Below, piece after piece: positions 1 through 64,000 of a DNA stretch of 64,000 bases. Position 1 is the stretch's first letter; the number at the start of each line of letters is the position of its first letter. The DNA is taken from assembly GCA_017405785.1 (NCBI GenBank), contig JAFQZR010000001.1, forward strand, positions 1 to 64,000, given 5' to 3'. Under the pieces are notes generated by a model that saw only the letters and a program-made list of their open reading frames with translations, had not been told where the DNA came from and made no database searches. Source of the stretch: Erysipelotrichaceae bacterium. Lineage in GTDB: Bacteria; Bacillota_I; Bacilli_A; Erysipelotrichales; Erysipelotrichaceae. The position numbers and the translations under genes are program-made.

Positions 1-86
1 AATAAGGGGATGGCTGACTGTTTGTCGCCGGGAGTATCCTAAGATATCCCTATTCAAGTTACGTCAGGCCATCTGTTTCCCTTATT
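1..86. ncRNA. Unclassified structured RNA-like element
   Basis: The first 86 bases fold into one closed structure. Positions 1-8 pair with 79-86, 9-14 pair with 68-73, and 15-18 pair with 63-66 with one bulge. Inside lies a hairpin, 30-38 with 43-50, with a CTAA loop. No reading frame explains it. I could not match it to SRP RNA, tmRNA, 6S or a riboswitch class. It may continue beyond the window edge, and the strand is not settled; neighbouring genes are on minus. Confidence 0.4.
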
Positions 87-173
87 ATGAAACAAGCGCA
101 GATAATCTTCTATTATCCACGCTTATATAGTACGAAATTCCTGTTTATTGGGATTATTGTAATATGTGAAACA

Positions 174-197
174 ACAGAAAAGAGGTCTATGACCTCT
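174..197 (-). terminator. Rho-independent terminator after the tRNA pair
   Basis: On minus, AGAGGTC and GACCTCT form a 7-bp stem with a 3-nt loop, followed by TTTCTGTT. It lies just past the 3' end of tRNA-Val and closes the transcript that includes both tRNAs. Confidence 0.7.
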
Positions 198-207
198 GTG
201 TTTTCAA

Positions 208-283
208 TGGTGGAGAATATGGGACTCGAACCCATGACCTCACCCCTGTGAAGAGCACGCTCTCCCGACTGAGCTAATTCTCC
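208..283 (-). tRNA. tRNA-Val (anticodon CAC)
   Basis: The 76-nt cloverleaf has acceptor GGAGAAT/ATTCTCC, a D stem GCTC/GAGC, a T arm with TTCGAGT and an encoded CCA. The anticodon loop is TTCACAG, giving CAC at 248-250, which reads GUG. The anticodon stem holds several G-U pairs, so the identity is slightly less certain than the gene itself. Confidence 0.87.
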
Positions 284-320
284 CTGTACAGGCAGTTTCA
301 TCTGCCTGTTTTTCTGTTAC

Positions 321-396
321 TGGTGGAGAATGCGGGGCTCGAACCCGTGGCCTCCTGATTGCGAACCAGGCGCTCTACCAGCTGAGCTAATCCCCC
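321..396 (-). tRNA. tRNA-Ala (anticodon CGC)
   Basis: The acceptor GGGGGAT pairs with ATTCTCC and keeps G3-U70, the alanine identity pair. The anticodon loop TTCGCAA gives CGC, reading GCG. CCA is encoded. The gene begins only 10 nt after the DUF4956 stop codon, with no clear promoter in between, so it may be cotranscribed with that operon. Confidence 0.92.
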
Positions 397-406
397 GTTA
401 ACAGAA

Positions 407-1075
407 TTACATGCCGGTTTCATTATTGAAACTGACAAGATTGACGGTTTTGACACCTTCAATGTGCTGTAACTGCGTCATTAAGGCATTGGTGTCCTTG
501 CTGAATTCGATCTCATAGGTCTGTTCGCAGACATTGAGATTGTTGATGGTCTTGCTCTTGAGCTGCTTCTTGCCAACAGCCTTCAAAGCTTCGTTGACCT
601 GAGCTTCAGCAGCTGCATTGTACATGACAACCAGCAGATACTGTGATTTGGCCTTGGTATTAACCATGTAGGACACATAGTATACTACACCTAAAAGCAG
701 AGTTCCCACAATACCTGTTACATACAGACCGGCACCTGCCATGATTCCGGAAGTAATTGCCCAGAACATGAATGAAGTATCCAACGGTTCCTTGACTGCT
801 GTTCTGAAACGAACGATGCTGAGGGCACCGACCATGCCAAGTGACAGTGACAGGTTGGAATTGATGGTTCTGATGATCATCGCTACGACCATTGCCAGCA
901 ACATTATCGTTAACGGCATCGTACGGTTATAGACAATGCCGGAGAATGTCTTGCGGTAGATAAAGACAATAAACAGTGACATCACAAAAGCAACCAGCAG
1001 TGAAGTCACGATCATGGATATCGTTACCGGTCCGGCAAACTGATTCAGTAGGAATTCCTTAATGGTATCAATCAT
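407..1075 (-). CDS. DUF4956 family membrane protein
   Basis: A 222-residue integral membrane protein with about four membrane segments (near 19-39, 54-72, 103-120 and 121-137) and a soluble C-terminal domain from about 140. The loop motif GALSIVRFRTAVKEP at 83-97 is the hallmark of DUF4956. A TTG at 1081 is possible, but AAGGAGG at 1083-1089 lies 7 nt before the ATG at 1075, so that start was chosen. The VTC-domain gene ends at 1078, so the two are effectively coupled. DUF4956 genes are commonly found beside VTC-domain and CotH genes, as here. Biochemical function is unknown; a membrane partner of the VTC enzyme is inference. Confidence 0.88.
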   Translation of the reverse strand: MIDTIKEFLLNQFAGPVTISMIVTSLLVAFVMSLFIVFIYRKTFSGIVYNRTMPLTIMLLAMVVAMIIRTINSNLSLSLGMVGALSIVRFRTAVKEPLDTSFMFWAITSGIMAGAGLYVTGIVGTLLLGVVYYVSYMVNTKAKSQYLLVVMYNAAAEAQVNEALKAVGKKQLKSKTINNLNVCEQTYEIEFSKDTNALMTQLQHIEGVKTVNLVSFNNETGM

Positions 1076-1077
1076 AT

Positions 1078-1773
1078 TCAAGCCTCCTTGATACTGCGGC
1101 AGACAGCGAACTTGCTGACGGCCTGTCTTAGTTTAGGTACGGAATTAATGATGGCCAGAATGTGCTGAGGAATGAACTCATTGCATTTGACCTCCAGGAC
1201 ACATGTTCCCGGTTCATACATTTCAAAAGTAGTCAGATCAGGATTGAAGAAATCCAGATCATAGCGTCCGCTTCTGAGGTCTTCATCAAAAGTGATTCTG
1301 ACCTCACTTACCGGATAGGTAAAGGCGGTTCGGCGGTAATCGACAATGATCGACGGCGCCAGATTCTTACTGACAGCCTCCCGCAGAAACCTGTTCATGA
1401 ACTTGTTGGAACTGTGAATGCGAGTATACTGTCTGTCTATCAGAGCCTGCGTAACCTGCCGTGACAGTTTGCAGGATTCCTTATAAGTCATGTTTTCATC
1501 CTTGTGCTTGCATTCCAGAGATATGAAGGAAGGATCATTGTTATACATTCTGATGCGGTATTTCGCACGAAACTCTTCCCCGTTCACCTTTTCCCGGTAA
1601 GCTGATGAATATATGTCATCAAAATACAGGGAACGGATGTCATAGGAATATTCATCACTGACGGAATGGCTGTCCATCTGCATCACAGCCTTAAGCTGCT
1701 GCTTCAGCAGTGCAGCTGTTGCTGTCGAGATGATGAATTTGAGTTCATAACGGTATTCGATCTGCTTTACCAT
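1078..1773 (-). CDS. VTC-domain protein (polyphosphate polymerase-like)
   Basis: 231 residues that are almost entirely a VTC domain, the triphosphate-tunnel fold known from the catalytic subunit of yeast polyphosphate polymerase. Charged strand motifs expected to line the tunnel are present: YRYELKF at 7-13, KYRIRMY at 71-77, LECKHK near 86-91, DYRRTAF, and EVK near the C terminus. This suggests an active nucleotidyl/phosphate-handling enzyme, although the product is unproven. It overlaps the CotH gene upstream by 7 bp and abuts the DUF4956 gene, so the three are one operon. No membrane segment is visible; the neighbour could supply it. Confidence 0.87.
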   Translation of the reverse strand: MVKQIEYRYELKFIISTATAALLKQQLKAVMQMDSHSVSDEYSYDIRSLYFDDIYSSAYREKVNGEEFRAKYRIRMYNNDPSFISLECKHKDENMTYKESCKLSRQVTQALIDRQYTRIHSSNKFMNRFLREAVSKNLAPSIIVDYRRTAFTYPVSEVRITFDEDLRSGRYDLDFFNPDLTTFEMYEPGTCVLEVKCNEFIPQHILAIINSVPKLRQAVSKFAVCRSIKEA

Positions 1774-4670
1774 AAGTCACCGAATATCTGCTTCATTCTG
1801 GCATCGGAGAGTCCGAACCAGCTCTTTGTGTAAGCTAACACATAGTACTGACGGTTGTTGATGAAATCCCTCACCTTCTGTACTTCATTGAGATATGAAG
1901 AATAAGTAATTGGAATTCCGAAGTCAAACGCCAGGTAGGATCCATACCATCTTTCCCTGTCTCTGGCAATTTCAGGAGCATATGAATCAACTATTCCGTT
2001 TAAGCGCTCTGTCATTGAAGCCTTGCTGAGTTCATTGTGAAGCAGGTAATTAAGACGTTCCAGCCATTTTTCACGGAACTTGGCATTGTCAAACAATTTG
2101 CGCGGAATGACATTGTCATAGGTGTTTTCAACCCATCCGGTCATGCCGTACGGGTTAACAACGTAATTGGCGAAATAATTATAGTCGGTATAACGCAGAC
2201 CGTAGTCAACGTCATACAGTATGTATTTCCATCTTCCCCCGTCAACATCCGGATGAGAGAAGTATCTTACATTGGCGACGTCACGGTTGGCATAGTACAT
2301 CATGAAGATCCAGTAATCGATCACATTGTCTATATCAACCAGAGTACTGAGATACTCCATGTTGGCATCAGATGACATGTCGTGATTGTGAACCCAGTTA
2401 AATATCTCGGTTATACCGTCGACACCGGCTTCCACCGTTCCCGAACAGTGCACGATATTTGTCTTGTCTTTGTCAACATTGTAATGATCGGCTATGAAGG
2501 TCTTGTTGATCTTTTCTCTTATGTTATAAATTCCCCAGTAACGACCGTTGATATACAGGACACAGGATTTGTAGGCCTGGACATCAACATACTTGTCTGC
2601 CGCTGAAGTACATAAGATATCACGGAAGATCGTCTTGGACAGGTCATTGGAACCTGATCTTAAGACAATCGCATCGAAAACGCTGTTGTCTCTGTTATCA
2701 AACAGATGGCAGATCAGATCTCCTGCTCCCCAGTCTGAATCAAAGCGCAAAGCATAGCTTTTCTTATCATCATTACGGGAGTTCCCTCCGAAACAGGCAA
2801 TGGAACAAGGTGAGCAGAACAGTTCTTCCCCGTTTTCAAACAGCTGGGCACTGGCCTGTAATTCCAGACCTCTGATATTGGAATTGTAATTCAGATAGCT
2901 GAAGTCATCAGGATCCAGAGAGACTGACATCACCGGCAGTGTATGATTTTCATTGACGATGAAACTGGCTGTGGAAGCCGTACTTCTGACAGCTCCTTCC
3001 ATGTAGCTTCTGGCCTTTACGACTGTTGTAGAAGCGACCGTAAAAGGACCGTTATAAACTGCTGAAGATGACGTGGGAAAGCTACCGTCAGTGGTATAGC
3101 GTATCGTACCCTGCCCGCTGATGGTAACTGTCGTACTACCGTCATAAACTCCTGCTGTTTCAATCAGCGGAGTTTCTGTTACCAGACGGCTGCCTGAACC
3201 GTTAGCCCGATTCGGAGTAGGAGTTTCCATGTAGATGAAACCGTTGCGGCTGCCGCGTCCATAGCTGTACTGATACGGAACACTGGCGATATTGATGCAG
3301 TCACAGATAGTGTTACCCCTGCTCAGATAAAGCGTATCGCTGCTGCCGATCTTGAAGTTTGCGTGATAGTATGAGTTATTTGTCAATCTGGTATCACCGG
3401 AGGCCATTATGACAATGTAATCACCCCGGGCCAGTTCTATTTCAGGCAGCTGATACTGCTGCAGGTTGTCGTCATTTTTACTCAGATAATACTCTGCCAG
3501 GTTGACAGTCTTGCCGCTGTTATTTCTTAATTCGATCCAGTCATAGTAATTATTACCGTTTTGAACCAGATAACTGTTATTTGAAGGCATGACTTCATTT
3601 ATCATCAGTCCGTCCGGATTGCTGAGATATTTCTCCTGGAAGCTCTCAACACCGCCGACAGTGTTCGGATAACCCGGAGAAACAATATTGGTACGGCTAT
3701 AGCTGCCGTCATCATTGCGCCTTATAGCAATGCCGGAAGCCAAATTCTCATATATGATCTCATCAACAATGCGGCCATTCTTACTCAGAATTACGGTTCC
3801 GTTTTCACTTTCAAAGCGGAAACCCAGAGCACCATCGCCCTTACCGGTTAAGATGCAGCAGACTTCACCCGGAGTCAGAATGCGGCTTTCCAGATTACTG
3901 AGATAAGGATTTGATGTTTCCTTGCCGATGGTATACTCACCCAGATCAACATTATGATCACTGATGTTACGGAATTCAATGAATCCTTCCTGGCTGCCGT
4001 CAATAAGGAAATTAGCCTTGTTGCGGTTGAGGAATTCATTAATGACAAGCTCGCTGGCTTCATCTGATTTCAAAGAAGTATAATAATCATTCAGACCGTT
4101 TTCATTATTCGGGAATCCCGGTGTGCCAAACTCAGAGACAAACCAGTTACCGTCCTTATCTCTCATCATGGCCTGGTTCTTGCCTAAAGCCACTGTCTCA
4201 ACAGCATCTATTACCTTGCTGGACGGGTTGACCAGAACAATGGTCTCCCCTCCTTTGGAACTTAATCTGAATGGGGCATTATGACCGCTCTGAAGTCTTC
4301 CTGTAAGGCCTACGACGACATATTCACCAGGCTGGAGTGTTGTATCGGTAAAGACCCACTTAACGGTATCGGTTCTGTCTGATAAGCCGTATCCGTCCAG
4401 TTTTACAGTCTTTGATGTACCGTTATAGATTTCCAGATAGTCACAGACTTCGTTGTCTTCGTTGACCCAGACACCGCCGTTATTGCTCATGATCTCACTG
4501 ATGACGAGTTTACGGATGTTATTGTCATCACCGTCAGGCAGATTATTGACTGGTATTGATGAAGAACCACCAAAAAGAGTGCTTGCCACGATAGCTGCGA
4601 CAACCACCAGTATAGTCAATGTAACGAATAATCCATCAAACTTTTCAGTCTGTTTAATCCTGCTTTTCAT
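1767..4670 (-). CDS. CotH-kinase family protein with lamin-tail domains
   Basis: 967 residues. An N-terminal membrane anchor (about 12-33) is followed by three lamin-tail-like domains (about 50-165, 205-315 and 350-460). A chitobiase/HEX C-terminal-like beta domain follows (about 495-560, with IRYTTDGSFPT), then a CotH domain (about 570-900). The sequence YILYDVDYG matches the DxD metal-binding region of CotH protein kinases, which phosphorylate spore-coat proteins in Bacillus. The architecture places the kinase outside the membrane. The start ATG has no Shine-Dalgarno but sits 7 nt after a -10 box, so the mRNA may be leaderless. First gene of the CotH-VTC-DUF4956 operon. Its substrate is unknown, and it need not be a sporulation protein. 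Confidence 0.85.
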   Translation of the reverse strand: MKSRIKQTEKFDGLFVTLTILVVVAAIVASTLFGGSSSIPVNNLPDGDDNNIRKLVISEIMSNNGGVWVNEDNEVCDYLEIYNGTSKTVKLDGYGLSDRTDTVKWVFTDTTLQPGEYVVVGLTGRLQSGHNAPFRLSSKGGETIVLVNPSSKVIDAVETVALGKNQAMMRDKDGNWFVSEFGTPGFPNNENGLNDYYTSLKSDEASELVINEFLNRNKANFLIDGSQEGFIEFRNISDHNVDLGEYTIGKETSNPYLSNLESRILTPGEVCCILTGKGDGALGFRFESENGTVILSKNGRIVDEIIYENLASGIAIRRNDDGSYSRTNIVSPGYPNTVGGVESFQEKYLSNPDGLMINEVMPSNNSYLVQNGNNYYDWIELRNNSGKTVNLAEYYLSKNDDNLQQYQLPEIELARGDYIVIMASGDTRLTNNSYYHANFKIGSSDTLYLSRGNTICDCINIASVPYQYSYGRGSRNGFIYMETPTPNRANGSGSRLVTETPLIETAGVYDGSTTVTISGQGTIRYTTDGSFPTSSSAVYNGPFTVASTTVVKARSYMEGAVRSTASTASFIVNENHTLPVMSVSLDPDDFSYLNYNSNIRGLELQASAQLFENGEELFCSPCSIACFGGNSRNDDKKSYALRFDSDWGAGDLICHLFDNRDNSVFDAIVLRSGSNDLSKTIFRDILCTSAADKYVDVQAYKSCVLYINGRYWGIYNIREKINKTFIADHYNVDKDKTNIVHCSGTVEAGVDGITEIFNWVHNHDMSSDANMEYLSTLVDIDNVIDYWIFMMYYANRDVANVRYFSHPDVDGGRWKYILYDVDYGLRYTDYNYFANYVVNPYGMTGWVENTYDNVIPRKLFDNAKFREKWLERLNYLLHNELSKASMTERLNGIVDSYAPEIARDRERWYGSYLAFDFGIPITYSSYLNEVQKVRDFINNRQYYVLAYTKSWFGLSDARMKQIFGDLW

Positions 4671-4677
4671 CTTATAA

Positions 4678-4706
4678 ATTGTATCATTTTTACAGTGTGC
4701 TTACAA
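4678..4706 (-). promoter_or_regulatory. SigA-type promoter of the CotH operon, leaderless geometry
   Basis: On minus, TTGTAA (4701-4706), a 17-bp spacer and TACAAT (4678-4683) are followed after 7 nt by the CotH ATG. The -35 box begins just after the ABC transporter stop codon. Transcription should start at or beside the start codon. Confidence 0.55.
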
Positions 4707-4711
4707 CCTGG

Positions 4712-7700
4712 CTATTCTGTACGCAAAGCGGTAACCGGATCACACTTCATTGCCATTCTGGACGGAATGATACCTGCTATGACCGTTAATACAATGCTTA
4801 TGAATATCAGTATCAGCCCGGTTTTCAGAGGCAGATAAGCCGTTATTGATGATACCTTTGTCACCTTGCGCACGATCCAGTTAATCGGATAACACAACAA
4901 GATTGTTACAATTACACCAATAGTTCCGGCAAACCGCCCTATGATGAAGGTTTCGGCATTGAATACGGAAGCGACGTTTCTCTTGGAGGCACCCAACGAT
5001 CTCAGCACTCCTATTTCCCTTGTTCTTTCCAGCACGGAAATATAAGTGATGATCGCTATCATGATGGAAGACACTATCAGTGAAACGGAGACAAACGCAA
5101 TTAAAACATAGCTTATGGCGTTTATAATATTGGAAACTGAAGCGATCAGAATTCCGGTAATGTCAGTATAAAGGATGGCATCTTCCTTATGCCCCTCATT
5201 TTCACACCTTTCATTGTAATCGGCGATGAACTGTTTGAATTCTTCCTTTGAATCGAAATCCTTCAGATAAAGGGCTATGCTGACAGGATTCTGTGGATCT
5301 ACATATCCAAGGTTACGCAGATTTTCATCCCGTGACGCTTCACTGGATGAAGTATTCATGTAGGTCATCATCAGTCTGGTCATTTCCTGCTGATCCATGT
5401 TAAAACTGAAGGCCTGCCGTAAGGCATCAGCGTCAAAGATGAAGGCATTATTCATGACACCGGCCAGATAGCTGCCGGCATTATTCAGCGTGCTGTTCAT
5501 CGTCTTCTGAATTCTTCCCTGCAGCAGAGTGGATGTAACATTCTGTAAGGTACTGCTCATACTGTCATTGTTCATTAAGGACATGACCAGTTCAAGCACC
5601 TTGTCCTGGGAGATCGGAGCATCTTCGGTAGGTATCAGCTGACTGGCGATATCCACATATGACTGCAGGCTGTTCTTCAATAACGGACGCAAAGTGTTCT
5701 CCATGTATCCTGAAGACAGACCGAAATCGCTCTCAAACTGCGCTATCTCCTTTTGGGTTGACTCCTTGGCAAATTGTCTGTCAAGCATCTCATCAACTGC
5801 CTGGACATTAAAGATGGCTGTCATGTCGTTTCCGTTTTCCCGAATGTAATCACTGAGCATCTCGGTCATCATGTTTGCCACAAAACCGCCGAGCTGCTGC
5901 CCGGCATTGCCGACATCATTTATGACACTGTTCATAGCAGTGGACATGTAGTAATTCATGGCAGAAGTTATATCATTTGGATTGACCTGAATATTGAAAG
6001 CCTGAGCGATCTTGTCCTCATCAACGGAGATCATGTCCTCAAAGTTGATGTTGCTTTCCGGAACATCAGAGTTAACTTCATCAAAGCTGCGACGTGAGAA
6101 TACATCTGTGGTATTATCAGCCAGCTGCTGCTGTACTATCTCTCTGGTTGCGCTCTGCTGAACGACATACTCAGTGAGTTTTGAGGTATAGCCGACTCCC
6201 GGCATCAGAATGCCGTTGCTTTCATCCTGAGGCATGATGATGCCCGTGATCTTCAGGGTTATGCCGTTATTGACAAGTTCACTGACAAATTCTTTGTCAT
6301 CAGACATGTCTTTCCATACATCGTAGTTTTTATCGTATTCATAGAAATCTGCCGGTATTACCAGCTTGTATTCCAGATTAAGAAAATCATCCCAGGTAAA
6401 AGTCATCGGAGTATTATCTATCTCCACCTTTTCACCGCGTAAGGCCCGGTTAATGAATTTTTCCAGTTCAGCCGGATCTCTTAAGCCCAACGCATATGTA
6501 ATATAGTCAGTAACGTTCTTTTCACTGTTAACGATCAATACCATCTCATCACAGTTTTCCGGCCAGCGACCCTTAAGGAGAACATACTGGCTTTTCAATA
6601 GTTCCTGATTATCAATCATTTCCTGGAAGGCCGAACGGGAATAACTGGCCAGTGAAGAGCTGAACAGGGAGTTGTATATATTACTTGGATTTACTTTTAT
6701 GACATTATCATCATTCAGTTTATAGATATATGGAGAAATACCGTAACTGTACTGTATTGCGGTAAGATAATCATCAACCTCTTCATAATTGCGTTCGATA
6801 TGTTTCTTGAAGGCTTTCAGGTTATTGCTGCCAACCCGGTTGAACATGTTGGCAATCATTGAAACTTCACCGACCTTGCCGTCTTCAGTATTGCGGTTAG
6901 ATACCGCCGTCCTCATCGATAACATGCTGCTGGTCATGTCCACATCCGAGTTCTCAATTATTAATGGGTAGGAACTGAGCGAGTCACGCTGAACATCATC
7001 AATATATCTGTTGACACCATTGCTTAAGGACATGATCAGGGCAATGCCGATAATGCCTATTGAACCGGCAAAAGAAACCAGAATGGTTCTTCCCTTTTTT
7101 GTCAGCAGGTTATTTAAAGACAGGGAGAAAGCCGTGAACAGGTTCATGGCTGCCTTACCCAGATTACTGATGCTCTTTTCTTCGGTATCATTTACATAAG
7201 GGTTGGTATCACTTATTATCTGTCCGTCAGTCAGTCTGACGATACGGTTGGCATATGCTTCAGCCAGATCAGGGTTATGGGTAACCATTACCACCAGTCT
7301 GTCACTGGCAACTTCCTTTAAAAGATCCATGATCTGAATGGAACTCTGCGTATCCAGCGCACCGGTAGGTTCATCAGCCAGCAGGATATCAGGATCATTT
7401 ACCAGAGCACGGGCAATTGCCACTCTCTGCATCTGACCACCGGAGAGCTGATTAGGTTTCTTGTAAAGCTGATCGCCTAATCCTACCCTTTCCAGAGCCT
7501 CTCTGGCTCTTTCCATTCTTTCCTTTTTACTGATACCGGCAATGGTCAAAGCCAGTTCGACATTTGAAATGACAGTTTGGTGCGGTATCAGATTATATGA
7601 CTGGAAAATGAAGCCGACAGTATGGTTACGGTAGCTGTCCCAGTCACGGTCATTAAAGTCAACCGTTGACTTCCCATTGATTATCAAATCACCTGAAGAA

Positions 7701-7870
7701 TACCTGTCCAGACCTCCGACGATATTCAGCAGTGTTGTTTTACCGCCTCCGGAAGGACCGAGAATGGCAACGAATTCGTTCCGGCGAAAAGAAACTGAAA
7801 CGTTCTTCAGTGCTTCAACGGTATTGCTGCCCATTTCATACTGTTTTGAAATGTTTCTCAGTTCGATCAT
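4712..7870 (-). CDS. ABC transporter, fused ATPase and FtsX-type permease
   Basis: 1052 residues joining a LolD/MacB-class ATPase to an FtsX/MacB permease. The ATPase shows Walker A GPSGGGKTT (38-46), signature LSGGQ (142-146) and Walker B ILLADE (162-167). One membrane segment near 255-278 is followed by an extracytoplasmic region of about 600 residues, and three further segments lie between about 915 and 1045. MacB-class proteins work as mechanotransducers moving peptides, lipids or drugs rather than by classical import. The substrate is unknown; no two-component system or separate permease gene is next to it. The ribosome binding site AAAGGAAG lies about 9 nt upstream. Confidence 0.9.
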   Translation of the reverse strand: MIELRNISKQYEMGSNTVEALKNVSVSFRRNEFVAILGPSGGGKTTLLNIVGGLDRYSSGDLIINGKSTVDFNDRDWDSYRNHTVGFIFQSYNLIPHQTVISNVELALTIAGISKKERMERAREALERVGLGDQLYKKPNQLSGGQMQRVAIARALVNDPDILLADEPTGALDTQSSIQIMDLLKEVASDRLVVMVTHNPDLAEAYANRIVRLTDGQIISDTNPYVNDTEEKSISNLGKAAMNLFTAFSLSLNNLLTKKGRTILVSFAGSIGIIGIALIMSLSNGVNRYIDDVQRDSLSSYPLIIENSDVDMTSSMLSMRTAVSNRNTEDGKVGEVSMIANMFNRVGSNNLKAFKKHIERNYEEVDDYLTAIQYSYGISPYIYKLNDDNVIKVNPSNIYNSLFSSSLASYSRSAFQEMIDNQELLKSQYVLLKGRWPENCDEMVLIVNSEKNVTDYITYALGLRDPAELEKFINRALRGEKVEIDNTPMTFTWDDFLNLEYKLVIPADFYEYDKNYDVWKDMSDDKEFVSELVNNGITLKITGIIMPQDESNGILMPGVGYTSKLTEYVVQQSATREIVQQQLADNTTDVFSRRSFDEVNSDVPESNINFEDMISVDEDKIAQAFNIQVNPNDITSAMNYYMSTAMNSVINDVGNAGQQLGGFVANMMTEMLSDYIRENGNDMTAIFNVQAVDEMLDRQFAKESTQKEIAQFESDFGLSSGYMENTLRPLLKNSLQSYVDIASQLIPTEDAPISQDKVLELVMSLMNNDSMSSTLQNVTSTLLQGRIQKTMNSTLNNAGSYLAGVMNNAFIFDADALRQAFSFNMDQQEMTRLMMTYMNTSSSEASRDENLRNLGYVDPQNPVSIALYLKDFDSKEEFKQFIADYNERCENEGHKEDAILYTDITGILIASVSNIINAISYVLIAFVSVSLIVSSIMIAIITYISVLERTREIGVLRSLGASKRNVASVFNAETFIIGRFAGTIGVIVTILLCYPINWIVRKVTKVSSITAYLPLKTGLILIFISIVLTVIAGIIPSRMAMKCDPVTALRTE

Positions 7871-7909
7871 TAAGCCATTCTTCCTTTCTTTGCTTCAGTC
7901 AACCATTAT

Positions 7910-7918
7910 ATTATACCA
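7910..7918 (-). promoter_or_regulatory. Extended -10 promoter for the ABC transporter
   Basis: TGGTATAAT on minus is a full extended -10 element, about 40 nt before the start codon. No good -35 is visible. It lies against the terminator of the preceding flavodoxin gene. Confidence 0.5.
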
Positions 7919-7920
7919 CA

Positions 7921-7942
7921 GAAAAACCGCCATACAGGCGGT
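7921..7942 (-). terminator. Terminator of the flavodoxin operon
   Basis: ACCGCC and GGCGGT form a 6-bp stem with loop TGTAT, followed by TTTTC on minus. It lies 11 nt after the flavodoxin stop codon. Confidence 0.75.
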
Positions 7943-7952
7943 AGCACCTTAC

Positions 7953-8426
7953 TTATACTCTGGCACAGAAATCCCGAATCAGAGCGTCATTATCCCGGGA
8001 AGGTCTCTCCAAAGGATCTATCAGTACCAGCTGTGCACATAAAGTCACCAGTTTTTCCAGTTTATTCAGTGCTTTCTGTCCTCCGGAACCAGACATACAG
8101 ACAAAGGCTGCTGTCTTCTTTTCTACCAGAGCTTCCTGATTCTCCTTGATGAAAGTTCTTAACGGAGGAGCAATGTTTGAAGCCCAGACCGGTGAGCCCA
8201 GGATGATTCGGTCATACTCTTCACCGTTGAAAACATATGGCTGAAGCTTAGGGGTTTCCTGCATGACTGCGCTTTTACCGCCCCAGTAGAACTTCTTAAA
8301 TCCTTTATCAGGATATTGTTTGACACATTCAAGTTCGATCAGATCTGCTTTCAGGATTTCTGCCATCTGCTGGGCAGCCCATCTGACATTACCGCTTTGG
8401 GAATAGAATACTATGGCTGTTTTCAT
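7953..8426 (-). CDS. Flavodoxin-like protein
   Basis: 157 residues with a flavodoxin fold. The N-terminal strand and loop IVFYSQSGNVRWAA is the FMN phosphate-binding loop, and LGSPVWASNIAPPLRTF matches the second flavin-contact region. Such proteins are small cytoplasmic electron carriers or quinone/iron reductases; the partner here is unknown. A strong AAGGAGG precedes the start. It follows the DUF6320 gene by 10 nt and is last in that operon, before a terminator. Confidence 0.85.
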   Translation of the reverse strand: MKTAIVFYSQSGNVRWAAQQMAEILKADLIELECVKQYPDKGFKKFYWGGKSAVMQETPKLQPYVFNGEEYDRIILGSPVWASNIAPPLRTFIKENQEALVEKKTAAFVCMSGSGGQKALNKLEKLVTLCAQLVLIDPLERPSRDNDALIRDFCARV

Positions 8427-8436
8427 ATGACCCTCC

Positions 8437-9006
8437 TTAATTAGTATGGAATCTTTTCTTCAGTTCTCTGATGAAATCATTATGGAAGAAAATGAACAGA
8501 AACAGAACGCTAAGGGCAATGCTGCCAAGTACGATCATTGGCCAGCTGAGATCCATAATATCGGTCAGAGATATCGCTGTAAGAATGAGTGAGAATACCA
8601 CCAGCCACATTAAAGGCATGGTATTTGCCAGCTGGCTCTGATAGTCAGCTATCAGGAATATGGTCGTCAGGATAAGAGCCGCAAACAGAATGATCGGTAT
8701 GACAAACATCGACCATCCAGGAGCCAGGCAGACATCTATGAGACCTAAAAGAATGCATACATAGAATACAGTCTTTACTGTCTGAGAGATCAGATTGAAC
8801 TCGATGCTGTCAGGCGAGAAAAACAGATTCCAGGCTGATAATAAAGACCATAAAACCACTATGCTCCATGGTTTTCCTTTCACTAACAGATTGACAATTA
8901 CACAGGCCAGGGCTGCCAGAGAAAACAGCCATTTGACGATACGGCGCAGCTTCAGAAACAGAATGTTTGCACGTTTCAATGCCGGATATATGATATCAAC
9001 TTTCAT
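8437..9006 (-). CDS. DUF6320-like membrane protein
   Basis: 189 residues with five or six hydrophobic segments and a basic C terminus (ELKKRFHTN). It resembles the DUF6320 family, whose function is not known. A GTG at 9015 would add three residues, but GGGAAG upstream is better placed for the ATG at 9006. It overlaps the end of the acyltransferase-like gene by 11 bp, which implies translational coupling and a shared role at the membrane. Confidence 0.72.
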   Translation of the reverse strand: MKVDIIYPALKRANILFLKLRRIVKWLFSLAALACVIVNLLVKGKPWSIVVLWSLLSAWNLFFSPDSIEFNLISQTVKTVFYVCILLGLIDVCLAPGWSMFVIPIILFAALILTTIFLIADYQSQLANTMPLMWLVVFSLILTAISLTDIMDLSWPMIVLGSIALSVLFLFIFFHNDFIRELKKRFHTN

Positions 9007-10480
9007 AGATGTCACTTCCCTTCACACTGACCTGCATACCATCCTGCTGTAATAGCTGAAGAAGACGTTCCTCAAAACAAGGATCGGCTGTAATCTTTGT
9101 AATGCATAAAACAGAAACTGCTTCATATGTTACTAATGAACATGAGGCACGGCAGATATCGCTTGGTCCTAAGACAAAATCAAACTTTTCAACATACTCC
9201 ATCATATCTTCAGGCAGTTTAATCACTCCCAGATTTGACATGAAAGTAGTGTTGACATTATCTCCCAGAAAACCGTAAACAATCCTTGTTACCGGTCTTT
9301 TAATGTTCAGTGGTACATACTTTAAGGATTGGACCAGCTTTACCGTTGTACTCATCATACGGTCCATTTCTTCCTTGCATGACTTTTCTTTTACCTGTCT
9401 GGTAACATCCGGCAGAATGTCTTCAACCGAAGTCGCCTTATCCAGCGGTGTATCGACAGTAAAATACATCGAATAGTTCCTGATCGTCGGAGACTGATTG
9501 AACTTTCTCATATTGACAGGAACCTGAATCTTTATCTCCCCTTTTGTTTCCTCACAGGCATAACGGGCAGCCATTGTCATTAAGGAAACAATGTATGAAG
9601 TAACTGTAGTATTCTTCTCTCTGGCCTTAGCCAGTAACCGGTTTGAATCCATTTCAAAGTGAATGACCTGAACCGGACGTAACGGAGATATCCTTCCGCT
9701 CATCTGAGCGGCACTGTTATTCATGAAACCGGATGTTCCTTCCTTAAGTTCACTCTTGGCAAACTCGTTGCTTGTTTCCGCTATCTGCGGTGCTTCTTCA
9801 ATATTCCAGACATTATCACTGTAGGTTATCCGGTGACCCAGCAGTTTCAGGTACTCACCGGCCAGAGTTTTTAAGAAAACAAGACCTCCTGAACCGTCAG
9901 TAAGCACATGACACATCTCGACGGAAATACGGTTATTATAATAAGCTACACGGAAAGACTGGGCTCCGGTAGTTGCAATTCTCAATGATCTTAACGGTAT
10001 GATCTTTTCCGGTTCAACGGTAAATCTTCTCTTTGTGGAATCCAGATAATGCCAGAAAAAGCCTTTCTTAAGGGTAGTCGCAAAGCTTGGGAATCTTTTA
10101 ATAGTGAAATCCAAGGCGATCTGTAAGATCTCGGGAACAACATTTTCCTTAAGATAAACTGACAGACGAAACATGGGAACCGTGCCAAACCTCATTGACA
10201 GAGGATAAATGATAGCGGCATTGTCTAAAGGATACCATCCAACTGCAGGATGATTGTAAAAGCCTCCAAGCTGCTCAGGATTAAGTCTTTCCAGAGCTTC
10301 TTGTAGAGAAATACCGTTTTCCAGATAGTATTTCAACGCATTATCAAAATCCTCAGTCAGAAGGAACTGCTGAGTTTTGGCCATGCGAATATGCCGCTGA
10401 AGACTGCGGCTGAATTCATTATAGAGCCGCTGCTGCTCTTCATTGAAATCAAACTTAACCTGTTTAATCCTGGTTTTCAT
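8996..10480 (-). CDS. HxxxDG acyltransferase-like (condensation-fold) protein
   Basis: About 494 residues. CHVLTDG carries the HxxxDG motif (near 187-192 counted from this start) used by chloramphenicol-acetyltransferase-fold enzymes: condensation domains, wax-ester synthases and alcohol acetyltransferases. It probably transfers an acyl group to an alcohol or amine; no substrate can be named. An in-frame ATG at 10486 exists, but neither start has a Shine-Dalgarno. The ATG at 10480 sits 7 nt after a TATAAT box, the leaderless geometry also seen at the CotH gene. Its first 21 nt match the CotH gene start at all but one base. It heads an operon with the DUF6320 and flavodoxin genes. Confidence 0.72.
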   Translation of the reverse strand: MKTRIKQVKFDFNEEQQRLYNEFSRSLQRHIRMAKTQQFLLTEDFDNALKYYLENGISLQEALERLNPEQLGGFYNHPAVGWYPLDNAAIIYPLSMRFGTVPMFRLSVYLKENVVPEILQIALDFTIKRFPSFATTLKKGFFWHYLDSTKRRFTVEPEKIIPLRSLRIATTGAQSFRVAYYNNRISVEMCHVLTDGSGGLVFLKTLAGEYLKLLGHRITYSDNVWNIEEAPQIAETSNEFAKSELKEGTSGFMNNSAAQMSGRISPLRPVQVIHFEMDSNRLLAKAREKNTTVTSYIVSLMTMAARYACEETKGEIKIQVPVNMRKFNQSPTIRNYSMYFTVDTPLDKATSVEDILPDVTRQVKEKSCKEEMDRMMSTTVKLVQSLKYVPLNIKRPVTRIVYGFLGDNVNTTFMSNLGVIKLPEDMMEYVEKFDFVLGPSDICRASCSLVTYEAVSVLCITKITADPCFEERLLQLLQQDGMQVSVKGSDIYES

Positions 10481-10487
10481 ATACATT

Positions 10488-10493
10488 ATTATA
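10488..10493 (-). promoter_or_regulatory. -10 box for the HxxxDG operon, leaderless geometry
   Basis: TATAAT on minus ends 7 nt before ATG 10480. The region 17 bp further upstream (TCCTTT) is a poor -35 box, so the element is supported mainly by the perfect -10 and the lack of a ribosome binding site. Confidence 0.42.
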
Positions 10494-10532
10494 CGTCATC
10501 ATACATATCCAAAGGAAGAACCTCTTCTTCTA

Positions 10533-10555
10533 TAAAAACGGCAGATGTCTGCCGT
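10533..10555 (-). terminator. Terminator of the amidohydrolase gene
   Basis: ACGGCAG and CTGCCGT pair over 7 bp with a 4-nt loop, followed by TTTTTAT on minus, 5 nt after the stop codon. Confidence 0.78.
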
Positions 10556-10560
10556 GATAC

Positions 10561-11856
10561 TTATCTTATTGTTGCCGGACCGGTGATTTTGTCGAGTTCC
10601 CGGTCAACTTCAGCGTTATGTTTTACCTTAGGTTCATTGATCAGTTTACCCTGACTCATTACCATGGCTAATGATCTTAACGCTGTCAGGTTTTCCAGAG
10701 GGTTTACCCAGGTGACGATCATATCAGCTGATTTTCCCTTTTCAATGGAACCTGTAATATCTCCTACACCTGCCAGTCTGGCATTGTTTAAAGTAGCTGT
10801 ATACAGAGCAAAGCGGTTTGATACACCTACATATTTGGCAAAGTAGAAGACTTCTCTCCAGAAATCATACTGTGTAACCCATGGGCAGCCGACATCATTT
10901 CCCAAAGCTACCGGAATTCCATTAGCCAGTGCTGCCTTTGAGCAGTTGATGATTCCATCAAAAACTATTGTTCCGTTATACTGTTCTACTTCATTGGCAT
11001 GTGAGATCACCGGATCAAACAGTGCAGTAGGCAGCGCTGGTGATATCGTGGTGGTTACGAAAGCCTTCTTTTCCTTGAATAATCTGATAATCTCTTCATC
11101 CGGAGTGGCACCATGTTCAATTGAGTCAACACCGTTTTCCAGAGCAACCCTGACACCCTGTGCTGATTCGACATGGGCAGCGACATAAAAGCCCTTACTG
11201 TGAGCGTAATCACAGACTGCCTTTACCATTTCAGGAGCCATTTTCAGCTCGCCTGGGACACCTTTTTCCTTGGCATCAAGTACACCGCCGGTGATCATCA
11301 GTTTGACAAAATCAGCACCGTTTTCCTTCAGCATGTCGATGTGTCTGAAGGCTTCTTCATTATTATGAGCTTCGATGGCTACTGACCCTGCCATATGACC
11401 GCCAACCACAGATATTCCTTCATTACTGGCCAGAATACGAGGGCCAATAAACTTTCCCTTTTTAATCTCATCTCTGACCTGAGTATCAAGGTTCCTTAAA
11501 CCTCCCACTGTTCTGATGGTAGTCACACCGCCTAGCAGTTCTAGTTTAGCCCAGTCTCTGACTAACTTATGAGCAACATCAGCACTTATAGGATTGCTGA
11601 AGATCAGCTTGACAAGCCTGGTGTTGTCGCGGGCTTTCTTAAGAGGCTTGCCGTTACCTGCCAGGTGAACATGCATGTTGATAAGACCGGGCATTATGTA
11701 CTTACCCTGCAGATCGATAACTTCATATCCCTCGCAAGCTCCCTGATCTCTGATATCTTCAATGACGGAACCGTTGACCAGAATCATCTTTCCTGCAACA
11801 GGTTCCATGTTTTCCGTTCCATCGAGTATTATGCCGTTAATAAAAACGTATTTCAT
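10561..11856 (-). CDS. Metal-dependent amidohydrolase family protein
   Basis: 431 residues with an amidohydrolase TIM barrel. MHVHLAG supplies the HxH metal ligands at 62 and 64. KLMITGG (likely carbamylated Lys), VAAHVES, SIEHGA and GNDVG follow in the expected order. The closest known relatives are imidazolonepropionase-like amidohydrolases and Xaa-Pro/Xaa-Arg dipeptidases, so it may cleave a small amide or dipeptide; the substrate cannot be told from sequence. GGAGGA lies about 9 nt before the ATG. It has its own promoter and terminator, so it is a single-gene unit beside the amino-sugar cluster. Confidence 0.87.
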   Translation of the reverse strand: MKYVFINGIILDGTENMEPVAGKMILVNGSVIEDIRDQGACEGYEVIDLQGKYIMPGLINMHVHLAGNGKPLKKARDNTRLVKLIFSNPISADVAHKLVRDWAKLELLGGVTTIRTVGGLRNLDTQVRDEIKKGKFIGPRILASNEGISVVGGHMAGSVAIEAHNNEEAFRHIDMLKENGADFVKLMITGGVLDAKEKGVPGELKMAPEMVKAVCDYAHSKGFYVAAHVESAQGVRVALENGVDSIEHGATPDEEIIRLFKEKKAFVTTTISPALPTALFDPVISHANEVEQYNGTIVFDGIINCSKAALANGIPVALGNDVGCPWVTQYDFWREVFYFAKYVGVSNRFALYTATLNNARLAGVGDITGSIEKGKSADMIVTWVNPLENLTALRSLAMVMSQGKLINEPKVKHNAEVDRELDKITGPATIR

Positions 11857-11878
11857 AAAAAAGGTCCTCCGTTAACCT

Positions 11879-11887
11879 ATTTTACCA
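11879..11887 (-). promoter_or_regulatory. Extended -10 promoter for the amidohydrolase
   Basis: TGGTAAAAT on minus lies about 22 nt before the start codon; no convincing -35 box is seen. Confidence 0.4.
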
Positions 11888-11920
11888 TCATGAAACACAT
11901 AAAACACAGTATTTTACATG

Positions 11921-11937
11921 GTTTTCCACGGGAAAAC
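11921..11937. repeat. Inverted repeat upstream of the amidohydrolase promoter
   Basis: GTTTTCC and GGAAAAC form a perfect 7-bp inverted repeat with a 3-nt centre, about 35 bp upstream of the -10 box. A second short inverted repeat (TGAGAG/CTCTCA) lies nearby at about 11966-11980. Both could be regulator sites; no family is indicated. Confidence 0.35.
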
Positions 11938-11997
11938 TCATTTTTCCATTCATAAAACATATATCTGAGAGTCGCTCTCACGCTTCTACAAGACAAA

Positions 11998-12026
11998 TAA
12001 AAAAGATGGTTTTCAAACCATCTTTT
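11998..12026 (-). terminator. Terminator after the NagA/ChbG operon
   Basis: AAAGATGGTTT and AAACCATCTTT form a long stem followed by a T-rich run on minus, 5 nt past the NagA stop codon. Confidence 0.82.
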
Positions 12027-12031
12027 ATTGC

Positions 12032-13231
12032 TTATTGCTGTACGTAATGAGCGTTGAAGAACTCCATGTTCTTGATGTTGGTATCTACCTGATAATCGTA
12101 GACTTTCTTGCCTTCTCTGTAGGTGTACAGGCAGTTGAAATCACTGTCGATAACCACAAAGTCAGCATCCTTGCCAACTTTTAATGAGCCCTTTTTATCA
12201 GCCCAGCCATATACCTGGCATGGATTCAGTGATGACATGATGACTACTTCTTCCAGAGGATAGCCCATGTTTTCAACCAGGTTCTTGATGCCCCATAATA
12301 CAGGCTTCGCGGAACCCATCAGTCTACCGGTATCAGTCAGGCAGAAACCTACTTCCGTGATGAACATCTCATAGCCATGATAAGAATACTTACCGGCCGG
12401 TAAACCTGCCATGCAGACATTATCTGAAATCATCATGAACTTATGGAGTGCATCTTTCTTGATTCTGAACATCATCTCCATCATCTCATTGCAGACATGC
12501 AGACCGTCACAGATGAGCTCGTTGTTGATCTCATCGTTCAGTAAACAGGCTCCCAAGCCACCCATGTTACGGTGATGAATACCGCTCATGACGTTGGCAG
12601 TATGTGTGGCAACAGTGATGCCGTTTTTGAAGGCATCCATGGCTTCCTGATAATTATCATTACTGTGAGCATAGGCTACTCTGACACCATTCTTAGTCAG
12701 GTATCTGATTGCTTCCTTGCTGCCGGCTAACTCCGGAGCGATGGCTACCAGTTTCAGCATGCCGTCTGCTTCCTTGACCATCTTTTCCAAAAAAGCCAGA
12801 TCGATTTCAGGATGTCCCTTGTCAACACCCTTTTCACCGACTCTGTTAAGATACGGTCCTTCGGAATGAATACCGAGGATCTGAGCACCGTCATATTCAC
12901 CTCTGGCTGTTTTTACGATAACCGGATAGCAGCTGTTTTCATCAGTGACTGTCGGGAAAACACCGGTAACACCAACACTTGCTACAGCCTTAAGATAACC
13001 GAGCAGATTGGAATTGTCGTCTTCTGTAACACGGCCAGGTTCATAACCCATCATGCCGTGGTTATGAGTATCAACGATACCAGGAATGATGGTCTTGTCA
13101 GACCAGTCAACATCGGCTTTCAGTTCTTCAACGTCCTTTCTGACAATGTCAGTGATAACGCCGTTTTCAACTACTAAATAGCCGTCAATAACTCCGTCTT
13201 CCGCAATAATGTTTCCGCAATAGATAATCAT
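12032..13231 (-). CDS. nagA: N-acetylglucosamine-6-phosphate deacetylase family
   Basis: 399 residues. NagA removes acetate from N-acetylhexosamine-6-phosphates in the cytoplasm. The HxH pair is H56/H58 (THNHG). The metal ligands are E124 (HSEGP), H189 (YAHS) and H210 (ATHT), and the catalytic Asp is likely D270 (MISDN). The final part (GKDADFVVID) is the usual composite beta domain. It follows the ChbG-type gene by 11 nt with a strong AGGAGG, downstream of a PTS operon. A second, divergent NagA lies at 60383-61519, so this one may act on another sugar such as N-acetylgalactosamine-6-phosphate or a disaccharide derivative. That is inference. Confidence 0.9.
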   Translation of the reverse strand: MIIYCGNIIAEDGVIDGYLVVENGVITDIVRKDVEELKADVDWSDKTIIPGIVDTHNHGMMGYEPGRVTEDDNSNLLGYLKAVASVGVTGVFPTVTDENSCYPVIVKTARGEYDGAQILGIHSEGPYLNRVGEKGVDKGHPEIDLAFLEKMVKEADGMLKLVAIAPELAGSKEAIRYLTKNGVRVAYAHSNDNYQEAMDAFKNGITVATHTANVMSGIHHRNMGGLGACLLNDEINNELICDGLHVCNEMMEMMFRIKKDALHKFMMISDNVCMAGLPAGKYSYHGYEMFITEVGFCLTDTGRLMGSAKPVLWGIKNLVENMGYPLEEVVIMSSLNPCQVYGWADKKGSLKVGKDADFVVIDSDFNCLYTYREGKKVYDYQVDTNIKNMEFFNAHYVQQ

Positions 13232-13242
13232 GTTTTTTCCTC

Positions 13243-14049
13243 CTATACAAGATCTCTGTAGGTGATAAGCTGTACATCATTCTCCTGACACCATTTGATG
13301 ACATCCGGTGACATCATCATCTCAGCATCCTTGGCTCTTTCCAGTGACAGGGTCGTGAATTTAAGCAGGTCAGCGTCAACATAGCCAGGATGGCAGATGA
13401 AGGCGCTGCAACCGTTGGCAACCAGATCTTCTCTTAAATCCATGAACTGCTTGACTGTGTCCTTATTGAGCTGATCATTAGGATCGAAGATCTTCTTCTG
13501 TGAAGCCAGGTTATTCATGAACAGAGCCTGCATCGGACCGTTCATGTTCAGTCTGGCCAGAATCTCAGTTGAATAAGGAATGTTTTCGCTTTCTGAGATT
13601 TCCTGGATGACCTTACGATAGTTTTCCGATGAAATGGAATGTTCATGCAGATATTCAGGCTTTCTGCCGGCCAGTTCAACGAAACGGTTGTACTGAGCCC
13701 ACAGTTCCTTCTTAACTTCATCATATGGGAACAGTTCTGCTCTGCCCTCTTCGCTTTGCCATCTTGGATCTCTGGTTCTGACACCTGACTTGATGAAATA
13801 ACCGTTCTCATCTACCAGGTGAGGTATTTCCTTTGGATCACAAACTGATGGACCGGCAACCAGGTTAAAGTCAATGCCAAAGCAGGCCTGTGGTCTGTCC
13901 TTCATGAATGATACGGCGAATTCGGCACTAGGCATGTTCGCAAACAGTCCGGTGTTCCTTAACACGCCTCTGTCGATCGAATCAACAATACCCAGAGTCA
14001 CTGATCTGGTGAAACCGAAGTCATCGCCCTGAAACAATATTTTAGTCAT
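13243..14049 (-). CDS. ChbG/HpnK (YdjC-like) carbohydrate deacetylase
   Basis: 268 residues of the YdjC fold, which removes acetyl groups from chitooligosaccharides and related sugars. GDDFG at 8-12 holds the metal and catalytic aspartates, and FICHPGYVD is the usual C-terminal motif. In the segment matching the family pattern G-x-H-x-N-L the sequence reads GIDFNLV. The metal-ligand His appears replaced by D60, which might change metal binding or activity. It lies between the PTS operon and NagA and has its own operator-like palindrome upstream, so it likely processes a sugar phosphate delivered by that PTS. Confidence 0.85.
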   Translation of the reverse strand: MTKILFQGDDFGFTRSVTLGIVDSIDRGVLRNTGLFANMPSAEFAVSFMKDRPQACFGIDFNLVAGPSVCDPKEIPHLVDENGYFIKSGVRTRDPRWQSEEGRAELFPYDEVKKELWAQYNRFVELAGRKPEYLHEHSISSENYRKVIQEISESENIPYSTEILARLNMNGPMQALFMNNLASQKKIFDPNDQLNKDTVKQFMDLREDLVANGCSAFICHPGYVDADLLKFTTLSLERAKDAEMMMSPDVIKWCQENDVQLITYRDLV

Positions 14050-14072
14050 TTTCCCTCTCCTTTATCAGTATC

Positions 14073-14096
14073 TGTCAACAATCAGGATTGTTAACA
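14073..14096. promoter_or_regulatory. Operator-like palindrome before chbG/nagA
   Basis: Two 11-nt half sites, TGTTAACAATC and GATTGTTGACA on minus, are separated by 2 bp with one mismatch. The site overlaps a possible promoter TTAACA, 16 bp, GATACT. It is well suited to a dimeric repressor. The start codon of the ChbG gene is about 24 nt downstream. Confidence 0.5.
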
Positions 14097-14105
14097 CATA
14101 TTGAC

Positions 14106-14138
14106 AAAAATAGAGGGAGGCAAACGCCTCACCTCTAT
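14106..14138 (-). terminator. Terminator of the mannose-family PTS operon
   Basis: On minus, ATAGAG...GAGGC pairs with GCCTC...CTCTAT around a GTTT loop, followed by TTTTTG, 15 nt past the IID stop codon. It separates the PTS genes from chbG/nagA, which then need their own promoter or readthrough. Confidence 0.78.
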
Positions 14139-14153
14139 TATAGCGTCTTCTTT

Positions 14154-14969
14154 TTAGAATAAGCCGATTAATGCACCTACTAATGCGAAGATGAAGATCA
14201 TACCGATTAACTGAGTTGGTCTCCAGCCCTTCTTGATCAGGTTAACCATGACGAACAGTAAGATAACGCCTAATAAACCTGGGAAGATTGAGTTGATGAC
14301 GTCAGCGATAACGACTTCACCTGCACCAGTATTGATTGTTAAGGCGATTGGAACGCCAACCATCTGTGCAGTCATGGCACCAACCATCATCAGACCTAAG
14401 ACACCGGCGCACTTTGTCAGAACCTGAATTAAGCCGCTGTTGAATACCTGGTCGATGAATGTAGTACCTAATGAGTAACCAGCTGTAAGTAATAAATACT
14501 TAGCAATTGACTGAGTTACGCCATACAGTAAGATGAAGATTACTGAACCTAAGAAGTTACCCTGTCTGTTCAAGCCGATAGCGATACCAGCTGCGATAAC
14601 TCTTAAGCAGTTGAAGAACAGTGAGTCGAACATACCAGCGGTTGGGCCCATCAGAGCTGCCTTGATATTTTCGATTGTAGTTGTATCAACCTTGCCTTCT
14701 GCATGGTCTTTTTCCATAGCATAGGTTAAGCCTGCGATGAATGCTAATGGTACAGCATGTGTATTAAAGAAAGACTGAGATCTCTGTAAAGCGTCCTTCA
14801 TTTCTGGAGAATCTGCTTCATAGATTGTCTTCAGAGCTGGCATTAATGTCATTGTGAAGCAGTTAGCTTCCATCTTTGTCATGCTGAAGTTGATGAATGT
14901 CATGTGGGAGCGCAGCCACATCTGCTTTAAGACACTGTTTTCCTGTGCGGTAAATTCTTTCTTTGCCAT
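14154..14969 (-). CDS. PTS mannose/fructose/sorbose family IID component
   Basis: 271 residues. IID is the second membrane subunit of mannose-class permeases. LRSHMTFINFSMTKMEANCF near the N terminus and the GPTAGMFDSLFF segment are typical, and the C-terminal half holds several hydrophobic helices. The ATG at 14969 follows the IIC stop by one base with GGAGG 12 nt upstream. A longer in-frame start at 15014 inside IIC was not chosen because it adds 15 non-conserved residues. Confidence 0.93.
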   Translation of the reverse strand: MAKKEFTAQENSVLKQMWLRSHMTFINFSMTKMEANCFTMTLMPALKTIYEADSPEMKDALQRSQSFFNTHAVPLAFIAGLTYAMEKDHAEGKVDTTTIENIKAALMGPTAGMFDSLFFNCLRVIAAGIAIGLNRQGNFLGSVIFILLYGVTQSIAKYLLLTAGYSLGTTFIDQVFNSGLIQVLTKCAGVLGLMMVGAMTAQMVGVPIALTINTGAGEVVIADVINSIFPGLLGVILLFVMVNLIKKGWRPTQLIGMIFIFALVGALIGLF

Positions 14970-14970
14970 A

Positions 14971-15780
14971 TTAGAAGAAGTCCTCCTCTCCTGTTTCAGC
15001 ACCGGCTTTGACACCAGCTGCTAACAGTTCGTTCTTCGCATCGATAACTCTCTTGTGTGAGAAGAACAGAGTAATAGCGATTGCAGCACCGATCAGAGCG
15101 ATTGCTACTGTGTTCAGGTGAGCATAAGCTACTAATACATAACCAACGAAGAACCAGATACCGATTTCGTTGTCCCAAACCATTGATGTCAGGATTGCGA
15201 AACCGACGCCGATCATCATGCTTGATGCGGCACCTAAGCCTCTCATGATGAATGGCGGTAACTTGTCTAAGAATGCGTTCAGACCAACAACACCAAATGC
15301 GATAGCGACAAACAGAACGACTGAGTTCAGTAAGTTGGCGATTGCATAGAAGCAAACGTTCTTAATGAAGAATGTGTTAGGGCTGTTGACTGCTTCCTTT
15401 TCCCAAACTGCTGCCATTGGTGAATATACTAATGGCTGCCAGAACTGACCGAATCCGTTCATAACAGTACCGATTGGAAGTGATAATGCGATACCATCTT
15501 CAATACCGGTGTTGTTAAGAATCGTGTAAGCTACTGCGATACAGCTGGCCAGAGTTGCGTCTGCTGCCTGTGAACCACCAATAGCTGAAATTCCCATGAA
15601 TACTGCTTCCAGCTCAGCGCCCATAACGATACCAGTGTGGAAATCGCCAAGAACTAAACCTGTTAAAGGAGCAATAACGATAGGACGTGTGAGGCACTGC
15701 CAAGACAGGAATCCATTATCACATAATGTTACAAGATAATAGACTAATGCTACCTTGAATGCCAGACCTACTGTTGACAT
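14971..15780 (-). CDS. PTS mannose/fructose/sorbose family IIC component
   Basis: 269 residues, the main sugar-translocating membrane subunit. GAELEAVFMGISAIGG and SQAADATLAS are the conserved IIC motifs, surrounded by about seven hydrophobic segments. A strong GGAGGA lies upstream. Encoded between IIB and IID in the usual order. The sugar is not readable from sequence; the nearby deacetylases suggest an N-acetylated sugar. Confidence 0.94.
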   Translation of the reverse strand: MSTVGLAFKVALVYYLVTLCDNGFLSWQCLTRPIVIAPLTGLVLGDFHTGIVMGAELEAVFMGISAIGGSQAADATLASCIAVAYTILNNTGIEDGIALSLPIGTVMNGFGQFWQPLVYSPMAAVWEKEAVNSPNTFFIKNVCFYAIANLLNSVVLFVAIAFGVVGLNAFLDKLPPFIMRGLGAASSMMIGVGFAILTSMVWDNEIGIWFFVGYVLVAYAHLNTVAIALIGAAIAITLFFSHKRVIDAKNELLAAGVKAGAETGEEDFF

Positions 15781-15811
15781 AGATTAGTTTTCCTCCTCTC
15801 TCTTTTCAAAT

Positions 15812-16309
15812 CTAACCTAATACCTTATCAAGAGGTTCTGCTGCTTCATCTGGTACAGTCTGATAGATGCAGGCTACACCATAGTTCAGAACCTTAGCCA
15901 GCACTTCCTTCTCCTCTGGATAGAGGTACAGGTTGCGGCGATAAGTGTCTCTTTGTGAGCCATCACTCTTCTTCATGGCAATACGACCGTAGTTGCCGAT
16001 GTCGATAAGAGCAGGCTTTGGATCCAGATTGTCCATCATTTTGATCAGGTCATCCGGATTGTTGACCAGCATCAGAATGTCATGATCCCCTGCTTTAGGG
16101 TTCTTCATGAGTTCGATTACCCGGTCTACTGTTCTGATAGCGACCTTGCATGTAGCAGGTGCTGCCATCATGAGGGATTTCTGTACAACAGTGTTATTAG
16201 CTGCTGCATCATTGGCGACGATGATTCTGTCAACGTTCAGATGTCTTGACCACTTAATGGCTACCTGGCCGTGGATCAGTCTCTCGTCGAGCCTTAAAAG
16301 TTTGATCAT
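15812..16309 (-). CDS. PTS mannose/fructose/sorbose family IIB component
   Basis: 165 residues. The phosphorylated His is H13 in RLDERLIHGQV, the canonical active site that receives phosphate from IIA and passes it to the sugar. VNNPDD and the C-terminal YQTVPDE are also family-typical. AGGAGG is well placed before the ATG. Second gene of the operon. Confidence 0.95.
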   Translation of the reverse strand: MIKLLRLDERLIHGQVAIKWSRHLNVDRIIVANDAAANNTVVQKSLMMAAPATCKVAIRTVDRVIELMKNPKAGDHDILMLVNNPDDLIKMMDNLDPKPALIDIGNYGRIAMKKSDGSQRDTYRRNLYLYPEEKEVLAKVLNYGVACIYQTVPDEAAEPLDKVLG

Positions 16310-16326
16310 TATTTACCTCCTATTAC

Positions 16327-16740
16327 TTAGAAGAAATCATCATTAGATTCTTCTTCTTCAGTCTGTTCTAATTCAACGACTCTCAGCATTGTTCTGCTCA
16401 TTTCAACCAGATCAGCCAGTTCCTCGTCGCTGATTTCTTCTCTGACAGCCAGATCCAGTACCAGAGCCAGGTTGACACCGGCTACCAGTTTGGTATTAGG
16501 CTTGGTCAGGTAAGTATACATAACAGAGTTTACGCTGCCGCCATATAAGTCAGACAGTAACAGAACAGTGTCTTCCGGTCCTACAGTTTCGTAGAAGGCA
16601 TCCAGATGCTCCTGAACTGATTCCTGTGTGACATAGGCATCAAATACCGTTACTCTGTCATTCGGTCCCATTAAGATTTCCAGTGAGCTTTTCAGTCCGC
16701 TGGCAAAATGTCCGTGTGATGAAATAAAAATTTTGATCAT
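16327..16740 (-). CDS. PTS mannose/fructose/sorbose family IIA component
   Basis: 137 residues. H9 in SSHGHFASG is the phosphorylated His, and LLSDLYGGSVN matches the IIA core. The chosen ATG is at 16740, with AGAGGTGA just upstream. An in-frame ATG 10 codons earlier lies within the leader and has no ribosome binding site. First gene of the IIA-IIB-IIC-IID operon, directly downstream of its likely PRD regulator. A long leader hairpin stands between promoter and start. Confidence 0.93.
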   Translation of the reverse strand: MIKIFISSHGHFASGLKSSLEILMGPNDRVTVFDAYVTQESVQEHLDAFYETVGPEDTVLLLSDLYGGSVNSVMYTYLTKPNTKLVAGVNLALVLDLAVREEISDEELADLVEMSRTMLRVVELEQTEEEESNDDFF

Positions 16741-16760
16741 TTTGTCACCTCTACACAAAT

Positions 16761-16798
16761 AAAATAACATTCACGCAATAATATGTGAATGTTATTTT
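16761..16798. promoter_or_regulatory. 14-bp perfect hairpin in the PTS leader
   Basis: AAAATAACATTCAC and its exact complement are separated by a 10-nt loop. On minus it lies between the likely promoter and the IIA start codon, and the stem ends in T residues, so it could act as a transcription attenuator or an operator. PRD-type regulators can act at such leader structures; that link is inference. Confidence 0.55.
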
Positions 16799-16810
16799 TT
16801 GTTGTATTTT

Positions 16811-16850
16811 AAGTGCATATCATTATATTGCACCTTATAACGTGCACTAA
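16811..16850 (-). promoter_or_regulatory. Promoter with repeated GTGCA sites for the PTS operon
   Basis: TATAAT (16822-16827) lies 17 bp from a weak -35 TTAGTG. Three GTGCA/TGCAC half sites surround it: TAGTGCAC, AGGTGCAA and TATGCACTT. The weak -35 plus repeats suits an activator such as the adjacent PRD regulator, whose stop codon lies in the first repeat. Confidence 0.5.
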
Positions 16851-18865
16851 GGGTTAAGGAACCTTCTTCTGACGATCCGGTCAAAAATCTTGTTCAAAGT
16901 TTTCTCTTTATCGTTAATAAGCTCTGTTATGGCTCCGTCAACCTGAAGCAGATATCTCAGAGTATGATCCAGTAATTTGATATTAGATAAATACATGCGC
17001 GGATCAGCTGATACCATTATCACTGCTTTAACTTCTACTGCTCGCTCATAATATAACGTCTGGTTAGGAAGATAGATGTCAACGATGTTTCTTTCTGTCA
17101 GTCCATATGGCATAAACATCAGGATGATACCTTTTCGTGATGAGTAATAATCCATTATTGAACGGGATTCGTAATATCTGTTAACAATGGCTTTCTGCGC
17201 ATCGTTGTCCTTGCCGTAGCGGTAAGAAAGCGCCTCGATAAAGTTATCAACATTGCTGATATTTGTATTGCTGATGATATTCATAGTCTCGATTAGGAAT
17301 TCTACTATTCTGCGATCATAACCGGTTATGAACATCTGTTCAAAAAGCATGACTTCACTATTGGATTCATAATCAAGTTCATGGAAACCTACTACCGGTA
17401 CAGGATAGTTGTAATAGAGTATGAAGCTTGAATGCACAACAAAATCATAGTCATCAAAATTCAGTTTTCTCATTTCGTATAAATTGTATACATCAACATT
17501 GGCGATATAATCACTGAATTTATCAAGGAAATACTCCTTCATCTGCTGACTGTAGACCAGACCTTCAGTAGATGTAACCATTAATCTTAACTTCTTATAC
17601 GAATATGTTATTCTCTTGAATACTCTTTCATATAAAGCTGCATAGGAGAAAACTACCGAATCCCTTATAGGCTGCTTGAACTGACGGGAAAGCAGTGTGA
17701 TCATTGTTCGGGTCAGTTCCATCGGAACAGGAGAAATCAGTGTTTCATCCCCTTCAACGTATGTAACCATTCCGTATTTACTGGTATAGTCATAACGGTA
17801 TTTGAGATACAGTTGCATCTGCAGTGATTCGAAATCCCGGCTGTATACCTTGAAGATATCAGTATCGTGAATCCTTCCTCCAAACATATCATACATATCC
17901 TTAATGATTTCCTGGAAGATTCTGGCATTTTCAATGATAAGAGGCAGCGGTATGTCAGATGGTCCGTTAACACGCATGTTTATGTCACGGTTGATTATCA
18001 GCAGTCTGGCAAAGTTAAGTATCTCAGTCTCATCAGGCTGAATATAGCTGCTGATAACAGGATTGGCGAAAACATTTTTGGCAACTTCATAGTCATAGAA
18101 TTCCCTGATATCACCGATAGCATCATCATCAAGTACCACTGTCTTTCCCTGAGCAATTCTGTTTTTCATCAGGCATATCTGTGTTGACAGTTTCTTTGAT
18201 GCGATATCTGACACTACTATCCTGCTGGCTCTGAGAACATCCAGGAATGCATGTCTCATGTCATCATAGTAATTCTTTCCTTCAAAGTTGAAAGCATCAT
18301 TAAAAGGCTGATAAGGATATAGTGTCTGGTATTCATGGTACTGCGACGTGTGCAGTTCAACCAGAGCACTTCTTATATCCTGTTCCTTGCCGTTCAGATA
18401 ATAACCTTTTCCGGCTTCAGAACAGACTTTTATATGATATGACTCCAGGAATCTTACTGCCCAGTTGAAATCTTTAGTAAGGGATGATCTGGACAGATAC
18501 ATATCCTCAGCCAGACTGTCAATCTTAACATAATCATCAATCAGCAGTCTTTGCAATATATACAACCTGCGGCTTTCCGATTCTATTGACTTGCCATGGA
18601 ACAGCGAATTAAGGACATCGATATTGGAATAATAACTGTGATAATTATGTTCATCAATTGGTTCAATTTTATATCCTTTGGCTTTTAAGGATACGATTCT
18701 GGCGGTGTTTTCCTTTTCCAAAACAGAACTCAGATAGGCAATATCACTCTTAACAGTTCTCAATGAAGACATTGATAAATGCGCTAACTGTTCGGCGGTA
18801 ACCGGTTCGTCAGCGTGATTAAGAGTATGAAGAATTATCATATGACGGTTCTTATCTATTCTCAT
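16847..18865 (-). CDS. PRD-type (BglG/MtlR-like) transcriptional regulator
   Basis: 672 residues. An N-terminal helix-turn-helix (about 1-60, with TAEQLAHLSMSSLRTVKSDI) and a second Mga-like one (about 95-150, LAEDMYLSRSSLTKDF) are followed by PRD-like helical domains (about 200-410). An EIIB-like region follows (about 430-510), then a C-terminal PTS-like region. Such proteins sense PTS phosphorylation and activate transcription of their sugar operon. The IIB-like loop has no obvious Cys, so the usual phospho-Cys may be lost. It lies just upstream of the PTS operon in the same direction and probably controls it. AGGTG precedes the start. Confidence 0.8.
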   Translation of the reverse strand: MRIDKNRHMIILHTLNHADEPVTAEQLAHLSMSSLRTVKSDIAYLSSVLEKENTARIVSLKAKGYKIEPIDEHNYHSYYSNIDVLNSLFHGKSIESESRRLYILQRLLIDDYVKIDSLAEDMYLSRSSLTKDFNWAVRFLESYHIKVCSEAGKGYYLNGKEQDIRSALVELHTSQYHEYQTLYPYQPFNDAFNFEGKNYYDDMRHAFLDVLRASRIVVSDIASKKLSTQICLMKNRIAQGKTVVLDDDAIGDIREFYDYEVAKNVFANPVISSYIQPDETEILNFARLLIINRDINMRVNGPSDIPLPLIIENARIFQEIIKDMYDMFGGRIHDTDIFKVYSRDFESLQMQLYLKYRYDYTSKYGMVTYVEGDETLISPVPMELTRTMITLLSRQFKQPIRDSVVFSYAALYERVFKRITYSYKKLRLMVTSTEGLVYSQQMKEYFLDKFSDYIANVDVYNLYEMRKLNFDDYDFVVHSSFILYYNYPVPVVGFHELDYESNSEVMLFEQMFITGYDRRIVEFLIETMNIISNTNISNVDNFIEALSYRYGKDNDAQKAIVNRYYESRSIMDYYSSRKGIILMFMPYGLTERNIVDIYLPNQTLYYERAVEVKAVIMVSADPRMYLSNIKLLDHTLRYLLQVDGAITELINDKEKTLNKIFDRIVRRRFLNP

Positions 18866-18904
18866 ATCAAAACACCTGTTATAGATATTTTATCATAACA
18901 GATA

Positions 18905-18929
18905 TAAAAAAGAGATGATTTCTCATCTC
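18905..18929 (-). terminator. Terminator of the acidic membrane protein gene
   Basis: GAGATGA, GAAA loop, TCATCTC, then TTTTTT on minus, 7 nt past the stop codon. Confidence 0.82.
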
Positions 18930-18936
18930 CTTATTC

Positions 18937-20097
18937 TTATTCAATTATGTCCTTGACTTTCCAGCCCTTATAGCTTCCTCTATAGGCGCTGACTGTATCA
19001 GCCAGAGTCAGGATTGAATGATTGAGTTTCTCGATATCAGCGTCAACTGTATTTGACAGATATACTTCACCGTTATCATTGATGTCTTCATCAACTTCAA
19101 ATCTCAGATCCAGAGCAACCTTTCTATATGCCTCAAAATCGCTTCTGTTGGCAAATACTATATAATGCAGCAGTTCCAGTTCACGGCATGGACCAATGAC
19201 ACCCATCATTGACAGGATCTTGTTCTTGATGGAATTTACCTTGTTTTCTGTCAGATGAGGGAACGGATTCTCTTCAACGACTGGTACTTCCGGCTCCGGT
19301 TCAGCAACCGGTTCCTTTACTTCTTCCACAACTGGTTCTTCGAAGCTTTCATCAACGATTTCTTCTTCCTCTTCAGCAACAGCAGGTGTTTCTTCAACAA
19401 CCTCTTCTTCAGCGACTTCTTCAACAGGTGCCTCTTCAGCTTCTTCCATGATTTCTACAGGTTCTTCTTCAATCTCTTCAATTTCAGGTTCTACCTGTGG
19501 CAGAACTTCATCTGGAACTTCTTCCGGTTCAGTTACCTTTTCTTCTTTGGAACCTTCCATTACCTCATTGATGATATCCTCTATGTCAAGGTCATCCAGT
19601 GTGTCCAGATCAGATGTTTCAACATCAACCTGACCGATTACCGGGGCATTTTCAATGATGTTTACCTCAGGTTCTTCAACCGGTTCCTCAGCTGGTTCCT
19701 CAACAGGTTCTTCCTCAGGGTTATTGTTTTCAATGGCGTTCAGCAGATCTTCAATCTCAGGATGCTCTTCGGTAACAAGATTGACTTCCCGGTTGTCAGG
19801 AATATCCATCTCTTCAATACCTTCACCTAAATCAGGATCTTCCTGCGGTTCTTCATCAGATTCTTCCGGCTGCTGGAAATACTCTTCAGGCTGATTTTCC
19901 AGAGGATTTTCGATGATTACTGCTTCTTCCTCGACAGGCTGAACTTCTTCAGCAACTTCTGGTTTCTGCGGTTTTGGAGCCTTTTCAATGTCAATGAGTC
20001 TCTCTTCCTTCTCCTCTTCTGCTCTCTTGGCAAGGAATGCAGCGACGGCACTGGCAACGGCGGCAGCATAGATTACACCTTTTATAAATTTATTCAT
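18937..20097 (-). CDS. Acidic Pro/Glu-rich membrane-anchored protein, RraB-like C-terminus
   Basis: 386 residues in three parts. An N-terminal membrane segment lies at about 5-23. A low-complexity region of Glu/Pro/Val (about 25-285, with EEPVEEPAEEP-type repeats) forms a flexible acidic stalk. A folded C-terminal domain occupies about 288-386. The C-terminal part (FEAYRKVALDLRFEV ... YRGSYKGWKV) resembles the RraB domain, a regulator of RNase E in proteobacteria that ends in a similar Y-x-G-W motif. That match is by eye and its meaning in a Gram-positive is unclear. The gene is single, divergent from the lipoprotein, with its own promoter, AGAGGTG site and terminator. Confidence 0.72.
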   Translation of the reverse strand: MNKFIKGVIYAAAVASAVAAFLAKRAEEEKEERLIDIEKAPKPQKPEVAEEVQPVEEEAVIIENPLENQPEEYFQQPEESDEEPQEDPDLGEGIEEMDIPDNREVNLVTEEHPEIEDLLNAIENNNPEEEPVEEPAEEPVEEPEVNIIENAPVIGQVDVETSDLDTLDDLDIEDIINEVMEGSKEEKVTEPEEVPDEVLPQVEPEIEEIEEEPVEIMEEAEEAPVEEVAEEEVVEETPAVAEEEEEIVDESFEEPVVEEVKEPVAEPEPEVPVVEENPFPHLTENKVNSIKNKILSMMGVIGPCRELELLHYIVFANRSDFEAYRKVALDLRFEVDEDINDNGEVYLSNTVDADIEKLNHSILTLADTVSAYRGSYKGWKVKDIIE

Positions 20098-20117
20098 AAG
20101 ACACCTCTTTTTTCGTA

Positions 20118-20123
20118 ATTATA
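20118..20123 (-). promoter_or_regulatory. -10 box of the acidic protein gene
   Basis: TATAAT on minus, about 20 nt before the start codon. The -35 region is weak (TAATAC at about 17 bp). Part of a short divergent promoter region. Confidence 0.4.
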
Positions 20124-20150
20124 GTCATCTAAACTCAAATGTATTATAAT
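20122..20150 (+). promoter_or_regulatory. Promoter of the lipoprotein gene
   Basis: TAGTCA, 17 bp, TATAAT (20145-20150). It overlaps the opposite -10 box, so the two divergent genes may compete for polymerase. Confidence 0.5.
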
Positions 20151-20190
20151 ATAAATAATTCAATTATAAAAGATTGAAAAGGAGCAGCGG

Positions 20191-21039
20191 ATGAAAAAGT
20201 TAGCTTTGATCTCACTGATCCTGTTGATGGTTTTAAGCGGATGCAAGGGCAAGGAATTTGCCCCTTACGTTACCCAGAAACAGGTGATTCTGGATCTTAA
20301 CGGAACCTACAAAGCCGAAAATCTCATTACTGACGTAGATAATATCGGCCTTATCTTTGAGGTTCTGGATAATAAAATCGATACATCCCGCCCCGGTGAC
20401 TATCCTGTCACCTATCGTATTTCCTCTGCTAATGGTAAGAAATCCGTTGAGAAAACCTTCATTTTCCGTGTCAGAGATAACGATGCTCCGGTACTGACTG
20501 TCCCTGAGGAAATCAGACTGAAACAGGGCGAAGTCTTTTCCATCAGTAATTATGCTCAGGCTTATGACTCCCGCGAAGGAAACCTGACTGACCAGATAAG
20601 CTATGACGGTGTGGTAAATTCCTACCGCGAAGGAACCTATCAGATTGAGGTATCTGTCACCGACAGTTTCGGTAATGTCTCCCATGAAACCGTTTATATC
20701 ATTATTGAATCAGGCGACAGTTCATCATTTATTTCTCAGATCGCCGGTGATTATACCGATACCACCTATACGTACGGCCAGGCTCCTGCCCTCACTTTAA
20801 ATACCAACAATACCTTCACTCTTTATCTTAACGGCTGTTCCATTCTGTCAGCTGTTGAAGGTGATTACATCATGTATGAAAACCGCCTTTATCTTAAGAG
20901 TGATGAGTATCATTTTTCCGATAAACCGGAAGAAGACCTGATCTGTTTTGTGATCATGATGGACGGTACATTACGCTTTGAAAGCGAACTGAACATCTGT
21001 GCCCCAAGCTACGGCGACATTTTTGAAAAATCCAACTAA
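20191..21039 (+). CDS. Ig-like domain lipoprotein
   Basis: 282 residues. The signal peptide ends in LSGC, so C18 would be lipidated and the protein held on the outer face of the membrane. Two Ig-like DUF5011-type beta domains follow (about 25-95 and 100-170, the second with SYREGTYQIEVSVTDSFGN). The C-terminal domain from about 185 starts AGDYTDTTYTYG and is not recognised. AAAGGAG is well placed. The substrate or partner is unknown; such lipoproteins are often adhesion or cell-wall scaffolds. The 3' end is followed closely by tRNA-Gln. Confidence 0.82.
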   Translation: MKKLALISLILLMVLSGCKGKEFAPYVTQKQVILDLNGTYKAENLITDVDNIGLIFEVLDNKIDTSRPGDYPVTYRISSANGKKSVEKTFIFRVRDNDAPVLTVPEEIRLKQGEVFSISNYAQAYDSREGNLTDQISYDGVVNSYREGTYQIEVSVTDSFGNVSHETVYIIIESGDSSSFISQIAGDYTDTTYTYGQAPALTLNTNNTFTLYLNGCSILSAVEGDYIMYENRLYLKSDEYHFSDKPEEDLICFVIMMDGTLRFESELNICAPSYGDIFEKSN

Positions 21040-21054
21040 ATATAACTATTTATA

Positions 21055-21083
21055 TTTACCTTTTAATAAAAAGTGTGTATAAT
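21055..21083 (+). promoter_or_regulatory. Promoter of tRNA-Gln
   Basis: TTTACC, 17 bp, TATAAT, ending 12 nt before the tRNA 5' end. Confidence 0.65.
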
Positions 21084-21095
21084 AGAAAAGCACGT

Positions 21096-21171
21096 TGGGA
21101 ATTAGCCAAGTGGTAAGGCAACGGACTCTGACTCCGTCATTTCAAAGGTTCGAATCCTTTATTCCCAGCCA
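21096..21171 (+). tRNA. tRNA-Gln (anticodon CTG)
   Basis: Acceptor TGGGAAT/ATTCCCA, anticodon loop CTCTGAC giving CTG (reads CAG), T arm TTCGAAT and an encoded CCA. The opening U1-A72 pair is typical of bacterial tRNA-Gln. Confidence 0.93.
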
Positions 21172-21181
21172 ATGACAATCA

Positions 21182-21204
21182 AACCCCTGAATAAGGGGTT
21201 TTTT
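21182..21204 (+). terminator. Terminator of tRNA-Gln
   Basis: AACCCC and GGGGTT stem with a 7-nt loop, followed by TTTTTT. Confidence 0.82.
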
Positions 21205-21219
21205 CGTGCGATAAAGCAT

Positions 21220-21302
21220 AAAAATAAAAGAGTGTTTACCAGACACTCTCTTATCTTATTTTTCAAGAAGGGGGAAATGGGTCTCTTCTGATTTGACCTA
21301 CT
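21220..21302 (-). ncRNA. Candidate C-rich small RNA with its own terminator
   Basis: On minus, a transcript of about 83 nt could start near 21302 and end at a strong terminator (AGAGTGT/ACACTCT at 21229-21249, then TTTATTTTT). The body is non-coding and holds an exposed TTTCCCCCTTC, complementary to Shine-Dalgarno sequences, as in known Firmicutes regulatory RNAs. The alternative is that the hairpin merely terminates the methyltransferase mRNA, 130 nt past its stop codon. Confidence 0.4.
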
Positions 21303-21308
21303 TAATTT

Positions 21309-21337
21309 ATACTATAAATTTATGAAATGAATGTGAA
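21309..21337 (-). promoter_or_regulatory. Possible promoter of the candidate small RNA
   Basis: TTCACA (21332-21337), 17 bp, TAGTAT (21309-21314) on minus, located between the methyltransferase stop codon and the terminator. Confidence 0.4.
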
Positions 21338-21378
21338 ATAATGCTGTACTTTTCATGAAATTGTTTCATTTTACTCTT

Positions 21379-21966
21379 TTACTCTTTGATACCGGCCACC
21401 TGATACATTTCATCATTGGAAATAACCACACTGACAGTCAGATACTTTTCGAACACATCAGCCAGCTGATCAGCTTCCGGCAGCAGTCGGCATACCTTTT
21501 CGGAAACATTGCCATGATGCCTGATGATCGCTTTTCGGGAAGCCCCATGAGCTATGGTCAGATGACCTCCCCTTTTCAGCATTTGCGAAAGGTGCTTTAC
21601 CAAAGCATCATCGCTTTCAAAATGCGGCAGTGCATTGTATACAACAATGCAGTCAAACAGATGCTCAGGCACAAACTCAAAGATGTCGCAGCATCTTACC
21701 GTAACTCTATCACAGTTTTCAAACTTTCTTGCGGCAATGGCACACATTTTACCCGAAATATCGACAGCAGTCACGCTGTAGACATTTCTGTCAAGATAAT
21801 CAGGTATCAGAACACCAGTACCGCAGGCAACATCCAGGACATCTGCCCCTTCCCTTACCTGACAGTTATCCAGAATGGTACCGATGACCTTTTCATTGCG
21901 GACCATTCCGGCATCCCAGCCTTCTGCCCATTCATCAAAAAACTCAATAATGCAATTCTTATCCAT
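21379..21966 (-). CDS. Class I SAM-dependent methyltransferase
   Basis: 195 residues of a Rossmann-fold methyltransferase. VLDVACGTG at 43-51 is motif I, VTAVDIS carries the acidic residue that binds the ribose, and FDCIVVYNALPHF is motif IV. It matches small ubiE-like enzymes of unknown substrate; no partner gene helps. No Shine-Dalgarno is present. The ATG lies 7 nt after an extended -10 box, so translation may be leaderless. Confidence 0.87.
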   Translation of the reverse strand: MDKNCIIEFFDEWAEGWDAGMVRNEKVIGTILDNCQVREGADVLDVACGTGVLIPDYLDRNVYSVTAVDISGKMCAIAARKFENCDRVTVRCCDIFEFVPEHLFDCIVVYNALPHFESDDALVKHLSQMLKRGGHLTIAHGASRKAIIRHHGNVSEKVCRLLPEADQLADVFEKYLTVSVVISNDEMYQVAGIKE

Positions 21967-21973
21967 ATTATGT

Positions 21974-21982
21974 ATTCTAACA
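21974..21982 (-). promoter_or_regulatory. Extended -10 promoter of the methyltransferase, leaderless geometry
   Basis: TGTTAGAAT on minus ends 7 nt before the start codon, and no ribosome binding site intervenes. Confidence 0.5.
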
Positions 21983-22072
21983 CATTATCCCTTTACTAAT
22001 TAGCGAAACCGATACTAATTATGTATAATTAATGTAACATCTGTTGAGTAATAATGCATAGAGGTATTGTTT

Positions 22073-24568
22073 ATGGAGAATCTTCATTATACTGCTTTCA
22101 TATCTTACCGCCACACCATGCCTGATGAAGCGGTAGCAAAGAAACTGCACACTCTGATTGAAAACTATCACATCCCCGCCAACATCAGAAAGACACTGGG
22201 GATAAACAAGATGGGCAGAGTATTCCGTGATCAGGAAGAACTGCCGTTATCAACTGACTTAGGTGCAGACATTCAGAAAGCCCTGGATAATTCAGATTGG
22301 CTGATTGTCATCTGTTCACCGCGCTATCTGGAGTCCAAATGGTGCAATGCGGAATTGGATTATTTCATATCCATCGGGAAAAGAGATCACATCCTGACTC
22401 TGTTAACTGATGGTGAACCAGGTGAATCCTTCCCTCCGCAGTTGTTGTTTGACATTGTTGACGGACAAAAAGTAAATGTTGAACCTCTGGCCGGTGATGT
22501 CAGAGCTGATACTGTTCAGGGATCTTTGAAAAAGCTGGAAAATGAAAAGCTGAGAATACTGGCTCCGATGCTGAATCTCAACTATGACGAACTGCGACAG
22601 CGTGACAGAATCAGAAGAACCCGCTTCATGGTTACAGCTGCCGCAGCTGTAATTGCCTTACTTACAGGTTTTTTGGGATACGCAATAATCAAGAATAAGC
22701 AGATAACCCGGGAAAGAAACCTGGCCATGAATAACCAGATGCAGTTACTGATTGAGCAATCGAATATCTCAACATCCTCAGGCAACAAACTTATGGCTCT
22801 GAAACAGCTGCTGGAAGCACAGGAGATTCGTAAAACAGTCGGTAACGCTAATGACAGTGCTTTCTCTGCCGCTCTGGAATATGCCCTCTATACTGATGAT
22901 TTTGAGACCGTTTTAACCATAGACAATAACAACCGACAGTTTGACAAAATGATATTCTCTCCGGATGACAAATACCTTTTGGGCATAACAAACCTCAATT
23001 CAGCCTGCCTTATCGATACCCATACCGGCAAGATCCTCCACACGGTTTCCCGTGATGATGTCGGACAGCTGGACAGCGTAGGCTTTACTCTCGATAACAA
23101 GTACTTCTATATGGTTGACTCCTGGTACAATAAGGTATCACTGTTTGACATTCAAACCGGTGAGCCTTACCGTCAATACGATGCATCGGAAGGAAACATG
23201 GCATGGAATATCGGTGACAAGGTCTTCCCTTATGACGATCATCAGATTATCGTCGTCAAAAGAAAATGTCTGGTTTTATGGGACTATGTTACCGATGAGC
23301 AAAAAGAAATTCTGCCATGTGGTAACGGCACCTTTGAAGAATATGTTCAGCCGGTAATAATTGATCTTTCACCTGATCATCAGGACATAGTCATAGGCTC
23401 CCACGGCTACGGCATAGGCATGAAAATCATGTCTCTGGATGGTACCGTCAAGACCAATCTTGAATTTAATCCGGAAAGAGGCTACCGAGAAATCGTCTAC
23501 AGCGGTAATGGAAAACATGTCGCTGCAGTATCCGGAACAATGTATTTCGTCTGGGATGCCAAAACCGGCAAAATCGAACTGTCCGGGGAAAAGGAAGATG
23601 ACTGGCCTGAGTATATTGTAATGAACAATGACGGAACGATCGCTCTGATCATGAGCTCCAATTATCTGGAAGCCATCAGCGTCAGAACCGGAAAAACCCT
23701 GTGGACCAAAACTGCTGAGTCAAACATCGTTACTGAAGCCTATATGTCTGAAAACGGCAAATATGTCAGTGCTTCAGGCGGCATAAGCGGCGTCTTTGAC
23801 ATTGCCACCGGCAGCATTATATATGATGGACCGGCTACCCGGTTCTCTCATGACAGCCGCATGGTCATAGCTGATACCTATTACAACCAGCCTAAACTAC
23901 TGGCTACCCCGGAGCTTTCCACTGTTACCAGAGTAAATAGTTTCAGTGAAAAACTGTTTACCACTCCACGTACTACCAATCTGTCACAGGTTGTTACCAT
24001 CACTCTGAGACATAACTGTTCAGATCAGTATTCACAGGAAAGCGGCAGAACAACCGGTTCCTATACAAGCCCGGACACTCATTACGGTGCTTACTGTCAT
24101 TATGACGGTTTCATCGAAGTATTTGACTTCAGTGACCTCAATAACCGGGTGAACATCTGCTGTCTCGCTGAACACTGCTATAACTGTATTTCCGACCTGA
24201 TTTTCAACGGTGATCTGATGGCCAGCTGCGGCGGTTATGATCCGAGATGTGTCATCTATGATCTGCAGGCCAAACGGATAAGATATGTACTGGCAGGTAC
24301 TGAATACTGTCATTACTGTGAATTCTCTCCAGACGGCACCAAAATCATCATGGTATGCGGTTATTACGGAAATAAGGCATTTGTTTATTCAACAGATACC
24401 GGCAATCTGTTATATGAATTCACAGCTCCTGAAGGTCATTATTTCCGAGATGCAGGCTTTACTAATGACGGTGAATCTGTAATAGCTGTTATGGATGATG
24501 GAAGTGCTATGGTCGGTACTCTGTATCTGAACATTGACGAAATGCTTGAGGCAGCTGCCGGGCGATAA
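22073..24568 (+). CDS. TIR domain, membrane segment and beta-propeller receptor
   Basis: 831 residues. The TIR domain (about 4-130) shows YTAFISYRH, FRDQEELPLS, and SKWCNAEL, whose E94 aligns with the catalytic Glu of NAD-cleaving TIRs. A basic stretch (RQRDRIRRTR) precedes one membrane helix (about 185-206). A region of about 600 residues follows, with WD40/YVTN-like blades such as FSPDDKYLL, DTHTGKILHT and FSPDGTKIIM. The positive-inside rule puts the TIR in the cytoplasm and the propeller outside, a receptor-like layout. TTG at 22067 is possible, but GAGGT lies 7 nt before the ATG at 22073. It is a single gene; defence or signalling roles are inference. Confidence 0.85.
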   Translation: MENLHYTAFISYRHTMPDEAVAKKLHTLIENYHIPANIRKTLGINKMGRVFRDQEELPLSTDLGADIQKALDNSDWLIVICSPRYLESKWCNAELDYFISIGKRDHILTLLTDGEPGESFPPQLLFDIVDGQKVNVEPLAGDVRADTVQGSLKKLENEKLRILAPMLNLNYDELRQRDRIRRTRFMVTAAAAVIALLTGFLGYAIIKNKQITRERNLAMNNQMQLLIEQSNISTSSGNKLMALKQLLEAQEIRKTVGNANDSAFSAALEYALYTDDFETVLTIDNNNRQFDKMIFSPDDKYLLGITNLNSACLIDTHTGKILHTVSRDDVGQLDSVGFTLDNKYFYMVDSWYNKVSLFDIQTGEPYRQYDASEGNMAWNIGDKVFPYDDHQIIVVKRKCLVLWDYVTDEQKEILPCGNGTFEEYVQPVIIDLSPDHQDIVIGSHGYGIGMKIMSLDGTVKTNLEFNPERGYREIVYSGNGKHVAAVSGTMYFVWDAKTGKIELSGEKEDDWPEYIVMNNDGTIALIMSSNYLEAISVRTGKTLWTKTAESNIVTEAYMSENGKYVSASGGISGVFDIATGSIIYDGPATRFSHDSRMVIADTYYNQPKLLATPELSTVTRVNSFSEKLFTTPRTTNLSQVVTITLRHNCSDQYSQESGRTTGSYTSPDTHYGAYCHYDGFIEVFDFSDLNNRVNICCLAEHCYNCISDLIFNGDLMASCGGYDPRCVIYDLQAKRIRYVLAGTEYCHYCEFSPDGTKIIMVCGYYGNKAFVYSTDTGNLLYEFTAPEGHYFRDAGFTNDGESVIAVMDDGSAMVGTLYLNIDEMLEAAAGR

Positions 24569-24642
24569 ATCAAAATAGAAATAAACTGTATAATCGCAAT
24601 TACACTGTTTTTGTTTGAACACATATATTCTTTCCTGAATGA

Positions 24643-24676
24643 AAAAAGACTGCGTCTGACCGACTGCAGTCTTTTC
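24643..24676 (-). terminator. Terminator of the ribosomal supercluster
   Basis: AAAGACTGC and GCAGTCTTT form a 9-bp stem with an inner stem in the loop, followed by TTTTTTC on minus. It lies 12 nt past the rplQ stop codon. Confidence 0.85.
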
Positions 24677-24687
24677 AGATTATTTAA

Positions 24688-25050
24688 TTACTTGACAAAT
24701 TCAATGTATGCCATTGGAGCAGCATCGCCACGTCTGAAGGTTGTCTTGACAACTCTTGTGTAGCCGCCCTTGCGGTCAGCGAAACGTGGACCGATTTCGT
24801 CAAACAGCTTCTGAACAGCTGTCTTGCCTGTCTTTCCAACCGGTACATCATGAACATATGCCAGTGCCTGTCTTCTGGCGTGGAGATCGCCTCTCTTGGC
24901 CAGAGTAACCAGTTCGTCAACAACTGATCTCATTTCGAGAGCTTTCTTTTCAGTTGTTTCGATCTTTTCATATACGATCATATCTGTGGCAAGGTTACGA
25001 AGTAAAGCCTTGCGATGATCTGCCTTACGGCCTAATTTACGGTTGTGCAT
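24688..25050 (-). CDS. rplQ: 50S ribosomal protein L17
   Basis: 120 residues, full family length. The N terminus [20 protein letters not shown] is diagnostic, and the C-terminal [17 protein letters not shown] matches. L17 binds 23S rRNA near the tunnel exit. Last gene of the operon, 19 nt after rpoA, followed by a strong terminator. Confidence 0.98.
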
Positions 25051-25069
25051 TTCCGGATATCCTCCTATC

Positions 25070-26029
25070 TTACATATCAGATGTACGGAAACCCTTACCT
25101 AAGGCTGCTAACTTATCCTTAACTTCCTTAAGTGACTTCTTGCCGAGGTTGCGTACTCTCATCATTTCATCTTCTGTCTTCTGAGTTAACTCTTCAACAG
25201 TCTGGATACCAGCACGCTTCAGACAGTTGTATGAACGTACTGATAAATCCAGGTCTTCAATAACCATATTGAAGCCCTTGACATCTGCTTCATCAGCTGA
25301 ATCCTTGATGACATTGCCCATTTCGTTAACACTTTCCTTAATTGTGGTCAGTAATTCGAAGTGGTCGATCAGGATCTTGGCTGATAAGGCAACTGCAGTC
25401 TGTGGAGTGATGCTGCCATCAGTCCAGACTTCCAGCGTTAACTTGTCATAGTTAGCTTTCTGGCCGACACGTGTCCGGTCAACTGCGAATGTAGCCTTAG
25501 TGATTGGGGTGAAGATTGAATCAGTATAGATTGTACCGATACCCTGGCTTGAACCCTGGTACAGCTTCTTGTTCTCATCTGCACTGACATATCCACGACC
25601 CTTGCGGGCTCTTAATTCCATCTCCAGCTTACCGCCCTCTGCAACATGGGCAATAACGAGATCTGGGTTAAGACAGGTAACTCCGGTAGGATATTCGATA
25701 TCACCGGCTGTAACTGTCTTAGGACCGACAGCATCTAATCTCAATGTATGAGAATCATCATCGATATCAAGAATCATGTCCTTGATGTTCAGGATGATTG
25801 CTGTTACATCTTCTACTACTCCCGGAATAGCTGTAAATTCATGGAAGACATTATCTATTTTGATTGAATATACAGCACCGCCTGGCATTGCTGATAATAA
25901 TACTCTGCGCATTGCATTTCCCAGAGTTGTTCCAAAGCCTCTTTCCAGAGGTTCTACAACAAACTTACCATAATGCTCATCTTCAACGAATTCTTCTATT
26001 TTGAAATCTGCTCTTTCGAATTGTTGCAT
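25070..26029 (-). CDS. rpoA: RNA polymerase alpha subunit
   Basis: 319 residues. The N-terminal dimerisation domain ([20 protein letters not shown]) is followed by a linker and the C-terminal DNA/activator-binding domain (about 240-315, with [11 protein letters not shown]). TTG at 26032 is in frame, but GGAGG lies 8 nt before the ATG at 26029. The alpha CTD is intact, so UP elements and activators such as the PRD regulator can be used. Confidence 0.98.
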
Positions 26030-26051
26030 CAACTATTCCTCCTTGCTCACA

Positions 26052-26447
26052 TTAACCACGCGGTCTCTTTGGTGGACGGCAGCCGTTATGTGGAATTGGT
26101 GTTACATCGTTAATTGCAGTAATTGTCAGTCCTGCGGTCTGTAATGATCTTACAGCTGATTCTCTACCCGGACCTGGGCCTTTGACGTTGACTTCAACAG
26201 TCTTCATGCCATGGTCAACAGCAGCCTTAGCTGCAGCTTCAGCGGCCTGCTGAGCGGCAAACGGTGTAGATTTACGTGAACCCTTGTAACCGATGGCGCC
26301 GGCACTTGACCAGGCGATGGCATTACCGTGTTCGTCACAGATTGTAACGATGGTATTGTTGAAAGTTGAATGAATGTGGGCAACGCCGGTAGCAATATTC
26401 TTACGTACCTTACGGACACGTCTTGTGGTCTTCTTATTTGTAGCCAT
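26052..26447 (-). CDS. rpsK: 30S ribosomal protein S11
   Basis: 131 residues, normal length. [17 protein letters not shown] and the C-terminal [13 protein letters not shown] are diagnostic. S11 lies on the 30S platform near the E site. Between rpsM and rpoA in standard alpha-operon order; rpsD (S4) is not between them, as in many Firmicutes. Confidence 0.98.
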
Positions 26448-26467
26448 TACTATCTTACCTCCTGCCC

Positions 26468-26833
26468 TTATTTCTTCTTATTAGCAACAGTACGACGTGG
26501 TCCCTTACGTGTACGTGCATTAGTCTTGGTTCTCTGACCGTGTACAGGTAATCCCTTTCTATGACGGATTCCTCTGTAGCAGCCGATTTCCATTAAACGC
26601 TTGATGTTTAAGTTGATTTCTCTTCTTAAGTCACCTTCGGTTTTGATCTTGTCGATTTCCTGACGGATTGCGGTTTCCTGAGCTTCAGTTAAGTTCTTTA
26701 CTCTGATAGTCTCATCAACGCCAACCTTAGCTAAAACCTGCTTAGAAGTTGTCAATCCGATACCATAAATATAAGTTAATGCGACTCCCACGCACTTTTC
26801 ACGTGGTAAGTCAACTCCAGCTATACGAGCCAT
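26468..26833 (-). CDS. rpsM: 30S ribosomal protein S13
   Basis: 121 residues. [13 protein letters not shown], the [21 protein letters not shown] block and the basic tail RTVANKKK are typical. S13 contacts the 50S subunit and P-site tRNA. It is 19 nt after rpmJ. Confidence 0.98.
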
Positions 26834-26852
26834 ATTCTTAATTTACCTCCGA

Positions 26853-26966
26853 TTAACCCTGTCTCTGTTTGTGTTTAGGATTTTCACAAATAACCATAAC
26901 GCGACCTTTACGCTTGATAACGCGGCACTTGTCACAGATAGGTTTGACTGATGGTCTTACTTTCAT
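26853..26966 (-). CDS. rpmJ: 50S ribosomal protein L36
   Basis: 37 codons reading [20 protein letters not shown] at the start and ending PKHKQRQG. The zinc-binding residues C11, C14, C27 and H32 are present, so this is the zinc-bound form. It lies 17 nt after infA, with a good AGGAGG, and is easily missed because of its length. Confidence 0.97.
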
Positions 26967-26983
26967 AAGTTTTACCTCCTAAA

Positions 26984-27211
26984 TTACTTATGTCTATATG
27001 TAATACGCCCACGTGTTAAATCATATGGTGAGATTTCCAATGAGACTCGATCACCCGGTAAAATGCGGATGTAATTCATACGGATTTTACCAGAAACGTG
27101 GGCCATAATAATGAGCTCATTTGGCAGTTTCACCTTAAACATAGCCCCAGGAAGACATTCCTCGACTATTCCTTCTACTTCAATAACTTCTGATTTATCT
27201 TGCTTTGCCAT
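26984..27211 (-). CDS. infA: Translation initiation factor IF-1
   Basis: 75 residues of an OB fold. [20 protein letters not shown] and the closing [11 protein letters not shown] are diagnostic. IF-1 blocks the ribosomal A site during initiation. The gene follows adk by 6 nt. The methionine aminopeptidase gene usually found at this point in Firmicutes is absent from the cluster. Confidence 0.98.
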
Positions 27212-27217
27212 CAGGAA

Positions 27218-27898
27218 TTATTTATCCTCCTTATGCTTCTGCTCCCACAGATAGTTATCGATGGTTCTCTCAATGTCGAACCAGACTTTTTCAATTGCCT
27301 GAGAAGCATTGACATCATGTACAAGATTCAGCTTGCGGTAGTGTTCAAGTACCGGTGCTGTTTCCTGACGGTAGCTGTCAAGTCTCTTCTGCAGGGTCTC
27401 GCGGTTATCATCTTTTCTCTGATAGAGTTCACCGCCGCATACATCACAGATACCTTCCTGCTTTGGAGCAAGAGTCAGTAAGTTGTATGTGGCACCGCAG
27501 TTACGGCAGACACGTCTGTTCTCAATACGTGAGATCAGCAGTTCTTCATCTACAACCAGATTGATAACGATTGAGATATCTCTTGATGTCCCGATAACCT
27601 TGGTATCGAATACATTAGCCTGGACGAGAGATCTTGGGAAACCATCCAGAAGATAACCGTTATCACAGTCATCTCTTGATACGCGGTCAACAACCATTTC
27701 AATAACCAGTTCATCTGGAACCAGAAGACCAGCCTGCATGTATTCGCTGGCCTTCTGTCCCAGTTTGGTGTTATTCTTGACCTCTTCCCTAAACATATCG
27801 CCAGTCGAAATGTGAGTAACATCGTAATGTTTCTCAATTAATTCAGACATCGTTCCCTTACCGGCACCGGCAGGGCCCATAATCAATATATTTAGCAT
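27218..27898 (-). CDS. adk: Adenylate kinase
   Basis: 226 residues. P-loop GPAGAGKGT at 8-16 and DGFPRS at 85-90 bind AMP and ATP. The LID holds a four-Cys zinc site (C131, C134, C151, C154), typical of Gram-positive enzymes. It interconverts ATP + AMP and 2 ADP. It lies 8 nt after secY. Confidence 0.98.
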   Translation of the reverse strand: MLNILIMGPAGAGKGTMSELIEKHYDVTHISTGDMFREEVKNNTKLGQKASEYMQAGLLVPDELVIEMVVDRVSRDDCDNGYLLDGFPRSLVQANVFDTKVIGTSRDISIVINLVVDEELLISRIENRRVCRNCGATYNLLTLAPKQEGICDVCGGELYQRKDDNRETLQKRLDSYRQETAPVLEHYRKLNLVHDVNASQAIEKVWFDIERTIDNYLWEQKHKEDK

Positions 27899-27906
27899 AG
27901 TCGTTT

Positions 27907-29226
27907 TTACCTCTTCATGAATCCTTTGTATTCTTTCTGCGTTAACTGATCTTCAAGATCCTTAACAGTCTCCAGAGCAACGCCGACAACGATGATGATG
28001 CTTGTACCACCCATGGTAATAGTACTAGGGATGGATGTGAACATACTTAACAGATGCGGTAATGCTGCAATGAAGCAAAGGAAGATCGCGCCCAGTAACG
28101 TGATACGGTTCAGAACCTTTGAAATGTAGGTCTGAGTCTCAGTACCAGGTCTGATTCCCGGAATATAAGATGAGTTCTTATTCAGATTCTCCGTAATCTT
28201 GGCAGGATCGACCTGCAGATTGGTATAGAAGAATGTGAAGAAGAAGATTAAGACTACATAAATCAGCAGTCCACCGATCTTGCTGAAGTCAGAGATATAA
28301 TCGAATACCCGGATCAGCTTTCTGGTGAAATCAGTTGACTTATAGAAGCTTGCGCTGCTTATCAGAGCCATGATTGTCTTTGGGGCAACCATGATCGTTG
28401 AAGCAAAGATAACTGGAATAACAGATGCAGAGTTTATCTTCAATGGCAGATAGTTCAGGTTTGCACTGTTTCTTCTGTTGGTTGATGAAGTGTACTGGAT
28501 TGGAATCTTTCTGGTAGCCTGTGTTTCAAAGATAACCAGGATGATGATTGCGACGTACATTACAACCAGCAAGGCAAACTTGAGGATGCCGCTGAAGGCT
28601 GCGCCTTCTGCTGCGCCGTTGACCAGTGTAACATATGATGAATAGAACTGATAAGGAAGGTTGGCAATGATACCGGCGAAGATAATCATGGAGATTCCGT
28701 TACCGATTCCGTAACTGGCGATTCTGTCACCGATCCATACCAGGAAGAATGATCCGGCAGTAAGGATCGTTGCGACATACATATAAGATGTGACACTGTT
28801 GTTAACCAGGATACCATAAGCCTTGTCAAATGTCAGGGTTAAGGTATATGCCTGAAGGAAACCCAGTACAACAGCCAGATAACGGGTTATCTTGTCCATC
28901 TTCTGACGGCCCTTCTGACCGTCCTTGGCCAATTCAGCTAAAGGTGGGATGACATCCATTGCCAGCAGTTCGATAACGATACTGCTGGTAATGTACGGTC
29001 CGACACCCATTGAGAATACTGAGAATGTCTGCCATGAGCCGGCACCCAGCATATTCATCATAGTGATCAGGTCATTTCCTGTCAGTCCTGTGACAAGCTT
29101 TGTTGTATCAATGTTAGGAACAGTAATAGCTGCACCTAATCTGAAGATAAACAGCATTCCCAGGGTGAACAGGATTTTGTTACGTGTATCCTTATTCTGG
29201 AATAAGGAAATCAACGTTTTAAACAT
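27907..29226 (-). CDS. secY: Protein translocase subunit SecY
   Basis: 439 residues with ten membrane helices, forming the channel of the Sec translocon. GVGPYITSSIVIELL (plug/TM2), the cytoplasmic loops with ATRKIPIQYTS, and the C-terminal region GVALETVKDLEDQL are typical. It starts 2 nt after the rplO stop codon. Confidence 0.98.
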   Translation of the reverse strand: MFKTLISLFQNKDTRNKILFTLGMLFIFRLGAAITVPNIDTTKLVTGLTGNDLITMMNMLGAGSWQTFSVFSMGVGPYITSSIVIELLAMDVIPPLAELAKDGQKGRQKMDKITRYLAVVLGFLQAYTLTLTFDKAYGILVNNSVTSYMYVATILTAGSFFLVWIGDRIASYGIGNGISMIIFAGIIANLPYQFYSSYVTLVNGAAEGAAFSGILKFALLVVMYVAIIILVIFETQATRKIPIQYTSSTNRRNSANLNYLPLKINSASVIPVIFASTIMVAPKTIMALISSASFYKSTDFTRKLIRVFDYISDFSKIGGLLIYVVLIFFFTFFYTNLQVDPAKITENLNKNSSYIPGIRPGTETQTYISKVLNRITLLGAIFLCFIAALPHLLSMFTSIPSTITMGGTSIIIVVGVALETVKDLEDQLTQKEYKGFMKR

Positions 29227-29228
29227 AA

Positions 29229-29669
29229 TTAGATTACCTCAGCCGTTCCGCCTGCTTTTTCAATCCGGGCAACAGCAGACTTAGAAAATTTATTGGCTTT
29301 TACAGTTAACTTCTTTTCTAATTCACCTTCGCCTAAGACCTTGATTCCGTCTTTAGCATTCTTAATCAAACCCATTTCCTTTAATACTGCAGGAGTGATC
29401 TCGGTGCCGTCATTAAAGTTGTTTAACTGAGATAAATTAATAATTGCATACTCTTTGCGGTTGATGTTGGTGAAACCGCGCTTTGGTAAACGTCTTGCCA
29501 GTGGAGTCTGTCCACCTTCAAAACCTAATTTGCCCATACCGCCGCTTCTGGCCTTCTGGCCTTTGTTACCCTTACCGGCGGTCTTACCGTTACCGCTTCC
29601 CTGGCCACGGCCTAATCTGAAACCATCCTTACGAGCGCCTTCAACAGGCTTTAATTCATGTAATTTCAT
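29229..29669 (-). CDS. rplO: 50S ribosomal protein L15
   Basis: 146 residues. [20 protein letters not shown] and [18 protein letters not shown] are diagnostic. It lies 15 nt after rpsE; the rpmD gene (L30) that normally stands between them is missing. Confidence 0.98.
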
Positions 29670-29684
29670 TGTGTGACCTCCCTT

Positions 29685-30314
29685 TTAGTAACGGATCTTC
29701 TGAGGTTCTCTGTCTCTTAAGGCAGCAACCTTATCGATTGTCTTCATTGATTTCAGACCGTCAACTGTTGCTCTTACAACGTTGATTGCGGTTCTGGAAC
29801 CCAGACACTTGGAGATAACGTCTGTAACGCCAGCCAGCTCTAAGACCGCACGTACCGGACCGCCGGCGATAACGCCGGTACCGGTAGCAGCCGGACGTAA
29901 GACGACTGAGCCTGCACCGTACTTGCCAACTGCTTCATGAGGAAGAGTTGTGCCAACCAGATTAACTCTGAATACGTTGTGCTGAGCGTCTTCAGTAGCC
30001 TTTCTGATAGCATCTGGAACTTCCTTAGCCTTGCCTGTTCCGAAACCGACACGGCCCTTTCTGTCACCGACAACTACCAGGGCTGAGAAACGCATTCTAC
30101 GGCCGCCCTTTACAACCTTAGTGATACGGTTGATCTTGACTACGCGTTCTTCAAATTCCTTTTCCTGACGTTCAGGTCTTCTGTTGTTGTTACGACGGAA
30201 GTTACCCTGACGTCTCTGTGGTCTTTCAGACTTTTCAGCTGTTTCAGCAGGAGCTTCTTCAACTGCAACTTTTTCTTCAACTACTTCTGTAGCCATTGTT
30301 TCATTATTAGCCAT
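29685..30314 (-). CDS. rpsE: 30S ribosomal protein S5 with N-terminal extension
   Basis: 209 residues against about 166 in Bacillus. The standard S5 core begins near 54 ([19 protein letters not shown]) and includes [15 protein letters not shown]. The first ~50 residues are extra: an acidic part rich in Glu/Ala/Val, then a basic Arg/Asn-rich part ([10 protein letters not shown]). The start has a good AGGAGG and the extension is in frame with nothing interrupting it. S5 lines the mRNA entry channel next to S3, which here has a matching tail. Confidence 0.97.
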
Positions 30315-30325
30315 TGATTATCCTC

Positions 30326-30682
30326 CTAGAACTCTAAACCAGCTTCTCTTGCTGCTTCTGCAAGTGCCTTTACTCTACCGTGATACAGGTAACCGCCACG
30401 GTCGAATACTACTTTTGTGATGTTCTTTTCCAGAGCACGCTTGGCGAGTTCAGTGCCTACAGTCTTAGCTGCTTCAACGTTACCGCCATTAGCCAGCTTT
30501 AACTGTTCAGAACTTGCTGATACCAGGGTGTGTCCCTTTGTATCGTCAATGATCTGAGCCTGAATATTAGCGTTAGAACGGAAAACATTTAAACGTGGAC
30601 ATTCGGCTGTTCCGGATACTTTGGTACGTACACGGGCATGACGACGTAATCTGTCAACATTTCTTGATCTAGTTTTTAACAT
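30326..30682 (-). CDS. rplR: 50S ribosomal protein L18
   Basis: 118 residues. [23 protein letters not shown]-type start and [20 protein letters not shown] are typical. L18 binds 5S rRNA. It lies between rplF and rpsE in the usual spc order. Confidence 0.98.
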
Positions 30683-30703
30683 ATCCTATCTCCTTTCCCT
30701 GTT

Positions 30704-31243
30704 CTAAGCAGCTGTCTTACCTTCCTTACGACGGATGTGCTCATCCTTGTAAGCGATACCCTTACCCTTGTATGGTTCAGGCTTTCTGACTGCTCTGATG
30801 TTTGCGGCTAATTCGCCGACTCTCTGCTTATCGATTCCGGAAACAATGATCTGATCCTGCTTCGGAGTTTCGATCTTCAGACCTTCTTCTGCTACGATTA
30901 CTACCGGATGAGAATAACCCATATTCAGAGTTAACTTGTTATCCTTGGCTTCAGCTCTGTAGCCAACACCAGTAATCTGTAATTCCTTCTTGAATCCTTC
31001 TGATACACCGACAACCATGTTGTGGAGTAAAGCTCTTGTCGTGCCGTGTAACTGCTTGACATGCTTCTCATCATTAGGACGTTTTACGGTGAGTTCAGCA
31101 CCGTTCTGTTCAATTTTCATTCTTGAATCGAACTGACGAGTTAAAGTTCCCTTAGGTCCCTTAACAGTCACCTCATTACCTTCTGAAATTGTGAGTTCAA
31201 CTCCAGCAGGAATGGTAATCGTTTTATTACCGATACGTGACAT
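30704..31243 (-). CDS. rplF: 50S ribosomal protein L6
   Basis: 179 residues, two copies of the L6 fold. [16 protein letters not shown] and the C-terminal [12 protein letters not shown] are diagnostic. It lies near the sarcin-ricin loop. Confidence 0.98.
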
Positions 31244-31264
31244 TCTCTTACCTCTTTCTACTTA

Positions 31265-31660
31265 TTACCAAACATAGGCAAGAACTTCACCGCCAACGTG
31301 AGCAGCCTTGGCATCCTTATCTGTCATGATACCCTTTGAGGTTGACAGGATAGCGATACCTAAACCGTTCAGAACTCTTGGCAGTTTATCAGCCTGAGCA
31401 TAAACTCTCAAACCAGGTTTGGAAATACGCTTTAAGCCGGTAATGACTTTCTCGTCGTTTTTGCCATACTTTAATGTAACAACAATGTTCTTATGAGCAT
31501 CGCCTTCAACTGCGAAGTCAGTGATGTAACCTTCTTCTTTCAGGATTCTGGCGATTTCTAACTTTTCTTTGCTGGAAGGAATGACAACACTTTCATGCTT
31601 GGCTCCTACAGCGTTGCGAATGCGTGTAAGCATATCGGCGATTGGATCTGTAACCATCAT
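31265..31660 (-). CDS. rpsH: 30S ribosomal protein S8
   Basis: 131 residues. [15 protein letters not shown] and the C-terminal [13 protein letters not shown] region are typical. Two consecutive ATGs start the frame; GGAGG is 10 nt from the first, so the first was kept. In other bacteria S8 autoregulates the spc operon. Confidence 0.98.
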
Positions 31661-31678
31661 AATTTCTGTTCCTCCTTC

Positions 31679-31864
31679 TTACCAGCTGGCCTTTCTGACA
31701 CCCGGAATCTGACCTGCATAGGCTAATTCACGGAAGCAGATACGGCATAATTTGTATTTTCTTAATACAGAGTGAGGTCTTCCGCAGCGCTCACAACGAG
31801 TGTATTCTCTAACGGAATACTTGGCAGGCTTATTGGCCTTATTGATCATTGCTTTCTTTGCCAT
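31679..31864 (-). CDS. rpsZ: 30S ribosomal protein S14, type Z
   Basis: 61 residues, the short zinc-binding form, with CERC and CRIC pairs (residues about 24-43) around [11 protein letters not shown]. The zinc-free long form is not in this cluster. Standard position between rplE and rpsH. Confidence 0.98.
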
Positions 31865-31875
31865 TGTCTAACCTC

Positions 31876-32415
31876 CTACTTGGTGAATGGCATACCCAGT
31901 TCTTCTAATAATGTGTATGCTTCTTCATTTGTCTTGGCTGTGGTAACGATAACGATATCCATGCCTCTGACGATTGTGACCTTATCATAATTGATTTCAG
32001 GGAAAATGAGCTGTTCCTTGACACCTAAGGTGTAGTTTCCTCTGCCGTCAAATGCAGTTCTGGAAACACCTCTGAAGTCTCTGACTCTTGGTAAACTGAT
32101 TGAAACCAGCTTATCAAAGAAGTCATACATTCTTTCGCCTCTTAAGGTAACCTTGCAGCCGATCTGCATGCCTTCACGTAACTTGAAGTTAGCGATTGAC
32201 TTCTTGGCTCTGGTGATGACAGGCTTCTGACCTGTGATCTGTGTTAATTCGGCAACAGCTTCTTCCAATGCCTTCGGATTGCTGATGGCATCGCCGACGC
32301 CCATGTTGACAACGATCTTGACTAACTTAGGGCATTCCATGACGGAAGAGTAATTGTAACGTTCCATCATTTTCTTAACGATTTCTTCGTTGTATCTCTG
32401 ATTTAAACGATTCAT
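31876..32415 (-). CDS. rplE: 50S ribosomal protein L5
   Basis: 179 residues. [30 protein letters not shown] and the closing [14 protein letters not shown] are diagnostic. L5 binds 5S rRNA and contacts S13 across the subunit bridge. Confidence 0.98.
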
Positions 32416-32426
32416 TTAGCTCCTCC

Positions 32427-32753
32427 CTATTTCTTCTTCTTATCGGCCTTGATTTCCTTGCCGGTCTTCTTGTTGATTCTTACTTTCTTATCGCCGTTTA
32501 CTACGTAACCGACGCGGCCAGCCTTCTTTGCCTTAGCATCATATAACATGACGTTAGAAGCATCGATTGGGGCTTCCTGAGATTCAATACCGCCATCAGG
32601 ATTCAGCTGAGTAGGTCTTAAGGCCTTCTTGCGGATATTGACGCCTTCTACTACGACCTGGTTCTTTGCTTCATAAGTAGCCAGGACTTCACCGGTCACA
32701 CCCTTATCCTTGCCGGCAATAACCATAACTCTATCACCTTTTCTGATCTTCAT
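32427..32753 (-). CDS. rplX: 50S ribosomal protein L24
   Basis: 108 residues with an N-terminal KOW motif (KGDRVMVIAGKDKGVTGEV). An assembly initiator that binds the 5' part of 23S rRNA. It ends in a Lys-rich tail. Confidence 0.98.
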   Translation of the reverse strand: MKIRKGDRVMVIAGKDKGVTGEVLATYEAKNQVVVEGVNIRKKALRPTQLNPDGGIESQEAPIDASNVMLYDAKAKKAGRVGYVVNGDKKVRINKKTGKEIKADKKKK

Positions 32754-32764
32754 GTGACTTCCTC

Positions 32765-33133
32765 CTATAATACTTCAGAAGCTAAAGAAGCGATCTTGGT
32801 ATATTCCTTTTCTCTTACTTCTCTGGCAACTGGTCCGAAAATACGTGTGCCTACCGGAGACTTGTCATCCTTGATGATAACTGCAGCGTTGTCATCAAAT
32901 CTGATGTATGTTCCGTTAGCTCTTCTTACTGGATATGTTGTTCTGACGATAACGCACTTGACAACATCACTCTTCTTAACAGTTCCGTTAGGAGTAGCAG
33001 ACTTGACTGTTGCTACAACAACGTCACCGACTGAAGCGCTTCTTCTGCGGCTTCCGCCTAAGCAACGGATAACCAGCACTTCCTTAGCACCAGTGTTATC
33101 AGCGACTTTTAACCTTGTTTCATTCTGAATCAT
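32765..33133 (-). CDS. rplN: 50S ribosomal protein L14
   Basis: 122 residues. [18 protein letters not shown] and [20 protein letters not shown] are diagnostic. L14 contacts 16S rRNA and is the docking site of the silencing factor RsfS. Confidence 0.98.
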
Positions 33134-33144
33134 AAGTCAACCTC

Positions 33145-33405
33145 CTATAACACTACTGCCTTTTCAACAACCTTTAATAAGCGGAAACGCTTTGTTGCTG
33201 ATAAAGGTCTTGTTTCCATGATGGTAACTGTATCACCCATTTTAGCTTCATTGTTCTCATCATGAGCAACGAACTTCTTTGAGTATTTTGTACGCTTACC
33301 ATACATGCCATGTCTTTTACTAGTAGAGACTTCAACTACGATAGTCTTTTCCATCTTATCAGATACGACTACGCCCTGATAAACCTTACGATGTGTTCTT
33401 TCCAT
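33145..33405 (-). CDS. rpsQ: 30S ribosomal protein S17
   Basis: 86 residues, OB fold. [19 protein letters not shown] and [13 protein letters not shown] are typical. Primary 16S rRNA binder. Confidence 0.98.
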
Positions 33406-33424
33406 ACCTTAGTCCTCCCTACTG

Positions 33425-33625
33425 TTAAGCCCTGCCACTTTCACGCTCAGTCAGAACGGTCTTAATGCGGGCGATTGTCTTGCGAATTTCCTTAATTCTG
33501 GCAGGATTCTCCAGAACGCCTGTAGCCTGCTGGAATCTGAGGTTAAATAATTCTTCTTTAAGAGTATCGATCTGCTTGTTTAAGTCTAAATCGCTCTGTT
33601 CGCGGATTTCCTTCATCTTTTCCAT
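33425..33625 (-). CDS. rpmC: 50S ribosomal protein L29
   Basis: 66 residues, two helices. [23 protein letters not shown] is the family core. Located at the tunnel exit near L23. Confidence 0.98.
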
Positions 33626-33627
33626 AG

Positions 33628-34047
33628 TTATTTAGCCTCCTCTCCTCTTTTGACGAAACGTGTCTTGATAGGAAGCTTCTGAGCAGCCAGACGTAATGCT
33701 TCTCTGGCGACTTCTTCAGGAACTTCTGCTACTTCAAATAAAACACGTCCTGCCTGGACTACTGCTACCCAGCTGTCCGGGGCACCCTTACCACTACCCA
33801 TACGGACTTCCAATGGCTTTTTAGTCTTAGGCATGTGTGGGAATATCTTGATCCAGACCTTACCACCACGCTTCATGTTACGAGTCATGGCAACACGGGC
33901 GGCCTCGATCTGATTGTTAGTAATATAAGCGCCTTCTTCGGCAACAATGCCGTATTCGCCAAATGTTACTTCTCTGCCTGCCTTGCTGCGTCCTTCATAA
34001 CTGACGCGGTGAGGTCTTCTATATTTAACTCTTTTAGGCGTTAACAT
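33628..34047 (-). CDS. rplP: 50S ribosomal protein L16
   Basis: 139 residues. [14 protein letters not shown] and the [20 protein letters not shown] block are diagnostic. Its start overlaps the rpsC end by 14 bp, so the two are translationally coupled. Confidence 0.98.
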
Positions 34048-34813
34048 TCTCTGTTACCTCCTTTTTCTCAGCTGGTGCTTCCTGTCTTGGTTCTCTTGGA
34101 GCACGATTGTCGCGTCTGTTGTTACGTCTGCGATCGTTTCTCTGACCTGAGAACTTCGGAGCTTCAGGATCCTTAACCATTTCGCCTCTGGCAACTTCGC
34201 CGCGGCAGATCCATACCTTGACACCTAATCTGCCATATGTAGTAGCTGCTTCAGCTAATGCATAGTCGATGTCGGCTCTTAAAGTATGTAATGGGGTGAC
34301 ACCTTCTGAATATCCTTCACTTCTGGCAATATCAGCACCGCCTAAACGGCCTGCTACTGCGGTCTTGATGCCCTTGGCACCGGCGCGCATTGTCTTCTGG
34401 ATTGCCTTCTTCTGAGCAGTACGGAAGCTGGCTCTCTGTTCGAGCTGTTCAGCAATGCTCTTGGCAACGATTGTTGCATCCAGATCAGGGTTAGCGATCT
34501 CGACAACGCTGATGCCTACGGTCTTATTACCGGTTAACTTGACCAGATCCTTCTTGATCTTTTCAATGTTTTCACCGTTTGTACCGATGACTACACCCGG
34601 ACGGGCAGTCTTGATGACGATATCAACCTTGTTCTTCTGTCTTTCGATTTCGATGTGGCTGACATAGGCATCCTTGAGAGCTTTGAATAAGAACTTACGA
34701 ATCTTAATGTCTTCCTGTAATAATGTGCCATATTCCTTTTCTGCGAACCACTTTGATTCCCAGTCACGGATGATACCAACACGTAATCCTACCGGTGATA
34801 CTTTCTGACCCAT
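34034..34813 (-). CDS. rpsC: 30S ribosomal protein S3 with C-terminal tail
   Basis: 259 residues against about 218 in Bacillus. The KH domain ([21 protein letters not shown]) and the end of the core ([16 protein letters not shown]) are standard. About 40 extra residues follow, rich in Arg/Asn then Glu/Pro/Ala ([20 protein letters not shown]). The chosen ATG at 34813 gives MGQKVSP, preceded by AGGAGG; a start ten codons upstream is not conserved. The tail lies by the mRNA entry pore beside the S5 extension. Confidence 0.97.
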
Positions 34814-34823
34814 ATGTCTCCTC

Positions 34824-35159
34824 CTATTCTCTCTCGTCAACAACCACTGTGATGTGGCTCTGACGCTTCATGATTGGACTTGCTGAGCCCTTGGCTCTTG
34901 GCATCCAACGCTTTAAAGTTCTGGCTTCGTCGGCATAGCATGCCTTGACGAATAATTTTTCTTCATCCAGGTTGTGATTGTGTGTAGCGTTGGCTACTGC
35001 AGAATTCAGAACCTTTAAGATGATCGGTGATGTAGCACGCGGCGTGAACTTTAAGATGGCCTGTGCTTCCTTGATGTCCTTACCTCTGATAAGATCCAGA
35101 ACCAGTCTGGTCTTGCGGGCTGACCGGCGTACTGATTTAGCTGTTGCTTTAACTTCCAT
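34824..35159 (-). CDS. rplV: 50S ribosomal protein L22
   Basis: 111 residues. [20 protein letters not shown] and the hairpin tip region [15 protein letters not shown], which reaches the exit-tunnel constriction where macrolides bind, are present. Confidence 0.98.
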
Positions 35160-35172
35160 ATCGGTTTACCTC

Positions 35173-35448
35173 CTATCTGCCCTTCTTATCTTCTTCGGTG
35201 TGTCCGCCGAACTTTCTGGTCGGGACGAATTCACCTAACTTATGACCTACCATGTCTTCAGTGACATAGACAGGAACGTGTTCCTTGCCGTTGTAAACTG
35301 CGAAAGTGTGTTCCAGGAAAGCAGGGAAAATTGTTGAACGGCGTGACCAGGTCTTGATGACTTCTTTTTTGCCAGCCTTGTTCATAGCTTCAACCTTTTT
35401 CATCAGATGTTCATCTACGAATGGTCCTTTTCTAATACTACGACTCAT
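35173..35448 (-). CDS. rpsS: 30S ribosomal protein S19
   Basis: 91 residues. [20 protein letters not shown] and [10 protein letters not shown] are diagnostic. It pairs with S13 at the head of the 30S. Confidence 0.98.
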
Positions 35449-35466
35449 TTTTCTCTCCTCCTATTC

Positions 35467-36300
35467 TTACTTAGCGTTACGACGACGTACGATTAAATCG
35501 CTTGACGCTTTCTTTTTCTTGCGGGTCTTTACACCCATGGCTTTCTTGCCCCATGGAGTCATTGGTGACTTACGTCCAACTGGAGCTCTGCCTTCACCAC
35601 CACCGTGTGGATGGTCTACAGGGTTCATTGCTGAACCTCTGACTGTTGGTCTTTCACCAAGCCAGCGAGTTCTTCCGGCCTTGCCGATGTTGACCAGTGA
35701 ATGGTCACCGTTGCCGACTACACCGATTGTAGCTCTGCAGTTATTTAAGAACTTTCTTACTTCGCCGCTTGATAATCTTACTAATACGTATTTGCCTTCA
35801 GAACCCAGGATCTGAGCACTGCAACCGGCACTTCTGGCGATCTGGCCGCCCTTGCCAGGCTTTAATTCCAGATTGTGAATGAATGTACCGTCAGGCATGT
35901 TGCATAACTGGCAGCAGTTGCCGACCTTGATGTCAGCGCTGTCACCGGAGACAACTGTCATACCGACCTTTAATGTCTCTGGGGCGATGATATAACGTTT
36001 TTCGCCGTCTGCATAGTTTAACAGAGCAATGTTTGCGCTTCTGTTTGGATCGTATTCGATAGCTGCAACCTTAGCAGGAACATTGTCCTTGTTACGCTTG
36101 AAGTCGATGATACGATATGATCTCTTATGGCCGCCGCCCTGATGACGGGTGGTGATTCTTCCTGTATTGTTACGTCCGCCCTGGGATTTAACAGGTGCTA
36201 ATAATGAACGTTCAGGTGTTGACTTTGTGATTTCACTGAAATCCAATGACGTCATGTTTCTGCGGCCGTTTGTCGTAGGCTTATATTTCTTGATGCCCAT
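35467..36300 (-). CDS. rplB: 50S ribosomal protein L2
   Basis: 277 residues. [11 protein letters not shown] at the start and the peptidyl-transferase region [19 protein letters not shown] with the conserved His are present. Unlike its neighbours it is preceded by a 66-nt intercistronic region with a small hairpin. Confidence 0.98.
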
Positions 36301-36366
36301 GATTTTTACTCCTCCTTACGCATTGATATCCGGAAATAGCGTTCTTCTTCCGATAATTGTATTTTT
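36301..36366 (-). promoter_or_regulatory. Intercistronic rplB leader or rplW trailer with hairpin
   Basis: Other gaps in the cluster are about 2-20 nt; this is 66 nt. On minus CGGAA and TTCCG pair around a 12-nt loop, and a good AAGGAGGAG precedes rplB. It may be a processing or regulatory site. Confidence 0.3.
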
Positions 36367-36654
36367 TTAACCTTCAGTATAGAGGTTAATTGAGTATCCA
36401 TCAGCCAGCTTTACTACAGCCTTGCGGATACCGCCGACAGTTCCAACATAACGTCCTAAACGCTTTTTCTTATTAGGCGTGTTGACGATGTTAACTTTTT
36501 CGACTTTTACATTGAAGATTTCTTCAACTGCTAACTTGACGGCTGTCTTGTTAGCGCCCTTAGCTACTTCAAATGTAACCTTGTTGTCTTCTTCCTGATT
36601 CTTCAGGGACTTTTCAGTTACGATAGGGCGAATGATAATGTCACGTGCTGCCAT
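36367..36654 (-). CDS. rplW: 50S ribosomal protein L23
   Basis: 95 residues. [11 protein letters not shown] and the loop [19 protein letters not shown] are typical. L23 is the docking site for trigger factor and SRP at the tunnel exit. Its ATG shares one base with the rplD stop codon. Confidence 0.98.
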
Positions 36655-37292
36655 TACTGTAATGCCTCCTCAATCTTCTTAACTGCTGCTTCAGTAGCAA
36701 TCATCTTGTATGAATTTGCCATGTCTAAGCAACTCAGACCTTCGGATGTAGTGAAGGTAGCGTTCTGCAGATTGCGCATGCTCATCCAGACGTTTTCCCA
36801 ATCCTCTTCGACATCGAAGACGAACAGGGCCTTGCGGTCAGCACCCAGATCCTTCATGATCTTGGCGAAATCCTTTGTCTTGATTGTATCGAGCTGGATC
36901 TTGTCAACGACTGTCAGTGCATTGTCAGCTACAAACTGTGATAAGTAAGAGCGTAATGCCAGTCTGCGAACCTTACGGTTGATACGGTAGCCGTACTTTC
37001 TTGGAGTTGGGCCGAACACTGTGCCGCCGCCTCTCCACTGTGGAGCTCTGATAGAACCCTGTCTGGCTCTGCCTGTACCCTTCTGACGCCATGGCTTCTT
37101 ACCGCCGCCGCTTACTTCTGAACGGCCCTTGGTATCAGCTGTGCCCTGACGTAATGATGCCTGCTGCATGACAACTGCATCAAACATGGCTTGCTGATTA
37201 GGTTCGATACCGAATACAGCTTCGTTTAATGCCAGTTCTCTTAATTCCTTACCGGTCTGGTCGAGGACTTTAACTGTTAAATTCTTAGTCAT
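36654..37292 (-). CDS. rplD: 50S ribosomal protein L4
   Basis: 212 residues. The tunnel loop [20 protein letters not shown] is diagnostic. L4 commonly represses the S10 operon by binding its leader RNA; a structured leader precedes rpsJ here. Confidence 0.98.
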
Positions 37293-37295
37293 ACA

Positions 37296-37988
37296 TTAAG
37301 CCTCCTTTTCCTCATCGGTAATGTAGTTGACCAGTTCAACCGGAGCAACATCCTTAACCGGCTTGGTTGTGGTCTTTACGATAACCAGTCCCTTGCGAGG
37401 TCCCGGAACATTACCCTTGACGAGTAATACATTGTTTGCAGTATCAACTTTGATGATCTGCAGATTCTGGTTAGTGGTTGTATAAACACCTTCATGACCA
37501 GCCATCATTCTGCCCTTGTTGATGTATCCGTTGTTACGTCCGATAGTTGCCAGTGAACCGACAGCTCTGCGGACCAGGGATGCACCGTGAGTTCTAGGCT
37601 GTAATGCCTGGTTATTGCGGTAAACAGCACCCATATAACCTTTACCACGGGAAGTGCCCTGAACATCGACCATATCGCCTTCAGCGAACAGATCGCACTT
37701 TACTTCAGCGCCTAATTCCAGATCAGCCATCTCATCGCTCTTTAATTCACGGTAGAATCTCTTTGGAGCGGTGCCGGCGTTCTTTGCGTGGCCCTTGTTG
37801 GCCTTGGTAGCCTTCTTGTCGGTTAAGTCTTCCATACCGAGCTGAATTGCTACATAGCCGTCTTTTTCGATTGTTTTCTTCTGAGTAACAACATTAGGTG
37901 TCACTTCGATAACGGTCACTGGAATTAATGTGCCATCACTAGTGAAGACCTGTGTCATACCGAGTTTGCGTCCTAATAAACCTTTCAT
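37296..37988 (-). CDS. rplC: 50S ribosomal protein L3
   Basis: 230 residues. MKGLLGRKLGMTQVF is the conserved start, with GGAGG upstream; a start 14 codons earlier lies in non-conserved sequence. The long loop with RTHGASLVRRAVGS and NKGRMMAGHEG reaches the peptidyl-transferase centre. Confidence 0.98.
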   Translation of the reverse strand: MKGLLGRKLGMTQVFTSDGTLIPVTVIEVTPNVVTQKKTIEKDGYVAIQLGMEDLTDKKATKANKGHAKNAGTAPKRFYRELKSDEMADLELGAEVKCDLFAEGDMVDVQGTSRGKGYMGAVYRNNQALQPRTHGASLVRRAVGSLATIGRNNGYINKGRMMAGHEGVYTTTNQNLQIIKVDTANNVLLVKGNVPGPRKGLVIVKTTTKPVKDVAPVELVNYITDEEKEA

Positions 37989-38007
37989 GATGTCTACCTC
38001 CAATGTC

Positions 38008-38325
38008 CTATAACTTGATTTCGATATCAACGCCGCTGGCTAATTCCAGAGAGCTTAATGCAGCGATGGTTTCCTTGCTGGCACCAACGATTTCGATTAA
38101 TCTCTTGTGCGTTCTGATCTCGAACTGTTCACGAGCATCCTTGTACTTGTGGGTTGCTCTTAATACGGTTACTACCTGTTTTTCAGTCGGCAGTGGGACT
38201 GGTCCAACGATCTTCTTGGCACCGTGATTCATTGCTGTGTCAACGATCTTCTGACATGCTGAATCAAGTGAACGATGTTCATATGCCTTTAAGCGAATGC
38301 GGACAGAGTTCTTTGCTTTTGCCAT
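38008..38325 (-). CDS. rpsJ: 30S ribosomal protein S10
   Basis: 105 residues from ATG 38325 ([17 protein letters not shown]), with AGGAGG upstream. The longer frame reaching 38400 lies in the leader RNA and was rejected. S10 is also the partner of NusB in antitermination. First gene of the S10 operon. Confidence 0.98.
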
Positions 38326-38450
38326 GGATGTTTTCCTCCTTTTTGCTGTGTCTATTCCATGATAGACCCGCTCGATGCGAATTCCCCGGCTACACACCAT
38401 GACAACGTATATCAGTGTGCCGGCAACCTCGCACGTCTATGCGGTCGCTT
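38326..38450 (-). promoter_or_regulatory. S10 operon leader RNA
   Basis: About 125 nt of structured untranslated leader. Nested pairings are visible on minus: CATAGAC with GTCTAT, GTGCGA with TTCGCA, and a central arm GCCGGCACAC with GTGTGTAGCCGG. This fits a Firmicutes L4-type autoregulatory leader, although I assign it from position and folding, not from a family match. Confidence 0.55.
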
Positions 38451-38454
38451 GAAT

Positions 38455-38484
38455 ATCATATCACAGAAAAAGTGCCCAAATCAA
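38455..38484 (-). promoter_or_regulatory. S10 operon promoter
   Basis: TTGATT (38479-38484), 18 bp, TATGAT (38455-38460) on minus. The -35 box lies in the loop of the terminator of the preceding PTS gene. Confidence 0.55.
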
Positions 38485-38493
38485 GCACTTTTT
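38467..38493 (-). terminator. Terminator of the orphan PTS IIA gene
   Basis: AAAAAGTGC and GCACTTTTT form a 9-bp stem with a 9-nt loop, giving T runs in both directions. It overlaps the S10 promoter. Confidence 0.75.
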
Positions 38494-38561
38494 TCAGAAA
38501 TCTCCTATTATATTAAATATTTAATAAACTTTACCTATATTAGGTTATTTTTCAGCGGTTT

Positions 38562-38966
38562 TTACTGCTGATTGTAGATGTCATTAAGGCAGACAATGCA
38601 CTTTTTCCCGCTTTCCATGATGTGTTTTATGTCCATATCATCGATTTCTCGGGCATTCATCCTTCTTCCCAGGGCATCCAGCAACATTACCAGGTTAACT
38701 CCGGTTACTACCCTGATCTTATCGGAGAGCTTATAAGCACATCTGTTTGACGGAGTACCACCGTAGATGTCACACATGACCAGTACACCGCTGCCGTCAT
38801 CAAGGCGGTTAATGGCCTGATCGATTTCCCAGTCAAATGTATCGACATCCTCAATGTCATAACATATGGCTTCAATGCGCGGTATGTCCTCACCGAAAAA
38901 CAGCTTGCTGGAATCCAGCAGACCCTGGGCTAAATTACCGTGACTTAAAAGAAGTATACCAACCAT
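38562..38966 (-). CDS. Orphan PTS mannose-family IIA protein
   Basis: 134 residues. H9 in LLLSHGNLAQG is the phosphorylation site and MCDIYGGTPSNR is the conserved core, so it can accept phosphate from HPr. No IIB, IIC or IID genes accompany it. It sits alone between tuf and the S10 operon with its own promoter and terminator. It may serve a remote permease or act as a phosphorylation-dependent regulator; DhaM-like function is less likely because the extra domains are absent. Confidence 0.9.
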   Translation of the reverse strand: MVGILLLSHGNLAQGLLDSSKLFFGEDIPRIEAICYDIEDVDTFDWEIDQAINRLDDGSGVLVMCDIYGGTPSNRCAYKLSDKIRVVTGVNLVMLLDALGRRMNAREIDDMDIKHIMESGKKCIVCLNDIYNQQ

Positions 38967-38993
38967 GTTATTGTCTTCCTTCCCTTTTTTATC

Positions 38994-39002
38994 ATTATAG
39001 CA
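38994..39002 (-). promoter_or_regulatory. Extended -10 promoter of the orphan IIA gene
   Basis: TGCTATAAT on minus, about 28 nt before the start codon and directly against the tuf terminator. Confidence 0.5.
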
Positions 39003-39041
39003 TCAAAAAAAGGGCCCCTTTTCATAAAGTTGCCCTTTTTA
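39003..39041 (-). terminator. Terminator of the str operon (tuf)
   Basis: AAAAAGGGC and GCCCTTTTT stem with a 16-nt loop, followed by a T run on minus, 15 nt past the tuf stop codon. Confidence 0.82.
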
Positions 39042-39056
39042 TCAGTCTTCCGGTTA

Positions 39057-40244
39057 TTAGCCTAAGATTTCAGTAACTGAACCTGAACCTACTGTACGTC
39101 CGCCTTCACGGATAGAGAACTTAGTTCCCTGTTCAACAGCGATTGGGTGGATCAGTTCAACAGTCATTTCGACGTTATCACCAGGCATGCACATTTCAGC
39201 GCCGCCTAAGTCTTCGATAACACCTGTAACGTCTGTTGTACGGAAGTAGAACTGAGGACGATAGTTAGCTACGAATGGAGTATGACGTCCGCCTTCTTCC
39301 TTAGTTAATACGTAAACCTGACCTTTGAACTTGTTGTGTGGATGAACACTGCCTGGTTTTGCCAGAACCTGTCCACGAACAACCTGGTCACGAGAGATAC
39401 CACGTAATAATGCACCGATGTTATCGCCAGCCTGAGCATAGTCCAGAGACTTTCTGAACATTTCAAGACCAGTTACGACTGTCTTCTGAGTTTCTCTGAT
39501 ACCAACGATTTCGACTGGTTCATTCAGCTTAACAACACCACGTTCAACACGGCCTGTAGCAACGGTACCACGACCAGTAATAGTCATAGTATCCTCGATA
39601 GCCATTAAGAACGGCTTGTCATCTTCACGAGCTGGGTCTGGGATCCATTCGTCTACGGCATCCATTAATTCAAGGATAGCCTTTTCAGCTTCTGGATCGC
39701 CTTCCATAGCCTTTAATGCTGAACCACGGATAACTGGAGTGTTATCGCCATCGAATCCGTACTTGTCTAACAGTTCTCTTACTGTCATTTCAGCTAAGTC
39801 GATGAAGTCTTCCTGACCTTCCATCATATCGCACTTGTTCAGGAATACTACCATTGAAGGAACACCAACCTGACGAGCTAACAGAACGTGTTCGTTAGTC
39901 TGAGGCATTGGTCCATCTGGAGCAGCAACAACAAGGATAGCACCATCCATCTGTGCAGCACCGGTGATCATGTTCTTAATGTAGTCGGCATGCCCCGGGC
40001 AGTCAACGTGTGCATAGTGACGCTTGTCTGTTTCATATTCTACGTGTGCAGTATTGATCGTAATACCACGAGCCTTTTCCTCTGGAGCACCGTCGATCTG
40101 GTCATAAGCCATAGCTTGTGCCTTACCCTGCTTAGCCAGTACTCTTGTAATAGCTGAAGTTAAGGTTGTCTTGCCATGGTCGATGTGGCCGATGGTTCCA
40201 ATGTTAACATGTGGTTTGGATCTGTCAAATTTCTGTTTTGCCAT
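39057..40244 (-). CDS. tuf: Elongation factor Tu
   Basis: 395 residues. P-loop GHIDHGKT (19-26), DCPGHADY and NKCD are the GTP-binding motifs, followed by the two beta-barrel domains. It delivers aminoacyl-tRNA to the ribosome. Fourth gene of the str operon, 78 nt after fusA. Confidence 0.99.
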
Positions 40245-40322
40245 TTGTTTATTTTCCTCCCGTTATTTCTATTTCAATAAACATTTTAAAGCATCTCAAC
40301 TAATAAATCAATAAATATTAGA

Positions 40323-42392
40323 TTACCCCGCATTACGCTGAATAATCTCCTGAGTTATGCTGTAAGGCACCTGTGAGTAATGGCTCATCTGCATTACATA
40401 GTTGCCTCTTCCCTGGGTAAATGACCTTAGCGAAGTAGCATAACCGAACATTTCGGAAAGCGGAACCATGGCCTTTACGGCAACGGCATTTCCCCTTTCC
40501 ACCTGGTCAACGATCTGACCTCTTCTGGAAGTAATGTCACCCATTACGGAGCCGAGATACTCGCTTGGAGCGGTAACTTCGACGTTCATGATCGGTTCCA
40601 GAATGACCGGAGCACACTTCCTGGCAGCTTCCTTGAGAGCCAGGGATGCTGCGATTTTATAGGCGTTCTCGCTTGAGTCGACTTCATGAGATGAGCCGTC
40701 AAACAGAGTTGCCTTGATATTGATTACCGGATAACCAGCCTGTAAGCCGCTGCTTAATGCAGCCCTCAATCCTTCTTCTGTTGGTTTGATGAATTCCTTT
40801 GGAACACTTCCGCCTATGGTTGCATCAACAAATTCAAAGCCTTTGTCTTCGTTAGGTTCGAATCTGATCCAGACATGGCCGTACTGACCGTGTCCTCCAG
40901 ACTGTCTGACGAATCTACCTTCACACTCAGCTGCCTTTGTGATGGTTTCTCTGTAGGCAACCTCAGGCTTTCCAACATTACATTCGACGCCGAATTCCCT
41001 TCTCATGCGGTCGACGATGATGTCGAGGTGAAGCTCACCCATGCCCGCGATGATTGTCTGACCGGTTTCAGTATCAGTATATGTCTTGAAGGTCGGGTCC
41101 TCTTCGGCTAACTTGGCCAGCGCATTGCCCATCTTGTCCTGGTCATTGCGGGTCTTCGGTTCGACTGACATATTGATAACCGGATCTGGGAATACCATTG
41201 ATTCAAGTTTGATATCGGCGCCTTCTGAACAGAGGGTATCACCTGTAGAAGTAAATTTGAAACCGATTGCGGCAGCGATATCACCCGCATGCACCTCGTC
41301 AATATCCTGACGGTGGTTGGCATGCATCTGCAGTATTCTGCCGAATCTTTCCTTGCGACCCTTGGTAGAGTTGTAGATGTAGGTTCCTGACTTGGCGGTT
41401 CCGGAGTAAACACGGAAGTAAGTCAGCTTTCCGACATATGGGTCTGTGGCGACCTTGAAGGCGAGCGCGGCAAACTTGCCGCCGTCATCGGCTATGACCT
41501 CAATCATGTCACCGTGGGAATTAACGCCCTTGTAAGGCGGAACTTCCACCGGTGAAGGCAGATAATCAACAACGGCATCAAGCATCTGGATGACGCCCTT
41601 GTTCTTATATGCTGCCCCGGCCAGCACCGGGAAGAATTCACCGGTGATGACGGCTTTTCTGATCTGAGCCTTGACTTCCTCAGCGCTCAGGTCTTCACCT
41701 TCCAGTACCTTCATCATGAAGTCGTCGTCGTAATCCGCAATCTTCTCACACAGATTCAGACGGTATTCTTCCATCAGGTCGACCATATCTTCCGGAACTT
41801 CGATAACTGTATCCGGCTGGTCGATGTCCGGAGAGAAAAGATAGGCTTTTCTTTCCACGATATCAACGACACCGTTGAAGTTAGCTTCTGCTCCGATTGG
41901 CAGCTGGATCGGGGCTGCCTTGGCGCCCAGTCTTGTGCCGATGCTGTCTACTGACATGAAGAAGTCTGCTCCGACTGCATCCATCTTATTGACGAATACG
42001 ATACGGGGAACTCCATATGTGGAAGCCTGTCTCCAGACTGTTTCGGTCTGTGGTTCAACGCCGGCCTTGGCGTCAAGAACCGTTACCGCACCGTCCAGAA
42101 CTCTTAAGCTTCTCTCAACTTCTACTGTAAAGTCTACGTGCCCTGGAGTATCAATAATATTGATCCTGCAACCTTTCCATGTAGCTGTGGTAGCAGCAGA
42201 GGTAATGGTTATGCCTCTTTCCTGCTCCTGCCGCATCCAGTCCATCGTAGCAGCCCCGTCATGGGTCTCTCCTATCTTATGGGTACGGCCGGTATAGTAC
42301 AGTATACGTTCGGTTGTAGTTGTTTTTCCAGCGTCGATATGAGCCATGATGCCAATGTTACGAGTATGCAATAAGTCGAATTCTCTTGGCAT
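40323..42392 (-). CDS. fusA: Elongation factor G
   Basis: 689 residues. [27 protein letters not shown] and NKMD are the GTPase motifs; [18 protein letters not shown] marks domain IV, which drives tRNA translocation. Normal length for a canonical EF-G, in the standard position. Confidence 0.99.
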
Positions 42393-42403
42393 ACATTTAT
42401 CTC

Positions 42404-42874
42404 CTACCAGCGGTAATGTGCGAATGCTTTATTGGCCTCTGCCATCTTATGAGTGTCTTCACGCTTCTTGCAGGCGCCGCCGACACCGTTGGATGCATCG
42501 ATTATTTCATTGGCTAATCTCTGCTCCATTGTCTTTTCATTACGTAATCTAGCGTAATTTACTAACCATCTTAAACCTAAGGTCAGTCTTCTGTCCTGGC
42601 TGACTTCTACAGGAACCTGATAGTTAGAACCACCAACTCTGCGGAGTTTCAGTTCCAGAACTGGCATGATGTTTTCCAGTGCCTGTTCGAAAACTTCCAT
42701 AGGCTGACGGCCGGTTTTTTCTTCAACGATTTCAAAAGCGTTGTAAAGAATTGTCTGAGCAGTTCCTCTCTTCCCGTCGATCATGATTCTGTTGATTAAA
42801 CGAGTAACTAACTTAGAGTTATAGATTGGATCTGCTAATACGTCTCTCTTAGCTATATGTCCTTTTCTTGGCAT
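42404..42874 (-). CDS. rpsG: 30S ribosomal protein S7
   Basis: 156 residues. [20 protein letters not shown] and [14 protein letters not shown] are diagnostic. S7 is the primary binder of the 16S 3' domain and the usual str-operon autoregulator. Confidence 0.98.
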
Positions 42875-42901
42875 TTTTAATCTCCTTTCACGATCTACGT
42901 T

Positions 42902-43324
42902 TTACTTCTTTGCTTCTTTTGGTCTCTTTGTACCATATAATGAACGGCCCTGCTTACGGTCTGTTACACCAGCGCAGTCCATGGTACCACGTAAGACATG
43001 GTATCTGACACCTGGTAAATCCTTAACACGGCCTCCACGGATTAACACAACACTGTGTTCCTGTAAGTTATGGCCTTCGCCTGGAATGTATGCAGTTACT
43101 TCCATACCGTTGCTTAAACGTACACGAGCGTACTTACGTAAAGCAGAGTTTGGCTTCTTAGGGGTCATTGTACCGACACGAGTGCAGACACCACGTTTCT
43201 GAGGTGAGATCGTTGCAGTTACACGACGCTTCAGAGTATTAAAACCACGATTCAAGGCAGGTGAATTTGATTTCCATTGCTTACTATCACGTCCTTTACG
43301 AACTAACTGATTAATAGTTGGCAT
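42902..43324 (-). CDS. rpsL: 30S ribosomal protein S12
   Basis: 140 residues from ATG 43324 ([12 protein letters not shown]), preceded by AAAGGAG; a start seven codons upstream is not conserved. The decoding-centre loop [15 protein letters not shown] has the Lys at which streptomycin-resistance changes occur in other bacteria, here in the sensitive form. First gene of the str operon. Confidence 0.98.
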
Positions 43325-43374
43325 TTCTTTCTCCTTTCTGTACACACTTCCGGGTGTGCCTAACCGCTCCCGTA

Positions 43375-43398
43375 TATATGGCTCTTTCGAGCCACATA
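43375..43398 (-). promoter_or_regulatory. Leader hairpin of the str operon
   Basis: TATATGGCTC and GAGCCACATA pair (one mismatch) around a GNRA-type GAAA loop on minus, between promoter and rpsL. A second short stem (CACAC/GTGTG) follows. Possible regulatory leader. Confidence 0.4.
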
Positions 43399-43411
43399 TG
43401 CAAGCTTTATT

Positions 43412-43440
43412 ATATTAGCTAAAGCAAAAGCTTTTGTCAA
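43412..43440 (-). promoter_or_regulatory. Promoter of the str operon
   Basis: A perfect TTGACA (43435-43440), 17 bp, TAATAT (43412-43417) on minus. TATAAT three bases further along would give a 20-bp spacer and is less likely. Confidence 0.72.
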
Positions 43441-43448
43441 CAGAAATT

Positions 43449-44351
43449 TTACTGTTTTGGTATGACAAATCTGATTGCCTTCTCCAGATCTTCAATGACG
43501 AAGTGCTGTCCGGCCACAAGTTCACCGTCAACACTGATTTCCATCACTTCCGGCGCTTCCAATTCAACCACCCTGGCACGGGTGTATGTAATGTATTTCT
43601 GGCACTTTTCATCGTCCAGATGGGTTCCCTTCATGTACTTTCCGATCAGGAAAGGAATCTTAAGTCTCGGTACCACGCTGAAGCAGCAGACCTCAGCCAG
43701 GCCGTCATCGATCAGTGAGCGCGGGGCGCAGTTGAAGGAACCGCCGACGTGGGTACCGTTGCAGACCGTACAGAGCATGTAGCTGCCGTCATTGACCGGC
43801 TTACCGTCAGCCTTGATAAGACACTTGTTGTTAAGGCCGGAGAACAGACCCTTGATAACACCGGTGTAATAAGCGTTTTTACCGCCGATGACAGGTTTTC
43901 TCTTTACATCGATCATGGTCTTCAGAACGACGGTATCAAAACCGAAGTGAACGGCATTCAGAGCATAGCGGTCCCCTACTTTCAGGACATCGACCATTAC
44001 CTCTTCCCCGTCGACCAGTTTAGTCAGATCCATGAACCGGTCCTTACCGCCGAAATACTTGACATAGTCATTTCCTGAACCGACAGGATAAGCTGTCATC
44101 TGAGCATTGGAAAAGCCGATGACACCGTTGGCTACTTCATTGATCGTACCGTCACCGCCGCAGGCATAGAATCGGTACTGTACATCAGGGTTTTCACTGC
44201 AGGTGGTTTTGATGTACTCCGTGGCATCACCCGGTACACGGGTAACATAGACCTGATAATCCAGATCCTCGATTTTCAGCAGCTGATGGACGATCATGTC
44301 CGTTGAATCAGCCTTACCGGCTGCCGGATTGATGATAAATACATGCTTCAT
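43449..44351 (-). CDS. Diacylglycerol/lipid kinase family protein
   Basis: 300 residues of the DagK/YegS type. GGDGTINEVANG (65-76) is the nucleotide-binding motif and AYPVGSGNDY the second. It phosphorylates diacylglycerol or a related lipid using ATP at the membrane. The C-terminal region contains CFSVVPRLKIPFLIGKYMKG and EISVDGE, as in DgkB relatives. AAGGAAGG precedes the start. Placed as a single gene between the str operon and tRNA-Pro. Confidence 0.87.
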   Translation of the reverse strand: MKHVFIINPAAGKADSTDMIVHQLLKIEDLDYQVYVTRVPGDATEYIKTTCSENPDVQYRFYACGGDGTINEVANGVIGFSNAQMTAYPVGSGNDYVKYFGGKDRFMDLTKLVDGEEVMVDVLKVGDRYALNAVHFGFDTVVLKTMIDVKRKPVIGGKNAYYTGVIKGLFSGLNNKCLIKADGKPVNDGSYMLCTVCNGTHVGGSFNCAPRSLIDDGLAEVCCFSVVPRLKIPFLIGKYMKGTHLDDEKCQKYITYTRARVVELEAPEVMEISVDGELVAGQHFVIEDLEKAIRFVIPKQ

Positions 44352-44419
44352 ATTATCTGACCTTCCTTGATTACATAAACGTTTATTCTTTATTTATTCT
44401 AGCAGATTAAGACATTATG

Positions 44420-44448
44420 TTGACATTGAATTCATTTTTCTGTATCAA
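44420..44448 (+). promoter_or_regulatory. Promoter of tRNA-Pro
   Basis: TTGACA, 17 bp, TATCAA. A TAGTAT closer to the tRNA lacks a -35 partner. Confidence 0.45.
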
Positions 44449-44480
44449 AAAGAAAAAAGATGTGTTATTGTAGTATAAGA

Positions 44481-44557
44481 CGGAATGTAGCACAGCTTGG
44501 TAGTGCACTAGCTTCGGGAGTTAGGGGTCGTGGGTTCAAATCCCATCATTCCGACCA
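44481..44557 (+). tRNA. tRNA-Pro (anticodon CGG)
   Basis: 77-nt cloverleaf with acceptor CGGAATG/CATTCCG, anticodon loop TTCGGGA giving CGG (reads CCG), T arm TTCAAAT and an encoded CCA. Confidence 0.93.
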
Positions 44558-44568
44558 TTTGAATAAAC

Positions 44569-44595
44569 ACGGCTGATACAGATCAGCCGTTTTTT
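44569..44595 (+). terminator. Terminator of tRNA-Pro
   Basis: ACGGCTGAT and ATCAGCCGT 9-bp stem with loop ACAG, followed by TTTTT. Confidence 0.85.
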
Positions 44596-44610
44596 ATTAT
44601 CACAAAGACA

Positions 44611-44632
44611 GAAAAAGAGGTCACTGACCTCT
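44611..44632 (-). terminator. Terminator of the antiporter/TrkA operon
   Basis: AGAGGTC, AGT loop, GACCTCT, then TTTTC on minus, 13 nt past the TrkA stop codon. Confidence 0.78.
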
Positions 44633-44645
44633 TGTTTTTCTTTTG

Positions 44646-46016
44646 TCAGGATACCTGCAGAATATCGTCGAGACAGCCGATGGAGATGTCCGCCGTTGAA
44701 ACGACGATCACCTCATCACCAGGCTCAATGATGCTCTTGCCATCAGGTATCTGGACCTTACCATTACGGATAATGGCTGCCACCAGTGTATCGGGACGCA
44801 GGTTGAAATCCTTATCCATCAGGCGAACGCCGAACTTTGAGAATCTGTCAGCTGACAGTTCCAGTACCTCAACCTGGTTATCCGCCATGTGATAAAGTTT
44901 CTGCAGCTGCCGGGCATGTTCGGTGTTATTAAGAACACGGATATAGCGGAGAATACTGTTGGCGCTTATTTCATATGGTGAAACCGTATTGGTTAATTCC
45001 ACTTTGCCGAGAACTGAGGCATAACCGGAATTGAGAACCTTGGTAATGATCTTAGGAACACCCAGCGATAAGGCAAACATCGAGACAACAAGGTTATTGG
45101 CATCTGAATCAGTAAGGGATACACAGGCATCATACTGAGCCATTCCCTCTTCTGCCAGGATCTGTTCATCGACCTCTTCAGCATAAGCTATTGATACATC
45201 CGGCAATAATCTCTCCAGTTCCTCACAGCGTTCCCTGTCAAATTCAACTATTTTCAGATTCATATCTGTAGCACGCAGCTTTTCCGCCAGATACAGTCCG
45301 ACTATTCCGCAGCCCACCATCATGACGCGTTTAACCTTACGCTTGACATAATGCAGCTGTTCCAGCAGCTTTTCCATCTTGGTTCTCTGCGCCAGAACAC
45401 TGATCTTGTCATTTGGCTGTAAAACGAAATTGCCGCGAGGTACAAAGGCTTTCTTGCCGCGGGTAACAGTGGCTACCAGCATGGAAATACCGAACTTATC
45501 ATGCAGCTCACTCAGAGACAGTCCTGCCATCGGGTGGTGCTCTGTAATATTCAGTTCAGCCAGGGAGACGTTTCCGCCCATGAATGACTGTAAATTGATG
45601 GCCAGTGGCATCTGCAGCAGACGCATGATCTCATCAGCCACAGCCAGTTCCGGATTGACAATGTAGTCAATTCCGGCTTTTTCACGGAATATGGCGGCGT
45701 CCCGTGCATATTCACGTTCACAGACCCTTGCCACGGTATGAGCTGCCCCGAGTTCTCTGGCTATCATGCAGGCCATGATATTGGCTTCATCAGATGAAGT
45801 AACCGCAAAGAAAACATCCACTGCTTCCATACCGGCTTTCCTCAGTACACTGTAACTGGCACCGCTGCCGCAGATACCGTTGACTTCATATCTGTCAGTT
45901 ATGGTTTCAATAGCCTTAGGGCTTTTGTCAATGACAGTAATATCGTGATGTTCTTCTGCCAGAAACTTGATCAGACAGGCACCGATACCGCCGGCGCCAA
46001 CAACAACTATCTTCAT
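44646..46016 (-). CDS. trkA: TrkA-type potassium channel regulatory protein
   Basis: 456 residues made of two repeated units, each an NAD-binding RCK_N domain (VVVGAGGIGACL at 4-15 and MMVGCGIVGLYL near 233) and an RCK_C domain. Double-RCK TrkA normally gates TrkH/TrkG potassium uptake. No TrkH gene is nearby; the gene follows an Na+/H+ antiporter by 3 nt. It may instead gate that transporter, as RCK domains do in some CPA proteins. That is inference. Confidence 0.87.
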   Translation of the reverse strand: MKIVVVGAGGIGACLIKFLAEEHHDITVIDKSPKAIETITDRYEVNGICGSGASYSVLRKAGMEAVDVFFAVTSSDEANIMACMIARELGAAHTVARVCEREYARDAAIFREKAGIDYIVNPELAVADEIMRLLQMPLAINLQSFMGGNVSLAELNITEHHPMAGLSLSELHDKFGISMLVATVTRGKKAFVPRGNFVLQPNDKISVLAQRTKMEKLLEQLHYVKRKVKRVMMVGCGIVGLYLAEKLRATDMNLKIVEFDRERCEELERLLPDVSIAYAEEVDEQILAEEGMAQYDACVSLTDSDANNLVVSMFALSLGVPKIITKVLNSGYASVLGKVELTNTVSPYEISANSILRYIRVLNNTEHARQLQKLYHMADNQVEVLELSADRFSKFGVRLMDKDFNLRPDTLVAAIIRNGKVQIPDGKSIIEPGDEVIVVSTADISIGCLDDILQVS

Positions 46017-46019
46017 ACA

Positions 46020-47339
46020 CTACTCCTCCCAGGTAACAGGTTTTTCCAGCATGGCTCGCTGTTTACGTTCTTCTATATTTCTGTTAAGCTTGTGTTTTTC
46101 AATAACGTGATACACCTTGCCTGTCGTCAGACCCTGAACCAGTATTGTAAAGAATATTGTCAGGTATGTCACCGTTAACAGAATCAGATAGGTTTCCTCC
46201 CGCAGGATCTCACTACATCCCAATACCAGAGCCAGTGACAGACCGCCGCGCAAGGCGCTCCATGTCATAAGCGTCACAAATTCAGCCAGTGAATAGTTGC
46301 TAGGCAGACGGTTGCGACCAACTATAAGCGAAGAAGCCGTTACACCAAACAGACGTGCTGCCAGTGAGATAAGGATCGCTGCCGGAATCAGCAGAATAAT
46401 ATGTTCTGATATGGCATGTGAACAGGCGGTAAGACCCAGCAGCACAAACAGAAGGCTGTTAAGTATGTGTTCAATGATCTCCCAGAAACTCTCGTAAAGA
46501 TGACTGGAGTCGTATACTTCACGCTCTCTTTTGATACTGTCGCAGCAGTATGCATAGAACATGCCGCAGACTACACTGGCCAGAATACCGGAGAAACCGC
46601 TGTGTTCACATATGATATAGACTGAAGCAACATTGATCAGGCTGATCAGTATCTGCTGAACAGGATCTTTTGTTCGCTTAAACAGCTGAAACGTCAGATA
46701 AGAAATAGCCAGTCCTACCGCAAAGGCACCCAGGACTTCCTTTCCCAAAAGCAGCAGGAAGTTCTCACGGGCACCGGCACCTACCATGCTTTTAACAAAG
46801 ACGAACAGAACAACACCGGTACCGTCGTTAAACAGGCTCTCCCCTTCAATGACGCTTGTCACGCTTTTGGAAAGGCCCAGCTTATTCAGAATGCTGGTTG
46901 CCGCAATCGGATCCGTTGGCGAAACGATGCACCCCAGAAGGATACAGGTCCAGATATCCATCGGAAGACGGGCAATCAGCGAGAACAGATAGAACAGTAT
47001 TCCGTATAGGGTGGATGAAAGCAGTGTCGTCAACAGTGCCAGAAGAACAATTGGCTTGATGTTGGATATGAATTTGGAAAAATGCACCTTGCTGGCACCG
47101 GAGAACAGCATGAAACACAGTACACCTTCCAGCAGGAAATGCTCAAGATCCACTTCCGTTATGAAAGAGATGTTCCATTGCCACCAGCCTAGTCTTCCCG
47201 GTAACACCAGAAGAAGACCAATGATCAGTGAGAACGCTACAAGAGCGATGTCTGACGGCATGTGAAAAAAGCGCTTGTTTATCATTCCGATCAGAACGAT
47301 CAGGCTGAGCAGTATCACCAGAAGCAAAAGCGATGTCAC
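46020..47339 (-). CDS. Na+/H+ (K+/H+) antiporter, CPA1 type
   Basis: 439 residues with about twelve membrane helices. SPTDPIAA and EGESLFNDGTG contain the acidic ion-binding residues of CPA1 antiporters. It exchanges protons for Na+ or K+ for pH and ion homeostasis. The start is GTG at 47339 with AAGGAGG 7 nt upstream. Cotranscribed with the TrkA-like regulator. Confidence 0.9.
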   Translation of the reverse strand: MTSLLLLVILLSLIVLIGMINKRFFHMPSDIALVAFSLIIGLLLVLPGRLGWWQWNISFITEVDLEHFLLEGVLCFMLFSGASKVHFSKFISNIKPIVLLALLTTLLSSTLYGILFYLFSLIARLPMDIWTCILLGCIVSPTDPIAATSILNKLGLSKSVTSVIEGESLFNDGTGVVLFVFVKSMVGAGARENFLLLLGKEVLGAFAVGLAISYLTFQLFKRTKDPVQQILISLINVASVYIICEHSGFSGILASVVCGMFYAYCCDSIKREREVYDSSHLYESFWEIIEHILNSLLFVLLGLTACSHAISEHIILLIPAAILISLAARLFGVTASSLIVGRNRLPSNYSLAEFVTLMTWSALRGGLSLALVLGCSEILREETYLILLTVTYLTIFFTILVQGLTTGKVYHVIEKHKLNRNIEERKQRAMLEKPVTWEE

Positions 47340-47375
47340 GACTTATCCTCCTTATCAGCAAGGTTCTCTTGCAGG

Positions 47376-47384
47376 ATTATATCA
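47376..47384 (-). promoter_or_regulatory. Extended -10 promoter of the antiporter operon
   Basis: TGATATAAT on minus, about 36 nt before the GTG start. A small hairpin (GCAAG/CTTGC, 47358-47372) lies in the leader. Confidence 0.5.
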
Positions 47385-47435
47385 ATTGATGAAAATCATT
47401 ATTTAATAAAATTATATCATTAAATCCCCATAACG

Positions 47436-47456
47436 AAAAAAAGGTTTTTCAACCTC
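47436..47456 (-). terminator. Terminator of tRNA-Val (GAC)
   Basis: AGGTT, GAAA, AACCT, then TTTTTTTC on minus. Confidence 0.78.
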
Positions 47457-47469
47457 TGAGATAAAAAAA

Positions 47470-47545
47470 TGGTGGACGCTAAGGGACTCGAACCCCTGAC
47501 CCCTTCCACGTCAAGGAAGTGCTCTCCCAACTGAGCTAAGCGTCC
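47470..47545 (-). tRNA. tRNA-Val (anticodon GAC)
   Basis: Acceptor GGACGCT/AGCGTCC, anticodon loop TTGACGT giving GAC (reads GUC and GUU), T arm TTCGAGT and an encoded CCA. Confidence 0.94.
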
Positions 47546-47600
47546 GGTAAAAAAAGTATACCACAATATTCAGTGATGTACATCTTTTTTTTCGAAATGT

Positions 47601-48389
47601 TCAGTCTTCATTCAGAACACAGTGTTTCATGAACACCTTCTTTATCGGACTGTATACTTCATCAACCAGGTGGAAACCGCATTCATCAGCGATCTTTTCC
47701 ATTGCGGTGTTATCCGGATGATACTTTACCGTAATGCTTCTGGCCTGCAGATCTTCAAAGGCATATTCAACAGTTCTCCTAACGGCTTCCCTGCCGATTC
47801 CCTTATTCCAGTACTGCGGCAATAAATAAATCTGCAATTCGTAATTGCGGGTATTACCCTTGTTGTCACCCAGTCCGCAGCAGCCGATGAAGTGCTTTTT
47901 CGTATTGTCAAAAAGCAGCCAGTGCTGAGTGCGGTATTTCTCTTCATTGCTGAGTTCTTCCTTTACTCTGGCCTTAACTTCTTCCACTGAGTAAGCCCCG
48001 TCGACATCCAGATATTTACAGATGTCACGGTTGAGCCAGAGTTTTCTGGCCAGCTTAAGGTCTCCTTCTTCCCAGCGGGCAAATCCCAGTCTTTCAGAGG
48101 TAAACAGGAACTTACGCCCTTTTTCCTCAGTATATTCCTTACCGCTTTCAAACTCTTTCCTGGTTTTCAGAATGAAAGAGGTATCCCCCGGATTCAGGGA
48201 ATACTCAAGTTTCTTTATCCTTTTGTGCTTGTATTCATTTCTGACAAAGTCCATCAGTATGTGACTGTGGTAGCCGTGAACGACCAGAACATCGGTATAA
48301 TCCCAGGATATGGAATCAAGTATGTGGTTGAGTTCAATCTTGCTTTCGATGACCGTCATGCCATGAAGATCGACTCTGTAGGTTTTCAT
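47601..48389 (-). CDS. Smr-like domain fused to GNAT acetyltransferase
   Basis: 262 residues. The first ~80 residues resemble a Smr domain: VDLHGMTVIESKIELNHIL carries the LDLHG-type motif and VVHGYHSHIL the second HG motif, though the usual GxGxLR is altered. From about 90 the protein is a GNAT of the ribosomal-protein acetyltransferase type, with the acetyl-CoA loop YWNKGIGREAVRR near 205. It likely acetylates a protein or small amine; the Smr part may bind nucleic acid. Its start overlaps the phospholipase-like gene by 4 bp (ATGA), so they are coupled. Confidence 0.78.
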   Translation of the reverse strand: MKTYRVDLHGMTVIESKIELNHILDSISWDYTDVLVVHGYHSHILMDFVRNEYKHKRIKKLEYSLNPGDTSFILKTRKEFESGKEYTEEKGRKFLFTSERLGFARWEEGDLKLARKLWLNRDICKYLDVDGAYSVEEVKARVKEELSNEEKYRTQHWLLFDNTKKHFIGCCGLGDNKGNTRNYELQIYLLPQYWNKGIGREAVRRTVEYAFEDLQARSITVKYHPDNTAMEKIADECGFHLVDEVYSPIKKVFMKHCVLNED

Positions 48390-49351
48390 TTTTCCATGTC
48401 TTTGCGGAAGTACTTCATCTCAACTCCCGGCTGCATACCCGTATCAAAAGTTCTATTGCCTATGAAATCCAGTATTTCTTCAACTTCAACACTATCTTTG
48501 AGATATCCTTCATACAGTTTCATCAGCTTTACCGTATCGTTAACCGCCTGTTCCAGCATTTCCCGGAAACTGTCGGCTGATCTGAGAGTTTCATCACACG
48601 GATGGACCCAGGCTCTTTTCCGGAAGTTCATGGCGTCCATTTCGTAATCGTATTCCTTAGGAACCATCATGCCCGTAGCCATGCCGTGCTGGTGGAGTGC
48701 GTCTTCCAGAATTCTGACCCATTTGTTTTTCTTTCCCTTAGGGTCATAGAAAAGCTTCTGAATGTTGTGGAAATCAGCTATGGAATCCTTGACCTGCCTG
48801 TATGTCAGATCAAGATTATCGAGTTTCTTGAAGATCGGTCTTAACAGATTCCAGACTCTGGTATCAGTTTCTTCAGGATGCTGAAGCAGCTTGTAAGTCT
48901 GGAACTCCGTGACGTTCATGTTGTTGATCATCAGAACGCCCTTGTCAATCATCGTTTCAAAAAGCTGATGGCCGCTGCCGATGTCTTCCGTAAGGGAGTC
49001 AGTTTCGTAGAAAATATACGGATGTGCCGTATGGTCCAAAGCCCAGTGGCACATGAAGCCCATGACATAGGCTATGTCCAGATGATGCATTGATTCCTTG
49101 CTTTCTTCCAGCATCATGCGGAAATTATCATTTATGTGTTCCTTGTGCAGAACATCACCGTAATGAAGGACTTCATCGAAATCCTTTTTACTCTGCCAAG
49201 GCAGACGGTGATAAAGATAGAAAGGATCCGGTCCCTGACATCCCAGCATGAATACACCATGGTATTCCTGGATGGAGTTTCTGACCAGTTCGGTATCAGT
49301 CAAAGCGAGGGCTTTTTCCCCGCACATGCAATGGGCGATTATATTTGGCAT
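48386..49351 (-). CDS. Zinc-dependent phospholipase C family protein
   Basis: 321 residues. IIAHCMCGEKAL at the start, HYGDVLHKEH, and MGFMCHWALDHTAHPYIFYET match the His-rich zinc-binding core of this family. No signal peptide is seen, so it is probably a cytoplasmic hydrolase rather than a secreted toxin; the substrate is unknown. GAGGAA precedes the ATG. Confidence 0.83.
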   Translation of the reverse strand: MPNIIAHCMCGEKALALTDTELVRNSIQEYHGVFMLGCQGPDPFYLYHRLPWQSKKDFDEVLHYGDVLHKEHINDNFRMMLEESKESMHHLDIAYVMGFMCHWALDHTAHPYIFYETDSLTEDIGSGHQLFETMIDKGVLMINNMNVTEFQTYKLLQHPEETDTRVWNLLRPIFKKLDNLDLTYRQVKDSIADFHNIQKLFYDPKGKKNKWVRILEDALHQHGMATGMMVPKEYDYEMDAMNFRKRAWVHPCDETLRSADSFREMLEQAVNDTVKLMKLYEGYLKDSVEVEEILDFIGNRTFDTGMQPGVEMKYFRKDMEK

Positions 49352-49386
49352 ATTACTGTTCCTCTACCTTATAATTCTACTAAATC

Positions 49387-49416
49387 CAAAAGAAAAGTAA
49401 CAGTGACCTGTTACTT
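49387..49416 (-). terminator. Terminator of the zinc ATPase operon
   Basis: AAGTAACAG, GTCA loop, CTGTTACTT, then TTCTTTT on minus, 18 nt past the stop codon. Confidence 0.78.
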
Positions 49417-49433
49417 AATTCTCTATATAATGC

Positions 49434-51506
49434 TTACTTCAACAGTCTTAATGTGTTAAGTACCGCAATCAGCGTTACTCCGACATCAGCGAAGACGGCT
49501 GCCCACATCGGAATGGTTCCCATGATGCCGAGAATGATGAATACCAGTTTGCACAGAACAATAAACCACAGATTCTGCTTTACGACTGCAACAGTCTTTC
49601 TGGCAATCTCTCTGCCGGCAGCCAGGCCGGTCAGTGAGTCATTCATGACAACAACATCACTGCTGGCAATGGCCGTGTCGGTTCCCTTGCCTCCCATCGC
49701 AATTCCCACATCAGCCAGTGAAAGTACGGCTGCATCATTGGTGCCGTCACCGACAAATGCGGTCCTAAAGCCCATGACTCTGGCCTTGCGCAGGATTTCA
49801 ACCTTGTCTTCAGGCATAAGATTGCCGAATACATCATTGATCTCTCCGATACTTCTTATCTCATCAACCTTTTCCTGACGGTCACCTGACAGAACTTCGA
49901 TTCTTCCGACACCGTCTTTTTTCAGTTTGCTCAGTACTTCCCTGGCATCCTGCTTTACCTCATCAGCGAAAACCAGATGCCCGATCACTTCATCGGCAGT
50001 TACCACATAGACAGCTGTCTTATGCAGATCCTCCAGTTCCCGACTGCAGTTTTCACTGGCAAAACCGTAACTGCCCAGGAAATACTCTTTTTCGTTAACA
50101 ACAGCTCTGACACCCTTACCCGGAACTTCACTGAAGTCCGTAACAGTGTCATATTCCTTATCTTTACCGTATCTGGTAACAATTGAAGATGCCAGAGGGT
50201 GATTGCTGTGTCTTTCAATGGAAGCACACAGTCTGATGAAATCATCCTGTTCCATGTTGCTTTCAGCTTCTTCAACAATGAATTCACCGCTGGTCAGAGT
50301 TCCTGTCTTATCCAGTGCCAGGTAGTCAAACTGACCTAAGGCTTCCAGATGTTCCGAACCTTTTACTAGCACTCCCTTGCGGCTGGCCATGCCGATACCG
50401 CAGAAGAAAGCCAGAGGAACGGATATTACAAGTGCGCACGGGCAGGATATTACCAGCAATGTGCAGGCCATTCTGATTGATTCATCATATGTCAGGGATG
50501 ATACCAGCGGTCCGAGTGCTGCTAATGCCACAGCCAGTATTATCACTGTAGGAGTATAGAATCTGGTAAAGCGGTCAACGATGCTTTCCGTTCTGCTTTT
50601 TTCCATCTGGCAGTTCTCTACCAGTTCCCTGATCTTGGTAATGGTGGAGTCTTCCAGCGATTTGGTAGCCTTGACGACTAACAGTGAAGACATGTTCATG
50701 CTTCCGCTGATGACTTCATCCCCTGCTTCCACACTTACAGGCATGCTTTCACCGTTTATTGATGACATATCTATGGTTCCGGAACCTTCCTCAATGACAC
50801 CGTCAACCGGTACCTCTTCAAAAGGCTTGACCTGCAGCAGCATTCCTTCTCTGACTCTGTCAGTGTCAACTTCAATGACCTCACCGTCCAGTATCCAATG
50901 AACCTTATCAGGTACACCGACCAGTAATGCTTCGATGTTGTCCTTAGAATGATCTACGGCCAGATCTGTCAGCAGTTCACCTAACTGATACAGCCACATT
51001 ACCATAACCGCTTCCTCAGCTTCACCGATGAAGAAAGCCGTAATTGAGGCTACCGCCATCAGGAATTCTTCACTGGTCCAGCTGAAACTGGTCAGTCCTT
51101 CAACTGCTTCACTCAGAATGTCATAACCGATGATCATGTAAGCTAATGCGTATGTTGCGATCTGCCAGGAACCATTCAGCCGGAATCTGGCCAGCAGCCA
51201 TAAAGCTGCTGAAGCAACCAGACGCAGGATCATTATCTTACGTGATCCTTCTTCATCTTCATCGTCACCATGATGATGCCCGTGATCGTGACCATGACTG
51301 TGGCCATGTTCATGCTTATGCGCATGGTGCTCATGGTGCTCATGCACCTTGTGATCATGATGACAGCACTCTTGTTCATCATCGTTATGTTCGTGTTCGT
51401 GATGATCGTGACAGCAGCACTCATGTTCATCTTCGTGATGATCGTGTTCTTCTGTTTCAATTATCTCTTCAGCTTCTAAGCCGGTATTGTTCTCTGTGTT
51501 ACTCAT
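49434..51506 (-). CDS. P1B-type heavy-metal (zinc/cadmium) ATPase
   Basis: 690 residues. SCPCALVISVPLAF is the CPC metal-transport motif, DKTGTLTSGE carries the phosphorylated Asp, and GDGTNDAAVL the hinge. Instead of an N-terminal HMA domain it has about 80 residues of His/Asp/Glu/Cys (HEHGHSHGHDHGHHHG), likely a metal-binding region. It exports Zn2+, and perhaps Cd2+ or Co2+. The start overlaps the ArsR repressor stop by 4 bp, so expression should follow metal load. Confidence 0.92.
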   Translation of the reverse strand: MSNTENNTGLEAEEIIETEEHDHHEDEHECCCHDHHEHEHNDDEQECCHHDHKVHEHHEHHAHKHEHGHSHGHDHGHHHGDDEDEEGSRKIMILRLVASAALWLLARFRLNGSWQIATYALAYMIIGYDILSEAVEGLTSFSWTSEEFLMAVASITAFFIGEAEEAVMVMWLYQLGELLTDLAVDHSKDNIEALLVGVPDKVHWILDGEVIEVDTDRVREGMLLQVKPFEEVPVDGVIEEGSGTIDMSSINGESMPVSVEAGDEVISGSMNMSSLLVVKATKSLEDSTITKIRELVENCQMEKSRTESIVDRFTRFYTPTVIILAVALAALGPLVSSLTYDESIRMACTLLVISCPCALVISVPLAFFCGIGMASRKGVLVKGSEHLEALGQFDYLALDKTGTLTSGEFIVEEAESNMEQDDFIRLCASIERHSNHPLASSIVTRYGKDKEYDTVTDFSEVPGKGVRAVVNEKEYFLGSYGFASENCSRELEDLHKTAVYVVTADEVIGHLVFADEVKQDAREVLSKLKKDGVGRIEVLSGDRQEKVDEIRSIGEINDVFGNLMPEDKVEILRKARVMGFRTAFVGDGTNDAAVLSLADVGIAMGGKGTDTAIASSDVVVMNDSLTGLAAGREIARKTVAVVKQNLWFIVLCKLVFIILGIMGTIPMWAAVFADVGVTLIAVLNTLRLLK

Positions 51507-51847
51507 TCGCTGATATGCTCCAATCCCTGTGAAAAAATGGTAAAGACATGACTGTCAGATAAACGGTAATAAATGTTCTTTCCTTCTCTTCTTATCTTGA
51601 CCAGGTTTGACCGTCTTAAAATGCGTAACTGATGAGAAACTGCACTCTGCTGCATCCCTAAGGCATCGGCTATTTCCTGTACATTAAGTTCCTTAATGAA
51701 AAGAGAATACATGATTCTTATGCGTGTTGAATCGGAAAAGATCTTAAACAGATCAGCCAGATCAGCCAGAGTTTCCTCATCTACTGATTCCATCTGATCA
51801 ATGGTTTCCTTTCTTAATTCATAATCGTCTTTCATAATATCTGTCAT
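51503..51847 (-). CDS. ArsR/SmtB-family zinc-sensing repressor
   Basis: 114 residues with a winged helix (VQEIADALGMQQSAVSHQLRIL). The C-terminal helix has D98, H100, H111 and E114, matching exactly in spacing the alpha-5 zinc site of SmtB/CzrA. The alpha-3 Cys pair of CadC is absent, so a zinc (not Cd/Pb) sensor is likely. An upstream in-frame ATG at 51874 lies inside the operator near the transcription start; the ATG at 51847, after GAGGTGG, is preferred. It represses itself and the ATPase. Confidence 0.92.
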   Translation of the reverse strand: MTDIMKDDYELRKETIDQMESVDEETLADLADLFKIFSDSTRIRIMYSLFIKELNVQEIADALGMQQSAVSHQLRILRRSNLVKIRREGKNIYYRLSDSHVFTIFSQGLEHISE

Positions 51848-51855
51848 ATCCACCT

Positions 51856-51877
51856 CATATGAACACTTGTTCATATG
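51856..51877. promoter_or_regulatory. ArsR/SmtB-type operator
   Basis: A perfect palindrome of two 10-nt half sites, CATATGAACA, separated by 2 bp. TGAACA with a 2-bp centre is the pattern bound by SmtB/CzrA-type repressors. It covers the transcription start of the operon. Confidence 0.85.
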
Positions 51878-51880
51878 TTT

Positions 51881-51909
51881 ATGATATCACCTGCTTATCA
51901 GTTTCGCAA
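51881..51909 (-). promoter_or_regulatory. Promoter of the zinc operon
   Basis: TTGCGA (51904-51909), 17 bp, TATCAT (51881-51886) on minus; the operator begins 3 bp downstream of the -10 box. Confidence 0.68.
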
Positions 51910-51921
51910 TAACCTTTCCAT

Positions 51922-51945
51922 AAAAAAGAGAGCATTTCTGCTCTC
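51922..51945 (-). terminator. Terminator of the first SIS gene
   Basis: GAGAGCA, GAAA loop, TGCTCTC, then TTTTTTA on minus, 7 nt past the stop codon. Confidence 0.85.
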
Positions 51946-51952
51946 ACTGATT

Positions 51953-53029
51953 TTAACCTCTGTGTGTTTCGAAGTACTGTCCGGATACGTGATCCTGATA
52001 CTCGCCAATCGGCAATACCGGGACACCCACTCCCTGAGCCAGTAAGAATGCCAGCACTTCAACAGCCGGAGCGAATTCCAGAGCACGGAATACCCCGCCT
52101 TTCACTTCAAACTCCAGGTCATTTTCGTCAAGAGGATTTACGCCAAAGACATAAGCCTGTCCCAGCTCATGCTTGCCGTAATCCGCAATGCCGTGTCCCA
52201 TCCATTGGTCTTCCCCACCGTCATTTAAGGCGATCGCCACTGTGCCAACAGGGAATCCTAAAGGAGGTCCGTGCAGTCCGTCCTCAGCTTCATAGCCTAC
52301 CGCCAGATAACTCTTGGCAGTTTCCAGGATCTTAAGTGCGCCTTCCAAAGCTACACCGTGAAGTGTTCCAGAGCCGTATATGACAAAACTGTCAGCCATT
52401 ATCAGTTCATCTTTATGATCAGTGAACCATGCAACAGCCTTATCGACTACAGCCGGATGATTGTCAGCCGCCTTAACGGCTTCACCGAGATATTCATTAA
52501 ACTGAGCAGCTGTGATATTACCTCTTTCCAGGGCAATTCTTAAACCGATTACCATCAGAGTCACTACACTGGTGCAGTAACCGATGGTACGGAACCAGAA
52601 TTCTTCATAACCGCATCCCATATTTACATGGCTTTTGGCCCGTGAACCTACCGGTGTTGTTTCATCTTCCGTAACCGCCACAGTAAAGCATCCCTTTTCG
52701 TTCATTCTGTAAACCATTTCCTTGACCAGGGTTGATGTTCCGGTCTGAGACACAAAGATGTACAGAGCATCAGGATTGTAAACGCTCTTGTGATTGAACT
52801 GGTTAGCCATGAAAGTATGTACCGGTAAACCGGTGACTTCTTCCATGAAATCACGGGCTGTTATGGCAGCAGTATTACTGGAACCGGCACCGCAGATGAC
52901 GATTTCATTAATGCGGTTAATGTCACTTCCGAGATAATTAACTAAGGCATCGGTATTTACCTCGGCATTCTCAACGATGGCCTTGGTCAGCGGTGCCACT
53001 CTTCTGATACAGTCAAGCATTGTGATCAT
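51953..53029 (-). CDS. Double-SIS sugar isomerase/deglycase-like protein
   Basis: 358 residues with two SIS domains: ICGAGSSNTAAI and VSQTGTSTLV in the first, IYGSGTLHGVALEGALKILET in the second. This is the layout of GlmS isomerase domains, FrlB fructosamine-6-phosphate deglycase and AgaS. EAEDGLHGP resembles the GlmS/FrlB substrate loop. It has no glutaminase domain, so it likely deaminates or isomerises an amino-sugar phosphate. It is a paralogue of the protein at 57027-58106. It has its own terminator and lies downstream of a DeoR regulator. Confidence 0.85.
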   Translation of the reverse strand: MITMLDCIRRVAPLTKAIVENAEVNTDALVNYLGSDINRINEIVICGAGSSNTAAITARDFMEEVTGLPVHTFMANQFNHKSVYNPDALYIFVSQTGTSTLVKEMVYRMNEKGCFTVAVTEDETTPVGSRAKSHVNMGCGYEEFWFRTIGYCTSVVTLMVIGLRIALERGNITAAQFNEYLGEAVKAADNHPAVVDKAVAWFTDHKDELIMADSFVIYGSGTLHGVALEGALKILETAKSYLAVGYEAEDGLHGPPLGFPVGTVAIALNDGGEDQWMGHGIADYGKHELGQAYVFGVNPLDENDLEFEVKGGVFRALEFAPAVEVLAFLLAQGVGVPVLPIGEYQDHVSGQYFETHRG

Positions 53030-53104
53030 TGTATTTTCCTCTTTCTCTTGTTTTCATTTTAACATGAGATACAGACAACCTCTATCAAACTTGGAAATCC
53101 TTCC

Positions 53105-53144
53105 GTAAAAAAACGAACAGTACTGCATACTGCTTGTACTGTTC
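53105..53144 (-). terminator. Terminator of the deoR-nitroreductase operon
   Basis: GAACAGTAC and GTACTGTTC 9-bp stem with a 12-nt loop, then GTTTTTTT on minus. Confidence 0.82.
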
Positions 53145-53163
53145 TGTTGTTTTTAAAAAACTG

Positions 53164-53679
53164 CTATTTGAAGAAAACTATTTCTTCAGCTTTCTTTGAT
53201 TCTGAATGCTTCGGTGCCGGAACGCTGTCTTCAGCCGGATAACCGATAGGCATCAGTAAGACGATCTCTTCACTCTCCGGTATGTCCAGCAGTTCTCTGA
53301 CCCGGGCTCTTGAATAATGGTTTACCCAGCAGGTACCCAAACCCAGTTCATAGGCTTTCAGCATCATGTGTGTAGCGACAATGCTGCAGTCCTGATGACC
53401 TGAATTAAAGGTTTCTTCAAAAGGATTGTAATATACTTCGCTGTTCTCAGCGGTAAAGCATAATACTGCCGGAGCATTATAAGCGCATCTGCAGGCAGCT
53501 CTGAGCTTGGCGATTTTTTCATCACTGCAGACCACATAGATTCTCTGCCGCTGAGAGTTCTTGGCTGTCGGTGCCAGCATTCCTGCTTCAATGACCTGAG
53601 CCATTACCTCATATTCAATCTTTCTGTCACTGTAGTTTCTGACAGAATACCTTCCTCTGATAACCTCATCTAATTCCAT
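53164..53679 (-). CDS. Nitroreductase family protein
   Basis: 171 residues. RYSVRNYSDRKI at the start and APTAKNSQ form the FMN-binding part; GLGTCWVNHYS and MPIGYPAEDS complete the family pattern. An FMN-dependent NAD(P)H oxidoreductase; the natural substrate is unknown. It starts 1 nt after the DeoR stop codon, so both are one operon. Confidence 0.9.
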   Translation of the reverse strand: MELDEVIRGRYSVRNYSDRKIEYEVMAQVIEAGMLAPTAKNSQRQRIYVVCSDEKIAKLRAACRCAYNAPAVLCFTAENSEVYYNPFEETFNSGHQDCSIVATHMMLKAYELGLGTCWVNHYSRARVRELLDIPESEEIVLLMPIGYPAEDSVPAPKHSESKKAEEIVFFK

Positions 53680-53680
53680 T

Positions 53681-54463
53681 TTAATTCTCCCTTTTTCTGA
53701 GATACGGAGCTATGACCAGATTAAGTCCCGCTTCTTTAGCCTTCTTGACAGTTTCCCGGTCAATGCCTTCATCCGTAATTATTATGTCATAATCTTTCGG
53801 CAGACCGTGCACACTGAAGAATACCTGTCCAAACTTTGTATGGTCGATAAGCAGGATCTTCTCCTTGCTGATCCGCTGGACTGCTTCCTTGACCTTGCCG
53901 TCCATTTCGGTCGGAACAGAAGCACCCCGGACAATATCAAATCCCTGAGATGTTATGAAGGCCTTATCCACATGATGCGAGTTAAAGAACTCAATGGTAC
54001 TGGAGCTCAGTGTAGCCTCCGTCAGACGGCTGTAAACACCCGGAGCGATGATAATGTCGATGTTCTCCTTGTCCTGGATGGTTTCAATGCTTCTGATAGA
54101 ATTGGTCAATACGGTCATCTTCTTGTTCTTGAGGAAACGTCCGATGTTGTAACAGGTCGTCCCGCAGTCGATGTATATTGAGTCTCCCTCATTGACAAGC
54201 TTGCTGGCTTGATAAGCAATAGCCATCTTTTCATCCAGCGCATTCTTGTTTTTGAGCATGAAAGACGGTTCACTGGCAGCGCCTTCATTAAGGCTTGCCC
54301 CGCCGTAATATGTTGTGATAACACCCTGTTTCTCCAGCACGCTTAAATCACGGCGGATCGTCATCGGAGTAACATTGAATTTCTCTGCCAGAGACATTAC
54401 CACAACTCTTTTTTCATTTAACAGTTTGTCGAAAATAGCCAGTCTTCTATTTGTAGCGTTCAT
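53681..54463 (-). CDS. DeoR/GlpR-family transcriptional regulator
   Basis: 260 residues. The N-terminal helix-turn-helix (VMSLAEKFNVTPMTIRRDLSVLEKQG) is the DeoR signature. The C-terminal sugar-phosphate-binding domain contains DCGTTCYNIGRFL, IAPGVYS and DHTKFG. It is likely a repressor released by a sugar phosphate; the two SIS genes and nitroreductase are the nearest candidates. GAGG lies about 9 nt before the ATG. Confidence 0.9.
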   Translation of the reverse strand: MNATNRRLAIFDKLLNEKRVVVMSLAEKFNVTPMTIRRDLSVLEKQGVITTYYGGASLNEGAASEPSFMLKNKNALDEKMAIAYQASKLVNEGDSIYIDCGTTCYNIGRFLKNKKMTVLTNSIRSIETIQDKENIDIIIAPGVYSRLTEATLSSSTIEFFNSHHVDKAFITSQGFDIVRGASVPTEMDGKVKEAVQRISKEKILLIDHTKFGQVFFSVHGLPKDYDIIITDEGIDRETVKKAKEAGLNLVIAPYLRKREN

Positions 54464-54547
54464 TATAATTTACCTCTGTTCTATGTTTATTTATAACAAA
54501 AATAACTTTTTTTTTCATTTGTTTTGCATCAAATCCGGGGAAAAGCA

Positions 54548-54573
54548 CAAAAAAAAAAGAATCCTCTGATTCT
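54548..54573 (-). terminator. Terminator of tRNA-Thr
   Basis: AGAATC, AGAG loop, GATTCT, then a run of eight or more T on minus. Confidence 0.82.
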
Positions 54574-54588
54574 CAGTTTCTACCATAA

Positions 54589-54663
54589 TGGTGCCGGTTG
54601 ACAGAATTGAACTGTCGACCCCTTCCCTACCAAGGAAGTGCTCTACCTCTGAGCTAAACCGGC
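54589..54663 (-). tRNA. tRNA-Thr (anticodon GGT)
   Basis: 75-nt cloverleaf with acceptor GCCGGTT/AACCGGC, anticodon loop TTGGTAG giving GGT (reads ACC and ACU), T arm TTCAATT and an encoded CCA. Confidence 0.94.
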
Positions 54664-54673
54664 AAGCATTATA

Positions 54674-54702
54674 AGTATAATAGAAAAGTACTTTGATGTA
54701 AA
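54674..54702 (-). promoter_or_regulatory. Promoter of tRNA-Thr
   Basis: TTTACA (54697-54702), 17 bp, TATACT (54674-54679) on minus, 10 nt before the tRNA. The -35 box begins 3 nt past the Tex stop codon. Confidence 0.7.
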
Positions 54703-54705
54703 CAG

Positions 54706-56973
54706 TTATCTTTTTCCGAATCTTTCCAGAAGTTTCTTCATGGCATCTTCGTAAGTATAGTCGTCTTCCTTCTTCTTGGCAGCCGGCTTTTTCTTATTCT
54801 CAGGCTTTCTGTTTCTGTCTTTCTTCTCTGTGGTTCGTTTAGAAAGCTCCTGCAGAGGAATCAGAGAAAGCTGAACTCTGCCTCTGGCTTCATCGATCCG
54901 GGCTACATAGACCGTTACAATGTCTCCTACAGAGACTATATCAGACGGATGATTGACTTTCTTCATGCTCATTCTGGTAATGTGCACCAGACCGTCTTCA
55001 TGCAGTCCGATATCCACAAAGGCACCGAAGTCAACAACGTTTCTGATCGTTCCCGATAAGGCGTCACCGACCTTGAGGTCGCTGATCTCCAGAACATCAC
55101 TCTTTAACAGAGCCCCTTCAAACTGGTCGCGGTAGTCTCTTAACGGCTGTCTGATGGCATCTTCAATATCCTTCAGGGTATAGCTGTCAATGCCCAGTTT
55201 TGAGATCTTGTCCTCATCAAAGCTGATGTTCGGATCTCCCAGTTTTTCAATGCCGCAGACTTCCATGATCTTACGGGCAGAAGCATAGCTTTCCGGATGG
55301 ATCGCAGTTCTGTCCAGAGGTTCATTTCCATCGGTAATTCTTAAGAATCCGGCACACTGCTGGAAGGCCTTGTCACCGATCTTCTTAACCTTTTTCAGCT
55401 GTTCTCTGTTAGTGAACTTACCGTTGTTGTTACGATAGTCAACGATCTCTCTGGCACTTGCGCTGTTAAGTCCGGAAATATGTGTCAGAAGTTCTACGGA
55501 CGCGGTATTGAGGTCTGCTCCGGTACGGTTGACACACATCATTATGGCTTCATCCAGTCTGTCGCTTAACTGTTTCTGCGGAAGGTCATGCTGATACTGA
55601 CCGACACCGATTGACTTAGGGTCGATCTTGATGAGCTCGGCTAACGGGTCCAGCAGTCTGCGTCCGATGGAGACAGCGCTTCTTTCCTCGACATGCAGAT
55701 CAGGGAATTCATTTCTGGCATTTTCACTGGCAGAATATACGGAAGCTCCGGCCTCAGATACTATTGCATAGCTGACTTTAAGATTGTTTTCATGAATCAG
55801 TTCAGCCACCAGTTTCTCGCTTTCACGGGAAGCTGTTCCGTTACCGATGGCGATTATCTCAACACCGTATTTTCTGATCAGATTCAGTAATGTCTTCTTG
55901 GCCTCAGCCACTTTGTTTACAGGCTGATGCGGATAGATCTTGTCAATATGCAGCATCTTACCGGTACTGTCCAGAATGGCCAGCTTACAGCCGGTACGGA
56001 AAGCCGGGTCAAAACCCATGACCACACGGCCCTTTAAAGGCGGTTGCAGTAACAGTTTTTCCAGGTTCAGTGAGAAGATCTCAATGGACTTGTTATGCGC
56101 TCTTTCTGACAGCTGGGAACGGATCTCTCTTTCCACACTTGGCAGTAACAGACGCTTGCAGCCGTCTTCACAGGCAGCTGTGATCTCGTCATTTACTATT
56201 GATTTTCTGGACTTGATAAGTGAGTCTGCCGCTTGTTCAATCAGAGAATTCATGTCATACTCAAAGTCGACGGAAATGACCTTTTCCTTTTCAGCGCGGT
56301 CAATTGCCATGACACGGTGATCAGCGATCGCATTGACTCTTTCGCTGCGGTCATAGTACATCTCATATACTCTCTTTTCATCTTCGGCATTTTTCTTAAG
56401 CTTTGTCACGATCTTACCGGTGTTGTATATGAAATCTCTGAATTCCCATCTCAGCTGAGCTGTATCGGAAATCTTTTCCGCAATGATATCTTCAGCACCC
56501 TGAATGGCATCCTTAACGGTCTTGACCTCATCATTTAGATACTTGGACGCTTCTTCATTAAGACTGCCTTCCTTAGGCATTGATAACATCCAGTCACATA
56601 AAGGCTGTAAGCCATTCTTTATGGCAACAGCTGCTCTGGTTTTCTTTTTCTGAACATATGGACGGTAGAGGTCTTCCACTTCTGAAAGCTTGGTTGCATC
56701 CATGATTGACTGCTTAATTTCATCAGTCAGTTTACCCTGCTGGGCTATCCGGTTAAGGACTGCTTCCTTACGGTCAGCCAGTTTCAGTTCATAATCATAC
56801 TGTTTGGATATTTCCAGGATCTGTTCTTCATCCAGACCACCCGTCATTTCCTTACGGTAACGGGCAATGAAAGGAACCGTATTATCCTGACTCAACAGAT
56901 CAAGGGTATTACGGACCTGTGTTATTTTTATCTTAAGTTTTACAGCGAGGCTGCTGATAATTGTCTCATTCAT
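54706..56973 (-). CDS. tex: Tex-family RNA-binding transcription accessory protein
   Basis: 755 residues. The N-terminal Tex helical region (TVPFIARYRKEMTGGLDEEQI) is followed by a YqgF-like RNase H fold (VMGFDPAFRTGCKLAILD near 320). Then come helix-hairpin-helix units (LLTHISGLNSASAREIVDYR) and an S1 domain (about 640-710, LSGTIRNVVDFGAFVDIGLHEDG), and a Lys-rich tail. Tex binds nucleic acid and affects transcription; the detailed role is unsettled. GAGGTGA precedes the ATG. Confidence 0.94.
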   Translation of the reverse strand: MNETIISSLAVKLKIKITQVRNTLDLLSQDNTVPFIARYRKEMTGGLDEEQILEISKQYDYELKLADRKEAVLNRIAQQGKLTDEIKQSIMDATKLSEVEDLYRPYVQKKKTRAAVAIKNGLQPLCDWMLSMPKEGSLNEEASKYLNDEVKTVKDAIQGAEDIIAEKISDTAQLRWEFRDFIYNTGKIVTKLKKNAEDEKRVYEMYYDRSERVNAIADHRVMAIDRAEKEKVISVDFEYDMNSLIEQAADSLIKSRKSIVNDEITAACEDGCKRLLLPSVEREIRSQLSERAHNKSIEIFSLNLEKLLLQPPLKGRVVMGFDPAFRTGCKLAILDSTGKMLHIDKIYPHQPVNKVAEAKKTLLNLIRKYGVEIIAIGNGTASRESEKLVAELIHENNLKVSYAIVSEAGASVYSASENARNEFPDLHVEERSAVSIGRRLLDPLAELIKIDPKSIGVGQYQHDLPQKQLSDRLDEAIMMCVNRTGADLNTASVELLTHISGLNSASAREIVDYRNNNGKFTNREQLKKVKKIGDKAFQQCAGFLRITDGNEPLDRTAIHPESYASARKIMEVCGIEKLGDPNISFDEDKISKLGIDSYTLKDIEDAIRQPLRDYRDQFEGALLKSDVLEISDLKVGDALSGTIRNVVDFGAFVDIGLHEDGLVHITRMSMKKVNHPSDIVSVGDIVTVYVARIDEARGRVQLSLIPLQELSKRTTEKKDRNRKPENKKKPAAKKKEDDYTYEDAMKKLLERFGKR

Positions 56974-56993
56974 GTCAAATCACCTCGGCATCT

Positions 56994-57002
56994 ATTCTAA
57001 CA
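56994..57002 (-). promoter_or_regulatory. Extended -10 promoter of tex
   Basis: TGTTAGAAT on minus, about 20 nt before the start codon and touching the terminator of the preceding SIS gene. Confidence 0.45.
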
Positions 57003-57028
57003 TGAAAAGAACTGGTTTGAAACCAGTT
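57003..57028 (-). terminator. Terminator of the second SIS gene
   Basis: AACTGGTT and AACCAGTT 8-bp stem with a 3-nt loop, then CTTTTC on minus. The stem begins inside the stop codon of the SIS gene. Confidence 0.72.
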
Positions 57029-58106
57029 ACTTTACATCGTGCATTTGGAAATATTTAGCCGAAACATGCGGCTGTCTCTTGGCAATCTCGATTACCGGAA
57101 TGTCGTTGACTACAGCCAGTTTGTAGGCGATCACCTGTACTACCGGAGCGAATTCAATGGCTCTGAAGTTCTCCGAAGCACATTCAAACGGCAGGTCGGT
57201 TTCATCAAGTGTATTAGCTCCGACAACGAAGCCTCCGCCTAATTCTGCCTTGGCGAAACGGGCTACAGATACAGCATAGAAGTCATCCATTCCACCTTCG
57301 TTGAGAGATACTATAATATCTCCCTTATCCATGCCCAGGTTAGGTCCATGTAAGCCGTCTTCAGCCTCATAGCCTACTGATTTATAGACCTTGGCAGTCT
57401 CCAGCAGCTTCAAAGCTCCTTCAACAGCTACACCCTTAAGTGCTCCGGCACCGTAGTATAACAGACACTTGCAGCCCTTCAGGGTTTCGACATTGTCATC
57501 AAACCATTTCAGTGCTTTTTCCACGATAATTGGGTGGTTTTCTGCTGCCTTGAGAGCATCTCTCAGATATTCCTGATACTCGCTTACAGTGATATAACCG
57601 CGTTCCTGACCGATCCTTAAAGCGATAACCTGCAGGGTCATGATGGTGCAGCAGACACCTACCGTACGGTATCCATACTCTTCATAGCCGCAGCCCATGA
57701 CGACATGGCTTTCTGTCAGTAAAGCCAGCGGAGTTCCTTCCTTTTCCGTGACGGAAACGGTATGCAGACCCTTTTCAGCTGCCATGGCTGCTTCCTTCTC
57801 AACCAGAGTTGAAGTACCTGACTGAGAAACAAAGACATATACGGCATCCTCAGGGTATACAGTCTTCTTACGGAAATCATTAGGCAGATAGACCTGGACT
57901 TCCAGACCTGAAGCCTTTTCCATGAACAGCTGTGCCGTTACCGGACCGTTGTTTGATGAGCCGGAACCGATGACAATGATCTTTTTCAGCTTCTTGACAT
58001 CTTCTCCCAGCTTCCGGATCATGGCATCCGTATTGACATCGGCATTTGCCACGATTTCCCTGATCTTCTCAGGTGTGCGTTTAATACAGTCTAACATTGT
58101 TACCAT
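57027..58106 (-). CDS. Double-SIS sugar isomerase/deglycase-like protein, paralogue
   Basis: 359 residues with the same layout as the protein at 51953-53029: VIGSGSSNNGPVTAQLF and VSQSGTSTLVEKEA in the first SIS domain, YYGAGALKGVAVEGALKLLET in the second, and the loop EAEDGLHGP. Both start M[IV]TMLDCI[RK]R and are clearly homologous along the whole length. It follows the thiol-peroxidase gene with no gap. The pair may handle two different amino-sugar or glycated phosphates. Confidence 0.85.
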   Translation of the reverse strand: MVTMLDCIKRTPEKIREIVANADVNTDAMIRKLGEDVKKLKKIIVIGSGSSNNGPVTAQLFMEKASGLEVQVYLPNDFRKKTVYPEDAVYVFVSQSGTSTLVEKEAAMAAEKGLHTVSVTEKEGTPLALLTESHVVMGCGYEEYGYRTVGVCCTIMTLQVIALRIGQERGYITVSEYQEYLRDALKAAENHPIIVEKALKWFDDNVETLKGCKCLLYYGAGALKGVAVEGALKLLETAKVYKSVGYEAEDGLHGPNLGMDKGDIIVSLNEGGMDDFYAVSVARFAKAELGGGFVVGANTLDETDLPFECASENFRAIEFAPVVQVIAYKLAVVNDIPVIEIAKRQPHVSAKYFQMHDVK

Positions 58107-58568
58107 TTAATGTTCCTCCACTAATTTCAGCATATCCCCCGGGTTCTCACCGGCATTGACTTTTCCCATGGCCTTGATGATCTTGCCTTCCTCATCGATG
58201 AGGTAAGTTGTTCTGACCACGCCCATGGTTATTTTTCCGTACATGTTCTTTTCCTTCCAGACATCATAGAGCTGTATTACTTCCTTGTCGACATCAGCCA
58301 GTAATGTGAAGTTCAGTCCGTATTTTTCCTGGAACTTCTTATGTGAAGCTACTGAGTCCTTACTGACACCTAAGACCACCGCGTTGTTTTCACGGAAATG
58401 AGGCATCAGTTCCATGAAGTTGCAGGCCTGCTTGGTACAGCCGGAAGTATTGTCTTTCGGATAGAAGTACAGTACGATTTTCTGACCTCTGTAATCACTT
58501 AATGAATGCGGGATTCCATCCTGATCCAACAGGGTAAAATCCGGTGCAACAATACCAGTTTCCAACAT
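58107..58568 (-). CDS. bcp: Thioredoxin-dependent thiol peroxidase (Bcp/PrxQ)
   Basis: 153 residues. The peroxidatic C44 and resolving C49 lie in DNTSGCTKQACNF, the PrxQ arrangement with five-residue spacing. It reduces hydroperoxides with electrons from thioredoxin. The stop codon directly abuts the SIS start codon, so the two are cotranscribed. Confidence 0.93.
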   Translation of the reverse strand: MLETGIVAPDFTLLDQDGIPHSLSDYRGQKIVLYFYPKDNTSGCTKQACNFMELMPHFRENNAVVLGVSKDSVASHKKFQEKYGLNFTLLADVDKEVIQLYDVWKEKNMYGKITMGVVRTTYLIDEEGKIIKAMGKVNAGENPGDMLKLVEEH

Positions 58569-58594
58569 ATTTTTTATAACTCCTTGTTTATTAC

Positions 58595-58603
58595 ATTATA
58601 CCA
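58595..58603 (-). promoter_or_regulatory. Extended -10 promoter of the bcp operon
   Basis: TGGTATAAT on minus, about 27 nt before the start codon; no clear -35 box. Confidence 0.5.
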
Positions 58604-58668
58604 AGAATACCGTCAGATTTCTTATGTTTTACTACTGTCACATCAAAGATACAGACAATTGAACAAAC

Positions 58669-58692
58669 GCACAGTTAACACTGTGCAGTGTT
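58669..58692. repeat. Two overlapping palindromes
   Basis: GCACAGT/ACTGTGC (58669-58686, 4-nt centre) and AACACTG/CAGTGTT (58677-58692, 2-nt centre) share sequence, so only one can form at a time. They lie upstream of the bcp promoter and may be a regulator site. Confidence 0.4.
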
Positions 58693-58714
58693 ACAGACAT
58701 TCTCCTTTTACAAT

Positions 58715-58747
58715 ATAAAAACCACGGAATGAAAGCCTTCCGAGGTT
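58715..58747 (-). terminator. Terminator of the Ig/3D-like protein gene
   Basis: AACC-CGGAA pairs with TTCCG-GGTT (one central mismatch) around an 8-nt loop, then TTTTAT on minus, 9 nt past the stop codon. Confidence 0.72.
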
Positions 58748-58756
58748 TATTTAATA

Positions 58757-59689
58757 TTACCAGTTGACCGCAATATCTATCTGATACGGGTTGGTCAGGG
58801 CAAACAGTCCGGTATCACATACCATGCCCATTCCCAATGATGTTTCAACCAGGGAACCGCGCGGTCTTAAGCCCAGATGAGCTGCTACCATGATATATGG
58901 TCCCAGCATCTTGCAGCCATCTTCTCTGACCCAGTAAGGATCAGTATTGCCCATGGCTCTCATGATGGCAATAACACCGCCCATATCCAGGTTGTAATAG
59001 GTTTCCTTACCGCTTGGTCCGTTTATGGTACCCAGATAAGGAGTCAGTCTCTGACCGGTCCATGTACCGTAATAGACACCGTAGCTGACAGAAACCTTGT
59101 AGTCCCGGGTTGTCTGGTTACCGTTACTGTCCATGGCCGTGACCTTGACGTTATAAGTGCCGATGCTGTTGACATTAACGGAACCGGTCACTATATAATG
59201 GCCTTCTGACAGCTCCTTGGAATACTCCAGGTCACCGTCAACCGGGTCAGTAACACTTTCAATGTTATCCTTGAGATTATAGCCGTTACCGATAATAACG
59301 CTGACCTCTTTTTTCTTCAGCTTGATCTCCGGAGCAACCGTATCCTTTACCTCAATGGTACGGTAGAAATAGCGGTTTACTTCCGTACCAAAACTGTCAT
59401 AATCTGTAAGACGGTATTTCAGAATGTGAACACCAGGTTCCATCTGGTTAACTTCATCACACATGACTGTCAGTTCTCCGGTATGGTCCCAGATCAGTTC
59501 AGCAGGATCCCATGTAGCTTCTCCGTATTCCAGTTTCGGAGCTACCATGTAAGTCATGGACAAAGAATCCCAGGTTTCCTGGTAACTTTCTTCTCTCATG
59601 CTCTTCATGTATTCAGAATATCCGCTGTCTACGTTCCCTCCGAATAGAAGCAGGCTGAATACACCCAAAACTACTCCTGCATTTTTCAT
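58757..59689 (-). CDS. Secreted Ig-like protein with 3D-like C-terminal domain
   Basis: 310 residues. The N-terminal hydrophobic stretch (MKNAGVVLGVFSLLLFGG) is a signal peptide or anchor. One or two DUF5011-like Ig domains follow (about 45-205, with VKDTVAPEIKLKKKEVSV and SIGTYNVKVTAMDSNGN). The C-terminal part (about 245-310) reads VAAHLGLRPRGSLVETSLGMGM ... DTGLFA ... QIDIAVNW when abbreviated. It resembles the 3D double-psi barrel of cell-wall hydrolases, including its catalytic-type Asp. ATG 59689 is preferred because GAGG lies 7 nt upstream; an ATG at 59695 has the site too close. Confidence 0.75.
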   Translation of the reverse strand: MKNAGVVLGVFSLLLFGGNVDSGYSEYMKSMREESYQETWDSLSMTYMVAPKLEYGEATWDPAELIWDHTGELTVMCDEVNQMEPGVHILKYRLTDYDSFGTEVNRYFYRTIEVKDTVAPEIKLKKKEVSVIIGNGYNLKDNIESVTDPVDGDLEYSKELSEGHYIVTGSVNVNSIGTYNVKVTAMDSNGNQTTRDYKVSVSYGVYYGTWTGQRLTPYLGTINGPSGKETYYNLDMGGVIAIMRAMGNTDPYWVREDGCKMLGPYIMVAAHLGLRPRGSLVETSLGMGMVCDTGLFALTNPYQIDIAVNW

Positions 59690-59719
59690 TTCCATTCCTC
59701 TGTATTACAGGTATGTACT

Positions 59720-59747
59720 ATTATAACACAACTTGCTGATCTGTCAA
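59720..59747 (-). promoter_or_regulatory. Strong promoter of the Ig/3D-like gene
   Basis: Consensus TTGACA (59742-59747), 16 bp, TATAAT (59720-59725) with an extended TGT on minus. The -35 box overlaps the T run of the preceding terminator. Confidence 0.78.
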
Positions 59748-59767
59748 AAAAGCCTTTCTCAGGCTTT
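59743..59767 (-). terminator. Terminator of the nagA-folate operon
   Basis: AAAGCCT, GAGAA loop, AGGCTTT, then TTTTT on minus, 34 nt past the cyclo-ligase stop codon. Confidence 0.78.
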
Positions 59768-59801
59768 CATATAATATACATATGCATTCCTGCCATAATT
59801 C

Positions 59802-60383
59802 TTACTCAATAATGGGATTCTGTACTAAACTGAAAACCTGTTGCAAAAATGATTTTACAGCATTCTCGCTAACCACGATGTCCATAAAGATATCGTTATC
59901 ATCCATTTCAATGTCATCCCTGATGTTTTCACTGCAGCACAGACATATCTTCTTACCTTTACTGCCTTTCAGGAAACGGTCATAATACCCGGCCCCATGG
60001 CCTAATCTTTCACCGTTTTTTCCTGCTGCCATGCAAGGTATGATCATCAGATCAAATTCATCAGATGTTTCACTGTCACAGACAGGTTCCATTATCCCAT
60101 AACTGCCTTTCTGCAGATCACTTAATGACCTGATCCTGACAGCTTTCATGATGCCGTTGCCGTAACACTTAGGAACATATACTTCCCTGTTTTTCAGACT
60201 GTCTTCAATGATCAGATCAGTTGATACTTCGGTGTCCATTGATACATAACAGAAAATACGCTGACCCAAAATATACTCAGGTAATTCCATTGTTTTTTTC
60301 TGTATTACGGTACTGGCTTTTTTCAGATATTGGGAATCAACAGGATTTTCTCTGATCAGCTTACGAAGCTGTTTCTTGTCCAT
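59802..60383 (-). CDS. 5-formyltetrahydrofolate cyclo-ligase
   Basis: 193 residues. RLGHGAGYYDRFL is the diagnostic motif and RKLIRENPVDSQYLKKAS matches the N-terminal helix. It converts 5-formyl-THF to 5,10-methenyl-THF with ATP. Its start shares one base with the NagA stop codon. Last gene in the operon. Confidence 0.93.
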   Translation of the reverse strand: MDKKQLRKLIRENPVDSQYLKKASTVIQKKTMELPEYILGQRIFCYVSMDTEVSTDLIIEDSLKNREVYVPKCYGNGIMKAVRIRSLSDLQKGSYGIMEPVCDSETSDEFDLMIIPCMAAGKNGERLGHGAGYYDRFLKGSKGKKICLCCSENIRDDIEMDDNDIFMDIVVSENAVKSFLQQVFSLVQNPIIE

Positions 60384-61519
60384 TACAGCATTTCCACGCC
60401 GCTGACATAGGTCTGAACGGCATCGAAATTCTCATCCAGGACAGCGATATCAGCGTCATATCCCTGCTTGATGTAGCCTTTGACATTGCCTAAGCCCAGC
60501 ATGTTCATCGGGTTGCAGGTGCAGGAGTTGATGGCAGTAACGACATCGATACCGCTCTTGTTGATTTCCTTGCCCAGGATATGGCACAGCATGGCCGCAC
60601 TTCCCGTTAAGGCACCATTCTGCAGACGGCATACCTCTTCATCCGTTACGCTGATTATTCCTTCCGGAGTATCATAGGTTCCCACCGGGAATCCCTTGGC
60701 CCGTACGGAGTCTGTAACAGAGATCAGGCGATCCTTGCCCTTGATCTTTGCCAGAATCTTGGCAGCCGGAGCTGATACATGGCAGGTATCACCGATAAGT
60801 TCGGCATACATGTCATCAAAGTACATAGCAGCACCTACTGTTCCCGGCTTACGGTGATTCAGAGGTCTCATGGCATTGTAGGTATGGGTGAATGATACGG
60901 CACCGGCCTCTCTGGCAGCCGCACACTGTTCAAAGGTTGCTCCGGTATGACCCAGGGTAACTCTGATGCCCATCTCGGTGCAGTGTCTGATGACATCCAT
61001 GTTTTCCAGCATTTCCGGTGCCAGCATGACCAGTAAAAGATGTCCTTTGCAGGCTTTCTGGAAATCATCAATGATCTTGTTGTCAGGGATGACCATGGCA
61101 GAAAGTGTCTGAGCACCCGCAAACTCCTGGGAAATGAACGGTCCTTCGGAATGGACACCCAGGATATGGGCACCTTCATTACCTTCTTCAATGACCTTGG
61201 CAATGTTGCCGACATTCTCCAGAAGGGTTTCCCACGGTACACCTGCTGAGGTTGTCGGTAATGTTGATGTAACGCCTTCCTTAGGCAGATACTTCATCCA
61301 CATTCTGATGCCTTCTTCAGTGGCATGATTGGCATCAACCATGTAGAATCCATGGTTATGAATGTCACACAGTCCCGGTAAGATCCAGTTATCTCCGTAA
61401 TCCTTATCGGCTTTCTTGAAACCGTAAGGCAATACTGCCGTTATCTTTCCGTCTTCAATCTCAACCTGTAAAGGCTGCAGCTTTTCTTCAAAATATACGT
61501 TTCTGCTCTGAATGATCAT
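60383..61519 (-). CDS. nagA: N-acetylglucosamine-6-phosphate deacetylase
   Basis: 378 residues. H54/H56 (DIHNHG), E125 (HSEGP), H191 (LGHTGAT) and H212 (THTYNAM) are the metal ligands, and D270 (SVTDS) the catalytic base. THTYNAMRPLNHRKPG is the classical NagA substrate loop, closer to biochemically known NagA than the copy at 12032. NagB is not adjacent; the SIS proteins are the only isomerase-type genes in the window. Translated together with the cyclo-ligase. Confidence 0.93.
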   Translation of the reverse strand: MIIQSRNVYFEEKLQPLQVEIEDGKITAVLPYGFKKADKDYGDNWILPGLCDIHNHGFYMVDANHATEEGIRMWMKYLPKEGVTSTLPTTSAGVPWETLLENVGNIAKVIEEGNEGAHILGVHSEGPFISQEFAGAQTLSAMVIPDNKIIDDFQKACKGHLLLVMLAPEMLENMDVIRHCTEMGIRVTLGHTGATFEQCAAAREAGAVSFTHTYNAMRPLNHRKPGTVGAAMYFDDMYAELIGDTCHVSAPAAKILAKIKGKDRLISVTDSVRAKGFPVGTYDTPEGIISVTDEEVCRLQNGALTGSAAMLCHILGKEINKSGIDVVTAINSCTCNPMNMLGLGNVKGYIKQGYDADIAVLDENFDAVQTYVSGVEML

Positions 61520-61520
61520 A

Positions 61521-61826
61521 TTAGTCCTCTACCCTTTCATTTACTGATGCTTTGATTTTCCGCCGGTATTCCTTGAACTTTTCAATATATCTCTTTATGT
61601 CAGCTTCGTCGAGCTTTCCATCTTCACCAAAGATAGCCATGCCGGCCTTGCTGGTACGAAACTTCCGGGTCATGCGGTCAATGTCCCGCTTGTCAAACTT
61701 TCCGTCGTCGCCCAGTATCCGTTTACCGAAGTCCGTTTCGGCGATTTTTTTCATGATGTCATCGGATTTCTTTCTGACATCCTTCAGTTCTTCTGAAATC
61801 TTATCCTTCATCTGCTGATCCGGCAT
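61521..61826 (-). CDS. Small charged protein with two EF-hand-like repeats
   Basis: 101 residues. Two 25-residue repeats, about 33-57 (FGKRILGDDGKFDKRDIDRM) and 61-85 (AGMAIFGEDGKLDEADIKRY), share hydrophobic helix, G-[DE]-D-G-K-[FL]-D-x-x-D-I and basic helix. They look like degenerate EF-hand or dockerin loops, lacking the first two acidic ligands. No signal peptide. The N terminus is helical and charged. Function unknown. It lies between the membrane protein at 61828 and NagA with 1-nt gaps, so it is firmly in the operon. Confidence 0.68.
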   Translation of the reverse strand: MPDQQMKDKISEELKDVRKKSDDIMKKIAETDFGKRILGDDGKFDKRDIDRMTRKFRTSKAGMAIFGEDGKLDEADIKRYIEKFKEYRRKIKASVNERVED

Positions 61827-61827
61827 G

Positions 61828-62478
61828 TTATTTCTCCTTTGACATTCTGTCGGCTATTGCCTTATCCAGCATTTCCATATGCTGACGGGAAAGAGCCCGG
61901 TATTCTTCCTGCTTTTCCTTGTCTCCCAGAGTTTCATAAATGGTGGAAATAAGGAATTCATTGACGCTGCGGTACTGTTCATCAAGTTCTTCATTCTTCC
62001 GTAACAGTTCCTTCAGCTTGCCGGTCTTCTTCTCTATACAGATATCGTAGAAGTTATTGACTTCTTCCTTGATGGCCTTGTTTTCAACAGTATCGGAAAG
62101 AGTATTGATCTGATCCTTGTAGTAGGCCGCTCTTTTCTTATCTTTTTCTGTTATGAAATAGTTGAAACCTCTGGTCGCAATTTCCTTCTTCTGGGCTTCA
62201 TTAAGTCTTTTATCCTTAAATGAATCAAACATCTCAACGGTCTTCTTTTTGTCACCTGAAATCATAGCCCGGTTCAGTTTCAGATAGTCCAGGTTAAATG
62301 GAGGCACCCGTCTCTGAACGTCTTTTCTTTCCGTCATGGCCTCAAATTCCTGGATCTGACCCTTCATCAGCAGATCAGCCAGCTTGTTGAGGATGTTCTT
62401 TCTTCTCCAGGCCACAAAGAAATCATAGCCAAAAAGCCGGACGGCCAGAATGATACAGATAATTAAATACTTATTCAT
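61828..62478 (-). CDS. Membrane-anchored helical protein of unknown function
   Basis: 216 residues. An N-terminal membrane segment (about 2-23) is followed by a long, highly charged, all-helical region with TPR-like spacing (KLNRAMISGDKKKTVEMF, YETLGDKEKQEEYRALS). No family is recognised. AAAGGAG precedes the start. It is 14 nt after the HEYGH protein and may scaffold a complex on the inner face of the membrane. Confidence 0.68.
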   Translation of the reverse strand: MNKYLIICIILAVRLFGYDFFVAWRRKNILNKLADLLMKGQIQEFEAMTERKDVQRRVPPFNLDYLKLNRAMISGDKKKTVEMFDSFKDKRLNEAQKKEIATRGFNYFITEKDKKRAAYYKDQINTLSDTVENKAIKEEVNNFYDICIEKKTGKLKELLRKNEELDEQYRSVNEFLISTIYETLGDKEKQEEYRALSRQHMEMLDKAIADRMSKEK

Positions 62479-62492
62479 TGTTGCGTTCTCCT

Positions 62493-62894
62493 TTACAGTG
62501 ATTTATCTCCGGTTATTCTTTCTCCCAGCCTGTTAGCCCATTTCTCCGGGAAAAACCGGTAATATGACAGATGTTCCCTGCTTCTTCTCTTCTGCAGGGC
62601 CGGCAGATTGGCCCATATGGCAGAAGGTATGCCTATTACTGGCAAATAAAGTGGTCCCAGTATGGCAGACTGAATGGTGTGGCCATACTCATGGACGCAG
62701 ACTCTGGTATCATCAGGCCACACAAAGATAAACAGGCCTAGTGACAGTCCGGTATCGCGTTTCCATTCGGTACAGATCGAGTTTTTATACATGTAATGAT
62801 GATCCCTGATGTGCACCAGAAAAACTACAAACCCCAGAAAAGTCTGTATTATTCCCCATGTGCACTGTAAAAACCAGTAAATACATCTGAGCAT
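62493..62894 (-). CDS. Small membrane protein with HExxH-type motif
   Basis: 133 residues. Two hydrophobic segments near 5-28 and 50-60 flank a turn, then VCVHEYGHTIQSAILGPLYLP holds HEYGH at 68-72, the HExxH signature of zinc metalloproteases, partly embedded in a hydrophobic context. The third zinc ligand is not obvious. No Shine-Dalgarno; the ATG lies 8 nt after a -10 box, suggesting leaderless translation. It heads the operon that continues into the helical protein, the EF-hand-like protein, NagA and the cyclo-ligase. Confidence 0.68.
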   Translation of the reverse strand: MLRCIYWFLQCTWGIIQTFLGFVVFLVHIRDHHYMYKNSICTEWKRDTGLSLGLFIFVWPDDTRVCVHEYGHTIQSAILGPLYLPVIGIPSAIWANLPALQKRRSREHLSYYRFFPEKWANRLGERITGDKSL

Positions 62895-62902
62895 CTATAA
62901 CA

Positions 62903-62931
62903 ATTCTATTACATTTTATGGCTTTTGCCTA
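62903..62931 (-). promoter_or_regulatory. Promoter of the HEYGH-nagA operon, leaderless geometry
   Basis: TAGGCA (62926-62931), 17 bp, TAGAAT (62903-62908) on minus, ending 8 nt before the ATG. The -35 box lies just past the GH13 stop codon. Confidence 0.48.
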
Positions 62932-62940
62932 CCGAAAGGA

Positions 62941-64000
62941 CTATTCATCAACACTGTACACCACTGCCTGATAAGGTTTCAGTTCAACGGTCTGTTCATT
63001 CTGTTTCAAGTTATCGTAGTTGTTGATGAGTACTTTGCTTCTGATCCATTCAGGAAGCTGATAACTGACAGTCTTCTTACTGAAATTACCGACCACAAAC
63101 AGCTTATGGCCGTTGTATTCACGGCTGTAGGCGATGATCTTTTTATTCTCATGATCATATTCCCGGGTCCTGCCGTAAATGGCTGTTTCATCATTACTCT
63201 TGATGGCCAGCAGTTTCTGATAATAGCGGTAGACGGATTTCTCAGCCTTCAGATCCTTTTCGATGTTGATCTCCTTATAGTTCGGGTTAATGCACTGCCA
63301 TGTCCGGTGACCTTCATTAAAACCGCCATTCACGGACCCATTCCAGGCAAGAGGAACACGGGCATGGTCTCTGGCACCGTACCTGATGAAACTGAAAGCC
63401 AGTTTTTCTGGTACTCCGTATTTTCTGAGCAGGTCATAGACAAAGTGAGAAACCGGGTCCTTCAGCTGATCAATGTTCCGGAAATCACAGTTGACCAGTC
63501 CGGCTTCCTGGCCCATGTATATGAAAGGAATGCCGAAACCCATGTAGGTAATTGTTGCCAGCATCGTTGCTGCTTCGTAACGGTAATGCTTTGTATCAAT
63601 GCTGAAACGGCTGACACTGCGTACATTGTCATGGTTTTCCAGAACCAGGGTATTCCAGCCGTCCTGATAATATGTTACCTGTGGGTCAAGAAGTCCTTTT
63701 TTGAACTGACGCAGATCAAACGGCTTCCAGAAGAATTTCTTGCCGGCAATGTTATCGGAGTCAAGATGAGCGAAATTAAAGATGGTATCAAGTTCATGGT
63801 TTGACCTTTTTACATATTCATGAGCAGCTTCTTGTGACGGGTGGTATGATTCACCTACCGTATAGCTGTCATAGTGCGAAAGTGAATTGGTATAGAGTTC
63901 CTGCAGGAATTCATGCATGCGCGGTCCGTCAACATAATACTGGGCACCTTTCTGATAGGTGTATTTATCATTGTCGTCCTGGATCGGATAAACTTTGGAG
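62941..64000 (-). CDS. GH13 alpha-glucosidase (oligo-1,6-glucosidase type), 5' part outside window
   Basis: The reading frame stays open to the window edge, so only the C-terminal ~352 residues are seen; the ATG at 63918 is internal, since upstream codons continue the family pattern (YVDGPRMHEFL). LENHDN is conserved region IV with the transition-state His/Asp. FIYMGQEAGLVN, RDHARVPLAWNGSVNGGF and INPNYKEINIEKDL match oligo-1,6-glucosidase and trehalose-6-phosphate hydrolase relatives. The catalytic Asp and Glu lie upstream of the window. It hydrolyses alpha-glucosides in the cytoplasm. No terminator is evident downstream. Confidence 0.92.
   Translation of the reverse strand, partial: SKVYPIQDDNDKYTYQKGAQYYVDGPRMHEFLQELYTNSLSHYDSYTVGESYHPSQEAAHEYVKRSNHELDTIFNFAHLDSDNIAGKKFFWKPFDLRQFKKGLLDPQVTYYQDGWNTLVLENHDNVRSVSRFSIDTKHYRYEAATMLATITYMGFGIPFIYMGQEAGLVNCDFRNIDQLKDPVSHFVYDLLRKYGVPEKLAFSFIRYGARDHARVPLAWNGSVNGGFNEGHRTWQCINPNYKEINIEKDLKAEKSVYRYYQKLLAIKSNDETAIYGRTREYDHENKKIIAYSREYNGHKLFVVGNFSKKTVSYQLPEWIRSKVLINNYDNLKQNEQTVELKPYQAVVYSVDE

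Follow-up and report, generated by a model that had tools for sequence, protein, structure and literature searches.

The window considered here, that is, the whole analysed stretch of 64,000 nucleotides, belongs to an Erysipelotrichaceae genome assembly of 1.96 Mb in 30 contigs, which by its named relatives is that of a gut bacterium, and contains a gene for a membrane protein combining a TIR domain, one transmembrane (TM) helix and a WD40-type propeller region (Table 1; referred to below as the window gene). Its reading frame is open and intact from start to stop. The neighbouring genes, a methyltransferase on one side and rplQ of the ribosomal operon on the other, are both encoded on the minus strand, and no operon partner adjoins the gene within the window. 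Nine full-length or near-full-length orthologues with 56–62 % identity are present in loci of metagenome-assembled genomes (MAGs) from rumen and gut. All nine keep the whole domain order, so a chance origin of this order is not a concern; the TIR–TM–propeller succession proposed in a preliminary description of the locus is borne out by them as well as by Pfam and AlphaFold. The genome also carries one paralogue of the gene, located on contig C24. Elsewhere in the window a lipoprotein with Ig-like repeats (Bact_surface_Ig-like, 8.4e-14) is encoded at 20191–21039, upstream of tRNA-Gln, and an anchored protein at 18937–20097 contains a long stretch rich in Glu and Pro and has a C-terminus that resembles RraB, at a score below the Pfam cut-off.

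Table 1 Features of the window gene and of channel-type partner proteins in related loci
Feature	Position	Strand	Remarks
TIR-TM-propeller gene (window gene)	22073..24568	+	831 aa plus stop; ATG at 22073, stop at 24568
Likely ribosome-binding site AGAGG	22060..22064	+	8 bases before ATG 22073; inferred, read from the sequence
TIR domain, residues 1-145	22073..22507	+	Pfam TIR_2 8.8e-13; PDB matches L6, ROQ1, AbTir
Codons W90-E94 (WCNAE), putative NADase active-site motif W-x3-E	22340..22354	+	Invariant in 18 members; L6 alignment
Linker, residues 146-186	22508..22630	+	Conserved E-K-L-R...YD.L.QR; basic inner flank
Single transmembrane helix, residues 188-206	22634..22690	+	Mean hydropathy 2.06; N-side K+R excess in 26/26
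Helical stalk, residues 208-274	22694..22894	+	AlphaFold helices to 235, 239-256, 261-272; pLDDT about 75-90
Beta-propeller region (tandem, WD40-type), residues 275-831, with about 13-14 blades	22895..24565	+	Pfam, AlphaFold, Foldseek
Potassium-channel-type (TVGYGD) proteins with C-terminal RyR domain	L059:10677-12236; L060:9383-10921; L063:7966-9525; L069:7843-9354

The N-terminal domain is recognised by the Pfam models TIR_2 (residues 9–114), TIR (2.9e-7) and ThsB_TIR (5.9e-5), and its sequence matches in the PDB are plant and bacterial TIRs. Together with the AlphaFold model this identifies the TIR fold found in NAD-processing TIR domains. These domains are also characterised by a catalytic glutamate with a tryptophan four residues before it, to which W90 and E94 of the window protein correspond. 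Both residues are invariant in 18 of 18 family members, although these share only 34 to 68 % identity with the window copy. The glutamate of the SKWCNAEL motif, already pointed out in the preliminary description, is kept in all ten orthologues compared, and an alignment with the TIR domain of flax L6 places it at the glutamate of the plant SKWC..EL motif. From this motif we infer that the TIR domain of the window protein would process NAD+.

The TIR domain is followed by the linker, the TM helix and a helical stalk. In the AlphaFold model, which was computed from ten orthologues and has a mean pLDDT of 77, a long helix (residues 171–235) and a helical pair (239–272) lie between the TIR domain and the propeller region. 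Several Pfam models of the WD40, PQQ and SMP-30 type match the protein over about residues 273–810. The predicted propeller region covers about residues 275–816, approximately 540 residues, and comprises about 54 strands up to residue 816, equivalent to about 13–14 blades, a count that is approximate since residues 635–661 are poorly modelled. Because of this number of blades, and because tandem WD40 proteins are among the best Foldseek matches, the protein probably has two propellers rather than one. A single propeller of about 600 residues had been suggested earlier; its WD40-type blades were found again, whereas the singular probably has to be replaced by a double structure. None of the Pfam matches represents an NTPase domain between the presumed sensor and effector, and the preliminary description had likewise noted its absence.

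Every family member examined possesses one clear hydrophobic helix. In all 26 members compared, lysine and arginine are more abundant on its N-terminal than on its C-terminal side, the latter being basic too. Because of this consistent bias the most likely topology of the window protein, as judged from its sequence, is that with the TIR domain inside and the propeller outside. The single helix with a basic inner flank and the outward-facing propeller of the preliminary description have thus withstood the topology check.

Near relatives of the window gene a second gene recurs. It encodes a protein of roughly 600–660 amino acids that has membrane helices at its N-terminus, Rossmann/TrkA-N-like parts and, at its C-terminus, a ryanodine-receptor (RyR) domain carrying an E-H-x-R-W...H motif. 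When a profile of 26 such C-termini was compared with the PDB, ryanodine receptors accounted for 59 of the 60 matches listed (best 1.7e-11). Homology to PF02026 is therefore recognised at the level of the profile, while single proteins fall narrowly short of the Pfam gathering cut-off (26.6 versus 27.4 bits). The RyR domain was accordingly detected with the family profile, the Pfam RyR model being insensitive on single sequences in the genus. An AlphaFold prediction of one partner, based on two near-identical sequences, reached a pLDDT of only 41 and was set aside.

The crystal structure of the phage protein RyDEP in complex with the 3'cADPR product shows ligand contacts by H75, W78, H100 and D117 (PMC13232231). 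This spacing (H, W+3, H+25, D+42) appears exactly in the sequences of four channel-type partners, and the partner from Fusobacterium keeps it with a glutamate in place of the aspartate at the last site. In the main type of partner, about 15 additional residues are inserted ahead of the second histidine; many of its members show H-x16-D, the rest having asparagine, glutamate, another residue or no acidic residue at the last site. In two diverged partners the second histidine is replaced by asparagine. One genus has an extra gene at these loci, coding for a potassium-channel-type protein with a TVGYGD filter (Ion_trans_2, 2.2e-11) and a C-terminal RyR domain (Pfam, 7.2e-6). At the four loci listed in Table 1 this gene adjoins that of a second RyR membrane protein, and two of them (L059 and L060) also hold a TIR-TM-propeller gene beside it. 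On the strength of the aligned contact residues, the RyR domain of the partners may read a cADPR-type ligand.

Linkage of the two genes was found at several levels. In one order-level sample a RyR gene is directly adjacent to 16 of 58 TIR-TM-propeller genes. In the same sample, in which many genomes are fragmented MAGs, a RyR protein is present in 33 of the 44 genomes with the TIR family and missing in 11, compared with its presence in 12 of 252 other genomes (odds ratio 60, p=2e-24, a statistic that ignores shared ancestry). Besides Erysipelotrichaceae, the pair exists in two further lineages: on plasmid pNP243 of Butyrivibrio fibrisolvens, with 320 bases between the genes, and in Fusobacterium vincentii, with a gap of 6 bases. 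The earlier statement that there is no partner gene consequently applies to the window copy and not to its family. Among the true orthologues a partner in cis was found directly downstream of two only (L029 and L032), which form one near-identical pair. In three genomes (G002, G004, G012) the RyR partner is present away from the orthologue, and a diverged partner occurs in the genomes of L026 and L028; none was found in the three orthologue-carrying genomes of L027, L030 and L031. At L030 (8646–11348), downstream of the orthologue, an open reading frame of 901 amino acids appears to fuse a YidC-like membrane insertase part to a sulfatase/LTA synthase-like part. The genome of the window gene itself gave a single RyR match, which lies on contig C24 beside the paralogue and not beside the window gene. 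This paralogue locus (L008:492-9112) encodes a TIR-TM-propeller protein, a RyR-type membrane protein whose second histidine is preceded by a long insertion, and a TIR-TPR protein with a membrane helix at its end. We therefore regard the window gene as a free-standing representative of its family, many other members of which adjoin genes for RyR membrane proteins.

RyR genes that do not adjoin a TIR-TM-propeller gene are often arranged divergently from a gene for another TIR protein. In L055–L058, from another genus, this is a TIR protein of about 680 amino acids (Pfam TIR_2, 2.5e-18; L055:8329-10371 and equivalents). In L050–L052 and L032 the RyR gene is paired with one for a NACHT-like protein of 1242 amino acids (L050:3925-7650, L032:4122-7847), which shows a weak NACHT match and an N-terminus that looks TIR-like by eye, with no Pfam TIR match; in L032 the TIR-TM-propeller orthologue sits between these two genes. 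Such pairing with other TIR proteins would be expected if the signal reader were shared, and the gene arrangements fit one reader that would serve several TIR sensors.

Orthologues of the window gene occupy many different housekeeping contexts. PADLOC, applied to 95 neighbouring proteins in search of defence genes, returned only generic ATPase and ThiF/E1-like matches. A defence-island setting, for which a search among homologues had been recommended, was therefore rejected. Measured against the refuting condition named in the preliminary description, a role in phage defence as the biological purpose of the family is thus unproven, though conceivable. In a phylum-level sample of 392 genomes the TIR family was found only in Erysipelotrichaceae at E<1e-20. 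Viral contigs gave three weak TIR matches to the TIR part and none to the partner, and the phage records searched gave no match. At one locus (L041:3788-6529) a lipoprotein-like protein of 914 amino acids with propeller-like sequence is encoded directly before the TIR-TM-propeller gene.

We propose, with a probability of roughly one half, that the family consists of membrane TIR receptors that derive a signal from NAD, for which membrane proteins with a RyR domain act as readers in a Thoeris-like design. The double propeller, most likely extracellular, would sense a ligand or a surface event. Clustering of the receptor would bring the cytoplasmic TIR domains together, and these would then produce an ADP-ribose-type signal from NAD+. 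The reader of this signal would, for many members of the family, be a partner membrane protein with a C-terminal RyR domain, which may then alter the membrane or the ion flow, in one genus possibly through gating of the potassium-channel-type partner. The window gene would act on a RyR protein encoded elsewhere, possibly that on contig C24, or by NAD+ consumption alone. A complete bacterial pathway, leading from an outward sensor via TIR-made cyclic ADP-ribose to a RyR-gated ion channel, with the window gene acting in trans, is a more tentative extension of this proposal.

The main rival to this reading is a self-contained NADase receptor, in which the TIR domain depletes NAD+ on cue and thereby causes dormancy or abortive infection with no second protein. 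In favour of such a receptor are the intact catalytic-type motif, the isolated position of the window gene and the three orthologue genomes in which no RyR partner was found, and SpbK is an example of a TIR protein acting alone through NAD+ depletion (PMC12847820). However, a TIR product without a reader would not account for the strong and recurrent linkage of related genes to RyR genes in three lineages. Because RyR genes are adjacent across the family, a signal for a membrane effector is favoured over simple depletion, which we regard as rather unlikely. Next in rank, and clearly improbable, is a non-catalytic scaffold in which TIR–TIR contacts, with no NAD chemistry involved, relay the propeller signal to other TIR proteins such as the TIR-TPR or TIR-NACHT-like ones. 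Assembly is general to TIR domains, and other TIR proteins are indeed encoded near the paralogue and near RyR genes (L050–L052, L055–L058), but a mere scaffold accounts neither for the invariance of W90 and E94 at such low identities nor for the ADPR-contacting residues kept by the RyR partners. Least probable of all is a cytoplasmic propeller on a monotopic anchor or in an inverted protein, where it would serve as a scaffold within the cell like that of STAND-WD40 proteins: a propeller cysteine content of 2.5 % versus a mean of 1.6 % in cytosolic-like neighbours, unusual for an exported domain, the basic C-terminal flank of the helix and Foldseek matches to mostly intracellular WD40 proteins would agree with it, but the charge bias in all 26 members, the one clear helix per protein and the dependence of TIR domains on cytosolic NAD+ speak against it.

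Signals of the cADPR type are made by TIR domains of bacteria, plants and animals alike; bacterial TIR signalling has mostly been described as cytosolic. In animals, direct action of such signals on RyR channels has long been debated. The presence of RyR proteins beside close and distant relatives of the window gene suggests that the pairing of TIR signals with RyR-type channels exists already in bacteria. At loci combining a TIR receptor with a RyR membrane or channel protein, the question of whether a TIR signal acts on RyR becomes testable with two bacterial genes. If the proposed receptor reading is true, TIR signalling gains a receptor that sits in the membrane and probably senses on the outside, and Thoeris-like designs gain a new effector class; should the complete pathway hold as well, the animal link between cADPR and the ryanodine receptor would gain a bacterial counterpart. 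No published TIR-RyR operon or locus was found in a literature search, which did not cover a 2025 preprint on TIR signalling (Yirmiya), so that priority is uncertain; the iSTAND/VMAP literature mentions TIR and not RyR.

Several known systems share parts of this plan. As in STAND/NACHT-WD40 proteins, a propeller serves as the presumed sensor with the effector at the opposite end; however, the NTPase domain that defines those proteins is lacking in the window protein. The plant TIR receptors L6 and ROQ1 are the best PDB matches of its TIR domain and share the SKWC..EL motif, whereas the window protein is bacterial, membrane-bound and devoid of NB-ARC or LRR. Like animal Toll-like receptors, it has a single membrane helix that separates an outer sensor from a TIR domain on the inside. 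These receptors, however, have an LRR ectodomain and a C-terminal TIR domain; in the window protein the TIR domain is N-terminal, the sensor is WD40-like instead of leucine-rich, and no adaptor cascade is known. The resemblance is one of convergent plan and not of membership. The partners resemble phage RyDEP and R12-type RyR proteins in the RyR domain with the histidine, tryptophan, histidine and aspartate contacting 2'/3'cADPR (PMC13232231). RyDEP itself, however, is small and serves phages in counter-defence, whereas here the RyR domain forms the C-terminal end of a bacterial membrane protein or channel encoded beside a TIR gene.

Closest in plan is Thoeris, in which a TIR enzyme is combined with an effector reading its ADPR-type product, the ThsA of type II being a TM-macro protein (PMC12847820, PMC11204291). 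In contrast to Thoeris, the TIR protein here is itself membrane-bound and fused to a propeller, and the effector domain of the relatives is RyR instead of SIR2-SLOG, TM-macro or caspase, types V–VI lying outside the comparison. The partners, TM-Rossmann-RyR or K+ channel-RyR proteins, represent none of the described Thoeris effector types compared. Thoeris models stayed below their thresholds on the window protein (ThcB4 scored 21.2 bits, its cut-off being 220; PADLOC ThsB at most 16.7 bits). Because an effector in cis and a described effector type are both missing and the models remain below cut-off, the window gene is not filed under Thoeris, although its plan, as far as the sequences tell, is Thoeris-like. 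The combination of a TIR gene and a nucleotide-sensing effector at one locus, as in Thoeris, is absent at the window gene and present in its relatives, where the TIR gene adjoins a gene with a nucleotide-binding-type domain and the membrane effector resembles the TM-macro plan of ThsA.
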